This document shows positions 1 through 64,000 of a stretch of DNA of 64,000 nucleotides, piece after piece; within the stretch, counting starts at the first letter, position 1, and each line of letters starts with the position of its first letter. The notes under the pieces were generated by a model. It made no database searches. It was given only the letters and a program-made list of their open reading frames with translations, and had not been told where the DNA came from. The DNA is from Flavobacteriaceae bacterium. Its GTDB lineage: Bacteria; Bacteroidota; Bacteroidia; Flavobacteriales; Flavobacteriaceae. The DNA is taken from positions 1 to 64,000 of the forward strand of contig JABSPK010000005.1 of the NCBI GenBank assembly GCA_013214065.1. Reading direction: 5' to 3'. The position numbers were made by a program, and so were the translations under genes.

Positions 1-627
1 TCCGAACCCAAAACGAGAGGACCTTAATCCATGTCGATGCTCTTGGGTTCGTGTTACATCGTTCAACCCGCCCCAGTTGTTCCATTCCGGTCTTCCATTC
101 AAAAGTTTGTTCATCGAAATCCCATTGATTCGAAGGACCCCTTCACTCGAATCATAACCGCGGACCCGAAAAAAAGCTTGACCGAAATCGAAAGCTGCCT
201 TTCTCAAGTATACATCCTTGGTGGCTTGTAATAAACCAACGGCCGCCTCAGGCGATTCCCCATCACCTGATAAATCGCTATCGGTCAACGATACGATGTT
301 GTCCGTGTTCGCTATAGGAAGAAGGCGTTGAAGCCTAATGACGCCTAGAGCCAAGGGTTTGCCTTCAAGGACCAAGGCGATACTTTGGGTTGCGTAGTTG
401 TCGGCCTCAATCACCAATACCTGATTGCCTTGCCATGTTGACCGAATCTCGAAGCGCCCCTGTTCGTTGGTGGGGATGTAGGCGGTGCTCCCCAATAATG
501 ATACTTCCGCGAACGATATGTTAGTTCCTTGAAAATCCCGTATGGTTCCGGTAATCACTGTTTCACTTTGGCCGTAGATAGGAAAATACCCACCGAGAAA
601 AATTACAACGAAGAGCAGTGTTTTCAT
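1..627 (-). CDS. TonB-dependent receptor, N-terminal part (cut by window edge)
   Basis: The reading frame is open from an ATG at 627 to the left edge, giving 209 residues of a longer outer-membrane receptor. Residues 1-20 are a Sec signal peptide (MKTLLFVV...PIYGQ). Residues about 24-110 fit a carboxypeptidase-regulatory-like beta-sandwich (ITGTIRDFQG, GRFEIRS), common at the N-terminus of Bacteroidota TonB receptors. The plug domain begins after that, with FRVRGYDSSEGVLRINGI resembling the usual RG...G.....NGI plug signature. It is divergent from the nuclease-like gene starting near 701, about 70 bp away. The substrate cannot be told because the barrel is missing. Family assignment is firm and function is open. 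Confidence 0.85.
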   Translation of the reverse strand, partial: MKTLLFVVIFLGGYFPIYGQSETVITGTIRDFQGTNISFAEVSLLGSTAYIPTNEQGRFEIRSTWQGNQVLVIEADNYATQSIALVLEGKPLALGVIRLQRLLPIANTDNIVSLTDSDLSGDGESPEAAVGLLQATKDVYLRKAAFDFGQAFFRVRGYDSSEGVLRINGISMNKLLNGRPEWNNWGGLNDVTRTQEHRHGLRSSRFGFG

Positions 628-700
628 TACGATTTTTTGAATGGAGAATATAGGATGGCCATGTCGCAATTAATGCGAACGGTTCATGCTAAACTTCGGC

Positions 701-1753
701 ATGAAGCGCATGCTTGGTAAGGGAATGTTACTGTGGCCCATTTTAGGGATCTCCGCGTTATGGGGCCAAGTGGATAAGGAATATCAACTGCGCTCGGTGG
801 CTTTTTATAATGTCGAAAACCTCTTCGACACCATCAACGACCCATTGACCCAAGATGATGCCCGAACACCAAAGGGGCGGTATCGATGGACGAAATCCAG
901 ATATGACCTCAAAATTAAGAACCTGGCCAGGGTAATATCCCAAATTGGAGCAGACACGCGAGGCACTCCTCCTGATATTATAGGCCTATGCGAGGTTGAG
1001 AACAGTGAGGTGCTCCAGGACCTGATTGCCGACTCCCAACTTGCGCCGTTTAGGTACCGGGCCATACATTTGGATGGAACCGATGAGCGGGGTATCGAAA
1101 CGGCATTGCTCTATAAGAACGATAGTTTTTTGCCATTGACGATCAAATCCATACCCTTAAAACTATTCAACGAAAAAGGGTTTCGTGACCATACGAGAGA
1201 TCAGCTTGTAGTCGAAGGACTTTTGGATACTGAACGGTTCTATTTTATCGTAAACCACTGGCCTTCCCGAAGTGGGGGAGAGTTGCGAAGCAAACCCTAT
1301 CGTATACAAGCGGCCCGATTGAATCGAAAACTAATCGATTCCATTCAAATCCGGGATCCAAGAGCGAAGATCATCAGTATGGGGGATTTTAATGATAATC
1401 CGTTGGACGACAGTTTCAAAAAGGTTTTAGGTACGTTGTCAAAACGGGGTGAGGCACAGGGGAAATCCTTGTACAATCCGATGGAATTGCTATATCGAAA
1501 AGGGATTGGATCCTTAGCGTATCGCGACCAATGGCACCTCTTCGACCAGTTCTTTATGACAGCTCCCCTTGACACGATCGATCGATCGTCCTATTCTTTT
1601 TGGAAAGCCTTCGTTTTCCAATCACGGAATTTGTCGACTTCTTCGGGTAACTATAAAGGCTATCCGTTTCGCACTTTTGTAGGAACGACCTATCAAGGCG
1701 GCTATTCAGATCATTTCCCTATCGGTCTTTTTTTGATCAAAACCGCGGAATAG
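701..1753 (+). CDS. Secreted endonuclease/exonuclease/phosphatase-fold protein
   Basis: About 350 residues with the DNase I-like (EEP) fold. Motifs in order are YNVENLFDT near the N-terminus, IIGLCEVEN (metal-binding Glu), NHWPSRSGG (catalytic His), MGDFNDNP (Asp/Asn pair) and YSDHFPIG (C-terminal Asp-His). An export signal precedes the domain (MKRMLGKGMLLWPILGISALWGQ from 701). An in-frame ATG at 686 would add five residues, but 701 gives a cleaner signal peptide. The family cleaves phosphodiesters or phosphomonoesters. In Flavobacteriia exported members are often thought to scavenge extracellular DNA or phosphate, which would fit the divergent TonB receptor. The precise substrate is inference. 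Confidence 0.85.
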   Translation: MKRMLGKGMLLWPILGISALWGQVDKEYQLRSVAFYNVENLFDTINDPLTQDDARTPKGRYRWTKSRYDLKIKNLARVISQIGADTRGTPPDIIGLCEVENSEVLQDLIADSQLAPFRYRAIHLDGTDERGIETALLYKNDSFLPLTIKSIPLKLFNEKGFRDHTRDQLVVEGLLDTERFYFIVNHWPSRSGGELRSKPYRIQAARLNRKLIDSIQIRDPRAKIISMGDFNDNPLDDSFKKVLGTLSKRGEAQGKSLYNPMELLYRKGIGSLAYRDQWHLFDQFFMTAPLDTIDRSSYSFWKAFVFQSRNLSTSSGNYKGYPFRTFVGTTYQGGYSDHFPIGLFLIKTAE

Positions 1754-1777
1754 GAAGCAGGAAGGGATCGTATTGAA

Positions 1778-2215
1778 CTACCCGAACCACTGCCCCCAAG
1801 GGATCCGGCTGAGGATCAAGACCAGCCCGAGCAGATAGAAGATGGCGATGCTCTTGAACTTCGCCTTGTCGGTGGTCTTCTTTTTATGGCGTGACCAGCC
1901 CACGGTGATCAGGGCGATGGCCAATATATTGGTCAAAGGGTGTTCTAAGGCCAACAAGCGCGATGCGGCGTTCATGCCACCCATACCCAATTCTTGGATC
2001 GCGTTGAACCCGTTCGAAGAAACGAAATACACGATCAGCCCGATGACCAACTGCAAATGGCTCAAAATAAGCGCGAACAGACTGACCCGAAGGTCTTTTT
2101 CGAACTTGAACTCGCGATTGCCCAACCAGCCCATCAAGGCGTTCGAGGTGGCGACGAATAAAATAAAGAGCACGGCATAAGCCATGTACGAGTGTAAGTT
2201 GGTCAAAATTTCCAT
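1778..2215 (-). CDS. Small integral membrane protein, four predicted helices
   Basis: 145 residues from an ATG at 2215. The frame stays open further upstream to 2275, but that extension (MAGFFFAPKNC...) runs into the neighbouring terminator and looks non-coding. Four hydrophobic segments are visible, around residues 8-30, 42-65, 82-105 and 120-138. Histidines sit near or in them (NLHSY, LSHLQL, LEHPLTN, WSRHKKK). This spacing is reminiscent of small haem or quinone membrane proteins, but I do not recognise the family and assign no function. It is convergent with the nuclease-like gene ending at 1753, 24 bp away. Confidence 0.65.
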   Translation of the reverse strand: MEILTNLHSYMAYAVLFILFVATSNALMGWLGNREFKFEKDLRVSLFALILSHLQLVIGLIVYFVSSNGFNAIQELGMGGMNAASRLLALEHPLTNILAIALITVGWSRHKKKTTDKAKFKSIAIFYLLGLVLILSRIPWGQWFG

Positions 2216-2257
2216 GGGTATTCGCGTTTGATGCCCCAATGTACAATTTTTGGGAGC

Positions 2258-2287
2258 AAAAAAAAACCCCGCCATTGGCGGGGTTTT
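2258..2287 (-). terminator. Intrinsic terminator of the Oar-like TonB receptor gene
   Basis: A perfect 7-bp GC-rich stem, CCCCGCC at 2267-2273 and GGCGGGG at 2277-2283, has a three-base loop. It is extended by an A run at 2258-2266 and T4 at 2284-2287. Read on the minus strand the stem is followed by a run of nine T, about 30 bp after the receptor stop codon. It may work weakly in the other direction. Confidence 0.9.
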
Positions 2288-2312
2288 ACTGGTATTGAAC
2301 TATTAACCAAAC

Positions 2313-5300
2313 TTAATTAAAGATATATCGAATACCTAGTTGTGCTTGCCATCTTGACGATTGGATACCGAAGTCATCCAATTGTTCGAAATCAGGGTTG
2401 CCATTGGCATCCATAACCCCATCATTGATAGCGAATACCGGAGTATCACCGGTCGATACGGTCGTCAAAGGACTGACCTCGCTGCTGACGAACTTCAATT
2501 GACCCCACTCTTTGTTCAACAAGTTGGTGAAGTTGAAGATATCGGCAGACAACTGGAAAGTGTGCTTCTTGTTACCGAAGTCGATCGTGAAGTCTTGAAG
2601 AACTTTCAAGTCGACGATATGGCTCCAAGGTCCGCGAACGGCGTTACGCTCGGCATAGTTACCACGGTTTTCACGTAGGTAATCGATGCTGTTGATGAAG
2701 GTATCCAAACGTTCCCATTGTGCAGCTTGCTCAGCGGCATCACCTGAGAATTGGATCTCAGCAGCGTTTCTTGGGATGTAGATCAAGGCGTTGTCACGTG
2801 AATCGTCGTTCAACAAATCACGGCCCTCACGGTAGCTAAAGCTGTAAGGGGTGCCTTGGAAACCTTGATAGAACAAGGCAACGGTTGTCTTAACGTTTTC
2901 GTTCCAAGTCAATTGGTATGACGCATCAGCAGTGATACGGTTACCGATGGCGAAATCGGAACGGGAAACAGGAATGTTAGAGTTCTTACCGTTAACGGTC
3001 AAGATGTTTCTCCATTGTGAACTGTTCTGTGAAGACGTACCGTCAAAGATTTTGTTCGACTCCCCATAGGTGTACGATACAGAACCTGCAAATCCGTTTT
3101 CGAATGGCTTTCTCAAGGTGAAGGTCACGTTGGTCGCATCACCACCACCGGTGTTCGAAGCCAAGATGATCCTACCGTAAGTATCATCGATCTCGGCCCT
3201 TCTGTCATAGAACGGACGGTTATCGGCACCTTGATAGAAACCGGTAGGGCCTCCAAGGTTCAAGTTTTCGTAATAGATATCTTGTACAACGTCGGTGTAC
3301 AAGAAATCAACCGTACCGATCAAGCCCCACCAAGGGAGTTTTTGGTCGATAGCGATGTTGTATTTCATCACCTGTGGCAATTGGAAGTCCTCAGCGACCA
3401 AGTCGATGTTACCACCCAAACCACCTGAACCAGGGGCTGGATCTTCGAACTGGTTGTTTACATCAGCAACGAAAGGCTGGCCGAACTCGAAATTGAATCC
3501 ACCGGTAACCCCGTTGTTGTTGTAAGTACCTCCAGGCCATACCAATGGCAAACGAGAGGTGAAGATACCAAGACCACCACGGATCTGGGTAGAACTCTCA
3601 CCGTTAACGTCCCAGTTGAACCCAAGACGAGGTGAGAATACGGCCGTACTGACCTGTTGGCCCACACGGGCACCTTGAAGGTCTTTTCCGTTGGCTTCCA
3701 AAAGCGCGACCGTTCTGGTGTTGAAATCTTCGTTTTCAGTACCGCTCTTCCAAACCGGAATATCGATACGTGCACCAAGACTAACCCTGAAGTTATCGGT
3801 AACGTCGATCTCGTCTTGAACGTAGAAACCGTATTGTTCGGTCTTGAAGTCGGCAGAACCGTCAGAATCATCACCGTTCAAACCATTACCGACCAATGAG
3901 TAGCCGTGTTGGTAAACGTCGGCATCCTGACCGGTCAAGAATTGGTTCAAACCTGAAGAAAGCAAGTTTCCTTCATCGTCGAATTGATCTTCAAAGGTGT
4001 AGTCACCGAAGTTAAAGGCAAAGAACAAGTTCTTTACGGTAGCGAATTCAAGGTTGGCCCCTAAGGTCACCGTGTGACGCCCTGCGTAGATGTTGAAGTT
4101 GTTCGTAATGGTCAAGTAATCGGTATTCAACAAGTTGGCCGTTGAGAAAGGCTCTGAACCAAAAGAGATCGTACCGTTACCGTCTTGGATATCGACAGTT
4201 GGGAACGGATCGCCAGAAGGATCCCTATCATCACGTACGGCAGTGTAACCGATAACCAAGTTGTTGCTGAATTTGTTTCCGAATCGGGAGTTCAATTCCA
4301 AAGCGGTAGAATTGGTGTTCGACTCGAAGAACTCAGAACCGTTGATGAACCCGATGTTGTTGTTTCCTGAACTACGGGCTTCAAGGTTTTCAGCACCAAC
4401 ATAACTGTGACGCAATGAAAGCTTGTGGTTGTCATCGATGTTCCAGTCCAATTTGGCAACAAGGGTGTTGCTTTCCAAAGTCCTGGTGTTGTTGTCGAAG
4501 ATACCGGTGTTGTACCCGTAAGTGCTCTGTAAGAAGCTGCTCAAGTTATCCAAATCGGCCTGTGAGGCACGACCGGTATAGTTACTGAAATTGAACGGCT
4601 GTGGAATCTCGGTCTCCCCTCTTTCGTAGTTCACGAAGAAGAACAGTTTGTCTTTGACCAATGGGCCTCCGATACGAACACCATAGGTATTCGCTGAAAA
4701 GTCGGCCAATTTCTCACGCTCTTCACCGTCACCGACCAAGCTTGGTGGTGTTTTACCGGCCAAAGATTCGCCACGGGTAAAGTAGTAGGCAGAACCTTCG
4801 AACTCATTCGAACCGGAACGGGTGATCGCGTTGATCGAACCACCGGAGAAACCGGATTGACGCACGTCAAAAGGCGCGATGTTGATCTGGAAGGTTTCGA
4901 TCGCATCGACAGAAAGTGGGTTGACCCCAGTCTGACCACCGTTGGTACCTGAGCCTGCAAGTCCGAAAACGTCATTGTTTACGGCACCATCGATGTAAAT
5001 CGCGTTATACCTGTTGTTCTGACCTGCCAAAGAAATCGAGAATCCGTCATCACCCTCGCTCAACTGTGCTTGAGGGGTAAGACGTACGAAATCCGCCAAC
5101 GAACGTGAAGCGGCAGGAGTGGTAGCGACCTGACGTTGCGAGATCGTGGTTTCAGTACCGGTCTTGCTCGATCCGAAAACCCCGTTTGAAACGGCAGTAA
5201 CAACGACTTCGTCAAGTGCCGTAGCCGATTCTACCAATTGTACATTGATCCTTTGGGTCGAACCAAGGTTCAAGAAAATACCTTCTCTAAGGTCATCGTT

Positions 5301-5555
5301 GAAACCGATGTACGAATAGGTGATTTGGTAAGGACCACCAGAACGCATACCGGAAATACGGTAGTAACCGTCAAAGTCGGTAGCTGCACCATAAGTTGTT
5401 CCGGTAGGAACGTGAACAGCTACTACAGTTGCTCCGGGCAAAGGCTCCCCGTTGTTGTCGGTAACCTTTCCACCCAATGAAGAGGTGGTAACCCCTTGCG
5501 AGAACGCCGTAGCCGAAACTACCAACGCCAAAACTAACAAGTAGATTTTTTTCAT
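2313..5555 (-). CDS. Oar-like TonB-dependent receptor
   Basis: 1080 residues. Residues 1-19 are a signal peptide (MKKIYLLV...ATAFSQ). Residues about 25-115 are a carboxypeptidase-regulatory-like domain (GGKVTDNNGEPLPGATV, DFDGYYRI). The linker contains LDEVVVTA, the plug follows with YIDGAVNNDVFG and SGGSINAITRSG, and a long barrel ends in LGIRYIFN with the usual terminal aromatic. The length and the plug text resemble the Oar family of Bacteroidota outer-membrane proteins. Ligand unknown. The gene stands alone with its own terminator and no SusD partner. Codon choice appears strongly biased (GGT, AAC, GAC-type codons), as expected for an abundant protein. The strong MKK start lies in an A-rich leader. 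Confidence 0.9.
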   Translation of the reverse strand: MKKIYLLVLALVVSATAFSQGVTTSSLGGKVTDNNGEPLPGATVVAVHVPTGTTYGAATDFDGYYRISGMRSGGPYQITYSYIGFNDDLREGIFLNLGSTQRINVQLVESATALDEVVVTAVSNGVFGSSKTGTETTISQRQVATTPAASRSLADFVRLTPQAQLSEGDDGFSISLAGQNNRYNAIYIDGAVNNDVFGLAGSGTNGGQTGVNPLSVDAIETFQINIAPFDVRQSGFSGGSINAITRSGSNEFEGSAYYFTRGESLAGKTPPSLVGDGEEREKLADFSANTYGVRIGGPLVKDKLFFFVNYERGETEIPQPFNFSNYTGRASQADLDNLSSFLQSTYGYNTGIFDNNTRTLESNTLVAKLDWNIDDNHKLSLRHSYVGAENLEARSSGNNNIGFINGSEFFESNTNSTALELNSRFGNKFSNNLVIGYTAVRDDRDPSGDPFPTVDIQDGNGTISFGSEPFSTANLLNTDYLTITNNFNIYAGRHTVTLGANLEFATVKNLFFAFNFGDYTFEDQFDDEGNLLSSGLNQFLTGQDADVYQHGYSLVGNGLNGDDSDGSADFKTEQYGFYVQDEIDVTDNFRVSLGARIDIPVWKSGTENEDFNTRTVALLEANGKDLQGARVGQQVSTAVFSPRLGFNWDVNGESSTQIRGGLGIFTSRLPLVWPGGTYNNNGVTGGFNFEFGQPFVADVNNQFEDPAPGSGGLGGNIDLVAEDFQLPQVMKYNIAIDQKLPWWGLIGTVDFLYTDVVQDIYYENLNLGGPTGFYQGADNRPFYDRRAEIDDTYGRIILASNTGGGDATNVTFTLRKPFENGFAGSVSYTYGESNKIFDGTSSQNSSQWRNILTVNGKNSNIPVSRSDFAIGNRITADASYQLTWNENVKTTVALFYQGFQGTPYSFSYREGRDLLNDDSRDNALIYIPRNAAEIQFSGDAAEQAAQWERLDTFINSIDYLRENRGNYAERNAVRGPWSHIVDLKVLQDFTIDFGNKKHTFQLSADIFNFTNLLNKEWGQLKFVSSEVSPLTTVSTGDTPVFAINDGVMDANGNPDFEQLDDFGIQSSRWQAQLGIRYIFN

Positions 5556-5711
5556 TTTAACAGTGTTTTAAGTGTTCGGCAAAAGTCTTGCATTCACTCC
5601 TGTTATATGTTAACTAAACGTTAAGAATAACGAAGGGCAGGTGTGCCGGCTGTTTGAAAACCCGATGATTCCCAATGGGTTAAGAAAGCCCGAATCTTAC
5701 AAAATCGTAAA

Positions 5712-7349
5712 TTAAGCTTTAAAAAATTGTATAAGATTCAAAGTCGACGAGTCGTGCTTGCCGATTTCGGAATTTTCAAGGTCGCCGAGTATGTTTTTGG
5801 CAAGTAATTTTCCTAATTCGACCCCCCATTGGTCGTAGCTGAAAATGTTCCAAACCACCCCTTGAACGAAAATCTTATGCTCGTAAAGTGCGATCAGGCT
5901 TCCAAGGCTTTCTGGGGTTAGCGAATCAATGAGTAAGGTATTGGTCGGTTTGTTGCCCTCGAACACCTTATACGGCAACAAAGCTTCCATTTCGGAAGCC
6001 GATAATCCGCTGCCCTTGAGGTCGAGACGCACTTCGTCGGCGTCTTTACCGTTCATCAGGGCTTCGGTCTGGGCAAAGAAATTGGCCATCAACTTATTGT
6101 GATGGTCTTGTTCTCCGTGCAAAGGCTTCTTGAAGCCGATGAAATCGGCCGGGATCAATTTGGTGCCCTGATGGATCAATTGAAAGAACGCATGCTGCGA
6201 ATTGGTGCCGGGTTCGCCCCAAATGATCGTTCCGGTCTCATGGCCTACCCGTTGGCCGTTTCGATCGACGCTTTTTCCGTTACTTTCCATAATACCCTGT
6301 TGCAAATAAGCCGATAGGCGATGCAAGTATTGGCTGTATGGAATCACGGCCTCGGTTTCAGCGCCGTAAAAGTTGTTGTACCACACACTGATCATGGCCA
6401 ACACCACCGGAATGTTCGTTTCGAAGGCTTCGTTTTTGAAGTGGGTGTCCATCCGGTTCGCGCCGCTCAGCAACTTTTCGAAGTTGGCATACCCAACGGC
6501 GATGGCTATCGATAGGCCGACAGCACTCCAAAGTGAAAAACGGCCGCCTACCCAATCCCACATCGGGAAAACGTTGGCTTCCGCGATACCGAATTCCTCG
6601 ATTTTCGGTAGGTTGGTCGAAACCGCTGCGAAATGGGTCGCGATATCTTTCTCGGCGGCATGCTCCAGAAACCACTTTTTGATGGTCAGGGCGTTGCTCA
6701 AGGTCTCTTGGGTGGTGAACGATTTCGAAACAACGATGAACAAAGTCGTTTCCGGATCCAATGTTTTCAATACTTCATGTACATGATCCCCATCGACATT
6801 GCTCACAAAGTGGATGCCGAGATGGTTGCGGTAATAGCGTAGGGCTTCCGTGACCATGACCGGACCGAGATCCGAACCCCCGATACCGATATTGACCACA
6901 TCGTTAAAGGCCTTGCCGGTATACCCTTTTTTCTCGCCTGAAATGACGGCGTCGGTAAAATTTTTGATCTGTTCGCGTACCGCGAACACCTCAGGTACCA
7001 CATTGCTTCCTTCTACCAAGACCTCATCGTTTCGATTGGCGCGTAAAGCGGTATGTAACACCGCCCGATTTTCAGTGGCATTGATTTTATCACCCCCAAA
7101 ATAGGTTTCGATGGCTTGGGGCAGACCTACTTCATTGGCCAAGTCGATCAACAAGTCTAGGGTGGTCTTCGAAATCCGGTTTTTCGAATAATCGACCAAA
7201 AAGTCCTCCCAATGGATGGTGAAATCACGCCCCCGATTAGGGTCGTTTTCGAATAATGCTTTTAAGGTGTGTGATCGTGTTTCGGTAAAATGGGCTTCAA
7301 GCTTGTTCCAGGCTTCGGTCGATTTAGGGTCGATTTTGGGTAGTGCCAT
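5712..7349 (-). CDS. pgi: Glucose-6-phosphate isomerase
   Basis: 545 residues, normal length for bacterial/eukaryotic-type PGI. It interconverts glucose 6-phosphate and fructose 6-phosphate in the cytoplasm. Signatures are [11 protein letters not shown] near residue 155, [12 protein letters not shown] (phosphate-binding loop), [26 protein letters not shown] (catalytic Glu and His), GEQDHHNKL, and [12 protein letters not shown] with the catalytic Lys near residue 515. It is the last gene of a four-gene minus-strand operon. Its start codon at 7349 lies 26 bp inside the M23 peptidase gene, so translational coupling is likely. Confidence 0.98.
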
Positions 7350-8628
7350 TAGGTTCGTTGAGGGTTAGTAAGTCTTCTTCGTCTGTGGTTGACTTTTCGA
7401 ATTCGATACAATCCAATTGTTGTTTGATCGATGCGATATGATTGAGATAATCCGTTTTCAATGAATCGACTATGGGTTCGGCCGCAGGTAGTTTTTCGCG
7501 TAGGGGATCCACCTGTCGTCCATTTTTCCAGAAGCGGTAACAGACGTGGGGCCCTCCGGTATTTCCGGTCATTCCTACCCAACCGATCACATCGCCTTGG
7601 CGAACGAACTCGCCTTTCTTTACCTTTTGCTTGCGCATGTGCAGGTATTGGGTGCTATAAGTGCCGTTGTGTCTGATCTTTACGTATTTGCCGTTACCAC
7701 CTCGACGTGTCGATTCGGTGACCGTGCCGTCTGCGGTAGCGATGATCGGGGTACCTACCGGAGCCGCGTAGTCAGTACCCTTGTGTGGCCTGACTTTGTA
7801 CCCGTAATAGGCGATCCGTCGTTTCAAATTGTAGCGTGATGAGAGGCGATAGCCGAATTTGATCGGGGCCCTTAGAAAGGTACTGCGCAGGTTATTGCCC
7901 GCTTCATCAAAGTAATCCAAGATCGCTTTTTCGGGATCTACGGTATACGGGAAGGCATAAACGGGTTTGCCCTTGTGCTCAAAAAACGCCGCTTCAATGG
8001 GTTCGACCCCGGCGTAAATCGAGTCGTTGATATACCGTTCCTTGAAGAGGATCTTAAAGCGGTCCCCTTTTTCCAGTTTGAAGAAATCGATGGTCCACGC
8101 ATAAATCTCACTCAGATTGATGGTGACCAGGTAATCGACACCCAAGCTGTCAAGGGTCATAGAGAGTGAGCTGTTGATGATCCCCGAAACCTCACGCTGT
8201 CGAAACGTAACCGCTTTCTTGCTTTTATAAGCCCGTACCGAATCACGAAGATCGACCACGGTGTAATTGATGCGGTCGTTTTCATAAATGAAGATCTGTG
8301 CCGCTTCGGCCGAATCCTTTGATTTCAATATGGTGTAAGGCTTGCCGATCTTGATGCGCTTGACATCGAAGGTGTCTTTGTATTCTTCGGCGATCTTGGC
8401 GATTTTCGGATAGTCTACCTTATTGGCCAACATCAATTGACCAAAGCTATCGCCATTTTTGATGGTGTCGTTGACAACGAGGAAATCGTCAAGGTTGAAA
8501 CCGTATTTTTTGGGGGAAGGCGTAGCGATCGGAATTTGGGCGATTTCTTCCTCCGTGGTTTTCTTCTCCTCCTTGCATGAAATGATAAGCAGGCTACATG
8601 CCAAAATAGCGCCCCAGTATTTCCCCAT
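7324..8628 (-). CDS. M23-family peptidase, lipoprotein
   Basis: 434 residues. The N-terminus [21 protein letters not shown] has a lipobox-like LIISC, predicting a lipid-anchored envelope protein. A region of about 200 residues precedes the C-terminal M23 LytM-type domain: [14 protein letters not shown] supplies the HxxxD metal ligands, YLHM is present, and the third motif is GPHVCYRF. The usual third motif is HxH, and here the second His is Cys. M23 enzymes are zinc endopeptidases that cut peptidoglycan cross-links. Whether this one is catalytically active depends on that Cys acting as ligand. The operon context (DUF3108, tryptophan dioxygenase, pgi) does not clarify its role. Confidence 0.9.
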
Positions 8629-8633
8629 TGAAA

Positions 8634-9596
8634 TTATGTGTTATCCGGATTGAACATGTGGTCGACCCACTGTTTTCCCCAAGTATCCAGTTCGTTTTCT
8701 GAATACAAAGTTGGGAAAAATATTATTTTTTGAAAACTCGGGGGGAGATAGTCTTTCCAATTCGTGCCTCCGGTAGCATCGACCGCCTCTTTTTCCTTGG
8801 CCAAATAGCGGTAAGCGGAGCCCATATGCATCAAGGGCCAGTTCACATTGGCATTGACATCGAGATGCTTCAAAGAGCTGATCAGGGTCTCGTCATTTCG
8901 CGCCGCTTCCGGAAGTGAAAGGTATTTGTGGTATATGGTACGGTTTTCGACCTGTTTCGCGATTCGGATCAATCGAGGGGTGTAGCGGTATTCGAATTGC
9001 TTCAAGGTGAGGGTCTTTTCACCGGTCTGCAAATCGGTCGCCCCTTTTTTCCAATAGATATGTTCGTACAGCTCCTCGATACCATCTTCGGCGGTGTATT
9101 GCCCCCGCTCGGTATGGTGCACTAAGTTTTCCATGGGCGTGGCATAGATCTCGATCATTCGGTACTGTGCCGATTGAAAACCACTGGCTGGCAATAGGGC
9201 CATGCGGTATCTCAAGAACTGCTCCCTTTCCATACCCTTGATCATTATGCTGAACGAAGAGATCAGAGCCTTGTAATAGCTGTTGATCCGGTTCACCCGA
9301 TCGACGAAAAAATCAAGTCGTTGTGATTTGTCATCGACCAGTTGTTTTTGTTCGTGCAAGATCAGCTTGAAGAACAACTCCGTGATCTGATGGTACATGA
9401 TGAAAATCTCTTCATCCGGAAAATGGGTCCGGGGTACCTGAATGCTCAATAGGGTGTCGAGGTGGATATAATCCCAATAGGTGAGGTAACGTTGGTATAA
9501 TAAACCGTCGAGATAGGAACCCAGGTCTTGCCCTGAGTTTTTGAACTTCTCTTCAAGCTTGTTGATTTGGGACTCAATCCGCTTGTCTTCTTCCAT
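8634..9596 (-). CDS. kynA: Tryptophan 2,3-dioxygenase
   Basis: 320 residues. It is a haem enzyme opening the indole ring of L-tryptophan to N-formylkynurenine. Family landmarks are YWDYIHLDTLLSIQ, FIMYHQITELFFKLILHE (the distal His and substrate pocket), PASGFQSAQYRMIE (Arg that binds the substrate carboxylate in the family), WPLMHMGSAYRYL (candidate proximal haem-ligand His) and the ATGGT loop. It is 5 bp from the M23 gene and 6 bp from DUF3108, so co-transcription is likely. No kynurenine hydroxylase, kynureninase or formamidase is in the window, so the rest of the pathway must lie elsewhere or be absent. Confidence 0.93.
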   Translation of the reverse strand: MEEDKRIESQINKLEEKFKNSGQDLGSYLDGLLYQRYLTYWDYIHLDTLLSIQVPRTHFPDEEIFIMYHQITELFFKLILHEQKQLVDDKSQRLDFFVDRVNRINSYYKALISSFSIMIKGMEREQFLRYRMALLPASGFQSAQYRMIEIYATPMENLVHHTERGQYTAEDGIEELYEHIYWKKGATDLQTGEKTLTLKQFEYRYTPRLIRIAKQVENRTIYHKYLSLPEAARNDETLISSLKHLDVNANVNWPLMHMGSAYRYLAKEKEAVDATGGTNWKDYLPPSFQKIIFFPTLYSENELDTWGKQWVDHMFNPDNT

Positions 9597-9602
9597 TGAT
9601 CG

Positions 9603-10379
9603 TCAATCCATGATTATCTTGAACTGATTGCGAAGGCCGTTGTATCCATCCAAATCGGCTTTGATGGAACCTACGGCCAAATCGGCCTTGATACGCACGG
9701 GAATTTTGTTCAGGTCGTTCGAAACCCAAAGGGTGAGGCTTTCCTGCTCTTTGAATACCCTTCCCGATTGTACGTAGGGTCTAAATTTAAGACATTCTAC
9801 CTTACCGTATTTCGTCTTTAGGATTTCTTTACCTAGATATTTTAGTTTGAATTGGTAAACGCCATCGTCATCATAAAGCATGTTGAGCACGATACTTTCG
9901 CCCACGGTCAGGTCGTTTTCATGGTAATGGCTTCGCAGATAATACGAGGCCGAGAGCAGATCCTGGATTTCATTGTCTATGGGGATGTCGTATACCTTTT
10001 TATTCTTGTTATCAACCAGTTTCGCAAGGTCTTGGTTGTAATTGAAATCGATTTCTATGTCTTTGGTATACCCACCTTCGTCGATTTTTCGAATAAAGCG
10101 ATAGGGTTTGTTGTCGGTCTTTCCGAAATAACTTTCGTAGGTATCGTCGACCTTGAAGAACAATCGGGCCAAACCCGTGGTGCGGCCCTTGCCGACTACA
10201 TGGTAAACCGGAATGCTATCGAGTTGTTCCGAAGTGAGTTTCAAGGTGGCGAAACTGGCATTGAATATTCCGTAGTGGATTCGGAACTTCAGCCATTCAC
10301 CCGCTTTGTAGGCCGCGGTACCTTGACCGTTGGCCAGAGCGCTGAACAACATTAAACCTATGATAATGAGCTTTTTCAT
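9603..10379 (-). CDS. DUF3108 domain protein, exported
   Basis: 258 residues with a signal peptide (MKKLIIIGLMLFSALANGQ). The rest matches the DUF3108 pattern: KAGEWLKFRIHYGIFNASFATL at the start of the mature protein, then a beta-rich chain with repeated hydrophobic strands and VGKGRTTGLARLFFKVDDTYESYF. The function of the family is not established, and a periplasmic or outer-membrane-associated beta-structure is the usual description. It is the first gene of the operon leading to pgi. A TAATTTTA element on the minus strand at 10396-10403, 17 bases before the start, could be its -7 box (one mismatch to TAnnTTTG). Confidence 0.85.
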   Translation of the reverse strand: MKKLIIIGLMLFSALANGQGTAAYKAGEWLKFRIHYGIFNASFATLKLTSEQLDSIPVYHVVGKGRTTGLARLFFKVDDTYESYFGKTDNKPYRFIRKIDEGGYTKDIEIDFNYNQDLAKLVDNKNKKVYDIPIDNEIQDLLSASYYLRSHYHENDLTVGESIVLNMLYDDDGVYQFKLKYLGKEILKTKYGKVECLKFRPYVQSGRVFKEQESLTLWVSNDLNKIPVRIKADLAVGSIKADLDGYNGLRNQFKIIMD

Positions 10380-10693
10380 GCAATCGTAATCAATTTAAAA
10401 TTACCAAAACCGATTATTTTGTCGGCCGTTTTACATTAACTTAAACAAAAGTTATTCCAAAGTATTGTATAAAAAAAGCCCCGATGGAGACATCGGAGCT
10501 TTTTCTAAATAACCAACCAAACTTTAAATTATGAAAAACCAATACTTAAAGTAATGAGGGAACCACCCCTCGTCACCCCAAAGATAAGCTAAGGGGCTAG
10601 CAAAAAATGGGGTTTTAACCAACTTTAACTTTGCGGCTCGGATATTTAGAACGTCTTAATAAAACGGGGTCGTTTTTTAAGAAATTTTTGGCT
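10380..10693. other. 314-bp intergenic region: terminator, 3' UTR motif, second hairpin
   Basis: The region lies downstream of the uvrC-patatin operon (minus) and upstream of DUF3108. A bidirectional terminator hairpin sits at 10471-10504: a 10-bp stem with one mismatch, GAGA loop, A7 on one side and T5 on the other. On the minus strand it follows the motif AAGTTTGGTTGGTTATTTAG, which resembles the sequence ahead of the terminator at 2258. A second short hairpin (GAGGG...CCCTC) lies near 10556-10571. On the plus strand a seven-codon frame (MKNQYLK) starts at about 10530 after a good-looking leader, but it is too short to call. I see no other gene. Confidence 0.7.
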
Positions 10694-12955
10694 TTAAAAC
10701 CAGTATCCCACACTGAAAAACACGCTTCCCTCATCGATTTGGGGCGACCATGAATAGTAGACCTGTATCGGACCGAGAAACGACTCTAGGCCATACCCTA
10801 TGCCATAACCCGAAAAGGAGGGTTCGGTAAACCAATCCCCGGTACGGAATAGATCATCGGCCACGTTGGCCACATTGGCCGAAAACAGCAAATGATTCTT
10901 TTTGGCAATCAGATAATCTAGGCGGGCGTAGGCCTTGACATAGCTATTACCCGGTAGACTGAGAAAATCATAGCCAAAGAAGGGGATGAAATTGTTGATG
11001 GGGTCGTTTCCGAATCCACCGAGAACGAAATCAAAGGAGGTCACTCCAGAGGTGCCCAGTTTGAAACCACCTTCGGTCTCTATGTTCAGGCTGAGGTTGG
11101 GAAAAAGGCCAAAGGCTGTACCCATACGGGCCTGGGCAATCGAAAATTCCTTGAAGTTCTCATTGAAATCCGATGAGAGTAGGTAAAAATGGAAATCCCC
11201 GTCGAAATACAATCCTTTGGTCGGAAAGTACTTGTCATCATAGGTATCAAAAGTCAGCCTTCCGTAGGTGCTAAAGTAATTGCTGTTCTCGAAAAAAGTT
11301 CGGTTATTCGGAGTGGCCATCAAGTTCTCGAGCTGGTCTTGAGGGAGGTCGTTCAAGGTCTTTGAGCTGTACTTCAATAGCTTGTGTTCCAAACCGATAC
11401 TAAAGGCGAATTCTTCCCGTAACACCGTCTGTAAATAAAACTGATTCGTTAGATCGGTAACGTCAAGACGGATCTCGCCGATATTGGGGTCGTCGATCGC
11501 ATTGAAGTTTTGGCGTATGAGGTCGTAATCGATTTCGGCATCGAAACTGGTAAAATTCGAGTTGATGCCGAAACTCCAATACGAACCGCGATCGACGTAA
11601 TATTCCAGGTTGTATCGCACATGGTCGCCCAAGATGAGGTCGAACGAAGCGACATCGTCATTGACGAACAGGTTTTTTCGCGTCAGATTGATCAGGGCGG
11701 CACTTTCATATAGATCGTCGTAATGGGCGGCCATTTTGATATACATTTTGGTCGGGTCCTCTTTCAATTTCAAAATCAGATCCGTACCCAGGCCGTTTGA
11801 GGATAGTTCGTAGCGTATGGCCTTGAAGTTCCCGGTCGCCGCCAAATTACTGAGGCCTTGTTTCAATTTTTCGAAAGGTATTTTTTCAGCCAGGTTGAAT
11901 CGCAGTTTTCCTTTGATATAGCCCCGTGTGTAGTTGTTGTTGCCCTCAATGAGCAATCGATTGATGACCAGGCTATCGGGCATGATGACCGGCATCCGAT
12001 GCTTACGCTCCGAGTTTTGTTCTCCTGCGAGCTGTCGTAGCGCTTCGAGTTGTTCTTGGGCGCCGGCGATGCCGCTGTCGATGATTTCATCACCACGCTC
12101 GAAGTCGATGACCGAAAAGTCTTCGATATTGGGTTTGATATATACATCGGTCTTTCCGATCTTTTCGACCATATCATTGACCGTTCGATAGTTGTTGATC
12201 TGTAATAAGATCTCTGTGGCCGAAGAAAGCGATTCGCGATCGGTCAAGGCATCTTGAACGTCGACACCGATGATCAGGTCGGCGCCCAATTCCTTTACCT
12301 CGTCAATGGGATAATTGTTCACCACCCCACCATCGATCAACAGGTCACCATCCAACTCCGCGGGTTCGAACAAAGATGGAAACGTGCCACTTGCCATGAT
12401 CGCTTCAGGAAGGTACCCCTGATCGAGTAACACGGGTTTTCCTGTTTCGACATTGGTCGCGATGCACAGAAACGGGATGGGGAGTTTGTTGAAGTCGCGC
12501 ACGTCCTTGACGTGGTATAACAGCCGAACCAATTCGATATAGATATTCTGGCCTCCGGATATCGCTTGGGGGAAAGACACCTTGAAATCATCAAAGGGCA
12601 GCCCGAGGGCATAACGCTCCGAATCTTCTTTTTCGTAAAAAGTCTTTGCGCCCCTTGGCACATTATCTTGGATCAGGGCAGCGAAATTGGTCGATCGAAA
12701 AATCGAATCGAGCTGATGGGCCGAATATCCAGAGGCGTAAAGTGCCCCTACAATGGCCCCCATACTGGTACCGCCGATATAGTCGACCTTTACCCCGGCT
12801 TCTTCGATGATCTTTAAGGCCCCGATGTGGGCCATTCCTTTGGCACCACCCCCACTCAAGACCAAACCGACCTTAACGTCTTCTTTTTGGGCTTGACCGA
12901 AAGCGCACAGGAACAATAGGAAATAGATGATCGATCGATGCATAACGAGGTTCAA
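10694..12955 (-). CDS. Patatin-like phospholipase fused to an Omp85-type barrel
   Basis: 753 residues. A signal peptide ends near residue 22 (FLCAFGQAQ). The patatin domain spans about residues 28-290: GLVLSGGGAKGMAHIGAL is the oxyanion loop, GGTSMGAIVGAL carries the nucleophile Ser in GxSxG, and LIDGGVVNNYP supplies the Asp of the Ser-Asp dyad. A POTRA-like segment follows at about 330-400 (INRLLIEGNNNYTRGYIKGKL). A surface-antigen barrel runs to the C-terminal aromatic (FFSVGYWF). This layout is that of type Vd autotransporters such as PlpD or FplA, predicting a phospholipase that is translocated or displayed. The start overlaps the uvrC stop by 4 bp. Confidence 0.92.
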   Translation of the reverse strand: MNLVMHRSIIYFLLFLCAFGQAQKEDVKVGLVLSGGGAKGMAHIGALKIIEEAGVKVDYIGGTSMGAIVGALYASGYSAHQLDSIFRSTNFAALIQDNVPRGAKTFYEKEDSERYALGLPFDDFKVSFPQAISGGQNIYIELVRLLYHVKDVRDFNKLPIPFLCIATNVETGKPVLLDQGYLPEAIMASGTFPSLFEPAELDGDLLIDGGVVNNYPIDEVKELGADLIIGVDVQDALTDRESLSSATEILLQINNYRTVNDMVEKIGKTDVYIKPNIEDFSVIDFERGDEIIDSGIAGAQEQLEALRQLAGEQNSERKHRMPVIMPDSLVINRLLIEGNNNYTRGYIKGKLRFNLAEKIPFEKLKQGLSNLAATGNFKAIRYELSSNGLGTDLILKLKEDPTKMYIKMAAHYDDLYESAALINLTRKNLFVNDDVASFDLILGDHVRYNLEYYVDRGSYWSFGINSNFTSFDAEIDYDLIRQNFNAIDDPNIGEIRLDVTDLTNQFYLQTVLREEFAFSIGLEHKLLKYSSKTLNDLPQDQLENLMATPNNRTFFENSNYFSTYGRLTFDTYDDKYFPTKGLYFDGDFHFYLLSSDFNENFKEFSIAQARMGTAFGLFPNLSLNIETEGGFKLGTSGVTSFDFVLGGFGNDPINNFIPFFGYDFLSLPGNSYVKAYARLDYLIAKKNHLLFSANVANVADDLFRTGDWFTEPSFSGYGIGYGLESFLGPIQVYYSWSPQIDEGSVFFSVGYWF

Positions 12956-14739
12956 TGAAAACTTTCGAAGACTTTTTTGGCTTTGGCCATTCCGATGGCT
13001 TGCGCTAGACTTTCTATCGAAGCTTCTTTTATTTTTTTTACTGATTTGAAGGTTTTTAAAAGGGTTTCGGTCGTTTTTTCGCCGATACCGTCAATCGTGC
13101 CAAGTTCAGACCCGATGGCCGCCTTGCTTCGTTTGTTCCTATGGAATGTGATGCCGAAACGGTGGGCTTCGTTGCGTAATTGTTGGATAATTTTTAGGGT
13201 TTCCGATTTTTTATCCAGATACAAGGGGATCGGATCGTCAGGAAAATAGATTTCTTCTAGGCGTTTGGCGATTCCGATGATGGCGATCTTGCCACGTAAC
13301 CCCAAGATGTCAAGACTTTTAAGTGCTGAAGACAATTGTCCCTTACCGCCATCGATAACAATGAGTTGGGGCAGGGGTTCTGCTTCGTTCAACAGCCGTT
13401 TGTAGCGTCTAAAGACCACTTCTTCCATAGAAGCGAAATCATCGGGCCCCTCAACGGTCTTGATATTGAAATGGCGGTATTCTTTTTTTGCCGGCTTGGC
13501 GTTTTTGAATACGACGCAGGCCGCCACCGGATTGCTCCCTTGAATATTCGAATTATCGAAGCACTCGATATGGGAGGGTTCTTTGGTCAAACGCAGATCG
13601 GACTTCATTTGCGAAAGGATACGCTTCGAATGCCTGTCTGGGTCGGTGATCTTGATCTGTTTGAAACGCTCTTGCCTAAAGAACTTGGCATTTCGCAATG
13701 AAAGATCGATGAGTTTCTTCTTTTCGCCCAATTTCGGAACGGTTACTTTCAGAGTATCGGGCACTTCGACCGGAAACGGAAGGTATACTTCCTTTGAAGA
13801 TGCGTCAAAACGCTGTCGCAATTCAACAATGGCCAGGCTTAAAAGGGCTTCATCACTTTCGTTCAATTTCTTTTTGATCTCAAGGGTGTGCGATCGTATG
13901 ATGGCCCCATGTGAAACTTGTAGATAATTGACATAGCCGTAAGACTCGTCAGAAAAGACCGAGAAAACATCGACATTGTCGATTTTCGGATTGACCACCG
14001 TCGATTTGACTTGATAGTTTTCCAGGATATCCAATTTCTCTTTGACCCGCTGCGCTTTCTCGAACTCCAAATCAGCCGCATGTTGTTTCATTTGACGCTT
14101 GAAATAGGTCAATGAGCTTTTGAAATTGCCTTTGATGATTTGGCGGATGTCTTGGATCTGTTGATGGTATTCTTCGGCCGATTGATACCCTTCACACGGA
14201 CCTTTGCAGTTTCCCAAATGGTATTCCAAACACACTTTGAACTTGTGGTCATCGATTTTCGTTTGGGCCAGGTCGTAATTGCAAGTGCGGATCGGATAGA
14301 CGCTTTTGATCAAATCCAACAAGGTTTTCACGGTCTTCATGCTGGTATACGGGCCGAAGTATTCCGATCCGTCTTTGATCAACTTTCGGGTCGGGAAGAT
14401 CCTCGGAAAGCGTTCGTTTTTGATACATATCCATGGATATGATTTGTCATCCCGCAATAGGACATTGTAGCGCGGTTGGTATTTTTTGATGAGGTTGTTC
14501 TCGAGCAAAAGGGCATCCGATTCCGTAGCGACCACGATATGTCTGATGTAACTGATCTTCGAGACCAAGACCCTCGTCTTTCCGTATTCGTGTTTTTTGG
14601 TGAAATACGAAGCGACCCTTTTCTTGAGGTTTTTTGCCTTGCCCACATACAGGATGGTATCGTCCTTATTGTAAAATTGATAGACGCCCGGACTATCAGG
14701 TAGGCTGCTCAATTGAACTTCTATGGGTACCTCGGACAT
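12952..14739 (-). CDS. uvrC: Excinuclease ABC subunit C
   Basis: 595 residues, full length. It makes the dual incisions of nucleotide excision repair after damage recognition by UvrAB. Domains in order are GIY-YIG nuclease at about 10-90 (GVYQFYNKDDTILYVGKAKNL), a Cys-containing region (CLEYHLGNCKGPCEGY), a UVR motif near 205-235 (DLEFEKAQRVKEKLD), an RNase H-like endonuclease domain at about 375-520 (IECFDNSNIQGSNPVA, LIVIDGGKGQL) and C-terminal helix-hairpin-helix repeats (IGSELGTIDGIGEKTTETLLKTF). It is the first gene of a two-gene operon with the patatin fusion, sharing an ATGA junction. The pairing with a phospholipase has no obvious functional logic. Confidence 0.97.
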   Translation of the reverse strand: MSEVPIEVQLSSLPDSPGVYQFYNKDDTILYVGKAKNLKKRVASYFTKKHEYGKTRVLVSKISYIRHIVVATESDALLLENNLIKKYQPRYNVLLRDDKSYPWICIKNERFPRIFPTRKLIKDGSEYFGPYTSMKTVKTLLDLIKSVYPIRTCNYDLAQTKIDDHKFKVCLEYHLGNCKGPCEGYQSAEEYHQQIQDIRQIIKGNFKSSLTYFKRQMKQHAADLEFEKAQRVKEKLDILENYQVKSTVVNPKIDNVDVFSVFSDESYGYVNYLQVSHGAIIRSHTLEIKKKLNESDEALLSLAIVELRQRFDASSKEVYLPFPVEVPDTLKVTVPKLGEKKKLIDLSLRNAKFFRQERFKQIKITDPDRHSKRILSQMKSDLRLTKEPSHIECFDNSNIQGSNPVAACVVFKNAKPAKKEYRHFNIKTVEGPDDFASMEEVVFRRYKRLLNEAEPLPQLIVIDGGKGQLSSALKSLDILGLRGKIAIIGIAKRLEEIYFPDDPIPLYLDKKSETLKIIQQLRNEAHRFGITFHRNKRSKAAIGSELGTIDGIGEKTTETLLKTFKSVKKIKEASIESLAQAIGMAKAKKVFESFH

Positions 14740-15002
14740 GCTATTCGGATGGAAATGGGTTAGCGCTTAAAGCACGTTAAATTACTACGTTTTTTTTACA
14801 AGACCGGAAGCCAAGCAGGGTTTTGTCGAGCTAGATTTACAGATGGTGCCGGGGGAGCCCAAGAGACCGGCCAAAAACGGAGAAGAAACACCTGCGTTGT
14901 TAAAAATTCATTAAAATGAGTGCATTTCACCGATAAAAAAATGCCTTTCATAGGATTTTAAAGAAAAAAATCTTTATTTTTATACCAAATTAAGGTTAAC
15001 AA
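14740..15002. other. Intergenic region between uvrC and the small membrane ORF
   Basis: 263 bp with no supported gene. It holds a GC-rich imperfect hairpin near 14850-14875 (GCCGG ... CCGGC) and A/T-rich promoter-like sequence before 15003. On the plus strand TATTTTTA at 14975-14982 is one mismatch from the TAnnTTTG -7 element, and AAGG at 14993 is a plausible ribosome-binding site for the ORF at 15003. No tRNA or known riboswitch pattern was recognised. Confidence 0.5.
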
Positions 15003-15089
15003 ATGGAAAACTATTTAATCGTACTGGGCATGTACCTCATCTTGATGATTTTCTTCAAGATTTACGTTGCCGTTTCCACTAGGGATTAA
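15003..15089 (+). CDS. 28-residue hydrophobic small protein
   Basis: ATG to TAA encodes 28 residues. Nearly all of residues 4-24 is a single hydrophobic segment (LIVLGMYLILMIFFKIYVAV), flanked by a charged start (MEN) and a polar end (STRD), as in one-helix membrane peptides. AAGG lies 8 bases upstream of the ATG, and a near-consensus -7 element lies at 14975-14982. It stands alone, 62 bp before the 5-formyl-THF cyclo-ligase gene on the same strand. I do not recognise the family. It is supported by the clean membrane-helix composition and leader rather than by homology. Confidence 0.5.
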   Translation: MENYLIVLGMYLILMIFFKIYVAVSTRD

Positions 15090-15151
15090 CCCCCTTTTCA
15101 CAGCACAGCTGTTCCCCAAGCACACCCATTTCAACGTCTACCATCCTGTAG

Positions 15152-15712
15152 ATGCACAAATCCGAATTAAGAACGATTTATAAAGCGAAGAGATTACAAT
15201 TCTCCGCCGAATCCATTGCTGATTTTAGCATCCAAATTGCGAACCAAGCACTCGAAATCCCCATTTGGAACCTTTCCTTTTATCATTTATTTCTGTCAAT
15301 TGCCAAAAACAAAGAAGTGGATACCGCCCCCTTGCTATCTGTTTTGCAAGGCAAGGATAAACATGTAGTGGTTTCGAAAACCCTAGCCCAAGGTGAACTG
15401 GATCATTATTTATTGACCGATCAGACCCGCTTGGTGCTGAACCGATTGCATATACCTGAACCTGAAAACGGTATTGGCATCGAAGAGTCCAAAATCGATG
15501 TGGTGTTCGTTCCCCTCTTGGCTTTTGATAAGCGCGGCAACCGCGTCGGCTATGGTCAAGGATATTACGATCGGTTTTTGGCCAAATGCCGTGCGGACGT
15601 GGTCAAAATCGGTCTTTCATTTTTTGATGCCGAAGAGGTCATTTCAGGGCTGAACGAAGATGATATCGCCCTCGATTACTGCATTACCCCCAAGAAGGTC
15701 TATTCGTTTTGA
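15152..15712 (+). CDS. 5-formyltetrahydrofolate cyclo-ligase
   Basis: 186 residues. It converts 5-formyl-THF to 5,10-methenyl-THF with ATP, returning a storage folate to one-carbon metabolism. The signature VGYGQGYYDRFLA near residues 130-142 is the family ATP/folate-binding motif, and VVFVPLLAFDKRGNRVG just before it is also typical. The N-terminal MHKSELRTIYKAKRL fits the conserved basic start. The 3' end overlaps convergently with lspA by 13 bp (15700-15712), so the two mRNAs are complementary there. Confidence 0.95.
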   Translation: MHKSELRTIYKAKRLQFSAESIADFSIQIANQALEIPIWNLSFYHLFLSIAKNKEVDTAPLLSVLQGKDKHVVVSKTLAQGELDHYLLTDQTRLVLNRLHIPEPENGIGIEESKIDVVFVPLLAFDKRGNRVGYGQGYYDRFLAKCRADVVKIGLSFFDAEEVISGLNEDDIALDYCITPKKVYSF

Positions 15713-16329
15713 TCCGCAGGTTTGGCGAATGCCTTTTTGTTGAAGACGATCAAAATGCCTACCCCGGTACTGATCGCCGTATCGGCGATGTTGAAGATGG
15801 GGTCGAAAAAGGAAAAGTGCTTTCCACCAACAAATGGCATCCAATCGGGGAGGGTCGTATCAATGATCGGAAAATAGAGCATATCGACCACTTTGCCGTA
15901 GAACAACTTGCCGTACGGTTCATCAGTGAACATGGTGGCGACTTGTGAACTGCTATGGTCGAACAACAACCCATAAAACACCGAATCGATAATGTTGCCG
16001 AACGCCCCTGCGAAAATCAGGGAAACCGCCAAAATGAGCACTTTGGGCGCCTTCTTCTTAATGATATCGTAGAGCCAATATCCGATACCGACAATGGCAA
16101 AAAGACGGAAAATAGTTAAGACCAGTTTGCCTGTCGATTCTGAAATAGGGAGGATGTCGCTGAGTTTGGTACCCCAGGCGGCACCTTCATTCTCGATGAA
16201 CAAAATCCTGAACCAACCGAAGACCTCAGTAACCGGGCCCAACGGAAAATGCGTCTTAACGTAGATCTTGCTGACCTGATCGACGATCAATACTGCGATA
16301 ATAAGGATAAGGGAACGCTTCAAACTCAT
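15700..16329 (-). CDS. lspA: Lipoprotein signal peptidase (signal peptidase II)
   Basis: 209 residues. It is an inner-membrane aspartyl protease that removes signal peptides from diacylated prolipoproteins. The two catalytic Asp motifs are GNIIDSVFYG and FNIADTAIS. Four membrane helices are visible. It is longer than the roughly 160-residue enterobacterial enzyme because of an extra segment between the catalytic motifs (FDHSSSQVATMFTDEPYGKLFYGK...), usual in Bacteroidota. It is the last gene of the ileS cluster. Several predicted lipoproteins in this window (M23 peptidase, GH97, PQQ dehydrogenase) would be its substrates. Confidence 0.96.
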   Translation of the reverse strand: MSLKRSLILIIAVLIVDQVSKIYVKTHFPLGPVTEVFGWFRILFIENEGAAWGTKLSDILPISESTGKLVLTIFRLFAIVGIGYWLYDIIKKKAPKVLILAVSLIFAGAFGNIIDSVFYGLLFDHSSSQVATMFTDEPYGKLFYGKVVDMLYFPIIDTTLPDWMPFVGGKHFSFFDPIFNIADTAISTGVGILIVFNKKAFAKPADQNE

Positions 16330-16363
16330 TTCATGCCTTATAAACTGCGCAAAATTAGCTATA

Positions 16364-16987
16364 TTATTCGGTTCTGGTGACAGAAATGTTCCCTTGTATC
16401 GAATTTAATCGAAAAGTCGATGGCCCTTGTGGAATGCTATCGAACGAAGTCGTACCATAATCCGAATGGGTATCGAAGTTGCCCGATTCGGCCGACACTG
16501 AAATATGTCCTTGGGCGGTCTTCACGATCACCGCTCCCCGGACATCCGTCAAACGACAATTTCCATCTGAAAGAAGCACGTTCAGGGTATTGAATGTACC
16601 CGATGCCGTTAAGTCGCTGGTCGTTCCGTATACGGAAACGTTGGAGTGAAGTGGTACCAAAATCCGCAAGGCGATCGAAATCACCTTGTGGGCACTGAGT
16701 TTGTCGTTCGGGGCGACGAAATTAGGTAAGAACGAGGCACTTACCTTGATGTTCGGGCCGTCTTCCTCAAGCTTAACCGCCAAGTCGTTTTGGTATTCGC
16801 CTTCGATGGCCGCTTCGATTCGAAGTGCTTGGGTATCGGCTGTAACCAGCTCGACCTTATAACAGTTTTCGGAGTCAATGGCAATGTACCTGGTCTGCGG
16901 ATTAAGAAGGGTCTTTTCGACTACTTTTTGGCTGAAACACCAACTGGTCGAAAGCAGCAGACCTAATAAAAAGAGTGCACGTCCCAC
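16364..16987 (-). CDS. Exported adhesin-like protein (DUF4097-like)
   Basis: 207 residues starting at GTG, since no in-frame ATG is available upstream. Residues 1-19 are a signal peptide (MGRALFLLGLLLSTSWCFSQ). The mature part is a repetitive beta-structure with short strands such as NVSVYGTTSDLTASGTFNTL and GAVIVKTAQGHISVSAESG, the pattern of the DUF4097/putative auto-transporter adhesin group that folds as a beta-helix. The function of such proteins is not settled. It lies between the DksA-like gene and lspA, 27 and 34 bp from them, and is probably co-transcribed. Confidence 0.7.
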   Translation of the reverse strand: MGRALFLLGLLLSTSWCFSQKVVEKTLLNPQTRYIAIDSENCYKVELVTADTQALRIEAAIEGEYQNDLAVKLEEDGPNIKVSASFLPNFVAPNDKLSAHKVISIALRILVPLHSNVSVYGTTSDLTASGTFNTLNVLLSDGNCRLTDVRGAVIVKTAQGHISVSAESGNFDTHSDYGTTSFDSIPQGPSTFRLNSIQGNISVTRTE

Positions 16988-17014
16988 ATCAAAAAAACGC
17001 CCGAAGGCGTTTCC

Positions 17015-17398
17015 TTATTTTTGCATGTTCTTAGCTTCGATACTGAGCGTGGCGTGCGGTACCAGTTTCAATCGTTCCTTATTGATCAACTTGCCGGTAA
17101 CACGGCAAATGCCGTAGGTTTTATTCTCGATCCGCAAGATGGCGTTCTTCAAATCGCGGATGAATTTTTCTTGTCGAATGGCCAATTGGGTATTCGCTTC
17201 CTTACTCATGGTTTCGGACCCCTCTTCGAAAGCCTTGAAGGTCGGTGAGGTGTCGTCAGTACCGTTATTGCCATCGTTCATGTACGAGCTCTTCAAAAGC
17301 TCAAGGTGTTTTTGGGCTTTTTCGATTTTCTCTTCGATCAGCGTTTTGAATTCCGCTAGGTCCTTGTCGGAGTACCGTACTTTAATATCTTGGGCCAT
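17015..17398 (-). CDS. TraR/DksA-family protein lacking the zinc-finger cysteines
   Basis: 127 residues. The first two thirds form a charged coiled coil (AEFKTLIEEKIEKAQKHLELLKSS ... IRQEKFIRDLKNAILRIE), as in DksA, which inserts into the RNA polymerase secondary channel. The C-terminal globular motif is YGICRVTGKLINKERLKLVPHATLSIE. The canonical four Cys are reduced to one, with Thr/Ser or other residues elsewhere, so no structural zinc is expected. Zinc-independent DksA-like proteins are known, and in Bacteroidota this gene habitually follows ileS. Here it is 4 bp after it. A role in transcription control is inferred from the fold. Confidence 0.88.
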   Translation of the reverse strand: MAQDIKVRYSDKDLAEFKTLIEEKIEKAQKHLELLKSSYMNDGNNGTDDTSPTFKAFEEGSETMSKEANTQLAIRQEKFIRDLKNAILRIENKTYGICRVTGKLINKERLKLVPHATLSIEAKNMQK

Positions 17399-17402
17399 TT
17401 TT

Positions 17403-20400
17403 CTAGTGTTTTTTGATGAATAATTTTGTTTTTACGTCATCGAATACAATCGGTGTGCCATCTTCCAATTGCTCTTCGATATCGAGATCTTCGGTCAAGG
17501 TCTCACTTTTGATATAGGCTACGTTGCTTTCTATCGCCCGTTCAACTTTGCCGTCTTTCAAAATCTTCAAATCGATTTTGTCGGTCACATCGAATCCGGA
17601 CTCTTTGCGTAAGTTCTGGATGCGATTTACCAGCTCCCTTGCGATACCTTCGTTTTTCAGGGCATCATCGATGGTAATGTCGAGGGCGACCGTTAAGGGT
17701 CCGGCACTCGCTACCAACCATCCTTCGATATCCTGAGAGGTTATCTCTACATCGGAGAACTGTAATTTAATGTTTTTATTTTCCAAATCAAGCGATATTT
17801 CGCCCTCTTGCTCTATTTTTTGAATGTCTTCTTGACCCAATGCTCCGATAGCGGCCGCTACCGATTTCATGTCTTTGCCGAATTTAGGCCCCAATACCTT
17901 GAAATTGGGTTTGATCTGTTTGACCAAAATACCTGATGCATCGTCCATCAGTTCGATTTCCTTGACATTGACCTCCGATTTGATCAATTCCGAAACCGCT
18001 TCGATTTCAAGGCGTTGGGCGTCGTTCAAGACCGGCACCATGATTTTTTTCAAGGGCTGGCGTACTTTGATTTTTTCCTTTTGTCGGATGGACAGCACCA
18101 GTGATGCGATTTTCTGCGCGGTTTGCATTTTCCCTTCCAACGCGGCGTTGACCTTGCCGGGATCGAAACTCGGAAAATCGGCCAGATGCACGCTTTCGAA
18201 AGCTTCTTGGCCCGTAACCCGATTCAAATCACTGTAAAGGCGATCCATAAAGAACGGGGCGATCGGTGCCGATAATTTGGCCACCGTGACCAGACAGGAA
18301 TAGAGCGTCTGATAGGCCGATATTTTATCTTGTTCGTAATTGCCTTTCCAAAAACGCCTTCGGCTCAAACGAACGAACCAATTGCTGAGGTTCTCTTGTA
18401 CGAAATCCGAAATTGCCCTTGCGGCCTTGGTCGGTTCGTAATCGTCATAGGCCTGGTCTACTTTTTCGATCAAGGAATGCAATTCTGACAAGATCCATTG
18501 GTCCAATTCAGGGCGTTCGGACAAGGCGATTTCTTCTTCAGAAAAATCGAATCCATCGATGTTCGCATAAAGGGCGAAAAAGGAATAGGTATTATACAAT
18601 GTTCCGAAGAACTTCCGTTTCACCTCGACCACCCCATCGATATCGAATTTTAGATTGTCCCATGGGTTGGCATTCGATATCATATACCATCGGGTGGCAT
18701 CGGCCCCATGCTCGGGAAGGGTGACAAAGGGGTCGACGGCATTGCCCAATCGCTTTGACATTTTTTTGCCTTCCTTATCGAGTACCAAGCCGTTCGAAAC
18801 GACATTTTTATAGGCTACGGAATCAAAAACCATCGTTGCAATGGCATGCAAGGTGTAGAACCATCCCCGGGTCTGATCGACCCCTTCAGCGATGAAATCC
18901 GCAGGGAAGGTCTTTCCTTCATCAATGAAATCTTTGTTTTCAAAAGGGTAGTGCCATTGGGCATAGGGCATCGAGCCGCTATCGAACCAAACGTCGATAA
19001 GGTCGCTTTCACGGCGCATCGGCAACCCTGATGGCGATACCAAGATGATTTGGTCAACGATGTTCTTGTGAAGATCGACGGTATCGTAATTGGTATCGGT
19101 CATATCACCGACCACGAAATCAGCGAAGATGTCCTTTTCCATGAAACCGGCAGCGATCGCTTTTTCCATTTCCGTTTTCAACTCTTCAATCGAGCCAATG
19201 ATGCGTTCCTCAGCACCGTTCTCGGTGCGCCAAATCGGTAGTGGGATACCCCAGTAGCGAGATCGTGAAAGGTTCCAGTCGTTGGCATTGGCCAACCAAT
19301 TGCCGAATCGGCCTTCACCGGTCGATTTCGGTTTCCAGTTGATGCTTTGGTTCAAATCGAACATGCGGTCCCTGATGTCGGTGACTTTGATGAACCACGA
19401 ATCCAAGGGGTAATACAATATCGGTTTATCGGTACGCCAACAATTCGGATAGCTGTGTAGGTATTTTTCAACCTTGAAAGCTTTGTTTTCCTCTTTCAGT
19501 TTGATGGCTATTTCGACATCGACCGAGCGTTCGGGTGCTTCGCCCTCATCATAATATTCGTTTTTGACATACTTATGTCCGAATTCCTTCAATTCAGGAC
19601 GAAAACGGCCTTGAAGGTCGACTAGGGGAACTGGGTTATTGTGCTCATCCATGACCAGCATTGGTGGCACTTCAGGTTCCGCTTGCTTGGCAACAAAGGC
19701 ATCATCGGCACCGAAAGTGGGGGCGGTATGAACGATACCCGTACCGTCTTCGGTAGTCACGAAATCCCCCGAAATCACCCGAAACGCATGCTCAGGATTT
19801 TGGTAAGGTTGTACGTAATCGATCAACTGCTCGTAACGGATTCCGACAAGATCGGTTCCTTTAAAGGCGGTGAGCACTTCGAAGGGTATTTTTTTGTCGC
19901 CCGGTTTAAAAGTGGTGAACGCTTCCGGTGATTCGGCGGCAACATATTTTCCGGAGAACTGTTTGTTGACCAGATTTTGGGCCAAAACCACATGGATGGG
20001 CTCAAAAGTATATTGGTTGAATGTCTTGACCAAGACGTAATCGATCTTCGGGCCCACGGTCAAGGCGGTGTTCGATGGCAGGGTCCATGGGGTGGTCGTC
20101 CATGCCAGCAAGTAAACCCCGTCGCCATAGGGTTTGAGAAAATCCGGAAGACTATCGGTATTCGCCTTGAATTGGGCAGTTACCGTGGTATCGGTCACAT
20201 CTTGATAGGTGCCGGGTTGGTTCAACTCATGCGAGCTGAGACCCGTTCCTGCTTTCGGTGAATAGGGTTGTATGGTGTACCCCTTGTATATCAGTCCTTT
20301 ATCATAAATCTGCTTCAACAGCCACCAGACCGATTCCATGTATTTTGATTCGTAGGTGACGTAAGGGTCGTCCATATCGACCCAATACCCCACTTTTTCG

Positions 20401-20804
20401 GTCATTTCGTTCCATACATCCGTATATCGCATGACCGCTTTTCTACAGGCCTCATTGTATGCTTCGACGGTGATTTTCTTTCCGATGTCCTCTTTGGTAA
20501 TGCCCAACTCCTTTTCGACGCCAAGCTCGATGGGAAGTCCATGGGTATCCCAACCGGCTTTCCTTTTCACCTGATAGCCCTTCATGGTCTTATATCGAGG
20601 AAAGATATCCTTGATCGTTCGAGCCATCACGTGGTGGATGCCCGGCATACCATTGGCCGATGGGGGACCTTCATAAAAGACATAGTTCGGCCCACCTTCG
20701 CGTGATGAAACACTTTTTTCGAAAATGTGGTGTTCTTTCCAATGGGCCAATACTTCATCGGCGATGTGGGGAAGATCCAATCCTTTGTATTCCGCAAACT
20801 TCAT
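17403..20804 (-). CDS. ileS: Isoleucyl-tRNA synthetase, eukaryote-like type 2
   Basis: 1133 residues. It charges tRNA-Ile and edits mischarged Val. The class I signature region reads ANGMPGIHHVMARTIKDI, where residues 55-58 are G-I-H-H instead of the usual H-x-G-H. The second signature is intact (KKMSKRLGN). The CP1 editing region lies between (AWTTTPWTLPSNTALTVGP, GTGIVHTAPTFGADD). The length and the C-terminal region indicate the type 2 family that also includes MupA-like enzymes. It is the first gene of the ileS/DksA-like/adhesin-like/lspA cluster, with a promoter candidate at 20836. Confidence 0.97.
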   Translation of the reverse strand: MKFAEYKGLDLPHIADEVLAHWKEHHIFEKSVSSREGGPNYVFYEGPPSANGMPGIHHVMARTIKDIFPRYKTMKGYQVKRKAGWDTHGLPIELGVEKELGITKEDIGKKITVEAYNEACRKAVMRYTDVWNEMTEKVGYWVDMDDPYVTYESKYMESVWWLLKQIYDKGLIYKGYTIQPYSPKAGTGLSSHELNQPGTYQDVTDTTVTAQFKANTDSLPDFLKPYGDGVYLLAWTTTPWTLPSNTALTVGPKIDYVLVKTFNQYTFEPIHVVLAQNLVNKQFSGKYVAAESPEAFTTFKPGDKKIPFEVLTAFKGTDLVGIRYEQLIDYVQPYQNPEHAFRVISGDFVTTEDGTGIVHTAPTFGADDAFVAKQAEPEVPPMLVMDEHNNPVPLVDLQGRFRPELKEFGHKYVKNEYYDEGEAPERSVDVEIAIKLKEENKAFKVEKYLHSYPNCWRTDKPILYYPLDSWFIKVTDIRDRMFDLNQSINWKPKSTGEGRFGNWLANANDWNLSRSRYWGIPLPIWRTENGAEERIIGSIEELKTEMEKAIAAGFMEKDIFADFVVGDMTDTNYDTVDLHKNIVDQIILVSPSGLPMRRESDLIDVWFDSGSMPYAQWHYPFENKDFIDEGKTFPADFIAEGVDQTRGWFYTLHAIATMVFDSVAYKNVVSNGLVLDKEGKKMSKRLGNAVDPFVTLPEHGADATRWYMISNANPWDNLKFDIDGVVEVKRKFFGTLYNTYSFFALYANIDGFDFSEEEIALSERPELDQWILSELHSLIEKVDQAYDDYEPTKAARAISDFVQENLSNWFVRLSRRRFWKGNYEQDKISAYQTLYSCLVTVAKLSAPIAPFFMDRLYSDLNRVTGQEAFESVHLADFPSFDPGKVNAALEGKMQTAQKIASLVLSIRQKEKIKVRQPLKKIMVPVLNDAQRLEIEAVSELIKSEVNVKEIELMDDASGILVKQIKPNFKVLGPKFGKDMKSVAAAIGALGQEDIQKIEQEGEISLDLENKNIKLQFSDVEITSQDIEGWLVASAGPLTVALDITIDDALKNEGIARELVNRIQNLRKESGFDVTDKIDLKILKDGKVERAIESNVAYIKSETLTEDLDIEEQLEDGTPIVFDDVKTKLFIKKH

Positions 20805-20835
20805 ATAGGGCGCTTCTTCTCAAATTACAAGGTTG

Positions 20836-20843
20836 CAAAATTA
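20836..20843 (-). promoter_or_regulatory. Candidate -7 element of ileS
   Basis: On the minus strand the sequence is TAATTTTG, a full match to the Bacteroidota TAnnTTTG element. It lies 32 bases before the ileS ATG. The position 16 bases upstream reads TTT rather than TTG, so the -33 element is only partial. Confidence 0.5.
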
Positions 20844-20890
20844 AAAATTTAGATGGAATAAACGGCTAAGAATCAAGTAGCAACAATACC

Positions 20891-23305
20891 TTAGAAGCGA
20901 TACCCCAAGGTAAAGATCAAATTTCTGCCCGGGGCAACGATTCCTGAAGAGTAGGTACGGTAGCGTTGGTCGGTCAGGTTTTCAAGGGCCAAGCTTACCT
21001 TGACACTGTTCGAAACCTGGTATTGTGATCTGAAATTTAGGGTATACCAAGAGGGTGAAAACGGGTTTCCATTGGCATCGGTGGCATATATGAACGGTTT
21101 GTTCCGTTCCGAAAGCGTAAGGTTGTCAAAGCTGATCTCGCCATTATAATTTACGAACAGGTCGGTCTTAAGCTTTTGGTTCTTCCAAATAAGATGAAAA
21201 TCGGCAAAGGTCGGGGCAACATGGCGTGCTGGGGTGTCGGTACCGTCATCGTCTTCTTCGGTTCCATCAGCAACGGTTAGGTTGCCCATGAACGACCAAT
21301 GATCATCGATAAAAGCCTGTACGCCCAATTCAAAACCATAGACATAGGCCCTAGCGGCGTTTTGAATGGCCTGCACATTGCTAAGCTCCCCATTGTATTG
21401 GATTTCGGTCTGCCCGTTGAACGCAAAGTCACGCCGTACCAGGGCATCAACGAGATAGGTGTAAAAGGCGGCGCCTTTCAAGACCACTTTGTCGTTGAAG
21501 TTCTTGCGAATTCCAAAATCGATGTTATAAGCGTATTCGGGCTCAAGGTCAGGGTTGGGCACGACCACCGATCCGGGTTCAGAATCGAATACCTTGCCCA
21601 CATCATCGATATTGGGTGCCCTAAATCCGGTCGAACCGTTCAAAGTGAACTGCAGGTTCGCCTTCGGAAACCAACTCAAACCGATACTGCCCGTCAAGGC
21701 CCCGGTAATCAAATCGGCTTCCTCGAACGGAAACGGGAAAAAGGTCGTGTCGAATTGGGCATCTACCCAGACTTGGCTGTAGCGCAGCCCTGACAACAAG
21801 GTGAAATTCGGTTTCAATTGGTATTCGCCATTGACATAGCCCGCAAACGTCTGCCAGGTCGAACCATCAGGATACCTGGTTGACCAGGCCGCTACCGTTT
21901 CGGTATCGATGTCTTCGACCGAACCTTGCGAACCGATTTTGTTGAAAAGGTACTCGGCCCCATAATACAAACGTAAATCACCGATTTTTTTGTTTTCGAA
22001 ATCGAGGTTGACCGAAAGCGCATTTACCTGTTCGGTATTGCGAAAGAGGTTGGGGTCGTTGAAATCACGGCTGTTCCGGCTCTCTTCGAAAAACTGATAG
22101 GCAGTCGTCAATTTGACCCCGTCATAGAATTTGTTCTGTCCTTGTTTGGTGATCTGTAAATTGCCCATGAACCATTTCTGGGGGCCATAATACCATTCGG
22201 CCGAACGCAGGCCTTCACCGCTTTCGTCGGGTCGAATCAAACGATCGTAGCGCGAATAGCTCGAGGTTTCCGAATAATGTAACCCCAAATCATACGTCCA
22301 GATCGCACTGGGGCGGTAGGTGAATTTCTGTAAGAGATTGATTTGGTCATACCCTGTAGGCACTTGTCGCTCCGGATCCGGATTTACCACAAGGACATCC
22401 TGTCCGTTTTCGCGGGTCACATAACGGTCGCGCAAATAGGAATCCCTACCATGACCACCCATGGTCAGATCACCGAAGTTATTGTAGCTGACACTGGTAA
22501 AAGATGCCCATTTTCGTTCACCCAGGTTTAAGTCGAAATGCACCGTGTTCTCGTTGGTGGCCGACCCGAAACGGTAAAGTGCATTTCCAGAAACGGTCAG
22601 ACTATCGGTATATGAAAATCGCGGTGACTTGGTGAAAAAGTTCATGACCCCTCCGATGGCATCACTACCATAAATGACCGAACCTGGTCCGAAGATCACC
22701 TCGGTATTCTTGACGTTGAAAGGGTCGATCGAAATAACGTTCTGGACATTGCCACCCCTGAATATCGCATTGTTCATGCGCACCCCGTCTACCGACAGCA
22801 AAACCCTATTCGTCGCGAAACCGCGTATCATGGGGCTTCCGCCTCCCAATTGGCTTTTTTGAACGAAGACCTTTCCTGAATTCGCTAAAAGATCGGCCGA
22901 AGTCTGCGGGTTGGTAAAGGCGATGGTCTGGGCATCGATCGATTCTATTTTTTGGGGGATGTCTTTCTTCTGCTGCTCCCATTTCGAAACCGACATGACC
23001 ACCTCTTCAAGTTGTTCCGGGCTTTGTTCGAGGTATACCCGATTGCCTTTTTTCGCGATTTGCGACTTGGTCGAAATAAAGGTTTGATAACTGAGGTGCC
23101 GAAAAATGATTTTCTCGTTGGTATCGAATTGGGTAAGATCGGCCCTGCCGTCAAAATCGGTCAAGGTCGATTTGGTCCGCGACGGATTGAACAAGGCGGC
23201 ATTCACGACCGGGTTACCGGCATCACTGTCGAGAACCAACACTTTTTGGGCCCAAAGGGTGGTCGAAACCCCAAACAAGCATAGCAGTACAACAAGGATT
23301 CGCAT
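20891..23305 (-). CDS. TonB-dependent receptor, haem-receptor-like
   Basis: 804 residues from the ATG at 23305, which directly follows the recO stop and gives a clean signal peptide (MRILVVLLCLFGVSTTLWAQ). An ATG at 23323 inside recO is less likely. A short carboxypeptidase-like domain lies at about 22-95, the plug at about 105-230 (PMIRGFATNRVLLSVDGVRMNNAIFRGG, GPGSVIYGSDAIGGVMNF), and the barrel ends in FTLGYRF. The barrel has a FRAP box (STGFRAPNIDD) and an NPDL box, as in haemoglobin/haem receptors. No His occurs between them, so haem as ligand is doubtful. No haem-utilisation genes are adjacent. Confidence 0.92.
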   Translation of the reverse strand: MRILVVLLCLFGVSTTLWAQKVLVLDSDAGNPVVNAALFNPSRTKSTLTDFDGRADLTQFDTNEKIIFRHLSYQTFISTKSQIAKKGNRVYLEQSPEQLEEVVMSVSKWEQQKKDIPQKIESIDAQTIAFTNPQTSADLLANSGKVFVQKSQLGGGSPMIRGFATNRVLLSVDGVRMNNAIFRGGNVQNVISIDPFNVKNTEVIFGPGSVIYGSDAIGGVMNFFTKSPRFSYTDSLTVSGNALYRFGSATNENTVHFDLNLGERKWASFTSVSYNNFGDLTMGGHGRDSYLRDRYVTRENGQDVLVVNPDPERQVPTGYDQINLLQKFTYRPSAIWTYDLGLHYSETSSYSRYDRLIRPDESGEGLRSAEWYYGPQKWFMGNLQITKQGQNKFYDGVKLTTAYQFFEESRNSRDFNDPNLFRNTEQVNALSVNLDFENKKIGDLRLYYGAEYLFNKIGSQGSVEDIDTETVAAWSTRYPDGSTWQTFAGYVNGEYQLKPNFTLLSGLRYSQVWVDAQFDTTFFPFPFEEADLITGALTGSIGLSWFPKANLQFTLNGSTGFRAPNIDDVGKVFDSEPGSVVVPNPDLEPEYAYNIDFGIRKNFNDKVVLKGAAFYTYLVDALVRRDFAFNGQTEIQYNGELSNVQAIQNAARAYVYGFELGVQAFIDDHWSFMGNLTVADGTEEDDDGTDTPARHVAPTFADFHLIWKNQKLKTDLFVNYNGEISFDNLTLSERNKPFIYATDANGNPFSPSWYTLNFRSQYQVSNSVKVSLALENLTDQRYRTYSSGIVAPGRNLIFTLGYRF

Positions 23306-23306
23306 A

Positions 23307-24026
23307 CTAATCAAAAACGGCATTTAAAACGGCCAAGGACCTGGGCTTTCTGAATCCGTGCAAATGTAATTCAAAATAGAGAACCATCAATTTCAATAGT
23401 TCTTGACGCGCTTTCCTTGGGATTTTCATTCCCGGTACCGCATCAAAATTTATGCCCAAAAAGGGTTTGAACCGATTTAAAAGATCCCCTTGGATCAGGG
23501 GGTTCAATGTAGGGGATGCAACGAAGCACCCATCCAAAAGATCAAAATACGGATTTTCAATACCTGAGGTGTCCGGGTAAAAGCCGAGATATTTCGAGAG
23601 GTTCAATAAAAAAAGGATGTGGAAATTGGCTACCGCATCGTGATTGTCAAGCCAAAAGAGGGCATATTCCAAATAGTGATACAGCGATTCATCTTGTTCT
23701 TGTTCTTGGATGGAATTCACCAACAGCTCGGCCACGAAAAGCACGATGCTGTTTTTTTCGATCTGGGTATGCAAGCTGGTGTAGGGGTTGATGACCTTCG
23801 CCTCCCGGATGCGTTCCAAGGTACCCTTGTTCTTATGGGTGGCAACGAGTTCGAGTTGGGTCAAGGGCATGAACTGGGCGGCCTTTAACTTTCCCCTTTT
23901 GGAGGTCAATACCCCTTTCAACAAGTACGATTTCAAACCATCTGAGACGGTAAACGCCTTGACGATAAGGCTGGTATCACCATATTTTAAGGAAGAAAGT
24001 ACAATGGCCTTGGTCGTCAGTTGCAT
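23307..24026 (-). CDS. recO: DNA repair protein RecO
   Basis: 239 residues. RecO anneals single strands and loads RecA with RecR in recombinational repair. The N-terminal OB-fold segment (TTKAIVLSSLKYGDTSLIVKAFT) and the helical C-terminal part are typical (LLDGCFVASPTLNPL in place of the Cys-rich region of some members). Length is normal. It is probably co-transcribed with the TonB receptor, whose ATG begins one base after the recO TAG. Its mRNA may be nearly leaderless, because a TATATTTG element ends 4 bases before the ATG. Confidence 0.93.
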   Translation of the reverse strand: MQLTTKAIVLSSLKYGDTSLIVKAFTVSDGLKSYLLKGVLTSKRGKLKAAQFMPLTQLELVATHKNKGTLERIREAKVINPYTSLHTQIEKNSIVLFVAELLVNSIQEQEQDESLYHYLEYALFWLDNHDAVANFHILFLLNLSKYLGFYPDTSGIENPYFDLLDGCFVASPTLNPLIQGDLLNRFKPFLGINFDAVPGMKIPRKARQELLKLMVLYFELHLHGFRKPRSLAVLNAVFD

Positions 24027-24030
24027 GCAT

Positions 24031-24038
24031 CAAATATA
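24031..24038 (-). promoter_or_regulatory. Candidate -7 element of recO, abutting a terminator
   Basis: On the minus strand the sequence is TATATTTG, a full TAnnTTTG match, 4 bases before the recO ATG. It is formed by the T-rich tail of the gdhA terminator. No TTG is found at the expected -33 position, which falls within the hairpin. Confidence 0.35.
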
Positions 24039-24071
24039 AAGACCCATCCACTATTGCAGCGGATGGGTCTT
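24039..24071 (-). terminator. Intrinsic terminator of gdhA
   Basis: An 11-bp perfect stem (AAGACCCATCC at 24039-24049, GGATGGGTCTT at 24061-24071) has an 11-base loop. On the minus strand it is followed by TTTATATTTG. It starts 21 bp after the gdhA stop and ends just before recO. Confidence 0.85.
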
Positions 24072-24091
24072 GAATTTAGGGTTTTTCAATA

Positions 24092-25453
<1,362 letters not shown>

Positions 25454-25506
25454 TTAGTTTTAGGGCGCTTTAAGCGTCCATATTTATCAAATTAGGAATA
25501 TAACGG

Positions 25507-25514
25507 CAAAATTA
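25507..25514 (-). promoter_or_regulatory. Candidate -7 element of gdhA
   Basis: The minus strand reads TAATTTTG, a full TAnnTTTG match, giving a leader of about 65 bases. A TTC lies 17 bases upstream as a weak -33 candidate. A small palindrome (gggcgctttaagcgtcc, 25463-25479) lies in the leader and could fold. Confidence 0.45.
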
Positions 25515-25562
25515 TGCCATTTATATAATTTGAAGCGCTTATTTTAAAAATATTTCAATTGC

Positions 25563-26717
25563 CTAAGAAATGGCCTGTTCAAGGTCGGCGATCAGGTCAT
25601 CGACATCCTCGATTCCGACACTCAATCTGATCAAAGAATCGACAACCCCGCTTTTTTCCCTTTCTTCTTTCGGGATGCTTGCATGGGTCATGCTTGCCGG
25701 GTGGCCAGCCAAGCTTTCGACCCCGCCCAGTGATTCCGCTAAGGTGAATACTTTTAACCTCTCGACGATTTTGACGGCTTCTTCGAAATTGCTCCCTTCC
25801 GGAATGAACGAGATCATACCGCCGAACCCGTGCATTTGCGCTTTGGCCACATCGTGGTTCGGATGATCTTCAAAGCCGGGCCAGTACACCTTTTCGATTT
25901 TCGGATGGTTTCGAAGGTAATTGGCGATCGCTTCACCGTTCTCACAATGGCGTTGCATGCGCACGTGCAGGGTTTTGATGCCACGAAGGGTCAGGAAACT
26001 GTCCATGGGTCCGCAGACCGCACCGCTGGCGTTCTGGATAAAATAAAGTTTGTCGGCCAACGCTTGGTCATTGACGATCAACGCGCCGACAACAATATCG
26101 CTATGCCCACCCAAATATTTGGTGGCCGAATGCATGACGATGTCTGCCCCCAACTCTAAAGGACGCTGTAAATAAGGAGATGCGAAGGTATTGTCTACCG
26201 CCAACAAGAGGTCGTGCTTTTTGGCCAAATCGGAAACGGCCTTAATATCGATGACATTCATCATCGGATTCGTTGGGGTTTCGACCCAAATCAATTTCGT
26301 ATTATCGTTGATTTTCGCCGCGATGGAAGACACATCTTGCATGCCGGTGAAATGGAAGGTAATGCCGTACTTTTCGAAAATTTTGCGAAAGAGTCGGTAG
26401 CTTCCTCCATAGAGATCATTGGTCGAGACCACTTCGTCACCGGGTTCCAATAATTTTATCACTGCGTCAATAGCAGATAACCCACTGGCGAATGCCAGGC
26501 CAAACGTGCCGCTCTCGATACTGGCCAAGGCATTTTCAAGGGCCGTTCGCGTCGGGTTACCACTTCGTGAATATTCGAAACCCTGATGCCCACCCGGAGT
26601 GGTCTGGGCATAGGTCGAGGTTTGATAAATCGGGGGCATCACGGCGCCATAAGCTTTGTCAGGTGCTTGTCCTCCGTGAATGGTCTTGCTGTTAAATTTC
26701 AATGCGTTGTTATCCAT
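25563..26717 (-). CDS. Cys/Met-metabolism PLP enzyme (cystathionine gamma-synthase/lyase type)
   Basis: 384 residues. The family fingerprints are complete: YSRSGNPTRTALENALA near residue 50, ASGLSAIDAV, YGGSYRLF, DNTFASPYLQRPLELGADIVMHSATKYLGGHSD with the PLP-binding Lys in SATKYLGG, and SLGGVESLAGHPASMTHASIP. Synthase (metB) and gamma-lyase cannot be separated reliably from motifs, and annotation as cystathionine gamma-synthase is the common choice in flavobacteria. No other methionine genes are adjacent. It lies 30 bp downstream of the DinB-family gene on the same strand. Confidence 0.93.
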   Translation of the reverse strand: MDNNALKFNSKTIHGGQAPDKAYGAVMPPIYQTSTYAQTTPGGHQGFEYSRSGNPTRTALENALASIESGTFGLAFASGLSAIDAVIKLLEPGDEVVSTNDLYGGSYRLFRKIFEKYGITFHFTGMQDVSSIAAKINDNTKLIWVETPTNPMMNVIDIKAVSDLAKKHDLLLAVDNTFASPYLQRPLELGADIVMHSATKYLGGHSDIVVGALIVNDQALADKLYFIQNASGAVCGPMDSFLTLRGIKTLHVRMQRHCENGEAIANYLRNHPKIEKVYWPGFEDHPNHDVAKAQMHGFGGMISFIPEGSNFEEAVKIVERLKVFTLAESLGGVESLAGHPASMTHASIPKEEREKSGVVDSLIRLSVGIEDVDDLIADLEQAIS

Positions 26718-26747
26718 AGACAGTATGTTCGTGAATTGCCTGCAAAA

Positions 26748-27209
26748 TTACATTTTTGTCGCTCTGACCAAGGCCATGATCGATCCTAAATGCAGTCCTT
26801 CATGAAAAACATTGAAGGCCAAGGCATCTTCGACACTGTTCAGGGGTACCTTGGGTGTGGTCATGTAAGGGTTGAAATCGGTGAACAACCCCTTGGCAAA
26901 ATCCGATTCGGTACGCTCGGGCAATTCGAAAAGCAGTTTTTTTACCGTTTCGATTTCGGTGGCGTCGGGGCGCTCCCCAGGGAAGGTCCCTTTTTGGTAT
27001 TTTTCGACCAGTTCCTGCCCGATGTTCAATGGTAGTCCGCTCAACCCATAAACCAATTTTTGCTGGGTGACCACCACATGGGCGATGTTCCACCATATAT
27101 TATTGTTGAATGCTTTCGGCACGGTATACAATGTTTCCTCGGGGAGGTCATTGAGGAATTTGTAAAGGATCTTCCGATTTTGTCGGGTAATGGTAAAGAG
27201 GTTTTCCAT
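26748..27209 (-). CDS. DinB-family (YfiT/DUF664-like) protein
   Basis: 153 residues with a four-helix DinB-like layout. Metal-ligand-type histidines occur at NIAHVVVTQQ and in FNVFHEGLHLGSIMALV near the C-terminus, the three-His pattern of this metalloenzyme-like superfamily. Members include thiol-S-transferases, but most are uncharacterised. It is divergent from the ArsR-type regulator. A perfect inverted repeat in the shared promoter overlaps a TATGTTTT -7-like element at 27221-27228, so it is probably the regulator's target. Confidence 0.85.
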   Translation of the reverse strand: MENLFTITRQNRKILYKFLNDLPEETLYTVPKAFNNNIWWNIAHVVVTQQKLVYGLSGLPLNIGQELVEKYQKGTFPGERPDATEIETVKKLLFELPERTESDFAKGLFTDFNPYMTTPKVPLNSVEDALAFNVFHEGLHLGSIMALVRATKM

Positions 27210-27223
27210 AGGATATCGTTAAA

Positions 27224-27247
27224 ACATATCTATTTTTCTAGATATGT
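27224..27247. promoter_or_regulatory. Operator: perfect 9-bp inverted repeat between dinB-like and arsR-like genes
   Basis: ACATATCTA at 27224-27232 and TAGATATGT at 27239-27247 are separated by six bases. The repeat lies 15 bases before the DinB-family ATG and 26 before the regulator GTG. It overlaps a minus-strand -7-like element, and on the plus strand precedes TATTTTTA (27261-27268). A related palindrome occurs after the regulator gene at 27587. Binding by the adjacent ArsR-type protein is inferred. Confidence 0.7.
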
Positions 27248-27272
27248 AAATATAATTGTTTATTTTTACAAC

Positions 27273-27575
27273 GTGAATATAGTTGAAATCAACAAAGTGT
27301 TGGCCAACGATACCCGGGTGGCCATTTTGAAATGGTTGAAAGAACCCGAGCGCAATTTTCCGCCCCACAAAGACATCGATCATTTTGATGACGGGGTTTG
27401 TGTGGGGTACATCCAAGACAAGGCCGGATTGTCACAATCGACGATCTCAACCTATTTGTTGGCCATGCAGAACGCCGATTTGGTGATACCCACGCGGCAT
27501 GGTAAATGGACCTATTACCGAAGGAATGAAAAGGTCATCAAGGCCTATATTCAAACCCTTCGCGATGAACTGTGA
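27273..27575 (+). CDS. ArsR-type winged-helix transcriptional regulator
   Basis: 100 residues from a GTG at 27273. The frame is open further upstream, but that part overlaps the operator and the DinB gene on the other strand. The winged-helix core is clear: INKVLANDTRVAILKWL at the start, then LSQSTISTYLLAMQNADLVIPTRHGKWTYYRRNEKVI, recognition helix followed by wing. Two Cys or His metal sites of classical ArsR sensors are not evident, and an insertion (PHKDIDHFDDGVCVGY) lies between helices. It probably represses itself and the divergent DinB gene. The inducer is unknown. The GTG start falls 4 bases after a near-consensus -7 box, so the mRNA may be leaderless. Confidence 0.85.
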   Translation: MNIVEINKVLANDTRVAILKWLKEPERNFPPHKDIDHFDDGVCVGYIQDKAGLSQSTISTYLLAMQNADLVIPTRHGKWTYYRRNEKVIKAYIQTLRDEL

Positions 27576-27586
27576 TTTTTTGATAT

Positions 27587-27602
27587 ACATATCTAGATAT
27601 AG
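27587..27602. promoter_or_regulatory. Second operator-like palindrome after the ArsR gene
   Basis: ACATATCTAGATATAG contains the perfect 12-bp palindrome ATATCTAGATAT (27589-27600). The left half repeats the ACATATCTA arm of the 27224 operator exactly, with the two half-sites now fused. It lies 18 bp before a candidate small ORF and about 150 bp before the racemase gene. Confidence 0.55.
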
Positions 27603-27619
27603 CGAAATATAAATGGATT

Positions 27620-27745
27620 ATGGAATGTACAATGGAATGCCGACAGGCAACTGTTTACCAGAGGAGAAGCTACCTTTCAAGGGTTTTGGATTGGTTGGGC
27701 AACCTCAAGATCGAAGGGGCCGAGGGGCTCTCTAAAGTAAAATAA
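27620..27745 (+). CDS. Possible 41-residue ORF coupled to the racemase gene
   Basis: The frame runs from ATG 27620 to TAA 27743-27745, ending 5 bases before the racemase ATG. The last 28 residues (RRSYLSRVLDWLGNLKIEG and a charged tail) have a plausible amphipathic composition. There are several ATG choices at the start, and another frame from 27613 is also open for 40 codons. It could be a gene remnant or a leader peptide. I recognise no family. Confidence 0.3.
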   Translation: MECTMECRQATVYQRRSYLSRVLDWLGNLKIEGAEGLSKVK

Positions 27746-27750
27746 GGACT

Positions 27751-28443
27751 ATGAAGACCATTGGAGTTATCGGAGGCATGAGTTGGCAATCCTCCAAAGT
27801 GTATTATGAATATCTGAACGAATTGGTCGCTGGGCGACTGGGAGGGGCGCATTCCGCCAAGATCTTGATGAGTTCGGTCGATTTTGCCGAAATCGAACGC
27901 TTGACCTTTGAAGATGATTGGGATGCAATCGGCGATTTGATGGCCGAACATGCGCGATTGTTGGAGCGGGCAGGGGCCGATGTGGTCATCTTGGCCACCA
28001 ATACGATCCACTTGGTCAGTCAGGCCATACGGCGGGTTTTGAACGTCCCGTTTCTCCATATCGCCGAGGCCACAGGAGCGGCAATTGCCGAAAAGGGAAT
28101 TGGTAAAATCGCTTTATTGGGCACCCGCTTCACTATGGAAAAGGACTTTTATACCGATATTTTGGAACAGCGCTTCGGTCTAGAGGTATTGATTCCCGAC
28201 CTTGCGGCCCGCGAGCGCTTGCAACACATCATCTATAAAGAACTCGTTACCGGTACGTTTACCGAAGCCGCTAAGCAGGAATGCCTGCTCATGATCGATG
28301 CCCTGATCGCCAAAGGGGCCGAAGGGGTCATTTTAGGATGTACGGAACTTCCTATATTGATTCCTGCCAATGAAGTGGCGATACCATCATTCGATACGAC
28401 CATGATCCATGCCCGATCGGCGGTCGATTTCGCCTTGAAATGA
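27751..28443 (+). CDS. Aspartate/glutamate racemase family protein
   Basis: 230 residues. The fold signature starts at MKTIGVIGGMSWQSSKVYYEYLNE. In the two-Cys racemases the acid/base pair sits in a CNT-type and a GCTE-type motif. Here the first is VILATNTIHLV, with Thr in place of Cys, and the second is VILGCTELPIL with Cys. A Thr/Cys pair is the pattern of the YgeA-like subgroup, reported to act on L-Asp/L-Glu. The substrate is inferred from that. It is downstream of a possible small ORF and an ArsR-type operator, with GGACT just before the ATG. Confidence 0.88.
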   Translation: MKTIGVIGGMSWQSSKVYYEYLNELVAGRLGGAHSAKILMSSVDFAEIERLTFEDDWDAIGDLMAEHARLLERAGADVVILATNTIHLVSQAIRRVLNVPFLHIAEATGAAIAEKGIGKIALLGTRFTMEKDFYTDILEQRFGLEVLIPDLAARERLQHIIYKELVTGTFTEAAKQECLLMIDALIAKGAEGVILGCTELPILIPANEVAIPSFDTTMIHARSAVDFALK

Positions 28444-28497
28444 TTTTCTTTGTGCAGCGACCGAAAACCGGCCGCACTGAAATAAAAATCCATTCTT

Positions 28498-28848
28498 ATG
28501 AAAAAATTATTCCATTTGGAGACCTGTAAGACCTGTCAAAAGATTTTAGCTGTATTGCAACCTTTGGACGGGGTCGAACTGCGAGAGATCAAGTCGAAAG
28601 GGATTACCCCTGATGAATTGCAAGAAATGCGCGACCGTACCGATTCTTACGAATCGTTGTTCAGCAGACGGGCCATGTTGTTTCGACAACGGGGCTTAAA
28701 TGACAAAGTGCTTGATGAGGCGGATTATAAAAACCTGATTTTGGAACACTACACCTTTTTGAAAAGACCGGTGGTCATGGTCGATGATGCCATATTCATC
28801 GGTAATGCGAAAAAGCAGGTCGAAGGGGCGAAGGCCGCATTGCATTGA
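28498..28848 (+). CDS. ArsC/Spx-like thioredoxin-fold protein
   Basis: 116 residues. It has the ArsC-family layout: N-terminal strand followed by HLETCKTCQKIL (CxxC), a central helical region with FSRRAMLFRQRG, and the late conserved LKRPVVMVDDAIFIG near residue 95. The family includes arsenate reductases, YffB/YfgD-type proteins and Spx, and residue patterns do not separate these safely. No arsenic efflux gene is near, so arsenate reduction is uncertain. The stop codon overlaps the start of the EamA transporter (TGATG). Confidence 0.85.
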   Translation: MKKLFHLETCKTCQKILAVLQPLDGVELREIKSKGITPDELQEMRDRTDSYESLFSRRAMLFRQRGLNDKVLDEADYKNLILEHYTFLKRPVVMVDDAIFIGNAKKQVEGAKAALH

Positions 28849-29741
28849 TGGGAAAACGAACACTTGCTTTTTTGGCGGCCATCGGTGCCACGACCATTTA
28901 CGGGATCAATCATACCATCGCGAAGGGCGTGATGCCCGACTACGTTACCCCTTTTGGCTTCATTTTTTTGCGTGTCGTAGGGGCAAGTATCCTGTTCTGG
29001 GCCATTTCGTTCTTAGGACCCAAAGAATCGATTGACAAAAAAGATTGGCCGCGACTGGTACTGGCGGCGCTTTTGGGGATGGTCATCAACATGTTGTCGT
29101 TTTTCAAAGGACTTGAATTATCAACACCCATCAACAGTTCGGTCTTAGTAACGATCAGCCCGATAATCGTGGTCGTCCTTTCGGCCTTTTTCTTGAAAGA
29201 ACGGATTACCCTCAATAAGGGCTTGGGGATATTTTTAGGCTTTGTCGGCGCCTTGGCCCTAATCCTGTTCGGTGCCGAATTGCGTCAAGATGCCCCGAAC
29301 ATCCCCTTGGGTAATACCTTGTTCATTGTCAATGCCACTGCCTATGGGGCCTATTTGATCGTAGCCAAAAGCTTAGTGGCCAAGTACCACCCGTTTACCT
29401 TGATGCGCTGGTTGTTCACCATCGCGATGATCATCAATTTCCCCATTACCTTCGGCGATTTCATGCTGATCGAGTGGGCGACGATGCCGCTTTGGGTTTG
29501 GGGTGTGGTCGTATTCGTGATCATCGGAACCACCTTTTGTACCTACCTGTTCAATATTTTCGCCATGACCGAATTGAAGGCGAGTACGATCGGTGCCTTC
29601 ATCTACATCCAACCCGTCTTCGGCATCCTCTTCGCCTTGCTTACCGGAAAAGACAGTTTGACCGTAACCAAGATATCGGCTACGGTTTTGGTATTGGTCG
29701 GGGTGTATTTGGCTAGTAAAAAGGTGAAACAGCTTGGTTAA
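28848..29741 (+). CDS. EamA/DMT-family transporter
   Basis: 297 residues from the ATG at 28848, which overlaps the previous gene's TGA. About ten hydrophobic helices form two EamA repeats: first half around TIYGINHTIAKGV and STPINSSVLVTISPIIVVVLSAFFLKERITL, second half around STIGAFIYIQPVFGILFALLTGKDSLT. The LKERIT motif after helix four is typical of drug/metabolite transporters. The substrate is unknown. It is probably translated coupled to the ArsC-like gene. The 3' end overlaps the convergent barrel-protein gene by 4 bp (shared TTAA). Confidence 0.9.
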   Translation: MGKRTLAFLAAIGATTIYGINHTIAKGVMPDYVTPFGFIFLRVVGASILFWAISFLGPKESIDKKDWPRLVLAALLGMVINMLSFFKGLELSTPINSSVLVTISPIIVVVLSAFFLKERITLNKGLGIFLGFVGALALILFGAELRQDAPNIPLGNTLFIVNATAYGAYLIVAKSLVAKYHPFTLMRWLFTIAMIINFPITFGDFMLIEWATMPLWVWGVVVFVIIGTTFCTYLFNIFAMTELKASTIGAFIYIQPVFGILFALLTGKDSLTVTKISATVLVLVGVYLASKKVKQLG

Positions 29742-30958
29742 AAGAATTTATAGCCAAGCATCACGTTCAAGGTCGAATAATCGGTTTCGTAATCAAAGGC
29801 GTTTTCTACGAACAAATCTTTATTCGGGCTGAATCTGGCCTCAACGGTAAACCTACCGATTTGAACCCCGCCACCGAAAAACGTGCTGCTACTTGCCCGA
29901 TCATCGTCAAGATCTTCTGAAAACTCATAGTCAAGCACGAACTCTTGCAATCGGTCTTGGGCAAGTCCCGCATGAAAGTGTATTTTGACCAATTCGGATA
30001 CCGGAATATAGTAGCGTATGCCGAAGTAAAATTGGCTTGTTTGCAATTGAAGATCGACCGTTTGTGAATCGATTGTCGTTACTTCAGGAGGTGTGGAAAT
30101 CGAAATATTCTCTTCAATGGCACTATCGAAGGCGAGTCCTAAAAAGACACCGAGATGGATTGTTTTTACCACGATTTCGCCTTCAACACCGAAACGTAAG
30201 GCACTGATACCATCAAATTCCGGATTTAAATCATCCCTTGTCCTTTCCTGAAAAGTGAGACTACTTGATTGGAAACCGATCATTGGGGTTAGATGGAAAT
30301 CAACGGGATTTTCCTTTGTATTGTTTGCGGTCAGGTCTTCGTAATCCGAATCCAAGCATTTGTTGAAAGAGGAAACCAAGCGAACCAATTCCTTTCTCTT
30401 ATACCCGACATTGGCCAATTTTCCCTTGATTTCTTCGCAGCTTGAAAATATGTTGAAGAGTTGTTGTTTGTAATAATCGTTGACCGCGACGACATTCTGT
30501 TCAACATAGTACCGCTTGTAAACCAATGTGGTGAAAACACCTTCTTGGTTTTGGATGAAGAACTGTACACGTTTGGAACTGCTATATTCGAAAATGGATA
30601 AGCTTCCATTGAGCAATTGCTTCAGAAAGAGTGTCTTGGTCTCAAATTGCGGAACTTTGCTGTAATTCAGCTCCCGGGCATTGTCTGCCGAAGTTTGGAT
30701 TTCCACTTCCGCACTGAGGTATCGATTCCCATCCAAAAGGCCGAATCCCTTGATATCGACTGGGGAATACGTTCGGTACTTTTCATCTTTTTCCGTTTGG
30801 AAAGCAATGAGATCAGGGGTGTTGAGCCAATCATCGGTTTTAAATGATCCCTCTAGTTTTTGATTGTTGGCCGTGATGATGTACCCCTTGACTTCCTTGG
30901 TTTGGGAATACATCAAGCCAAAAGAAAGGAGTATAGAAAGGATAAAGAGATTTTTCAA
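29738..30958 (-). CDS. Exported protein with C-terminal outer-membrane-type beta-barrel
   Basis: 406 residues starting at TTG, since no ATG or GTG is in frame upstream. Residues 1-19 are a signal peptide (ending LMYSQ). Residues about 20-210 form a region with KGYIITANNQKLEGSFKTDDW and a helical part containing two Cys. Residues about 225-406 look like a small outer-membrane barrel (FHLTPMIGFQSSSL, GVFLGLAF, FYFGIRYYIPV, and a final LNVMLGYKFF). Alternating hydrophobic strands and the aromatic C-terminus support this. The function is unknown. Confidence 0.75.
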   Translation of the reverse strand: MKNLFILSILLSFGLMYSQTKEVKGYIITANNQKLEGSFKTDDWLNTPDLIAFQTEKDEKYRTYSPVDIKGFGLLDGNRYLSAEVEIQTSADNARELNYSKVPQFETKTLFLKQLLNGSLSIFEYSSSKRVQFFIQNQEGVFTTLVYKRYYVEQNVVAVNDYYKQQLFNIFSSCEEIKGKLANVGYKRKELVRLVSSFNKCLDSDYEDLTANNTKENPVDFHLTPMIGFQSSSLTFQERTRDDLNPEFDGISALRFGVEGEIVVKTIHLGVFLGLAFDSAIEENISISTPPEVTTIDSQTVDLQLQTSQFYFGIRYYIPVSELVKIHFHAGLAQDRLQEFVLDYEFSEDLDDDRASSSTFFGGGVQIGRFTVEARFSPNKDLFVENAFDYETDYSTLNVMLGYKFF

Positions 30959-31030
30959 TGGAAGTAGTTGTAATTGCCTTCCAAAGAACGCTATTTTGAA
31001 ATAGGTATCCTATGCTTTTATTCCAATAGT

Positions 31031-31504
31031 TCAAATATCTTTCGGCACCTTGGCGAACGTTCGGGTATCGGCCTTGGTGAGATACTTGAAATCTGGGGAG
31101 CGCTCCATTTTTTCGAAGGCCTCGAGAAATTGATCGGGTAGGCCCGATAGTTTCCTGGTGGTCAGGTCCATCCATCCCCCCATCATTTCACATCGGGCGA
31201 AATTCTTTCCATTGGCATCGAAGAAATCATGCTGGAACTCGAAGAACATCCCATCTTCACTGATTCCTTTGAGATCAAGCGAAACCTTGACAGGTTTCCC
31301 TACGAATACCTCCTTGAAATAGTACATGTGCTCGTAGAAAACCACGGGCCCGATCTGAAATTGGGCCATTGATTTCTGGTTAAAGCCCAGGATGCCCAAA
31401 TAGGCCATGCGGGTGTGGCTCATAAAGTTGATGTAGGCCGAATTGGCCAGGTGCCGGTTGGCATCCAAATCACTCCATCTGATATCGAATTCCTTGAAAA
31501 ACAT
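31031..31504 (-). CDS. Acyl-CoA thioesterase-like hotdog protein (4HBT type)
   Basis: 157 residues. The N-terminal FDIRWSDLDANRHLANSAYINFMSHTRMAYL is the 4-hydroxybenzoyl-CoA thioesterase-type motif, with the Asp at the active-site position. The remaining strands (VSLDLKGISEDGMFFEFQHDFF, NFARCEMMGGWMDL) complete a hotdog fold. It would hydrolyse acyl-CoA or acyl-ACP thioesters in the cytoplasm. The chain type is unknown. It is divergent from nitronate monooxygenase. Confidence 0.87.
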   Translation of the reverse strand: MFFKEFDIRWSDLDANRHLANSAYINFMSHTRMAYLGILGFNQKSMAQFQIGPVVFYEHMYYFKEVFVGKPVKVSLDLKGISEDGMFFEFQHDFFDANGKNFARCEMMGGWMDLTTRKLSGLPDQFLEAFEKMERSPDFKYLTKADTRTFAKVPKDI

Positions 31505-31548
31505 AGCTTTGATTTGTTATGCATGCATAATAGTTGTCAAAAATAGCA

Positions 31549-31556
31549 TAGATTTG
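31549..31556 (+). promoter_or_regulatory. Candidate -7 element of the nitronate monooxygenase gene
   Basis: TAGATTTG is a full TAnnTTTG match, 50 bases before the start. A TTG lies 13 bases upstream, closer than the 16 seen at other promoters here. A second near match, TAGATTTA, lies 20-odd bases further downstream. Confidence 0.4.
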
Positions 31557-31606
31557 AAGACGGTTCGCAAAAAACCTTAGATTTATCCATAACTTATAGT
31601 TTCACC

Positions 31607-32581
31607 ATGAGTCAAAAAGCCAGTTTTATTCCAGAATTGTCCCTTCCTGCCATCGCTGCCCCTATGTTCTTGATTTCGGGTCCGAAGTTGGTCATCGAAT
31701 GTTGCAAGAACGGCATCGTCGGCACTTTTCCCGCCTTGAACCAGCGAACCAGTGAGGGTTTTGAAGAATGGCTGATCGAAATCAAGACCACCTTGGCCGA
31801 ATGGGAAAAAGAAACCGGAAAAAAGGCGGCGCCTTTTGGGGTCAACATCGTGGTGCACCCGACGAACCCAAGGGTCGAGGCCGATGTGAAACTTTGCGTC
31901 AAACACCAAGTACCATTGGTAATTACCTCACTAGGGGCGGTACGCATGGTCGTCGATGCGATCCATAGTTATGGTGGACTGGTCTTTCACGACGTGATCA
32001 AAAAACGACATGCGCAAAAAGCGGCAGGGGCCGGTGTCGACGGTCTGATTTTGGTGGCCGCAGGGGCAGGGGGCCATGCAGGAACGATCAATCCGATGAC
32101 CTTGGTTTCCGAAACCCGGCAGTTCTTCGACAAAAACATCATCCTTTCAGGATGCATCAGTACGGGTAGGGATATCGCTTCCGCCCTTCAAATGGGGGCC
32201 GATCTCGCCTATATGGGAACCCGCTTCATTAATGTGGAGGAAAGTCGCGCCCCGGAAGAGTATCGTCAAATGATTATCGATTCGGGAGCTAGTGACGTTA
32301 CGTATACGGCTGCAATTTCTGGGGTTCATGCCAATTTTTTGACCAAAAGCCTCGAAGCGGCTGGACTCACCGCCGAAGATTTGAAGAAAGATCAAAAAGT
32401 GGATTTCGGCAAAGAACTCGATACCGAGCACAAGGCTTGGAAAACCATTTGGTCTGCCGGTCAGGGATCGGCACTGATCGATGATAGTCCATCGGTGGCC
32501 GAATTGACGGCACAGCTCAAAACCGAGTTCAAAGAAGCCATCGAAGCACAATACAAGTATTTGGAGCGCTATCCTAAGTAG
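31607..32581 (+). CDS. Nitronate monooxygenase family FMN enzyme
   Basis: 324 residues with the FMN-binding TIM barrel of the 2-nitropropane dioxygenase group. Motifs include LPAIAAPMFLISGPKLVIECCKNGIVGTFPALN, GLILVAAGAGGHAGTINPM (catalytic His in GGHAG), ILSGCISTGRDIASALQMGADLAYMGTRF (phosphate-binding loop) and a C-terminal SAGQGSALI. The family oxidises alkyl nitronates such as propionate-3-nitronate. Physiological substrates in flavobacteria are unknown. It is the first of three closely spaced plus-strand genes (29 and 24 bp gaps). Confidence 0.92.
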   Translation: MSQKASFIPELSLPAIAAPMFLISGPKLVIECCKNGIVGTFPALNQRTSEGFEEWLIEIKTTLAEWEKETGKKAAPFGVNIVVHPTNPRVEADVKLCVKHQVPLVITSLGAVRMVVDAIHSYGGLVFHDVIKKRHAQKAAGAGVDGLILVAAGAGGHAGTINPMTLVSETRQFFDKNIILSGCISTGRDIASALQMGADLAYMGTRFINVEESRAPEEYRQMIIDSGASDVTYTAAISGVHANFLTKSLEAAGLTAEDLKKDQKVDFGKELDTEHKAWKTIWSAGQGSALIDDSPSVAELTAQLKTEFKEAIEAQYKYLERYPK

Positions 32582-32610
32582 CCCCGATCAATTCGTAATC
32601 CGGAACTGCC

Positions 32611-33576
32611 ATGCCTCTTGTACCGTCAGATTACAAACCTCCATTTCTTTTCAGAAACGGACATTTCTCGACCATTTTCGCGGGGGTTATCCGTCGAGTG
32701 AACGGCCTGGTACAACAAAGGGAGCGCCTCGAATTGGACGATGGTGATTTTATGGACCTCGATTGGAGCGAGTCGGTTTTGCCGACCAAGAAACTCGTTA
32801 TCATCTTGCATGGCCTCGAAGGGGATGCCCAGCGACACTACATCATCGGCAGCGCACAAAAATTGAACTTGAACGGGTTCGATGCCTGTGCGGTTAATTT
32901 TCGTGGATGCAGCGGTGAAGACAACAGACACTATAAATCATACCATTCCGGGGCCACTGACGATCTCGCTCGGGTGGTCGACCATGTCAATGCAATCGGT
33001 AAATACGAGGAGTTGTATCTATTGGGCTTCAGCCTTGGGGGGAATATGAGCTTGAAATTCGTCGGGGAAAGTCATGCGGGCACGGAAACACTGAAGGCAG
33101 TCGTCGCGGTTTCGGTTCCTTGCGACCTGAAAGATGCCTGTGATCAACTCCTGCAATCAAAGAACGTTTTGTACTCGGCCCGCTTCAAAAAACACTTATT
33201 GGCCAAATTGCGTAAAAAGCAAGAACGGTTTCCCGATATGATCTCCAAGGAAGCGATCAAACGCATTCGTACATTAAAGGACTTCGATGACACCTATACC
33301 GCCCCAGCCCATGGGTTCGAAAATGCGCTCGATTACTATGCGAAATGCAGTAGCAATCAATTCTTGCCACATATCAAGGTGCCTTCTTTGATATTGAATG
33401 CTAAAAACGACAGCTTTCTAGGTGAAAAATGCTATCCGTATGAAATATCGGAAGCCAACACCATGGTGCATCTTGAAGTACCTGAATTCGGTGGGCATGT
33501 AGGTTTTTGGGGCAAAAAGAACATCAGTTACGCAGAGGAGCGCGCACTTCAGTTTTTTGAAAGCGTGAATCCATAG
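32611..33576 (+). CDS. Alpha/beta hydrolase, YheT-like
   Basis: 321 residues. Nucleophile elbow is LLGFSLGGNMSLKF (GxSxG), preceded by IILHGLEGDAQRHYIIGSAQKLN and AVNFRGCSGEDNRHYKSYHSGATDDL, both typical of the YheT/ABHD1-3-like group. Late motifs DSFLGEKCYPY and FGGHVGFWG supply the Asp and His. No signal peptide, so cytoplasmic. The substrate is unknown, with ester hydrolases expected. Confidence 0.92.
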   Translation: MPLVPSDYKPPFLFRNGHFSTIFAGVIRRVNGLVQQRERLELDDGDFMDLDWSESVLPTKKLVIILHGLEGDAQRHYIIGSAQKLNLNGFDACAVNFRGCSGEDNRHYKSYHSGATDDLARVVDHVNAIGKYEELYLLGFSLGGNMSLKFVGESHAGTETLKAVVAVSVPCDLKDACDQLLQSKNVLYSARFKKHLLAKLRKKQERFPDMISKEAIKRIRTLKDFDDTYTAPAHGFENALDYYAKCSSNQFLPHIKVPSLILNAKNDSFLGEKCYPYEISEANTMVHLEVPEFGGHVGFWGKKNISYAEERALQFFESVNP

Positions 33577-33600
33577 CTTGGTCGGTCAATCCGCCTTGTT

Positions 33601-34953
33601 ATGCGCTTTTTCTTCTTCTTAATGGCCTCTTTCGGCTTTTTAGCCTGCCATCCGCCTCGTGAATTCGATCAGCTCGAACCGAATTGTGAGACTGCCCTGT
33701 CAGCGAACGTTTCTTATGCCGAAGTACATGCCCTTTATCAAGATGGATTGTTACAGATCCAAAATGACTGGATCATCGAGGGGTATGTGAATTCATCGGA
33801 TCGCAGCGGTAACTTTTTCAGCATCCTCCACTTTCAAGATACCCCGGAAAACCCGACCATGGGCTTTCAAATCGAAATCGACCTGAGGGACAGTTACCTG
33901 CAATATCCAAGGGGAAGTAAGATCTACATTAAATTGAAGGGGTTGTTTCTGGGAAAGCGCAATGGTGTCTTCACCTTGGGCGGTACTTTTGAGGCCTTTG
34001 GTACGACTTCGGTCGGAAGGTTGCCGGCCTTGCAATTGCAAGACCATATCGTTCTCGACTGTGGGGCGCCGGTCGAATTGCGTGCCGTACCCGTAAGTAT
34101 TGGGGGGTTGGATATGGGTTTGACGAATACCTTGGTCACCTTTTCGCAATTGGAATTCGAACTTGATGCGCTAGGGCAGCCCATTGCATTGGAATTCGAG
34201 TCGACAGAGCGCGTTTTAATCGATTGTCTCGACGACCGACTTGGTATGGTGAACAGTGGATTTTCGGATTTCCATCAAACCCCAGTACCCGAAGGAAGTG
34301 GGTCGATTACCGGGGTGTTGTTGCGCGACGGTGACGACCTGCAATTGGCCATACGAGATCTTGAGGATATTCGTTTCGGTGAAGACCGTTGTGCGGAACT
34401 CATCACCGAATACACATCGACCGAATTGTTCTTTTCTGAATTGGCCGATCCCGATAACGATGCGGATGCCCGCTTTATTGAGTTGTACAACGCGGCGGAT
34501 ACCCCATTGGATTTGAATGGATGGAGCATTCGAAGATATACCAATGCGAATCTTGAAGTAGGATCTACGACGGATCTTTCGGGGCTTACCATAGCTGCCA
34601 AGGGCAGCCTTGTTATTTCACCCAATGCGGTGGTTTTTGAACAGGTATATGGGTTTAGCCCTGATTTGGGGGTGGGTTCGAATAGCCCTGCTGATTCCAA
34701 TGGCAACGATAATCTCGAATTGGTCGACCCTTTTGGCAGCGTGATCGATACCTTCGGGGTCATTGGCGAAGACGGTTCGGGTACCGATCATGAATTCGAA
34801 GACGGCAAAGCCGTTCGCAAGCCCGAAGTGATTCGGGGCAATCCGGTATATGATTTTTCGGAATGGACGGTTTTCAACGATACCGGGGGAGCCATGACCA
34901 TTGACCAACCACAAAACGCCCCGGAAGATTTTACACCAGGTCGTCGCGATTGA
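33601..34953 (+). CDS. DUF5689 and lamin-tail domain lipoprotein
   Basis: 450 residues. The leader MRFFFFLMASFGFLACHPP has a lipobox (FLAC), predicting lipid anchoring. Residues about 40-255 match DUF5689 (WIIEGYVNSSDRSGNFFSILHFQD, GSKIYIKLKGLFLGK), an OB-fold-like exported domain. Residues about 275-400 form a lamin-tail beta-sandwich (LFFSELADPDNDADARFIELYNAADTPLDLNGWSIRRY, NDNLELVDPFGSVIDTFG). Such proteins often accompany secreted nucleases or TonB receptors, and here the nearest such pair is at the left edge of the window, not adjacent. The function is unknown. Confidence 0.85.
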   Translation: MRFFFFLMASFGFLACHPPREFDQLEPNCETALSANVSYAEVHALYQDGLLQIQNDWIIEGYVNSSDRSGNFFSILHFQDTPENPTMGFQIEIDLRDSYLQYPRGSKIYIKLKGLFLGKRNGVFTLGGTFEAFGTTSVGRLPALQLQDHIVLDCGAPVELRAVPVSIGGLDMGLTNTLVTFSQLEFELDALGQPIALEFESTERVLIDCLDDRLGMVNSGFSDFHQTPVPEGSGSITGVLLRDGDDLQLAIRDLEDIRFGEDRCAELITEYTSTELFFSELADPDNDADARFIELYNAADTPLDLNGWSIRRYTNANLEVGSTTDLSGLTIAAKGSLVISPNAVVFEQVYGFSPDLGVGSNSPADSNGNDNLELVDPFGSVIDTFGVIGEDGSGTDHEFEDGKAVRKPEVIRGNPVYDFSEWTVFNDTGGAMTIDQPQNAPEDFTPGRRD

Positions 34954-34967
34954 GGTTGCTTCGGGGC

Positions 34968-35585
34968 TTATTCCGGTTTGATCGGAAAACCTTCACTGGC
35001 CAAGATTTGTTCCATTTGCAAGACGTGTCGCTCGCAATGGGCCGACATAAAAAGCAAGAGCTGTACCCCATCGACCGTCCCGAAAGGCAAATCGCTATTG
35101 AAGCGGTTTCGCAGGTCATCGGTCGTTTCCATGATATATTCGATCTGCTCTTCCCTTTTTTCGCGAAAGGCCCTGACCGTTTCCCTATGTGAACCGAACT
35201 TGCCGCTAGGTTCGAACCGCTCAGAGGTCTTGACTTTCCGATTTCTTTGGGTGATGGCTTCAACAAGCTGTTCATCGGTCAAGGAGACCTCCGATTTTTT
35301 AGAGGGATCCTCACCTTCTGCGATCGTTTTGCGCAATAGCTCCTGAAACGCCGTTTCAGACAAGGTGATATGTTCGGCACAGTTCGCGATCGACCAGCTA
35401 TCGGGCGTTGGTTTAAAATGCAATTGTAGTGAATCAAGGCCGTCGAGTACGCTCATCATATGGGCCATGGTCTTTTTCAAATGCATGCTGGCCGTTTTAC
35501 GATCTGAATCGGAGGGCCCGTTTTGTCCATAGGAAAATCCGAAAAGGAAGATCAGGGCAGCGAAAGGGATATGGTTTTTCTTCAT
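34968..35585 (-). CDS. Exported DinB-like protein
   Basis: 205 residues with a signal peptide (MKKNHIPFAALIFLFGFSYGQ). The rest is a DinB-like helical bundle: TPDSWSIANCAEHITLSETAFQELL carries the first conserved His, and LLLFMSAHCERHVLQMEQIL the last two. This is the second DinB-superfamily member here, but it is exported while the one at 26748 is cytoplasmic. The function is unknown. It is convergent with the DUF5689 gene, 14 bp apart. Confidence 0.85.
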   Translation of the reverse strand: MKKNHIPFAALIFLFGFSYGQNGPSDSDRKTASMHLKKTMAHMMSVLDGLDSLQLHFKPTPDSWSIANCAEHITLSETAFQELLRKTIAEGEDPSKKSEVSLTDEQLVEAITQRNRKVKTSERFEPSGKFGSHRETVRAFREKREEQIEYIMETTDDLRNRFNSDLPFGTVDGVQLLLFMSAHCERHVLQMEQILASEGFPIKPE

Positions 35586-35702
35586 TGGTAATTGTTTAAC
35601 CGGTCAAGGCCACCTCGAGGCCATGATCCGTAGCCCATAAAATTAAGAATTGGATCGATTCATACGATAGCGCATGGCCTTTTTTAGTACCTTCACTTGC
35701 CT

Positions 35703-36179
35703 ATGGAAACCCAACAACTTTTCTTCAACACCATACGCGAAGGCAATCTCGAGAGTATACGGACCTTTTTGGACGAAACCCCTGGATTTATTGAGATAAA
35801 AGACGCCCGGGGATCGACGGCTTTGTTGTTGGCCACCTATTACGGACATGGTGATTTGGCTGATTTTCTAATTGCGAAAGGGGCTGAGGTCGATGCGCAG
35901 GACGGTTCGGGCAATACCGCTTTAATGGGGGTCTGTTTCAAAGGCTACCTCGAATTGGCCGAAACGCTCATCAAGGCAGGGGCCGATGTCAACCATATCA
36001 ATGCCATGGGGGCGACCTGTTTGATCTATGCCGTAACGTTCAACAAGGCCGATATCGTGACCCTCCTCTTACAGTACGGCGCGCGAACCGACATCAAAGA
36101 CCCTCGGGGCATGACCGCTTTGGATCATGCGAAAATGCAGGAACATAGGGCGATGATCGAAATGCTCGAAAAATCGTAA
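35703..36179 (+). CDS. Ankyrin-repeat protein
   Basis: 158 residues from the ATG at 35703, two codons after a TTG alternative. It has four to five ankyrin repeats: EGNLESIRTFLDETPGFIE, GSTALLLATYYGHGDLADFLIAKGAEVDA, GNTALMGVCFKGYLELAETLIKAGADVN, GATCLIYAVTFNKADIVTLLLQYGA and a last half repeat. No signal peptide. It presumably mediates protein-protein contact, and the partner is unknown. It is 6 bp before the Nudix gene, in a likely three-gene operon. Confidence 0.92.
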   Translation: METQQLFFNTIREGNLESIRTFLDETPGFIEIKDARGSTALLLATYYGHGDLADFLIAKGAEVDAQDGSGNTALMGVCFKGYLELAETLIKAGADVNHINAMGATCLIYAVTFNKADIVTLLLQYGARTDIKDPRGMTALDHAKMQEHRAMIEMLEKS

Positions 36180-36185
36180 TAACCG

Positions 36186-36809
36186 ATGGATAGTAAGGAA
36201 CAATTGAACTTGGTCAAACGGATCAAGGCAATCGCCGACACTGGGTTGGTTTATGCTGAGTCTGGCTATGACTTGGAGCGTTATGAAGAATTAAAGCGTA
36301 TTAGTTTGGCCTTGATGGGCCATTTGTCGAACGAACCGTTTTCCGTAATTGCTTCTTTTTTTCTTCCTCCAAAAGACTACCCCACCCCTAAGGTCGATGT
36401 GCGTGGTTTCGTTGTAAATGCGGATAATGAGATATTAATGGCCAAAGAAAGTGTCGATGACAAATGGACCATCCCAGGAGGATGGGCTGACATCGGCCAT
36501 TCCCCCTCTGAAGTGGTGGTCCGTGAAATCAAGGAAGAGACCGGAATCGACGCCAAAGTGGTCCGACTGATGGCAGTATATGACAAGCAGCGTCATGACC
36601 ATCCGCCCGAACCCTATTATATCTACAAATTAATGTATCTATGTGAGGCTGTCGGAGGCACCTTGGAGGCCGGTTTCGATATGAAGGGTGCAGCGTATTT
36701 TTCACTTGACGCGCTTCCCGAATTGTCAGAGGATCGAGTTTTGAAGAGCCAATTACAGCACTTATTCCGGATGTATCAAGAAAACTCCAAAGATGTCTAT
36801 TCCGATTGA
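36186..36809 (+). CDS. Nudix hydrolase with N-terminal helical domain
   Basis: 207 residues. Residues 1-60 are a helical Nudix_N-type domain (LKRIKAIADTGLVYAE...DLERYEELKRIS), and the catalytic domain follows. The Nudix box is GGWADIGHSPSEVVVREIKE then ETGI. The REIKEE core that binds metal is intact, but the first Glu of the consensus (G-x5-E) is His. Members of this two-domain group hydrolyse ADP-ribose or CDP-alcohols. The substrate is not predictable here. The 3' end overlaps the omega-amidase start by 17 bp. Confidence 0.9.
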   Translation: MDSKEQLNLVKRIKAIADTGLVYAESGYDLERYEELKRISLALMGHLSNEPFSVIASFFLPPKDYPTPKVDVRGFVVNADNEILMAKESVDDKWTIPGGWADIGHSPSEVVVREIKEETGIDAKVVRLMAVYDKQRHDHPPEPYYIYKLMYLCEAVGGTLEAGFDMKGAAYFSLDALPELSEDRVLKSQLQHLFRMYQENSKDVYSD

Positions 36810-37587
36810 AAAAGACGAACGCTTAACGGTCGCTCTGATCCAGTCCCATTTGTTTTGGGAAAACCCAACAGGCAATCGAAAGCTATTCGAGGAAAAAATC
36901 GAAGCGATTTCCAAACCCGTTGATTTGATCGTTCTACCCGAAATGTTCACTACGGGTTTTACCATGACACCGGATCATATCCCTGCCACTGATGGCGAGG
37001 CCACGCTTTTGTGGATGCAACGAATGTCAGGGATGAAGCAAGCCGCCATCATGGGCAGCACGGTCTTTCATGAAGCCGGAAAATGGTACAATCGGATGTT
37101 ATTCGTTTTTCCGGATGGCAGCTTTACGAGCTACGATAAGAAACACACCTTTACCCTTGCCGCAGAGCACGAGGTCTATGAGAACGGAACCGAAAAAGGA
37201 CTGATCTCTTATAAAGGATTCAAAATCAGGCCATTGATCTGTTATGACCTGCGGTTTCCGGTCTGGGCGCGAAATGTTGACGATTACGATCTCTTGGTCG
37301 TCGTGGCCAACTGGCCAAAACCGAGGATCACTGCCTGGGACACTTTACTCAAGGCACGGGCTATCGAAAACATGGCCTATTGTATCGGGGTAAACCGGGT
37401 AGGCATAGATGGCACTGGGCTTGAATATGTGGGTCATTCGGCAGTGTACGACACCCTAGGAGCGGAACTTTGCTTTACGACCACCGAATCAATTGAATTC
37501 GCCACCCTTACCAAATCCCATATAGAAGGTACTCGGGGGAAATTGCGGTTTTTGAACGATCGGGATTCTTTTAATTTGGTGCAATGA
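36793..37587 (+). CDS. Nitrilase-superfamily omega-amidase (YafV-like)
   Basis: 264 residues. The Glu-Lys-Cys triad is visible: VLPEMFTTGF (Glu), DKKHTF (Lys) and PLICYDLRFPVW (Cys). The wording of these motifs matches the YafV/omega-amidase branch, which removes the amide from 2-oxoglutaramate and 2-oxosuccinamate. YafV partners with methionine salvage transaminases in some bacteria. The start lies inside the Nudix gene, suggesting coupling. The 3' end overlaps the convergent Ig-like gene by 17 bp. Confidence 0.92.
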   Translation: MSIPIEKDERLTVALIQSHLFWENPTGNRKLFEEKIEAISKPVDLIVLPEMFTTGFTMTPDHIPATDGEATLLWMQRMSGMKQAAIMGSTVFHEAGKWYNRMLFVFPDGSFTSYDKKHTFTLAAEHEVYENGTEKGLISYKGFKIRPLICYDLRFPVWARNVDDYDLLVVVANWPKPRITAWDTLLKARAIENMAYCIGVNRVGIDGTGLEYVGHSAVYDTLGAELCFTTTESIEFATLTKSHIEGTRGKLRFLNDRDSFNLVQ

Positions 37588-39187
37588 TGAAGGTTTCGAC
37601 CTGCTCCCAGTTAGCACGGATATTGACAAAATCAGGGTAATAACTGATGCGTTCGGGCTGTTTCTTTTGCAAGTAGTTTCCGGTATCCCACTTCCCATTC
37701 CCATTGGTGTCGAAGATGACCCTAATGCCATAATTGCCAGGGCTGAGGTTGTTGAAGGTGAACCCTTTTGGGGCATCCGCAAGGAGTTCACGGACCAGCT
37801 CGCCCTTATCGGTGGTCAATTGAACGATGATCGGATAGGCATCTACGCCCGAGATGTTGACCTCCAAATTGCCGTATTCTGAATATTTGCCTGTGGAAAC
37901 CGTATAAAACACCGTATCGTTTTCCGTTCCGAAAAAGTCCGAAATAGCTCCGGGTAAGGCACGGACCGTGTACTTTTGGTCTTCGGTCAATTCGAAATCG
38001 AAGGCGATCTTGTTTTCGATCGAATCCTTCGAAGCGGTAAAAGTAACCGCTAGCGAGTCTTTGTCGATCACGTTGATTTTTGAAGTATCAAGACCGGTTA
38101 TCGGTGTATTGGCCAAAATTTCAAAGCGTTCATTGAAATTGATACTCCGCGAATGGCTCGGGCTGAGCATCAGGGTGTCGAGCCCTAATTTTCGGGTCTT
38201 GACCGTGAAGGTATCCTTGGTATCCACTTGGCTATTGGTGACCACAAAAATGATCGAATCGATATCGGTAGGGGTCAACCAATAATTCAGACTGTCTTTT
38301 TCACGCTCTTTGGTAATTCGTGTACGTACCGAATCAGGTAAAACGGTCAAGGGTTCGATATTGACGGTACCCCTGCCCTGATAGCCAAAAATGATTTTGT
38401 TCTTTGCGACATAACTGGGTACCGAGGCACTGTAATCCGGTTCTTCTTTGAACAGGTTCATCAAGAACAATGAATCACTGGGTACGGTGATCGTGTCACC
38501 AAAGGCGATCTTATCGCTTCGTTGGTCAAAAAGGTTGTTCTTTCCTTCGTCCTTGATGGCAAAAAGCGCGTAACGGCCGGCTTTGAGGTTTTTAAGCTCG
38601 AATAAGGGAAGGCTGTCGAGGGTATTGGTGATATAATTCGGCGGTCTCTTATAAATGGATGAATCGGTGTAGGCCGTGTCAAGCTCATAGAGCATCACAC
38701 TTACGAATTCATCGGCTTTGCGGTTGAAGGCATCCTTTACGGCACCACTGATACTCAGAGAATCGAGATAATCGCCGGTCGAAAAGACATAGGTCAGGAA
38801 ACTTGTAGGGTTGCCTTCGTTATTGTCGACGATGCTTTGGCCAAAATTGATCGTATACGTCGTGTTCTCTTGAAGCGTATCTTTCAAGTTGATCTCGATA
38901 AATTTGCTCGCTCCTCCCAGGGGTTTGATTTCCGGAGTGTATTTCAAAGGAGGCGAAACGATGAGTTGGTTTTGGGCATCCTGCAATTTGATGTACTCAT
39001 CGAAATACAGTTTGATTTGATTCCCCCTAAAATTTACAGTGAGGTTTTCCGGTTCGGATCTCAACAAAACCGGAGGGGTTTCGTCTTTCGGACCGCCCGA
39101 TGGATTGCCCCTTCTGGCGCACTGCCAAGAGGCCAGTAAGACCAAGGCTAAAAAAAGAACGCTTAACGATCGCTTGAGTACCGGCAT
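37571..39187 (-). CDS. Ig-like domain lipoprotein
   Basis: 538 residues. The leader MPVLKRSLSVLFLALVLLASWQCARRG ends in Cys, but WQC is not a standard lipobox, so lipidation is likely rather than certain. The mature start GNPSGGPKDETPPVLLRSEP begins an Ig-like domain (DETPPVLLRSEPENLTVNF, IKLYFDEYIKL). Further beta-rich parts follow, ending in a domain with VIFDTNGNGKWDTGNYL, a Ca-binding-like Asp-rich loop. Similar large Ig-like surface proteins are common in Bacteroidota. The function is unknown. Confidence 0.8.
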   Translation of the reverse strand: MPVLKRSLSVLFLALVLLASWQCARRGNPSGGPKDETPPVLLRSEPENLTVNFRGNQIKLYFDEYIKLQDAQNQLIVSPPLKYTPEIKPLGGASKFIEINLKDTLQENTTYTINFGQSIVDNNEGNPTSFLTYVFSTGDYLDSLSISGAVKDAFNRKADEFVSVMLYELDTAYTDSSIYKRPPNYITNTLDSLPLFELKNLKAGRYALFAIKDEGKNNLFDQRSDKIAFGDTITVPSDSLFLMNLFKEEPDYSASVPSYVAKNKIIFGYQGRGTVNIEPLTVLPDSVRTRITKEREKDSLNYWLTPTDIDSIIFVVTNSQVDTKDTFTVKTRKLGLDTLMLSPSHSRSINFNERFEILANTPITGLDTSKINVIDKDSLAVTFTASKDSIENKIAFDFELTEDQKYTVRALPGAISDFFGTENDTVFYTVSTGKYSEYGNLEVNISGVDAYPIIVQLTTDKGELVRELLADAPKGFTFNNLSPGNYGIRVIFDTNGNGKWDTGNYLQKKQPERISYYPDFVNIRANWEQVETFIIAPN

Positions 39188-39236
39188 TGCATGGGTTTCT
39201 TGAACAAAGAAACGACTTATTCGCTCATAAAAGAAG

Positions 39237-39953
39237 TCATTGCCCCAATTTGGGAACCATGGCTATGGTCGCAATGTAAAGGGTCACCTTATCGGCGGTT
39301 TGCAGGGCTTGGGCGCAGCGTTCCAGGGTAGCCCCTGTCGTGATGACATCGTCGACCAATAAAATGTGCATTCCGCTATAAGATGCGGGATCTTTCAATC
39401 GAAATTGCCCCTGTCTGTCGTTCCATCGCCCGATACGCCCTTTTTGGGTCTGGGAGCTTCCCCTTGAAGTCCGGATCAAATTACCGCCGTCATAGGTTGA
39501 GTTGAGATGCTGGGCGAGGCGACGGGCGAACCGTTCGACCTGGTTGTAGCCGCGTTTTTTCAATTTTCGGGGGTGTAAGGGAACCGGTACCACCAAATCG
39601 AAAGGGGGTATTTTGTCGGATGCGGCCAGTTGTGTTCCGAACCAATTGCCCAAAAAGTCACCAATGACCTCCTGTTTTCGGTATTTCAGATGATGGAGGA
39701 GGTTTTTCACGATGCCTTGATGGTGAAAAAAGAGAAAGGAAGCGGCTTTTTCAATCCGAACACGACCGAAAAAAGTGCGGTCAACTGCATTTTCACGGGT
39801 AAAATCATGATCGGTCATCGGCATTTCATGTCGACAAACGGTACAAAGCAGGTGCTCTCCTCTAGATAATCGCGCATTACATCCAAAACAGAGCAATGGC
39901 AATAGGATGGAGTTAATCTCGTTTAGTATATTTGATATCTTGTACACAATCAA
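39237..39953 (-). CDS. ComF-family phosphoribosyltransferase-like protein
   Basis: 238 residues. A zinc-finger-like N-terminus (LLCFGCNARLSRGEHLLCTVC) is followed by a phosphoribosyltransferase domain with PVPLHPRKLKKRGYNQ and the PRPP loop ILLVDDVITTGATLERC. ComF is needed for DNA uptake in competent bacteria, and the biochemical role is unclear. No ATG is available near the start: TTG at 39953 or GTG at 39947 must be used. The promoter of the divergent coiled-coil gene lies inside its first codons. Confidence 0.9.
   Translation of the reverse strand: MIVYKISNILNEINSILLPLLCFGCNARLSRGEHLLCTVCRHEMPMTDHDFTRENAVDRTFFGRVRIEKAASFLFFHHQGIVKNLLHHLKYRKQEVIGDFLGNWFGTQLAASDKIPPFDLVVPVPLHPRKLKKRGYNQVERFARRLAQHLNSTYDGGNLIRTSRGSSQTQKGRIGRWNDRQGQFRLKDPASYSGMHILLVDDVITTGATLERCAQALQTADKVTLYIATIAMVPKLGQ
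39927..39934 (+). promoter_or_regulatory. Candidate -7 element of the coiled-coil protein gene
   Basis: TATATTTG is a full TAnnTTTG match lying within the 5' end of comF, 52 bases before the ATG at 39986. TGG lies 16 bases upstream as a partial -33. Confidence 0.4.
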
Positions 39954-39985
39954 ATCTTAGACCTACAGTTTCAGCTACTTAACCC

Positions 39986-40882
39986 ATGGAATCCCAAGAT
40001 ACCACTTTCAACTATAAGATTATCCTTGCGGCTTTGGTGGCAGTGATCATAGCCATTTTGATCGCCTTTTACTACAGCTATGCGCAATCACAGCGTCAAA
40101 TGGGTTTATTGGAAGATGAAAAGAAGTTGTTGGTCAAAGATATTACCCTAATGCGTGTCGAGGTCGATCGCCTGTCGGGCTTGAACGAGGTCAATGATAT
40201 CGAGTTACAGACTTCCCGGTTTCGCATCCAACAATTGTTGGATTCCGTCGGCCAACTGAATTTCAATATTACAAAGCTTAAGGAAGACCGTAGGGCACTA
40301 CGTATTTTAGAGGCAAGTTTCGACAGTTTGAAACTGAAGAACAATTTTTTACGATACAACAATAGTTTGCTTACCGAACGTTATGAAAAAGCAAGGCGCC
40401 GGATCGAAGAACTTCGAGGGCGTACCAGTTCTTTGGAGCAGGCAGAGGCATTGGTCCGACAGAAAAACGAAGAATTGGCCAAAGAGTTGAAGGTCAAGAG
40501 TTATTTGAAAATGGACAATGCCGAGGGAAGCGGATTCCGTTTACGGGCCGGCCGACCCCTAAAGACCAACAAGGCTTCGGTCATCGAGAAACTTCGGGGA
40601 TGCGTGACCGTTTTGGGCAACCCGAATGAAGAACGTGAGGTAAAGGTGGTGTATCTGCAGTTTTTGGATCCCGACATGAGGGTCATTGAAGACAATGCAA
40701 CCGTGGTCAATGTCAGCGGCAATACCTACAGCAAACGGGTCGAGATCATCTACCTTGGTGATGAATTGAGTTTCTGTGATGCCATTACCGTACCTGAAGG
40801 TTCATTGGAACCGGGTATCTACACACTCAATATCTTCGAAGACGAGCGATTATTGGCTTCAAGCGAATTTCAGCTCAAATAA
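39986..40882 (+). CDS. Membrane-anchored coiled-coil protein
   Basis: 298 residues. One membrane helix at about residues 11-32 (IILAALVAVIIAILIAFYY) and a heptad-rich coiled coil at about 35-170 (LLEDEKKLLVKDITLMRVEVDRL ... RRRIEELRGRTSSLEQAEAL). A C-terminal beta domain of about 120 residues follows (GCVTVLGNPNEEREVKVVYLQFLDPD, YSKRVEIIYLGDELSFCDAITVPEG). The orientation is probably N-in with the coil outside. It resembles uncharacterised flavobacterial proteins annotated by coiled-coil similarity only. Confidence 0.75.
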   Translation: MESQDTTFNYKIILAALVAVIIAILIAFYYSYAQSQRQMGLLEDEKKLLVKDITLMRVEVDRLSGLNEVNDIELQTSRFRIQQLLDSVGQLNFNITKLKEDRRALRILEASFDSLKLKNNFLRYNNSLLTERYEKARRRIEELRGRTSSLEQAEALVRQKNEELAKELKVKSYLKMDNAEGSGFRLRAGRPLKTNKASVIEKLRGCVTVLGNPNEEREVKVVYLQFLDPDMRVIEDNATVVNVSGNTYSKRVEIIYLGDELSFCDAITVPEGSLEPGIYTLNIFEDERLLASSEFQLK

Positions 40883-40907
40883 GATTTCCTTTTTTTAGCC
40901 ATTGTTT

Positions 40908-40915
40908 TACTTTTG
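40908..40915 (+). promoter_or_regulatory. Candidate -7 element of glyS, leaderless context
   Basis: TACTTTTG is a full TAnnTTTG match ending only 4 bases before the glyS ATG at 40920, so transcription would begin at or next to the start codon. No clear TTG at -33. Confidence 0.45.
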
Positions 40916-40919
40916 CCGA

Positions 40920-42461
40920 ATGGCAAAACAAGAAGACGTTTTCAAGAAGGTGATCGCACATGCCAAAGAGTACGGCTATGTGTTCCAATCCAGCGAGATA
41001 TATGATGGTCTAAGTGCCGTTTATGATTATGGTCAAAACGGGGCCCAACTGAAAAAGAACATTAGGGAATACTGGTGGCGCGCCATGGTGCAACTCAATG
41101 ACAACATCGTGGGCATCGATGCCGCTATTTTTATGCATCCTACCACCTGGAAGGCATCCGGTCACGTTGATGCCTTTAATGATCCCTTGATCGACAATAA
41201 AGATTCGAAGAAGCGCTACCGGGCCGATGTCTTGGTCGAGGATCATGTCGCCAAAATCGAAGCTAAGATCGAAAAAGAAGTGACCAAGGCCGGCAAACGT
41301 TTTGGAGACGCTTTTGATAAGACCCAGTTCTTGGCCACCAACCCTAGGGTACTCGGTTATCAAGAAAAAGCCGATACCATCTTAAAACGGTTGGGGAAAT
41401 CACTGGAAAATGAAGATTTGGCCGATGTGAAGGCCCTGATCGAGGAATTGGGAATCGTTTGTCCGATATCGGGATCCAAAAATTGGACCGATGTCAAACA
41501 GTTCAACCTTATGTTCGGAACGAAATTGGGATCCACCGCCGAAAGTGCGATGGACCTATACCTTCGTCCGGAAACCGCCCAAGGGATTTTCGTGAATTTC
41601 CTGAATGTGCAGAAAACCGGACGCATGAAGATCCCTTTCGGAATCGCACAAACAGGAAAAGCTTTTCGGAATGAGATCGTTGCGAGACAATTCATTTTCA
41701 GAATGCGCGAATTCGAACAGTTGGAGATGCAGTTTTTCATTAAACCGGGCACCCAGAAGGAATGGTATGATACCTGGAAGGAACGCCGTATGAAATGGCA
41801 TCTTTCATTGGGCATGGGAGCCGATAATTACCGTTTCCACGACCACGAGAAACTGGCCCACTACGCCGATGCCGCCGCCGATATCGAGTTCAGGTTCCCA
41901 TTCGGCTTCAAGGAATTGGAGGGGATCCATTCCCGTACCGACTTCGATTTGGCCAACCATGAAAAGTATTCGGGTAAGAAACTACAGTATTTCGACCCGG
42001 AAGAAAATAAGAGCTATGTGCCCTATGTGCTGGAAACTTCGATCGGTTTGGATCGGATGTTCCTCGCTATTTTCTCCAATTCACTGGAAGAAGAGGTACT
42101 TGAAAACGACACCACAAGAACGGTTTTGAAATTACCCGCGGTACTCGCACCGACGAAAGCCGCGATACTGCCCTTGCTCAAACGCGATGGGTTGCCTGAA
42201 ATGGCCAAAAAATTGGTCGACGACCTCCAATGGGATTTCGATGTGGCCTACGACGAGAAAGATGCGGTCGGTCGACGTTATAGGAGACAGGATGCCGTCG
42301 GAACCCCGTTCTGTATCACGGTAGATCATCAGACCCTTGAAGACGAGACCGTAACGATCCGCCATCGCGATACCATGGCGCAAGAGCGTGTACCCATGGG
42401 CGATGTAAAATCGATGATCACCAAGGAAGTAGCCATGAAAGAGTGGCTTAAAAAAATCTAA
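40920..42461 (+). CDS. glyS: Glycyl-tRNA synthetase, alpha2 (eukaryote/archaea-like) type
   Basis: 513 residues from the ATG at 40920. It charges tRNA-Gly. It is the homodimeric class II enzyme, not the alpha2beta2 form. Motif 2 region is FRNEIVARQFIFRMREFEQLEMQFF, the glycine-pocket text is RPETAQGIFVNF, and motif 3 is YVPYVLETSIGLDRMFLAIF. The C-terminal anticodon-binding domain is present (KAAILPLLKRDGLPEMAKKLV). A TTG six codons upstream is open but adds only MFYFCR, which overlaps the promoter element. The stop overlaps the convergent nucleoside hydrolase by 4 bp. Confidence 0.95.
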   Translation: MAKQEDVFKKVIAHAKEYGYVFQSSEIYDGLSAVYDYGQNGAQLKKNIREYWWRAMVQLNDNIVGIDAAIFMHPTTWKASGHVDAFNDPLIDNKDSKKRYRADVLVEDHVAKIEAKIEKEVTKAGKRFGDAFDKTQFLATNPRVLGYQEKADTILKRLGKSLENEDLADVKALIEELGIVCPISGSKNWTDVKQFNLMFGTKLGSTAESAMDLYLRPETAQGIFVNFLNVQKTGRMKIPFGIAQTGKAFRNEIVARQFIFRMREFEQLEMQFFIKPGTQKEWYDTWKERRMKWHLSLGMGADNYRFHDHEKLAHYADAAADIEFRFPFGFKELEGIHSRTDFDLANHEKYSGKKLQYFDPEENKSYVPYVLETSIGLDRMFLAIFSNSLEEEVLENDTTRTVLKLPAVLAPTKAAILPLLKRDGLPEMAKKLVDDLQWDFDVAYDEKDAVGRRYRRQDAVGTPFCITVDHQTLEDETVTIRHRDTMAQERVPMGDVKSMITKEVAMKEWLKKI

Positions 42462-43774
42462 TTCTCTATTTTGGCCGGTGCACTAGCGCTTCCGCTGGCA
42501 TTGATGGCCCTTACTTCATAGGCCCCATCGGAGGAATCGAGTACATACCGGGTTCCAAAAGCCCGATGTATGAGGTTTCCATCCTTATAGACATCATAGG
42601 CCACTACCCAACTGCCGGGATCGGGATCGTTGGAGTGGTTCCAGGTCAATACCCGTTTTCCATGTTCGGTAACGATCTTGGGTTGTTGGGGTACCGTTGG
42701 CGGTGATGCATCGAATACCGGGGTGGCTCCCATCATAAGGCTTTCGATTTCACTCGCGATCAGGGCGTCTTCACGTTTTTTTTGGATATGGCCATGTAGG
42801 CCATTCGGGATCGCCTCCCAATGGCATTCGCCCGACTCCGTTAGCGTGATTTTCCCTTCGAGAAATGCCGTGTAGTTGTTTTCTTCACCTCGTATGGCAT
42901 AGTGCAAGGCGATTTGATCATTACTGTGCCGCGTGATGCTTTCGGCCCCTCCTCGATATTCGAAATGCTTTTCATAGCTGACCCTGGCGATATGGTCAGC
43001 GGCCAATTTTTTTAGTCCCTGTCCTGACATGACGTTGCCATTTTCCGCATTGAAATAATCGCCGTTGCCGTTCTCCCATCCGGAAGCGATGAAGGGGGCG
43101 GGGAAATTTTCGATGACGTAGCGGCACATACGGTTGCGCTCTTCGTTCAGACAAGACCATTCGGTATAGGCGCACAGTTCGTCCGATCCTCCCCAATTGG
43201 TCCGATCCAATCCTTCGTTGTTGAGAAAGTTGCCTCCCATGGTGACTACTTTTTTCACCTTCCGTTGTACCAAATCGGGGCCGTTCTGCGGACTCCAACG
43301 ATCAGGACCGGATTTCAATAAGCCGTAAAAGTTATGCATGGTGCCTATGATGACCACGGTGATGCTGGTGTCTTGGGCACTGGCCAAAACTTCGCGATAA
43401 AGTTGGACCCCATCGAGCGAGGCTTCCCAATTTTTTAGGGCCCTAGGATAGTCTTTTGCTATATGGTAATCATAGGTTCCTTCCGTCGCATGTATTTTTT
43501 CGGTATACCCTTTATAATCACCCACCGGAATGGCCAATCGATTGTAAAATTGATTGATCGCACTGATACAAAGGGCCGATTCTTTCTGGTTGGTCGAATT
43601 GACGACGGCCAAGATATCGCACTCCCCCTGGGTCGCCATCGTATGCAGCATGGCCATACAGCCGACATCGTCGGGATCAAAGGACGGGTCGGTATCCAAA
43701 ATGACCTTTTGTTGGGCCGATACACCCAAAACAAAGACCAATACACAAAAAATAAAACCGCAGTTCTTTTTCAT
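42458..43774 (-). CDS. Exported nucleoside hydrolase with C-terminal Fn3-like domain
   Basis: 438 residues. A signal peptide ends near residue 21 (FVLGVSAQ). The inosine/uridine-preferring nucleoside hydrolase domain spans about 22-350: VILDTDPSFDPDDVGCMAML holds the ligand Asps of the DTD..DDD cluster, VTMGGNFLNN and HSNDQIALHYA are later active-site motifs. The last 85 residues are beta-rich and Fn3-like (PKIVTEHGKRVLTWNHSNDP ... AYDVYKDGNLIHRAF), possibly for substrate or surface binding. It should split nucleosides to base and ribose in the periplasm. It is the last gene of the lacI-hydrolase-hydrolase operon, 3 bp from its neighbour. Confidence 0.9.
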   Translation of the reverse strand: MKKNCGFIFCVLVFVLGVSAQQKVILDTDPSFDPDDVGCMAMLHTMATQGECDILAVVNSTNQKESALCISAINQFYNRLAIPVGDYKGYTEKIHATEGTYDYHIAKDYPRALKNWEASLDGVQLYREVLASAQDTSITVVIIGTMHNFYGLLKSGPDRWSPQNGPDLVQRKVKKVVTMGGNFLNNEGLDRTNWGGSDELCAYTEWSCLNEERNRMCRYVIENFPAPFIASGWENGNGDYFNAENGNVMSGQGLKKLAADHIARVSYEKHFEYRGGAESITRHSNDQIALHYAIRGEENNYTAFLEGKITLTESGECHWEAIPNGLHGHIQKKREDALIASEIESLMMGATPVFDASPPTVPQQPKIVTEHGKRVLTWNHSNDPDPGSWVVAYDVYKDGNLIHRAFGTRYVLDSSDGAYEVRAINASGSASAPAKIEN

Positions 43775-43777
43775 AGT

Positions 43778-44788
43778 TTAAAATTTACCTAACATAAAGT
43801 TTTCCAATGCTTCTTCCATTCGTGCCTTCGGCCAATCCAAGACCAAGTAGGACTGTTGGGCCGAAGGATCGTTTTTCCAAGTGTTCCTTCCTTCATGGTC
43901 CGGCACACAAATACCATTTCCGATGCGACTCCAATAGGTGTCGACCCCTCCTCGAACGGCGTATAGAACCGCCGTTTGATCATAGGTGGCATTATCATAA
44001 ATCTCACCCTTGAATTGATGTTTCATCCATGGGGCGTATTTACTGAAGTGGTAGAAGCCTAAATAAAGCGGCGAGTTTTTGTCCAGTGAATTGAATACCT
44101 CACCGGTCCGCAGATTCACCCCGATTTCATAGCCCAAATACGTTATCGGAACAGGAATTTCGGCCAGCACGAATTGGGTAACACCGGGCATGTTGCCATC
44201 AAAGTTCCACTCTTTACGACTACCTTCAGGAAACTGACCGCCCATGATGATGAATTCTTGCACTTTTTGGGCTACTAATTCCTTGCCGTTTAAAGGACTG
44301 TGATCGTCGGCTTCCGACTCCAATAAGTTCTTGATGTTGAGCAATGGGCCGACGGTAACGATTTTTACGCTGTGATCATCGGCTTCGCTTAGTAGCTTTC
44401 GATACAATTCGGTACTATTGGGCACCGCTTCATAAGAGGCATCGTACGGCAAATTTTCGGCCAAGACCTTGTTATGGTTCCAATCGGTATGGGTGACCGC
44501 GCCACCGACAAAACCAATAGGCACATCCGGATTGCCATAGTAGGTGTTAACGGCGTCAATGGCACTGACCGCGTAGGTTTCCCGGTTCCAGCACATGATG
44601 GCTAAGAGGTCGATTTCCTTTTTGTTCTGAAAGTGGTTCAGCATGGCCAAGGCACCCAGATCATCCGCATCGCCTCCGAAATCGGTGTCGAAGATGATCG
44701 GGGTCTGTGCGATGCCCTGTTGGATGCCCAAGGATAGGGTGATCGCAAGAACTGTTTTGTATTCGGTTTTCAAGAGATATTTAATCAT
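43778..44788 (-). CDS. Exported nucleoside hydrolase
   Basis: 336 residues. Signal peptide of about 27 residues (ITLSLGIQQGIAQ). The metal/ribose site is PIIFDTDFGGDADDLGALAML, with VTVGPLLNIKNLL, FIIMGGQFPEG and the late Asp in NATYDQTAVLYAV completing the family pattern. Same DTDx3DxDD spacing as its neighbour, but only about one third alike by eye, so the pair may differ in base preference. The start overlaps the lacI stop by 4 bp (ATGA). Confidence 0.92.
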   Translation of the reverse strand: MIKYLLKTEYKTVLAITLSLGIQQGIAQTPIIFDTDFGGDADDLGALAMLNHFQNKKEIDLLAIMCWNRETYAVSAIDAVNTYYGNPDVPIGFVGGAVTHTDWNHNKVLAENLPYDASYEAVPNSTELYRKLLSEADDHSVKIVTVGPLLNIKNLLESEADDHSPLNGKELVAQKVQEFIIMGGQFPEGSRKEWNFDGNMPGVTQFVLAEIPVPITYLGYEIGVNLRTGEVFNSLDKNSPLYLGFYHFSKYAPWMKHQFKGEIYDNATYDQTAVLYAVRGGVDTYWSRIGNGICVPDHEGRNTWKNDPSAQQSYLVLDWPKARMEEALENFMLGKF

Positions 44789-45786
44789 GGCTGGGTGTAT
44801 AATGGGGCAACGGATTGCCGTTCTATGAATTCAGGTTTCAACATGTGGACGACCGGCTTTTCGTTTTCCAAAAGCCCCAATAAGCTGCGTACGGCGACGG
44901 ACCCAATTTGCGCCATGGGCTGCTTGATGGCTGTCAAGGGCGGTGATAAAAGATCGAAAAACGGCTGGTCGTCGAAAGAGATCAACGAGAGCTGCCCGGG
45001 GATATCGATGCGATGTTCCTTTAGGGCCTTCATACACCCCATAGCGATTTGGTTGTTCAAGGCAAAGAGGCTTGTGGGTTTGTCTTTTTTAGCCAAAAGG
45101 GTTTGGGCACATTGATAACCGTTCTGCATGCTAAAATCATCTCCCGACACTTGGATGTGGTCTGAGAAGCCATGGTCTTTCATGGCCTTCACATAACCTT
45201 CGACGCGCTTGTCGTTCGAAGTCGTGCCTACGATCCCTTGAATGCAAGAAATTGCCCGATGGCCCTTTTGTATCAAATAGGAAGTCGCTTCATAGGCCCC
45301 GGCAAAGTTATCAGTGGTCACGTAAGGAAGCTTACCCGTTTCGGAAAAGCGATCGATCAAAACCATGGGTACCTCTGAGATCGAGTGGAGATGGTCCCAT
45401 TGTTTGCCCACTGGGGCCACCAATAAGCCGTCGACCTTACGGGCCAACAACAAGGAAAGTGATTCCTTTTCGATGTCGGTGTCATCTTTAGTGTCGCTCA
45501 GCAACACCATTTTACCGAATTTGCGGAGTTCCAATTCGATGGTCCTGGCCAGGTTGGCAAAAAAAGGATTCGAGATATCAGGAATGGCCAGCCCGATGGT
45601 GTTGGTCGTTTGTAAGCGCAGGTTACGCGCGACCTGGTTCGGGGTAAATTGTTGGTCTTTGGCCAAAGCCCTGACTTTCATGGCGGTCTTTTCACTGATC
45701 CGGTATTTTTTTTCCTGCCCGTTCAATACCCGTGAAACCGTTGTGGTCGACATATTGAGGGCTTCGGCAAGTTCTTTGAGAGTCAT
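44785..45786 (-). CDS. LacI-family transcriptional regulator
   Basis: 333 residues. N-terminal LacI HTH is MTLKELAEALNMSTTTVSRVLNG, with the hinge-helix (FTPNQVARNLRL) and a periplasmic-binding-protein-like effector domain (TNTIGLAIPDISNPFFANLARTIE, VPMVLIDRF, DQPFFDLLSPPLTAIKQPM). By context the effector is probably ribose, a ribose phosphate or a nucleoside. It heads an operon with the two hydrolases and faces rbsK across 111 bp that contain a matching palindrome. Confidence 0.93.
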   Translation of the reverse strand: MTLKELAEALNMSTTTVSRVLNGQEKKYRISEKTAMKVRALAKDQQFTPNQVARNLRLQTTNTIGLAIPDISNPFFANLARTIELELRKFGKMVLLSDTKDDTDIEKESLSLLLARKVDGLLVAPVGKQWDHLHSISEVPMVLIDRFSETGKLPYVTTDNFAGAYEATSYLIQKGHRAISCIQGIVGTTSNDKRVEGYVKAMKDHGFSDHIQVSGDDFSMQNGYQCAQTLLAKKDKPTSLFALNNQIAMGCMKALKEHRIDIPGQLSLISFDDQPFFDLLSPPLTAIKQPMAQIGSVAVRSLLGLLENEKPVVHMLKPEFIERQSVAPLYTQP

Positions 45787-45851
45787 TCGTGATTCTTGTT
45801 TTCAGCCTACCGAATTCTAAAAATTTGGTCGGTAAGCTGGAGTTTACTAAA

Positions 45852-45871
45852 TTGCGCAATCGATTGTGCAA
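45852..45871. promoter_or_regulatory. LacI-type operator between lacI and rbsK
   Basis: TTGCGCAATCGATTGTGCAA is a 20-bp palindrome with one mismatched pair and a central CG, the form typical of LacI-family operators. It ends 26 bp before the rbsK ATG. A weaker imperfect repeat (ACCGAATT/AATTTGGT, 45809-45829) lies nearer the lacI start. Control of both divergent units by the adjacent LacI protein is inferred. Confidence 0.75.
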
Positions 45872-45897
45872 TATTAAACATTTTTTTATAAATCAAC

Positions 45898-46812
45898 ATG
45901 GACCACCAAAATATCACTGTTATCGGAAGCTCGAATACCGACATGGTCTTACAGACCGAACACCTGCCGGCCCCGGGGGAAACCTTAATCGGCGGGCAAT
46001 TCGAAATGAAAGCAGGAGGTAAAGGGGCCAACCAAGCCGTTGCCGCGGCCAAGCTAGGGGGTCAAGTCACTTTCATCGCCAAAGTAGGCGACGACCCGTT
46101 CGGACAACAGGCGATATCCGATCTATCACGACACGGAATCGATACCTCCTATATCACCACGGATCCCAATGCTCCCTCAGGGGTGGCGTTGATCATGGTC
46201 GATGCTAAAGGTGAAAATTCCATTGGAGTGGCCCTTGGCGCTAATGACCGACTGTTCGAGTCGGATTTGGAACCGGCTTTGAATCGAATTAAATCGAGTG
46301 CATTCGTACTCATGCAGCTAGAGAGCCCAATGGCGCTGATCGAGCATTTCGCCCGATTGCGAAACGACTTGGGATTCCGATTCGTCTTGAACCCCGCCCC
46401 GGCCAAACCACTATCGAAAACCGTTTTGGAAGCGTTGTTTTTGATCACACCCAACGCCATCGAGGCCGAGTCGCTGACCGGTATCAAAGTCTCCGATAGT
46501 GCAAGTGCTTCCAAAGCGGCGCACCACCTACGAGAAGCAGGGGTTGCGAATGTCATCATCACCATGGGTGGGCAGGGGGCCTTTGTCTGTACCTCGGATT
46601 GGGAAGGATTGATTCCTTGCCCAAAAGTCAAAGTGGTCGATACCACTGCTGCAGGTGACACCTTCAATGGGGCCTTGATGGTTGCCTTGGCCGAGGGCAA
46701 ATCCATGCAGGATGCCGTTGTTTTCGCCAATGCCGCCGCGGCATTCGCTGTGGGGATTTTAGGGGCCCAAAATTCGGCTCCTACCCGTAATGATCTTGTA
46801 ATGACCGATTAA
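45898..46812 (+). CDS. rbsK: Ribokinase
   Basis: 304 residues. It phosphorylates D-ribose at O5. PfkB-family signatures are VIGSSNTDMVLQTEHLPAPGETLIGGQFEMKAGGKGANQAVAAAKLGG at the N-terminus and VVDTTAAGDTFNGALMVALAEG with the catalytic Asp in AAGD near residue 253. The ATP site VIITMGGQGAFV precedes it. The GGKGANQA text is characteristic of ribokinase within the family. It is followed 11 bp later by the sugar transporter. The operator lies 26 bp upstream. Confidence 0.95.
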   Translation: MDHQNITVIGSSNTDMVLQTEHLPAPGETLIGGQFEMKAGGKGANQAVAAAKLGGQVTFIAKVGDDPFGQQAISDLSRHGIDTSYITTDPNAPSGVALIMVDAKGENSIGVALGANDRLFESDLEPALNRIKSSAFVLMQLESPMALIEHFARLRNDLGFRFVLNPAPAKPLSKTVLEALFLITPNAIEAESLTGIKVSDSASASKAAHHLREAGVANVIITMGGQGAFVCTSDWEGLIPCPKVKVVDTTAAGDTFNGALMVALAEGKSMQDAVVFANAAAAFAVGILGAQNSAPTRNDLVMTD

Positions 46813-46823
46813 AACAAAACCAT

Positions 46824-47831
46824 ATGTTCATTCCATCAACCTATGCCCTAGCCGTTCTTTTATGCGTGGTTACCATGTTGTGTTGGGGCTCCTGGGCCAA
46901 CACCCAAAAACTAGCGTCGAAATCGTGGGGTTTCCCATTGTTTTATTGGGATTATGTACTCGGTATCGTATTACTGACCCTGCTATTCGGGCTGACTTTG
47001 GGGAGTCAAGGTGAGGCGGGTCGACCTTTTTTGCACGACCTGCAACAAGCCGACACATCGAGTTATCTCTCGGCATTTATTGGAGGGGTCCTATTTAATC
47101 TAGCCAATTTGTTGATCGTGGCGGCAATTGCCATCGCAGGCATGGCGGTAGCCTTTCCGGTCGGAATCGGTATCGCGTTAGTGTTGGGCGTGGTGGTGAA
47201 TTATGTCGCCAATCCCGTCGGAGATCCTTTTTGGTTGTTCTTAGGGGTTTTTTTGGTGGTATTGGCCATTGTTATCGACGCCCTGATCTACCGCCGCATT
47301 GCCGATCAAAAGGCAAAAGCGACGACCAAAGGGCTGTTACTTGCGATTTCAGGAGGGGTGTTGATGGGGTTCTTTTTCCGGTTCGTGGCGGCATCGACCT
47401 CAATTGATTTCGTGAATCCCGAAGTCGGATTGTTTACCCCCTATAGCTCGGTATTCGTTTTTTCATTGGGGATATTGGTTTCGAATTTTTTGTGGAATAG
47501 CTGGTTCATGTACCGACCGATAACAGGCTCCAAAGTGACTTATCGGGATTATCTCGCCAAAGGAAGCCCGAAGTTGCACTTGATCGGTATTTTAGGAGGG
47601 TTGATTTGGGGTATCGGTATGGCCTTCAGTTTGATCGCTTCCGAAAAAGCCGGATTCGCCATTTCCTACGGTCTTGGACAAGGAGCGACCATGGTCGCCG
47701 CGGCCTGGGGGGTATTTATCTGGAAAGAATTCAAAGGGGCCCCCAAAGGCACAGACCCTTTGATAGCCTTGATGTTCCTTTGTTTTATCTCCGGATTGGC
47801 GATGATCGTCTTTTCAAGACTCTCCGGATAA
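46824..47831 (+). CDS. GRP-family sugar transporter, probably ribose
   Basis: 335 residues, about ten membrane helices in two halves. MLCWGSWANTQKLASKSWGFPLFYWDYVLG at the start and LGGLIWGIGMAFSLIASEKAGFAISYGLGQGATMVAAAWGVFIWKEF near the end are typical of the glucose/ribose permease (GRP, RbsU/GlcU-like) family. These are proton-coupled sugar importers. Ribose specificity is inferred from co-transcription with rbsK, not from residues. Confidence 0.9.
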   Translation: MFIPSTYALAVLLCVVTMLCWGSWANTQKLASKSWGFPLFYWDYVLGIVLLTLLFGLTLGSQGEAGRPFLHDLQQADTSSYLSAFIGGVLFNLANLLIVAAIAIAGMAVAFPVGIGIALVLGVVVNYVANPVGDPFWLFLGVFLVVLAIVIDALIYRRIADQKAKATTKGLLLAISGGVLMGFFFRFVAASTSIDFVNPEVGLFTPYSSVFVFSLGILVSNFLWNSWFMYRPITGSKVTYRDYLAKGSPKLHLIGILGGLIWGIGMAFSLIASEKAGFAISYGLGQGATMVAAAWGVFIWKEFKGAPKGTDPLIALMFLCFISGLAMIVFSRLSG

Positions 47832-47840
47832 TCCCATTCA

Positions 47841-47876
47841 AAAAAGACCTCCCTTGAAGGGAGGCCTATCTTTTCT
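47841..47876 (+). terminator. Intrinsic terminator after the sugar transporter gene
   Basis: A seven-bp stem (CCTCCCT at 47847-47853, AGGGAGG at 47857-47863) has a TGA loop, A-rich upstream and CTATCTTTTCT downstream. It sits between two convergent genes and may also serve the SMP-30-like gene. Confidence 0.75.
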
Positions 47877-47889
47877 ATATACATCCCAA

Positions 47890-48747
47890 CTATTGAGCAA
47901 AGCGGTAGGCCGTCAATTTGTTTTCTAGCATTTCCGGGATCAAAAGCACCCCCCTTTCGGCATCGTAAAGTATATCGGCAGATCCCGGATTAAGGTCCAA
48001 AACCATTTGACTGCCACCGTTCCGGTCTACCGATTGCACATTCCCCGCAATCCAATCAGAAACATAGTACCGATTTTGGAACTTGAACAAACCATCCAGA
48101 TTACCGATAGATCCCGTAATCGGTTTCAAGGTATTTTCTTTCATATCATACCGAAGTATTTTGCCCGGCACTTCGGTTTCAAAAGTTTCGGGATTGGTGA
48201 CCACACCCCAAGTCGATATGACAAGGGCCGTACCTTCGATCCAAAGCCCATTCGGGTAGTTGAGTTCTTCGGAACGCAATAAGACGGATACCTTCCCTTC
48301 CTTGATCTGATAAATGGTATTGCCGCCGAACGTATCACTGACGAAGATGGTGCCCTTATCGGAAACGGCAATATCGTTGAGAAAGGTTGCTCCCTCGATT
48401 TCAATACGTTTTTTAATGGATCCATCATTCAAATCAACCATGACCACGGCATCGATATCTGCCACATATAGTTCTGTTCCATAGATGCCCAAGCCTTTCG
48501 GAGCGTTGAAACCGACGGCCCATTTTTGGGTAAGGATGCGCCCGTTCCTATCCAATTTGGCGATGTAGCCCTTCCCGTTTTTCGCTGTGGGTTGTCCTGC
48601 AACGTTCGACACATAAAAATGGTCGCCGAACGCGATAACCGACTCGGGTGCTTCGAGTCCGGGTCGTTCCCAGATTTTGTCCAATGACTGTGCATGGATA
48701 CTTGAGGTGATCGACAACACCAACACTACATGTAAAAGCTGTTTCAT
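47890..48747 (-). CDS. Exported SMP-30/NHL-like beta-propeller protein
   Basis: 285 residues with a signal peptide (ending TSSIHAQ). The body is a six-bladed propeller: repeated strands such as HFYVSNVAGQPTAKNGKGYIAKLDRNGRIL, GIYGTELYVADIDAVVMVDL, TFLNDIAVSDKGTIFVSDTFG, LNYPNGLWIEG and YYVSDWIAGNVQSVDRNG. The NDI, YPNGL and SDT text resembles the metal site of SMP-30/gluconolactonases. Lactonase activity is possible but unproven. It is monocistronic with a good promoter at 48767. Confidence 0.85.
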   Translation of the reverse strand: MKQLLHVVLVLSITSSIHAQSLDKIWERPGLEAPESVIAFGDHFYVSNVAGQPTAKNGKGYIAKLDRNGRILTQKWAVGFNAPKGLGIYGTELYVADIDAVVMVDLNDGSIKKRIEIEGATFLNDIAVSDKGTIFVSDTFGGNTIYQIKEGKVSVLLRSEELNYPNGLWIEGTALVISTWGVVTNPETFETEVPGKILRYDMKENTLKPITGSIGNLDGLFKFQNRYYVSDWIAGNVQSVDRNGGSQMVLDLNPGSADILYDAERGVLLIPEMLENKLTAYRFAQ

Positions 48748-48766
48748 AGTTCTAGTTTTAATGATG

Positions 48767-48793
48767 CAAAACTAGATGGACGTAGTGGGCCAA
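48767..48793 (-). promoter_or_regulatory. Promoter of the SMP-30-like gene (TTG-N16-TAGTTTTG)
   Basis: The minus strand has TTG (48791-48793), 16 bases, then TAGTTTTG (48767-48774), both elements matching the Bacteroidota consensus. The leader would be about 15-20 bases. The -7 element is part of an inverted repeat, CTAGTTTT/AAAACTAG at 48752-48775, which may be a repressor site. Confidence 0.65.
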
Positions 48794-48822
48794 AAATTGA
48801 CCTATGGTAAGAAATCAGGTGG

Positions 48823-49410
48823 CTAAGAGGTAAAGCGCAGTTTCCTCAAGCGACTCAAACTCTCTGGGGTGATACCCAAAAAAGAAGCGATTTGGTAATT
48901 CTTTACGCGTTTATCGATATCTGGATACATGGCAACGAAGTTCAAATACCTGGTTTCGGCCGATTCTTGCAAGTTGGCAAGGATCCTGGTTTGATAGGCA
49001 ACGAAGGCGTTTTCGAGTTGAAGCCTGAAAAAACGCTCAATCAGCGGAAACTCATCGAACAGCTCGAATAGGGCATCCTTCGAAACCTTAAGCAACTCGC
49101 ACGTTTCCAAACACTCTACCGTCAAAACTGCCGGTGAGGAGCGGTAATAAGCGATATAGTCGCTGACCCACCAGTTTTCAATAGCGAATTGGATGGTATG
49201 TTCCTTACCATCGGCCCCCAACAAAAATGTCCTTAGGCAACCTTTGGCCACGAAGTATTGATGATGGGTTGCTTGACCAGGGGTAATGATCCGCTCCCCC
49301 TTTTCGAATCGCAAAGTTTGGAAACAGGAAAAAAATCGATCGAAAGCGACGGCATCAAGTAAAATTTGCTTGTTGATATGTCGATGTAGCGTTTGCTTGT
49401 TCGCTTCCAT
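48823..49410 (-). CDS. Crp/Fnr-family transcriptional regulator
   Basis: 195 residues from the ATG at 49410 (a TTG two codons earlier is also open). An N-terminal cyclic-nucleotide-binding-like domain (FEKGERIITPGQATHHQYFVAKGCLRTFLL, WWVSDYIAYY) is followed by a C-terminal HTH (NYQIASFLGITPESLSRLRKLR). The PRAAT-type residues for cAMP binding are not evident, as is usual for Bacteroidota members of this group. The target is unknown. It sits between the SMP-30-like gene and the GH16 gene on the same strand. Confidence 0.9.
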   Translation of the reverse strand: MEANKQTLHRHINKQILLDAVAFDRFFSCFQTLRFEKGERIITPGQATHHQYFVAKGCLRTFLLGADGKEHTIQFAIENWWVSDYIAYYRSSPAVLTVECLETCELLKVSKDALFELFDEFPLIERFFRLQLENAFVAYQTRILANLQESAETRYLNFVAMYPDIDKRVKNYQIASFLGITPESLSRLRKLRFTS

Positions 49411-49451
49411 GGCCAATCACTTGTTTGATTTGGACATATTTTCAAGTGTCC

Positions 49452-50291
49452 TTATTGATAAACCCTAATATAGTCGACCACCATCTCGCTTTCAGTGAAA
49501 TCATCGGTGATTTCAGGAAGGATGGCAATGTTCAAGATCAAGTAGTAGTCGCTATTATAGGGCCAGGTATTCTGGTTTTTCTCTTCAGGACGATAGGTGT
49601 AGTGTACAATGCCATCGATGCCGAAAAGCATGCGGTCTTCGTTCCAATCGAGTGAATAGGTATGGAAGGTATCCGAAACCGCTTCAACCTGTCTTCCTCC
49701 GACATTTTTGACCTGATCGCCGAAACTGGCTCCGTTGTGTACCGCACTTGAAACCTGGTTTTGATTGCGCCCCCAGTGTTCGAGAATATCGATCTCACCG
49801 CAATACGGCCACTTTACGGTTCCCAAACCTTGATTGTCCCAATAGGCCCCATCTTCGTCGATATTGGTATTCAACATCCAAATAGCAGGCCAAGTACCCA
49901 CTCCTTTCGGCAATTTCGCTCGAATCTCGACCCGACCGTGGGTAAAGGCGAATTTTGAATTCAAACGCGCCGCTGTGTAATTTTTGGTATTTCCCTGATC
50001 CGTAAATCGTTCTCTTTTGGCAACTAGGTGCAGTTGCCCACCGGCTTGGAACGAATTCTCGACTCGATCGGTGTAATGTTGTATGAGTCCACCCCACCAA
50101 TTCCCTCCCGGGGGCAATTGGGTCTGGTGAAACCATTTCTCGGCATCTAAGGCCCCTTTGCCATCGAATTCATCGGCCCAAACCAAGGTTTGGAACTGGG
50201 ATGTGGTGCTGTTTTGGGCGAACACGGTCGTACCCATTAAAAGAATCCATAACAACAGGCGGCCATAAGTCGGTATGTGGTACATTGTCAT
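49452..50291 (-). CDS. Glycoside hydrolase family 16 (laminarinase-like)
   Basis: 279 residues. A signal peptide ends near residue 26 (LLMGTTVFAQ). The catalytic motif is GEIDILEHWG, the ExDxxE type with nucleophile, assisting Asp and acid/base. FQTLVWADEFDGKGALDAEKW, GTWPAIWMLNTN and HTYSLDWNEDRMLFGIDGIVHYTY are typical of beta-1,3-glucanases of GH16. It should hydrolyse laminarin-type beta-glucan outside the cytoplasm. The start overlaps the VOC gene stop by 4 bp (ATGA). No SusC/D pair adjoins. Confidence 0.93.
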   Translation of the reverse strand: MTMYHIPTYGRLLLWILLMGTTVFAQNSTTSQFQTLVWADEFDGKGALDAEKWFHQTQLPPGGNWWGGLIQHYTDRVENSFQAGGQLHLVAKRERFTDQGNTKNYTAARLNSKFAFTHGRVEIRAKLPKGVGTWPAIWMLNTNIDEDGAYWDNQGLGTVKWPYCGEIDILEHWGRNQNQVSSAVHNGASFGDQVKNVGGRQVEAVSDTFHTYSLDWNEDRMLFGIDGIVHYTYRPEEKNQNTWPYNSDYYLILNIAILPEITDDFTESEMVVDYIRVYQ

Positions 50292-50713
50292 TCGTTCGTT
50301 AGGGAATATTGGTTCCTTTCTTCAGCTACCTCACTAAGATACTGCACGAATTCAAATTGATTGCCATCGGCATCGGCAAAATAATCACGGATTCGGAATT
50401 CTTCTTCCGCTTTCGGATAATCCCTTTTGTACCCTTTGCGCAATAGGTTTTCGGCAATTTCAGCTACGTTGGGCACCACGAATCCGATGTGGTTGATCCC
50501 TGATTTATCATAGTTTTTCGCTACTTGGGTAGGGGTATCGGCTTGGTTGATGGCGATGTAGGTATGGTCGTCGCCGAGATGCACCCATTCCCTAAGCTCC
50601 TGGCCCGCTCCACGGATCTTAAAATGCGGAAAGGCGGTTTGAAAAAAGTCAATGGCTTGTTGAAGGTCACTCACGGTGATGTTTACATGTTCCAAATAGA
50701 TGTTCGTTTTCAT
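50288..50713 (-). CDS. VOC/glyoxalase-fold protein
   Basis: 141 residues with two beta-alpha-beta-beta-beta units: YLEHVNITVSDLQQAIDFFQTAFPHF at the start and GINHIGFVVPNVAEIAENLLRKGY then DYFADADGNQFEFVQYL. Metal ligands His (EHVNI, NHIGF) and Glu (FEFVQ) are plausible. Substrate unknown. It is translationally coupled to GH16 by an ATGA overlap, an unexpected pairing. Confidence 0.88.
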   Translation of the reverse strand: MKTNIYLEHVNITVSDLQQAIDFFQTAFPHFKIRGAGQELREWVHLGDDHTYIAINQADTPTQVAKNYDKSGINHIGFVVPNVAEIAENLLRKGYKRDYPKAEEEFRIRDYFADADGNQFEFVQYLSEVAEERNQYSLTNE

Positions 50714-50808
50714 AAGCTACTGTTTTGAAGTTGACCACAAAGTTCTGCTGGCATGAGGCTCGTTCAAACGATCTTAAGTACAGAAAATAACCTGTACTTT
50801 AGTTCAGG

Positions 50809-51747
50809 TCAATTACTAAGTAGCCCACGGCGAAGTCCGATATCGACCGCTTCGGTGCGGTTCTTGGCATTTAATTTGGATAGGATGGAGGTGATATGGA
50901 ATTTGACGGTTCTTTCCGTTATGAACAATTGCTGGCCGATTTGCTCATTGGTCAGGCCCGTTCTAATGAGCTCCAAAACCTGAAGTTCACGTTTCGTTAT
51001 CGGCAATTCAGGATAGTTGAAGGTGCTGTCAGCGAATCCCTCGCGACCCAGGTTTTCGGTTTCCTTTAAAATGCCCATGAGTTGCGCTTTCAAGGTCTTG
51101 ACCTGTTGCAAAGGATCGGCCTGCCCTCCATCTGGGGATTCCAAAGCTTCGATAATGGCCGTCAGGCGCGGAAGGATCACTTTATGTGATACCGTTTGTA
51201 TCGGAGTATCGCCTTGTGCTCGGTCGGGGTTATGGGATCCATAAAGACGGCTACGTTGAATGGCCGTGCCCACCAACTCGCTAATGGTATTGAGCAAGGT
51301 CAGTTCGTTTTCGCTCAATTTTCGCGTTTCCTTGCTCAGTAAATTGATCAACCCGACTTTTTGGTTGTTGCTGATGATCGGAATGGTGGCATGAAATTTC
51401 AGGTCATTCGTTCCTGACTTGATATCTTCCAAGCGCGAGCAAGCGATCTCACTGATGTTCATCGCCTGATCGATTTCGTCTGAGAAATAGTGTTTGATGC
51501 AATAGCACCAACCGGAAAGCCGTTCGGGATGATTGCCAAGCGCAGGGGGAAGATTATGCGAAACAGCCAAATACACCGAGCGGTTGTCGGCTTCGGTCAG
51601 CCAGATCCAACCGGTTTCCATATGCAGGAGTTCCGCCGTTTTTTCTAAGGACTTACGCAAGATGGCATGCAACGAAAATTCCTTGTTCAACAAACTGGCA
51701 ATGCTGTACAAATAGGTGAGATAATCGTTGTTGTTAAGTATGCTCAT
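50809..51747 (-). CDS. GAF-domain LuxR-type transcriptional regulator
   Basis: 312 residues from the ATG at 51747, ten codons after an alternative start at 51777. Residues about 10-165 are a GAF sensor domain (YLYSIASLLNKEFSLHAILRKSLEKTAELLHM, VGLINLLSKETRKLSENELTLLNTIS). Residues about 250-310 are a LuxR HTH (LPITKRELQVLELIRTGLTNEQIGQQLFITERTVKFHITSILSKLNAKNRTEAV). Conserved Cys occurs in SGWCYCIKHYF, possibly for redox or ligand sensing. It is divergent from katG, 168 bp apart, so control of katG is a reasonable guess. TAGTATTG with TTG 18 bases upstream may be its promoter. Confidence 0.9.
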   Translation of the reverse strand: MSILNNNDYLTYLYSIASLLNKEFSLHAILRKSLEKTAELLHMETGWIWLTEADNRSVYLAVSHNLPPALGNHPERLSGWCYCIKHYFSDEIDQAMNISEIACSRLEDIKSGTNDLKFHATIPIISNNQKVGLINLLSKETRKLSENELTLLNTISELVGTAIQRSRLYGSHNPDRAQGDTPIQTVSHKVILPRLTAIIEALESPDGGQADPLQQVKTLKAQLMGILKETENLGREGFADSTFNYPELPITKRELQVLELIRTGLTNEQIGQQLFITERTVKFHITSILSKLNAKNRTEAVDIGLRRGLLSN

Positions 51748-51878
51748 GAGGCAAATAATAAGGGCAATACTACTCAAACATAATCAAAACCAATGATTTT
51801 TGACTGAAGCATAGCCAATATCGATATGCACATAATACAATTAGATGGGGGCTCCCACTTTTTTAAGCCTTGTCTGTG

Positions 51879-51886
51879 TACTTTTA
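51879..51886 (+). promoter_or_regulatory. Candidate -7 element of katG
   Basis: TACTTTTA is one mismatch from TAnnTTTG, 30 bases before the katG ATG. TTT lies 16 bases upstream as a partial -33. Confidence 0.35.
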
Positions 51887-51903
51887 GTTCGGAATTTAAT
51901 TAA

Positions 51904-54120
<2,217 letters not shown>

Positions 54121-54144
54121 TCATTGCTATGGATCAGAAAAAGG

Positions 54145-54171
54145 AATGGCGCCTATTGGCGCCATTTTTTT
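54145..54171 (+). terminator. Intrinsic terminator of katG, bidirectional
   Basis: A nine-bp perfect stem (AATGGCGCC 54145-54153, GGCGCCATT 54158-54166) with loop TATT is followed by a T run to 54171. On the minus strand CCTTTTT also follows the stem, so it can end the GH97 transcript, whose stop codon overlaps the T run. Confidence 0.88.
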
Positions 54172-56287
54172 ATTCCGCTAACAAGCTTATGGCCAAACCG
54201 CCCCCTTCCTTGAGACGGAACGTTTTGGAAGTCGAGGCGTCGATATCCATATTCTCTATGATCAGGGCATCGGGTTTATCGCGAAAATGGGCGTCATCGG
54301 CATCGCGATAAATTAGGGCCTTATAGGTTTTACCAGCTTCTAGAAAATCAAAATCAACAGTAATTTCACGGGCATTTTCATCGGTGATCGCCCCCAAAAA
54401 CCAATTTCCGGTTTCCCGCTCCTCACGGGCAATGGTGACGAAATCGCCTACCTCACCGTTCAATACCTTGCTCTGTTCCCAATCGACACCGACGTCACGA
54501 ATGAATTGCATGGCGGGCTGTCCGGCATAATTTTCGGGTAGATCACAGGCCATTTGTATCGGGCTGTATATGACCACATACAAAGCCAATTGCTGGGCCA
54601 AGGTGGTGTTGATCTGGTTGTTCGGTTTAGTAGGCAGTCCAATGTCGAAAACCCCCGGGGTAAAATCAATCGGGCCGGCCAGCATGCGCGTGAAGGCTAC
54701 TATGGGCAGGTGTTCGGGTGGGTTGCCCCCATCTGTCGCCCAAGCGTTGAATTCTTGGCCGCGCAATCCTTCCCGCGATATCGCATTCGGATAGGTGCGG
54801 CGTAAGCCCGTTCCTTTAATAGGTTCATGGGCGTTGATGGCTACCTCATATTCGGCCCCTTTTTCCAAGGCCTTTCGATAGTGGTTGACCATCCACTGCC
54901 CGTGGTGGAATTCCCCTTTAGGGATGATTTTGCCCACATAGCCCGATTTCACTGAATGGATGCCCATGTCTTTCATTAATTGATAGGCGGTATCCAATTG
55001 TTGCTCGTAAGTTCGCGGCGCGGCCGAGGTTTCGTGGTGCATGATAAGTTCGACCCCTTTTTCTTTTCCATACGCAGCCAAGGCCTGAATATCATAATCG
55101 GGATAAGGCGTCACGAAATCGAATACACCTTCGCGGTCTTCAAAGCCGATCCATCGTTCCCATCCGGTATTCCATCCTTCTACCAAAACACCCTTTAAAC
55201 CATTGGCGGCTGCAAAATCGATATATCGCTTGGTATTTTCAGTGGTCGCACTATGCTTTCCATGGGCTTTACCAACATCTTGCCATACGCCATTTTCATC
55301 GAGCTCCATACCGTAATCCCAAGTACCTTTTTCGACATGCATTTCCCACCAAATGCCAGCATATTTCATAGGGGTGAACCATGAGACATCACCCAAAACA
55401 TTAGGTTCGTTGAGGTTTTCGATCAAACGTGACTCGATAAGTTCAGTAGCCTCATCGGCAATGTGTATTGTTCTCCATGGGGTACTGAACGGTAATTCGA
55501 CCCTTGCCTTGTGGCCATGACGCTCCGAACCTACCAGTTCACTGGTGAGTGCCAAGTCTTCCGTGTCGACCTTTAAGGTCATGCCCGGGTAGTTGGTGAG
55601 ATTGGCTTCATGAAAACTGAGGTGGAGCCCTGATGCCGTGCGCATGGTTACCGGTGTGTTGACCGCGTTCTCCGGGATATGGGTAGCCGCCAAATTCGGA
55701 TGATCGCTTTTTGAAAGTGCGTCGATTTCCGACACTTTCGTAGTATTGTACAGGTGTTCGTAGATATCCCAATCCCCCGGTATCCACCAGCTTGTATGGT
55801 CTCCGGTCAATTGAAACTCCGTGTTCTCGTCCATGATCACCACGCTATCTATCCCATCCTGTTCAAGCAAGCGGTAGCGAAAAGCGACCCCATCATCGTA
55901 GGCCCTGAAATGGAGTTCCAGCTTTCGTAAGGGGGCCATCGTTTCTTCCAAGGTGATCTTCATCATGTTGAAGTGATTTTGGACCGTGCGCTGCTCCCCC
56001 CAAGGCATTTCCCAACTCTCGTCGACCGTATTGGTTTCGACCCCTGAAATTTTGAGTCCGTTCCGAAGCGCTTCTTGATCTTTGAATTCAAAACCAAACG
56101 ATGAGGTATCGATGATCATTTCATTAAAATGTGAAACGGTATAGAAGGCGGCACCCGATTCGTCCAAAAAGAAGTTGATGCTGTTCGAAGCATTTGGTGA
56201 GGCCACTGTAGTAGCGAATTCTTGATCGCTACAGGATAGGGCCATAATGGTGAAGCCTATAATCGGAATTAAGGACGTCTTTTTCAT
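54170..56287 (-). CDS. Glycoside hydrolase family 97, SusB-like lipoprotein
   Basis: 705 residues from the ATG at 56287, which gives a lipoprotein leader (MKKTSLIPIIGFTIMALSC). An upstream ATG at 56305 adds six basic residues and is less likely. The N-terminal beta-sandwich is at about 25-290. The barrel carries GLKGVLVEGWNTGWERW, IHSVKSGYVGKIIPKGEFHHGQWMVNHY and INAHEPIKGTGLRRTYPN, with RGQEFNAW. Calcium-dependent alpha-glucosidases of the SusB type share this text. The VKSGYVG segment argues for the inverting subgroup, as the retaining one has an Asp here (from memory, moderately sure). It is 63 bp downstream of a TonB receptor on the same strand. Confidence 0.93.
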   Translation of the reverse strand: MKKTSLIPIIGFTIMALSCSDQEFATTVASPNASNSINFFLDESGAAFYTVSHFNEMIIDTSSFGFEFKDQEALRNGLKISGVETNTVDESWEMPWGEQRTVQNHFNMMKITLEETMAPLRKLELHFRAYDDGVAFRYRLLEQDGIDSVVIMDENTEFQLTGDHTSWWIPGDWDIYEHLYNTTKVSEIDALSKSDHPNLAATHIPENAVNTPVTMRTASGLHLSFHEANLTNYPGMTLKVDTEDLALTSELVGSERHGHKARVELPFSTPWRTIHIADEATELIESRLIENLNEPNVLGDVSWFTPMKYAGIWWEMHVEKGTWDYGMELDENGVWQDVGKAHGKHSATTENTKRYIDFAAANGLKGVLVEGWNTGWERWIGFEDREGVFDFVTPYPDYDIQALAAYGKEKGVELIMHHETSAAPRTYEQQLDTAYQLMKDMGIHSVKSGYVGKIIPKGEFHHGQWMVNHYRKALEKGAEYEVAINAHEPIKGTGLRRTYPNAISREGLRGQEFNAWATDGGNPPEHLPIVAFTRMLAGPIDFTPGVFDIGLPTKPNNQINTTLAQQLALYVVIYSPIQMACDLPENYAGQPAMQFIRDVGVDWEQSKVLNGEVGDFVTIAREERETGNWFLGAITDENAREITVDFDFLEAGKTYKALIYRDADDAHFRDKPDALIIENMDIDASTSKTFRLKEGGGLAISLLAE

Positions 56288-56350
56288 TCGTCTGGTTTTT
56301 AACATGGTGAACGAGACCTAAAAATAAGGTTTCGACAGGCCAATACAAAA

Positions 56351-58408
56351 CTAAGGGAACCGGTATGCGACTTGTACCCCACCATAGTAGTTGCGACCAT
56401 CGCCCGGATAGAAGAACCTTGGGGCATTGCCGCCGAACCCAACGGCATTGACCAAGACCGATTGGGCATAGTTCGTGTCGAACAAGTTGTTGACTCCCGC
56501 GTTGATCCCAATCTTGAACCCTTTGCCCAAGTCGAAACGGTATCGGGTATTGACCCGAAAAACATTGAAGGACTCACTTTGTAGGTTACCGCGATCGGTC
56601 AAGGGGATCGGATCCACGTATTGGTGGTTCAGGGTTAAGGTAAAAGTCGTGGCATGCCTCAAGGTTATTCCCGACTGTACCCGATTGTTCGGAACACCGG
56701 TCAGGGCATTGCCCGAAAAATCATCATCACCATCTACAAAATCAACAAATCGATGATCGTTCAAGGTGTAACTGATAAATGGGACCAGTTGGGTCCGGTT
56801 TCCGAGGTCCAATCGGAAGCGGGCATCGATTTCGAGCCCTTGGTGTTCGGTTTCCCCGGCATTTCGTCCTATAAATTGGTCTTCGGTAATCCGTTCTGCG
56901 ACCAGTAGATCCTTGATCCGCATATGGTACAGGGCAAACGAAAGGGTGAGACGGTCATTGAGGGCCGAAAACCGCCCGCCCAGCTCCAAACTACTGCCTT
57001 TTTCTTGATCGATGTCAGGGTTGATCACCCCGTCAGGGGTCAGGGTTTCCTCCAAGCCCGGATTCGAAAACCCCCTGCTATAATTCGCATACAAACTGCC
57101 TTTGTTCAATTGGTATCGCAATCCGAGACTGGGCAAAAGAATGGGGTCGAAATCACGTTCGGCCGAACCGTTGGCATCCCCGGTGTTGAACAGGTCACGA
57201 AAATCATAAGTGGTGCTGTTCAAGCTCAGTCCCAATTGGGCCGTTAATCGGGTAGCGATGGGTTGGGTAACCGATGCAAAAAGGTTCAGTTGGGTCCGAA
57301 ATTCCTTGTTCAAGCTTAATTGCTCTCCTTGAAGACTTCCATTTCCGTTATTGTCCCTAAAAAGATTCCGAAAGGTGCTCCAATTGTATTCGTCTTTGTA
57401 CAATTCCGAACCGAGGGCGAAGCTGCCTTTGAAAAGGGTGCCGTCGACTATGGAACGAAACCCGAACCCGTTGGTGAACTCATCCAGTATATTGAAAGGG
57501 CGGGGCTCGAAATGATCCAGGTAGGTGTAGAAGATGCTATTGGTAATATCCAAAGCCGAAGAAAAGGTATGGGTATGTGAGATCCCGACCAGGGTATAGG
57601 CATTGGCCTCAAAACCACGGGCAGCCAACCAATTGGCCGCTGCCCGTCTTGGATCTTCCCGAAAATCGGTGGCATTCAAGGTGCTGGGTATACCTGCCGT
57701 ATAATCGATGTGATTGAGCAAGAAATCGAGTTTGTCCTTTGGCGATATCCGGAGGGCCGAGGTCAATAGGATACCATCACGTTCAAAGCTGTTGTTTTGA
57801 CGGAAGCCATCAGTTTCAAAATGGTTATAGCTCAGGTTCAGATTGAAATTGCGTTCCGAATGCTTGAACGACAAGTTGTTCTTCAACATATTGAACGAAC
57901 CAACGGTAAACGAATTGCGTATCAAGGTGCGGCCTACCTGCGGAGGTTGGGTGCTCAGCACGATGGCGCCCCCAAGATTCGATCCCAGGGTCGTTCCCTT
58001 TGGGCCTTTGATCACTTCGATACTTCCTAAATTTTCGAAATCAAAGGCTTCGATGGTCGACACGCCGGTTCCATCGGTCACGGGTATGCCATTGAAATAC
58101 ATGCGAAGCTTATCCGTCGAAAAGGGTGTTCGCGCACCGACTCCACGAATGGTGATCCGATTGGTATTCAGCGCACCTGAAAGCAGATAAACCCCAGAGA
58201 TTTGGTTGATACCGGAAGCGAAATCGGAAGGGCCGAAACGTTCCAATTCGGCCAAACCGACCTTGGCCGAGGGGGTAATGCCCTCCGCCTTATCCTGGAT
58301 GAGGTTCTCCAACAATACGATTTCGTCAAGGGCGTTGATCGAATCTTGTTGTGCGGTTACTGAACAAAAGGAAAACAAAAGGGTACAACAAAGTAAAAAG
58401 GCTCTCAT
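56351..58408 (-). CDS. TonB-dependent receptor without carboxypeptidase-like domain
   Basis: 685 residues. Signal peptide ends at VTAQ. The plug follows directly (LNTNRITIRGVGARTPFSTDKLRMYFNGIPVTDGTG, IEVIKGPKGTTLGSNLGGAIVL). The barrel contains SRGFSNPGLEETLTPDGVINPDIDQEKGSSLELGGRF and ends in GVQVAYRFP. The architecture resembles siderophore or metal receptors more than SusC. The neighbour GH97 suggests an oligosaccharide, but without a SusD protein neither ligand is favoured. It is divergent from xth, with a -7 element at 58429. Confidence 0.92.
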   Translation of the reverse strand: MRAFLLCCTLLFSFCSVTAQQDSINALDEIVLLENLIQDKAEGITPSAKVGLAELERFGPSDFASGINQISGVYLLSGALNTNRITIRGVGARTPFSTDKLRMYFNGIPVTDGTGVSTIEAFDFENLGSIEVIKGPKGTTLGSNLGGAIVLSTQPPQVGRTLIRNSFTVGSFNMLKNNLSFKHSERNFNLNLSYNHFETDGFRQNNSFERDGILLTSALRISPKDKLDFLLNHIDYTAGIPSTLNATDFREDPRRAAANWLAARGFEANAYTLVGISHTHTFSSALDITNSIFYTYLDHFEPRPFNILDEFTNGFGFRSIVDGTLFKGSFALGSELYKDEYNWSTFRNLFRDNNGNGSLQGEQLSLNKEFRTQLNLFASVTQPIATRLTAQLGLSLNSTTYDFRDLFNTGDANGSAERDFDPILLPSLGLRYQLNKGSLYANYSRGFSNPGLEETLTPDGVINPDIDQEKGSSLELGGRFSALNDRLTLSFALYHMRIKDLLVAERITEDQFIGRNAGETEHQGLEIDARFRLDLGNRTQLVPFISYTLNDHRFVDFVDGDDDFSGNALTGVPNNRVQSGITLRHATTFTLTLNHQYVDPIPLTDRGNLQSESFNVFRVNTRYRFDLGKGFKIGINAGVNNLFDTNYAQSVLVNAVGFGGNAPRFFYPGDGRNYYGGVQVAYRFP

Positions 58409-58428
58409 AAAAGCGGAAAGATTCGTCT

Positions 58429-58446
58429 CAAAAATAGCTATTTTTA
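58429..58446. promoter_or_regulatory. Face-to-face -7 elements in a palindrome between tonB receptor and xth
   Basis: AAAAATAGCTATTTTT (58430-58445) is a perfect palindrome. On the minus strand TATTTTTG (58429-58436) is a full -7 match for the receptor. On the plus strand TATTTTTA (58439-58446) is one mismatch away, for xth. The two promoters therefore overlap and may compete. Confidence 0.5.
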
Positions 58447-58461
58447 GGGCAAATCTTCCGT

Positions 58462-59226
58462 ATGAAAATCGTCTCTTACAATGTTAACGGCATCCGCGCC
58501 GCTTTGAACAAAGGGTTTATCGATTGGTTGGTCAGTGTCGGGCCCGATGTGGTCTGTTTGCAAGAGACCAAAGCCATGAAAGAACAGGTCGACGTTTCCT
58601 TATTCGAAGCAGCGGGCTATCGGTACCACTATTGGTTCAGTGCCCAGAAAAAGGGGTATAGCGGGGTAGCACTGCTCTGTAAAACGGAGCCCGATCATAT
58701 CGAATATGGCACGGGAATCGATTATATGGATTTCGAGGGAAGGAACATCCGAGCCGATTTCGGTGACCTTTCAGTGATGAGCATGTACCTGCCATCAGGA
58801 ACGAATATCGCCCGACTCGATCATAAGTTGATGTATATGGCCGATTTTCAAAAATATGCCGATGAACTTCGCAAGACCAGGGAGAACTTGGTGGTCTGTG
58901 GCGATTACAATATTTGCCATGAGGCCATTGATATCCACGACCCCGTACGCAACAAAAACGTATCGGGTTTCTTGCCCGTAGAACGGGAGTGGATCGGTAA
59001 TTTCATCAAAAGCGGGTTTATCGATAGTTTTAGACATTTCAATACGGAACCGCACAATTACACGTGGTGGAGCTATCGGGCCAATGCCAGGGCCAACAAT
59101 AAAGGATGGCGCTTGGATTATGGGATGGTCAATGAGTCCCTCAAAGACCGATTAAAGCGCTCCGTGATCCTTTCGGAAGCCAAACACAGTGACCATTGCC
59201 CGATTCTTTTGGAAATCGAAAAATAA
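58462..59226 (+). CDS. xth: Exodeoxyribonuclease III / AP endonuclease
   Basis: 254 residues, no signal peptide. EEP fold with the ExoIII-specific text: MKIVSYNVNGIRAALNKGF, DVVCLQETKA (metal Glu), GYSGVALL, VVCGDYNICHEAIDIHDP (Asp-Asn), YTWWSYRANARANNKGWRLDYG and SDHCPILLEIEK (His). It repairs abasic sites and 3' blocks. The gene stands alone, about 60 bp before the aldo/keto reductase. Confidence 0.96.
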   Translation: MKIVSYNVNGIRAALNKGFIDWLVSVGPDVVCLQETKAMKEQVDVSLFEAAGYRYHYWFSAQKKGYSGVALLCKTEPDHIEYGTGIDYMDFEGRNIRADFGDLSVMSMYLPSGTNIARLDHKLMYMADFQKYADELRKTRENLVVCGDYNICHEAIDIHDPVRNKNVSGFLPVEREWIGNFIKSGFIDSFRHFNTEPHNYTWWSYRANARANNKGWRLDYGMVNESLKDRLKRSVILSEAKHSDHCPILLEIEK

Positions 59227-59241
59227 CAATCCGGGTAGGTT

Positions 59242-59268
59242 TTGAACCCCTGTCTTTTGTTAATTTTG
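59242..59268 (+). promoter_or_regulatory. Promoter of the aldo/keto reductase gene (TTG-N16-TAATTTTG)
   Basis: TTG at 59242-59244, 16 bases, then TAATTTTG at 59261-59268, both matching the Bacteroidota consensus with the same spacing as at 48767. The leader is about 18 bases. Confidence 0.7.
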
Positions 59269-59287
59269 AACGGTCAAAAAAACCGCT

Positions 59288-60328
59288 ATGAAATATACCA
59301 GACTACCCAATACCAGCATTCGTATCAGTAAGATCTGTTTGGGGACCATGACATGGGGGCGTCAGAATTCTGAGGAAGAAGGCCACCAACAAATGGATTA
59401 TGCCTTTGAACAAGGGGTCAATTTTTTCGATACGGCCGAGTTGTATCCAGTACCAGCGAAAAAAGAGCTGTATGCGGTGACCGAAGAGATCATCGGTTCG
59501 TGGTTCAAGAAAACGGGTAACCGCGACAAAATCGTTTTGGCCTCGAAAATCGCCGGTCCGGCAGATTTCACCAAACACATCCGAACTACGGGCTTCAGCA
59601 AGGATTCCTTGATCACCGCCGTCGAAGGAAGCCTAAAACGGTTACAGACCGATTATATTGACCTTTATCAATTGCATTGGCCGGAGCGGAACACCAACTA
59701 TTTCGGGCAACGGGGTTTCAATGCGGATGCACCCGACTTTTGGCAAGATAACATCCACCAAGTCTTGGAGACCCTCCGTGATTTGGTCAAGCAGGGCAAG
59801 ATCCGACATGTGGGCTTGTCGAACGAGTCGCCATGGGGTACGATGCGGTTTTTGGAAGAAAGCAAAGTACATCAAGACCTACCACGCATGCTGACCATAC
59901 AGAATCCGTACAGTTTGTTGAATCGTCTGTTCGAAGTCGGACTTTCGGAAATCGCGATACGCGAAAAAATCGGATTGTTGCCCTATTCCCCATTGGGTTT
60001 TGGGGTCTTGAGCGGCAAATACTTGGGGGGCAAAAAACCAAGAAAAGCCCGAGTAACCCTATTTCCCAACTATAACCGCTATAGCAATGAGCGATCTGTG
60101 GAAGCAACGCAACGATACTATGACTTGGCCGAAGCGAATGGGTTATCGTTGACTCAAATGGCGCTTGCTTTCGTCAATACCCGCGCTTTCGTGACCAGCA
60201 ATATCATCGGTGCGACGAGCATGGAACAGCTCAAGGAAAACATCGATAGCATCAATGTCGAACTTTCGGATGCCGTATTGGATGGCATTGAAGCGATACA
60301 CAGTGATATCCCGAACCCCGCACCTTAA
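59288..60328 (+). CDS. Aldo/keto reductase, Tas-like
   Basis: 346 residues. The tetrad is visible: FFDTAELYPVP (Asp, Tyr), IVLASKIAG (Lys) and YQLHWPERNTNYFG (His). The long loop after LHWPERNTNYFGQRGFN is characteristic of the Tas/YghZ-like group. NADPH-dependent reduction of carbonyls is expected. Substrate unknown. The 3' end overlaps the convergent PQQ dehydrogenase by 4 bp. Confidence 0.93.
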   Translation: MKYTRLPNTSIRISKICLGTMTWGRQNSEEEGHQQMDYAFEQGVNFFDTAELYPVPAKKELYAVTEEIIGSWFKKTGNRDKIVLASKIAGPADFTKHIRTTGFSKDSLITAVEGSLKRLQTDYIDLYQLHWPERNTNYFGQRGFNADAPDFWQDNIHQVLETLRDLVKQGKIRHVGLSNESPWGTMRFLEESKVHQDLPRMLTIQNPYSLLNRLFEVGLSEIAIREKIGLLPYSPLGFGVLSGKYLGGKKPRKARVTLFPNYNRYSNERSVEATQRYYDLAEANGLSLTQMALAFVNTRAFVTSNIIGATSMEQLKENIDSINVELSDAVLDGIEAIHSDIPNPAP

Positions 60329-62487
60329 GGGAGTAATTCCGGCAACGCAAAGGCGAGATAGTTATCGCCTGATGGCGTTCCCATTTTTCCGCCACCGCAA
60401 GCAATGACCAGAAATTGGCGGCCCGCTATGGCATAGGTTGCCGGGGTGGCGTAGCCGCCAGCCGGTAAGGGAGCTTCCCACAGTTGTTTTCCTGATTTCA
60501 TGGAGAAGGCCCTTATTTTTTCATCTTTGGTGGCCGCGATGAACAGGACGCCACCCGCCGTAATGACCGGGCCTCCGTAGTTTTCCGTACCACTGACCGG
60601 AATTTCGGGGTCGTTGAATCGGGGTTCATGACCTAGCGGAACTTGCCAGAGGTATTCCCCGGAATTCAGATCCAATGCATTCAAGGTCCCCCATGGCGGA
60701 TTGACCACCGGAAAACCGCGATCATCTTTGAAGCGGCCGAATCCCGCTACGGCATAAGGTACTTCAATCCCATTTTCCTCCACTCGATGATCGACCGCTT
60801 CGTCCATTCCACTGATGAAACTCGAAATGGCCCGTACTTCGGCCGATGATAAATTCGGCATGCCGGGCATGGCTCCCTTGCCGTTGGAAATGATCGCTGC
60901 GATGGAGTCTACGGAAAACCGATCGGATACCGTCTGAAGTTCTGGGATGCCCGCCAAACCTTGCAAGTTGCCCCCATGACAACGGGCGCAGTGAATTTGG
61001 GTCAATGACTCGCCGAACGATGTTTTTTGTCCATTGCCCCTACTAACAGCTTTCATGCGCACGATCCAGGCCATTTCGTTCGAATTCACATACATGACCC
61101 CTTGATTCGGGTCGACGGCCGCACCGCCCCATTCCGCGCCACCATCCGCTCCAGGGTACAGTAATACCCCAGTAGTGTCGATTGGAATGAACTGCCCTTC
61201 CGAAACGATTTCCCTGAATTTTTCCAATACGGTCGGGGGGTCAACATTCTGGTCGTGGTCAACGAAATCGTCTACAAAAGCGGCACGATGGGGATCGTAT
61301 AGATCGAATTCGGTCAAAAGTTGCCGGGCAAAGGGTTTCGGATGGGTCGGTAAGGGTTGGGTAGGGTGCGCTTGCTCTCCGATCAAGTTCGATGTGGGAA
61401 AGGGCAATTCTTCGATTGGAAACAAGGGTGTGCCATTTAGGCGGTCGAAAATGAAAACATGGCCGCTTTTAGTCACTTGGGCGACCGCCGGAATCGTAAC
61501 ACCATCGCGTTGAAAATCAAATAGATTGGGAGGGGCAGGAAGGTCGCGATCCCATAGATCATGATGTACGAACTGGAAATGCCAGAGCCGTTCACCGGTC
61601 TGTGCGTTCAGGGCGAGTAGGGAATTCGCAAATAAGTTTTCACCGTGCCGATCGCCTCCATACCAGTCAAAGGCGGCCGATCCGGTCGGTACAAAGGCAA
61701 TCCCGTTCTTATGATCCATGGCGATCCCGGCCCAACTATTGGCGCCGCCAACATGCCGAAAGGCTCCTTCAGGCCAGGTTTCATATCCGAATTCACCAGG
61801 CTGGGGGATCGTATGAAAGGTCCATTCGATTTCACCGGTGATGACATGGTAGGCCCTCACATGCCCTGGAGAGGCTCCTGGACCTTCACCGACGCGCGTT
61901 CCCATGATCAAGAACTCTTCGAAGAGTGCCCCAGGTGTATTGGCCACGACAGAAAGTTTTTCAGGCGGACGGCCTAGGCCTTCTCGCAGATCGATCGCTC
62001 CGTTTTCACCGAAAGTCTTGATCAATGAACCGTCACTCGGGTCGATGGCATAGAGCTTTGGCCCTGAAGTAAAGAACAACCGTCCATTTTCCGGCCCTCC
62101 CCAATAACTCATTCCCCGGTTCAAACCCAAGCCCGAGTCGTCTTTCGATGCCGGGTTGAAGGTCCAGATTTCACGGCCGGTCGCGGCCTCGATGGCAAAA
62201 ACCCCAAGGCTGGCATTCACCCCGAATAAGGTGCCTTCAACTATGAGCGGATTCGTCTGGATTTGTGTGGTTCTGCCCGCTTCGGTACCCCCACTTTCAT
62301 AACGCCATACCTCTTGCAATCGATGTACGTTGTTGGTGTCGATCTGTGATAAGGTTGAATAATGGCTCCTACCTGGATCCCCAAGGTAGTGCCGCCAGGT
62401 TTGGTGGAAACTTTCCGTTTCCTTATCCGATCGTTGGCATCCGACCAAAAAAAGGACGGCCAACAAAAGGGGCATTGGTTTTATCAT
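60325..62487 (-). CDS. PQQ-dependent dehydrogenase with inserted cytochrome c, lipoprotein
   Basis: 720 residues. Leader MIKPMPLLLAVLFLVGCQRS has a lipobox (FLVGC). An eight-bladed quinoprotein propeller starts at WRHYLGDPGRSHYSTLSQIDTNNVHRLQEVWRYESGG. A cytochrome c domain at about 490-575 with CARCHGG (CxxCH) and a later Met-rich stretch (GAMPGMPNLS) interrupts the propeller before its last blades (YLWQVPLGH, KQLWEAPLPAGGYATPATYAIAGRQFLVI). It is similar to membrane glucose-dehydrogenase-like quinoproteins. Substrate may be a sugar or alcohol. No PQQ biosynthesis genes are in view, so PQQ may be imported. Confidence 0.92.
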   Translation of the reverse strand: MIKPMPLLLAVLFLVGCQRSDKETESFHQTWRHYLGDPGRSHYSTLSQIDTNNVHRLQEVWRYESGGTEAGRTTQIQTNPLIVEGTLFGVNASLGVFAIEAATGREIWTFNPASKDDSGLGLNRGMSYWGGPENGRLFFTSGPKLYAIDPSDGSLIKTFGENGAIDLREGLGRPPEKLSVVANTPGALFEEFLIMGTRVGEGPGASPGHVRAYHVITGEIEWTFHTIPQPGEFGYETWPEGAFRHVGGANSWAGIAMDHKNGIAFVPTGSAAFDWYGGDRHGENLFANSLLALNAQTGERLWHFQFVHHDLWDRDLPAPPNLFDFQRDGVTIPAVAQVTKSGHVFIFDRLNGTPLFPIEELPFPTSNLIGEQAHPTQPLPTHPKPFARQLLTEFDLYDPHRAAFVDDFVDHDQNVDPPTVLEKFREIVSEGQFIPIDTTGVLLYPGADGGAEWGGAAVDPNQGVMYVNSNEMAWIVRMKAVSRGNGQKTSFGESLTQIHCARCHGGNLQGLAGIPELQTVSDRFSVDSIAAIISNGKGAMPGMPNLSSAEVRAISSFISGMDEAVDHRVEENGIEVPYAVAGFGRFKDDRGFPVVNPPWGTLNALDLNSGEYLWQVPLGHEPRFNDPEIPVSGTENYGGPVITAGGVLFIAATKDEKIRAFSMKSGKQLWEAPLPAGGYATPATYAIAGRQFLVIACGGGKMGTPSGDNYLAFALPELLP

Positions 62488-62530
62488 GCGGTGGCTATTT
62501 GCTTAAAGATAAGACAAATCCGCAGTCATT

Positions 62531-63895
62531 TTAGGCAAACAAGCGTTGGACGACCTCTTCGATCTTGGTCGCCAGGATGACTTGGATCCCCGTCTTTTTT
62601 AGGGAGATTTTGTTTTTCTTGGACACGAAAATGGTGGTAAACCCGAGCTTTTCGGCCTCAGAAATCCGCTGATCAATGCGTTGTACCGGTCGTACTTCGC
62701 CCGAAAGGCCGATTTCAGCCGCGAAACAGGTGGTGCTGGGTACGGGAATATCGAAATTACTCGAAAGTACCGCAGCGACAAGGGCAAGATCGATCGCTGG
62801 ATCATCGACGGTGATTCCACCGGTAACGTTTAAGAATACGTCTTTGGCCCCTAGTTTGAACCCTGCGCGCTTTTCAAGTACGGCCAATAACATGTTCATC
62901 CGTTTGGCATTGAAACCATTGGCGGATCGTTGGGGCGTGCCGTAGACCGCAGTGCTCACCAAGGCTTGTATTTCGATCAATAACGGTCGCATGCCTTCTA
63001 CGGTAGCGGCAATCGCCGTGCCGCTCAGCTCCCCATCGCTATTCGAAATCAAGACTTCCGAGGGGTTATTGACCTCTCGAAGCCCATGGCCGTGCATTTC
63101 GTAAATCCCTAGTTCGGCCGTCGAGCCAAAGCGGTTTTTCAAAGCCCTTAAGATGCGGTAAACATAATTGCGGTCTCCTTCGAATTGTAGTACGGTGTCG
63201 ACCATATGTTCGAGGATCTTGGGCCCCGCAATGGCCCCTTCCTTGGTGATGTGCCCGACCAAGATAACGGGAACATTACTCTCTTTGGCGAACTTGATGA
63301 GCTCAGCCGTACATTCCCTGATTTGTGAAACGCTTCCTGCGGCCGCCTCGATGTGGTTCGAATGTAAGGTTTGGATCGAATCGATGATCAATAGATCGGG
63401 TTCGAAAGTACCGATCTGTTGAAAAATATGCTGGGTTTTGGTCTCGGTCAGCACATAGCAGTTCGAGGCATTGGGAACGATACGATCAGCACGCATCTTG
63501 ATTTGCTTTTCACTTTCCTCACCGGATACGTATAAGGTCTTTCCTGGAAGTCTCAATGCGATTTGGAGAAGAAGGGTGCTTTTGCCGATCCCGGGTTCAC
63601 CCCCTAACAAGGTGAGGGATCCCGGGACAATACCCCCACCCAATACCCGATTGAACTCTTGGTCCAAGGTGTTGATCCGTACTTCTTTCTGGTTTTTGAT
63701 CGCACTGACCAAGACCGGTTTGGCAACCCTTTTGTTCGGTACCGAAGATTCGGTACGCCAGCTTTGGGGTTCGTTCTTTGCAACAACCTCCTCGACAACG
63801 GTATTCCATTGTTTACAAGAGGTGCATTGGCCTACCCATTTTGGATATTGCGCTCCACAATTTTGACAGAAATATGCAACTTTCGTTTTGGCCAT
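62531..63895 (-). CDS. radA: DNA repair protein RadA (Sms)
   Basis: 454 residues from the ATG at 63895 (MAKTKVAYFCQNC), the canonical start. A 6-residue longer start at 63913 includes a hairpin. A four-Cys zinc motif (CQNCGAQYPKWVGQCTSC) is followed by a RecA-like ATPase with Walker A GEPGIGKST, the RadA-specific KNRFG motif (ALKNRFGSTAELGIYEM) and a Lon-protease-like C-terminal domain (GGITVDDPAIDLALVAAVLSS, AEIGLSGEVRPV). It processes recombination intermediates by branch migration. Confidence 0.97.
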   Translation of the reverse strand: MAKTKVAYFCQNCGAQYPKWVGQCTSCKQWNTVVEEVVAKNEPQSWRTESSVPNKRVAKPVLVSAIKNQKEVRINTLDQEFNRVLGGGIVPGSLTLLGGEPGIGKSTLLLQIALRLPGKTLYVSGEESEKQIKMRADRIVPNASNCYVLTETKTQHIFQQIGTFEPDLLIIDSIQTLHSNHIEAAAGSVSQIRECTAELIKFAKESNVPVILVGHITKEGAIAGPKILEHMVDTVLQFEGDRNYVYRILRALKNRFGSTAELGIYEMHGHGLREVNNPSEVLISNSDGELSGTAIAATVEGMRPLLIEIQALVSTAVYGTPQRSANGFNAKRMNMLLAVLEKRAGFKLGAKDVFLNVTGGITVDDPAIDLALVAAVLSSNFDIPVPSTTCFAAEIGLSGEVRPVQRIDQRISEAEKLGFTTIFVSKKNKISLKKTGIQVILATKIEEVVQRLFA

Positions 63896-63896
63896 T

Positions 63897-63911
63897 GGGC
63901 TAAGATAGCCC
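63897..63911. repeat. Short inverted repeat just upstream of radA
   Basis: GGGCTA/TAGCCC with a three-base loop, one base before the radA ATG on the minus strand and 7 bases after the stop of the upstream gene. It could be a weak terminator without a T run or could shade the radA start. Confidence 0.5.
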
Positions 63912-63917
63912 AAACAA

Positions 63918-64000
63918 TCAATATCCGAAATCGGCTTTCAGGGCATCGATCTTTTCAATAGCCATTTCTTTGGTGAGAAAATCGATTTCTTCCATTAAGA
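63918..64000 (-). CDS. C-terminal end of an unidentified gene (cut by window edge)
   Basis: The minus strand is open from the right edge to a TGA at 63918-63920, giving 26 codons that end in MEEIDFLTKEMAIEKIDALK and ADFGY. The composition is acidic and helical, without a membrane segment. The stop is 22 bp before radA, so co-transcription is likely. I do not recognise the protein. Confidence 0.55.
   Translation of the reverse strand, partial: LMEEIDFLTKEMAIEKIDALKADFGY

Follow-up and report, generated by a model that had tools for sequence, protein, structure and literature searches.

The question raised by this locus is why the gene of a small ArsR-type repressor, in a member of the Flavobacteriaceae, should carry a putative operator behind its coding sequence as well as one in front of it. 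A first-pass annotation of the window, by which we mean the whole stretch of 64,000 nucleotides that was analysed, had proposed that the gene is bracketed by two versions of one operator, and profile, alignment and conservation data together support this arrangement. The elements concerned are:

27273..27575, + strand: ArsR-type winged-helix repressor gene (arsR), 100 aa, GTG start at 27273, stop at 27573-27575
27224..27247, strand not assigned: O1, upstream operator, ACATATCTA-TTTTTC-TAGATATGT; putative, with predicted binding
27587..27610, strand not assigned: O2, downstream operator, ACATATCTA-GATATA-GCGAAATAT; 9-6-9, the spacing of O1, with a weaker right arm; putative, with predicted binding

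We compared this locus with those of 72 named relatives, a set that was retrieved through short peptide patterns taken from the window protein and whose members are not independent of one another, giving 73 loci, 32 of them flavobacterial (the window and L034-L064) and 41 others. Downstream counts refer to 70 loci (32 and 38), L073, L089 and L097 having been left out for an early stop in the matched frame, and dereplication at <90% arsR identity reduced the 32 flavobacterial loci to 27. A site was recorded as found when no more than 5 out of 500 dinucleotide shuffles of its segment equalled or exceeded its score; the arm scoring was written after the relatives had been viewed.

The protein itself carries an ArsR/SmtB domain by its Pfam profile (HTH_5 (ArsR), PF01022; 23.6 bits against a cut-off of 22), and it fell below the NCBIfam cut-offs for metalloregulators (HTH_metalloreg; 50.9 bits, cut-off 55) and, by far, for the SdpR autorepressor subfamily (38.1 bits, cut-off 100). 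Its AlphaFold2 (AF2) model, with a mean pLDDT of 93.8, has a winged-helix fold, the top solved matches in Foldseek being ArsR 6j05 (the best, TM 0.76), NolR and HlyU, and a profile search with the window ArsR retrieved 29 PDB sequences with HlyU first. In this fold, and in an inverted-repeat operator over its own promoter, it resembles ArsR/SmtB repressors such as SmtB, CzrA, ArsR, HlyU and NolR, but it differs from them in its single cysteine, in the absence of the CxC metal or arsenite motif and in the second operator after the gene. Inverted repeats flank arsR, and a homodimer that binds them, as is usual in the ArsR/SmtB family, is predicted here. The classical metal or arsenite site of the ArsR/SmtB family is a CxC-type motif. 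A CxC-type set of several thiol or histidine metal ligands was looked for in the window protein and was absent, Cys43 in GVCV being the only cysteine, and a classical metal or arsenite site is unlikely because there is no second thiol. Cys43 is nearly invariant in a 32-row alignment, with serine in L101. CyeR and RexT, which are redox-sensing members of the ArsR family, likewise have a single or few cysteines near the recognition helix. According to PMC8960804, CyeR precedes an old-yellow-enzyme gene, as do some relatives of the window ArsR (L085); the cargo here is instead a racemase. Because Cys43 is joined by old-yellow-enzyme cargo at L085 (one of ten cargo genes scanned), our guess by analogy is that this ArsR could, like CyeR and RexT, be a sensor of redox state or of electrophiles. 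An ArsR 73% identical to the window protein was also found at L074, in a record titled as a Pyrinomonadaceae MAG, another phylum, and reflects either a transfer or a misbinned contig.

The spaced inverted repeat with a six-base gap that had been described before the gene was borne out at 27224-27247, where O1 is a perfect inverted repeat with 9-bp arms. Its general form, ACATATCTA-N6-TAGATATGT, has a single place in the 3.48-Mb genome at up to two mismatches, and places with three mismatches were not above the reversed-pattern control (3 vs 3). O1 lies upstream of arsR in 32/32 flavobacterial loci and in 31 of the 41 others, with the consensus ACATATCTA-tt.TTc-TAGATAT.T-AAATAT in the 27 dereplicated flavobacterial loci. 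A scan of 299 genomes with CATATCTA-N6-TAGATATRTAAATAT, one mismatch being allowed, returned six places, all six directly upstream of arsR, and the reversed-pattern control gave zero among the matches listed. Four of the ten genomes with an arsR of at least 76% identity (G077, G095, G210 and G221) had no match at this one-mismatch stringency, so the exact O1 sequence varies.

The probable promoter box recognised beside O1 faces arsR, and none was recognised facing its divergent neighbour, the features concerned being:

27261..27268, + strand: TATTTTTA, the probable -7 promoter box of arsR, which departs from TAnnTTTG at one base and begins 12 nt upstream of the GTG
26748..27209, - strand: divergent DinB_2-fold gene (Pfam DinB_2)

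TAnnTTTG occurs 5-13 bp after O1 in 29 of the 32 flavobacterial loci (2.6 expected), its first T lying exactly 12 nt before the arsR start codon in 28 and 11 nt before it in one; an exact TAnnTTTG upstream of arsR is absent in three of the 32, the window, L035 and L058. According to PMC9723704, this box occupies positions -12 to -5, and leaderless mRNAs form 5.5% of the mRNAs measured there. Because the box has this position and starts 12 nt before the start codon, the arsR mRNA is predicted to be leaderless. The first-pass annotation had also placed the promoter of the DinB gene, which here denotes the DinB_2 fold and not the SOS polymerase, over the upstream site, and as stated this did not hold. 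No TAnnTTTG faces DinB in the 21 DinB-bearing loci, window included, and none runs divergently at O1 in the 32 loci (1.8 expected), counts on which a shared O1/DinB promoter was rejected; furthermore, DinB_2 was found in 20 of the 31 flavobacterial relatives and gave no hit in the other 11, where O1 stays, O1 being present in all 31. In the window no more than 14 bp separate O1 from the DinB start codon; an unrecognised DinB promoter would therefore have to overlap O1, and a side effect of ArsR on DinB is possible in the window, though not as a conserved role. DinB is probably a neighbour rather than a conserved target.

Conservation of the repeats in related genomes, a check that the annotation itself had named, extends from O1 to O2, which was found in 30 of the 32 flavobacterial loci (not in L045 and L053) and in 20 of the 38 others, no significant O2 being found in the remaining 18; both operators occur together in 30 flavobacterial loci and 16 others. 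After dereplication 26 of the 27 flavobacterial loci have O2, L045 being the one without, and the consensus of these 26 sites is aCAtATCgA-.A.tTA-GCGAaATaT-AAATaT. The arms carry 1.5-1.8 bits per column and the left flanks 0.36 and 0.64 (27 dereplicated loci), and the fourfold-degenerate positions of arsR are almost saturated, with a mean major frequency of 0.45 across 14 columns. On either side of the window arsR, 0/500 dinucleotide shuffles reached the observed arm score. A degenerate pattern drawn up from the relatives and the window for both kinds of site, ACATATCKA-N6-KMGAWATRT, has exactly two zero-mismatch places in the genome, namely O1 and O2; a wider regulon in this genome was sought with it, and beyond these two there was no zero-mismatch place and one two-mismatch place, within control counts.

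The downstream site had been described as a fused palindrome, and the 12-mer ATATCTAGATAT does stand literally at 27589-27600, inside an O2 that runs to 27610, beyond the end at 27602 given earlier. The exact 12-mer is nevertheless found downstream of arsR in the window alone (1/70 loci with a usable downstream segment), which rules it out as the conserved element; the element of the relatives is a 9-6-9 site, with which 27587-27610 of the window aligns column by column, and the best gap is 6 in 26.5 of the 32 flavobacterial and 17 of the 38 other downstream segments. In the window the two registers tie on arm score (16.3 at gap -2, 16.2 at gap 6), and the argument for a gap of 6 therefore rests on the relatives. 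Because these conserve it, we read the window O2 as an ordinary site with a 6-bp gap, whose GATATA spacer would complete a palindrome with the left arm by accident. Thus the palindrome stands as letters but the relatives keep 9-6-9 spacing, and the idea of two half-site spacings is not supported, since the conserved spacing is 6 bp at both O1 and O2. The conserved difference between the operators is the sequence of the right arm, TAGATATGT in O1 and GCGAAATAT-like in O2, and the different affinities that had been suggested are likely to arise through arm sequence, not through spacing.

Beyond O2 lie two further genes:

27620..27745, + strand: small ORF, 41 aa, with a conserved C-terminus IEGAE-LSKVK and a mostly Cys-bearing N-terminus
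27751..28443, + strand: Asp/Glu-type amino acid racemase, probable cargo (PF01177; TIGR00035 above cut-off)

The small ORF matches no Pfam family. Of 31 loci examined, 29 conserve it, the exceptions being L045 and L053, and most of its variation falls on third codon positions (0.21/0.17/0.47 over the last 14 codons); among 299 genomes it was present in nine, each time directly downstream of arsR. It represents an undescribed small protein family with an I-x-GAE-x-MSKTK-like C-terminus, in which the invariance of A and E is partly built in by the filter, which admitted only ORFs of 38-52 aa with a terminal K or R and with GAE or NAE. The ORF at 27613 was ruled out as the small ORF, the conserved frame starting at 27620. 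The racemase lies within the fetched locus in 31/31 flavobacterial relatives (in L064 behind an SDR gene), and O2, small ORF and racemase recur together. Both observations support the proposal that the regulon extends to the small ORF and the racemase, which are its probable members. L045 and L053 have lost O2 along with most of the small ORF and have kept the racemase. An ArsC/Spx-like gene and an EamA exporter follow the racemase in the window (28498-29741), both are present in 28 of the 31 flavobacterial relatives, and the two are perhaps on one transcript.

The explanation that we favour, with a probability of roughly 45%, is an autoregulated ArsR repressor with two operators of the same geometry, of which O1 would stop initiation and O2 would stop RNA polymerase before the cargo. 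An ArsR dimer would bind both sites; at O1 it would block initiation of the leaderless transcript of arsR, small ORF and racemase, and at O2, inside the transcribed operon, it would act as a roadblock to RNA polymerase that has passed arsR. Leaky transcription would in this way renew the repressor with the cargo kept silent, and an inducer, perhaps a reactive compound meeting Cys43, would release both operators. Anatomy and conservation can be read directly from the DNA: the arsR -7 box comes shortly after O1, and O2 stands between the arsR stop and the small ORF. According to PMC6504234, YtgR combines repression with termination of read-through at an operator between trpR and trpBA in Chlamydia trpRBA; this is likewise a site between the first and later genes of an operon, but YtgR is an iron-dependent repressor encoded outside trpRBA, and an alternative promoter exists there. 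According to PMC6237814, the autoregulator C.Kpn2I obstructs RNA polymerase during elongation of the C.Kpn2I transcript; its site falls within the sequence that encodes it, and the mRNA that is limited there is its own, whereas O2 lies after arsR and would spare it. For LacI, roadblocking by a repressor is established, and PMC4132739 reports that Mfd removes stalled polymerase and that a weaker operator lets more polymerase through. The proposed roadblock at O2 would differ from these precedents in that the repressor gene itself stands before the block. Searches of the open-access literature found no paper that describes an ArsR gene with a downstream operator or this locus.

Several observations count against a roadblock. 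TAnnTTTG is more frequent at O2 than expected (4/30 against 0.4), a hairpin precedes the A/T tract described below in 13 of the 38 non-flavobacterial loci, L045 and L053 keep the racemase without O2, and 18 of the 38 other loci are without a significant O2. The roadblock also leaves the A/T tract unexplained:

27575..27581, + strand: ATTTTTT, an A(n)T(m) tract with 5 bp between its end and O2

Defined as A(n)T(m) of at least 6 without a TpA step, with mononucleotide shuffles as control, such a tract ends 5-7 bp before O2 in 30/30 flavobacterial sites (3.8 expected), and among 24 others 15 have one that ends at a distance of 3-10 bp (2.9 expected; nine at 6 bp); the same search at O1 gave 7/32 flavobacterial and 3/35 other loci. 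O2 and its tract are conserved across phyla. A tract is also present after the arsR stop in the O2-less L045 and L053 and after 24 of 27 CGS stops, and hence need not serve O2 alone; a bend helping ArsR, an UP-like element or a terminator tract are possible roles. An intrinsic terminator was ruled out for the flavobacteria, where a hairpin before the tract with z below -2 was found in 0/32 loci, and a U-run release element was weakened as a candidate by several tracts that are A4-6T3-5 rather than T runs. The 13 non-flavobacterial loci with hairpins are mostly Bacilli with a terminator-like stem; in L077, L080-L084, L090 and L091 such a hairpin, with the last arsR codons as its 5' arm, is followed by a T run and then by O2. 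Since these Bacilli hairpins look like intrinsic terminators, a roadblock would be redundant there and the cargo would need its own promoter.

The chief rival of the roadblock reading is accordingly a second weak promoter at O2, with O2 as its operator, arsR and cargo repressed separately, and the tract as an UP-like element that would make up for the missing -35/-33 element. An UP subsite would fall roughly at the position of the tract before O2, and the fixed placement of the tract (30/30) and the hairpin-plus-T-run between arsR and O2 in Bacilli-type loci are both consistent with such a promoter. An exact TAnnTTTG stands at the O2 arm edge in L042, L050 and L055, 13-14 nt before the start of the small ORF (in L034 it is 21 bp on), and an exact TATAAT at O2 in L077, L080 and L085, so that in some loci (L042, L050, L055) O2 may have a promoter. 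However, TAnnTTTG is absent at 26 of the 30 flavobacterial O2 sites, and in Bacilli-type loci a shuffled flank matches the -10 element at O1 geometry as well as the real O2 flank does (4.51 vs 4.45), a sigma-70 -35/-10 pair with at least 10/12 matches being found at 25/25 O1 and 2/20 O2 in these loci. The TAAATAT flank, moreover, also follows O1, whose promoter box is elsewhere, and the small ORF begins between -2 and 26 bp past O2, which often leaves too little room for a start site at O2; in many loci its ATG would precede an O2 transcription start site. We consider a second promoter less likely than the roadblock, with a real chance of being right.

Alternatively, O2 may be an inherited remnant or a decoy, for example a duplicated operator that titrates the repressor with no effect on the cargo. 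Such an origin would suit an O2 that is weaker than O1 and was lost in L045 and L053, but its arms persist where divergence is saturated, their distance from the A/T tract is fixed, and distant loci with different cargo have an O2 at the corresponding position, which makes this improbable. It is also decidedly improbable that ArsR bound at both operators strengthens repression by looping out the DNA that carries arsR: the centre-to-centre distance of 359-368 bp in 30 loci would allow for it and the A/T tract beside O2 could bend the DNA, yet the near-constant distance follows from the constant length of arsR, and ArsR proteins, as a rule, form dimers that lack a tetramer contact. Finally, a downstream site that differs in spacing and affinity as a fused palindrome, for which the 12-mer and the marginally higher window register speak, is very hard to reconcile with a 12-mer that is exact in one of 70 segments and with the conserved gap of 6.

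The roadblock reading can be extended to a portable cassette of operator, arsR, A/T tract and operator in Bacteroidota and Bacillota, with O2 as a repressor-dependent polymerase stop and with exchangeable cargo (racemase, SDR, PhzF, exporters, old yellow enzyme), in which arsR would be spared while the cargo is shut off because the repressor gene precedes the stop; as a whole this extension is doubtful. Among ten cargo genes scanned in other loci, eight have Pfam families (SDR, EamA, PhzF, luciferase-like monooxygenase, YdcZ twice, old yellow enzyme and MFS) and two have none, and this variety indicates that the cassette travels with different cargo.

For the flavobacteria, the analysis provides a compact and predictable operator pair, a regulator mRNA predicted to be leaderless, and a small protein, not described before, that is linked to an amino acid racemase. 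If O2 is a roadblock, it would offer a simple and widespread way for a repressor to renew itself without switching on the rest of its operon, and a natural system in which to study the arrest of RNA polymerase by bound repressors in bacteria other than E. coli.
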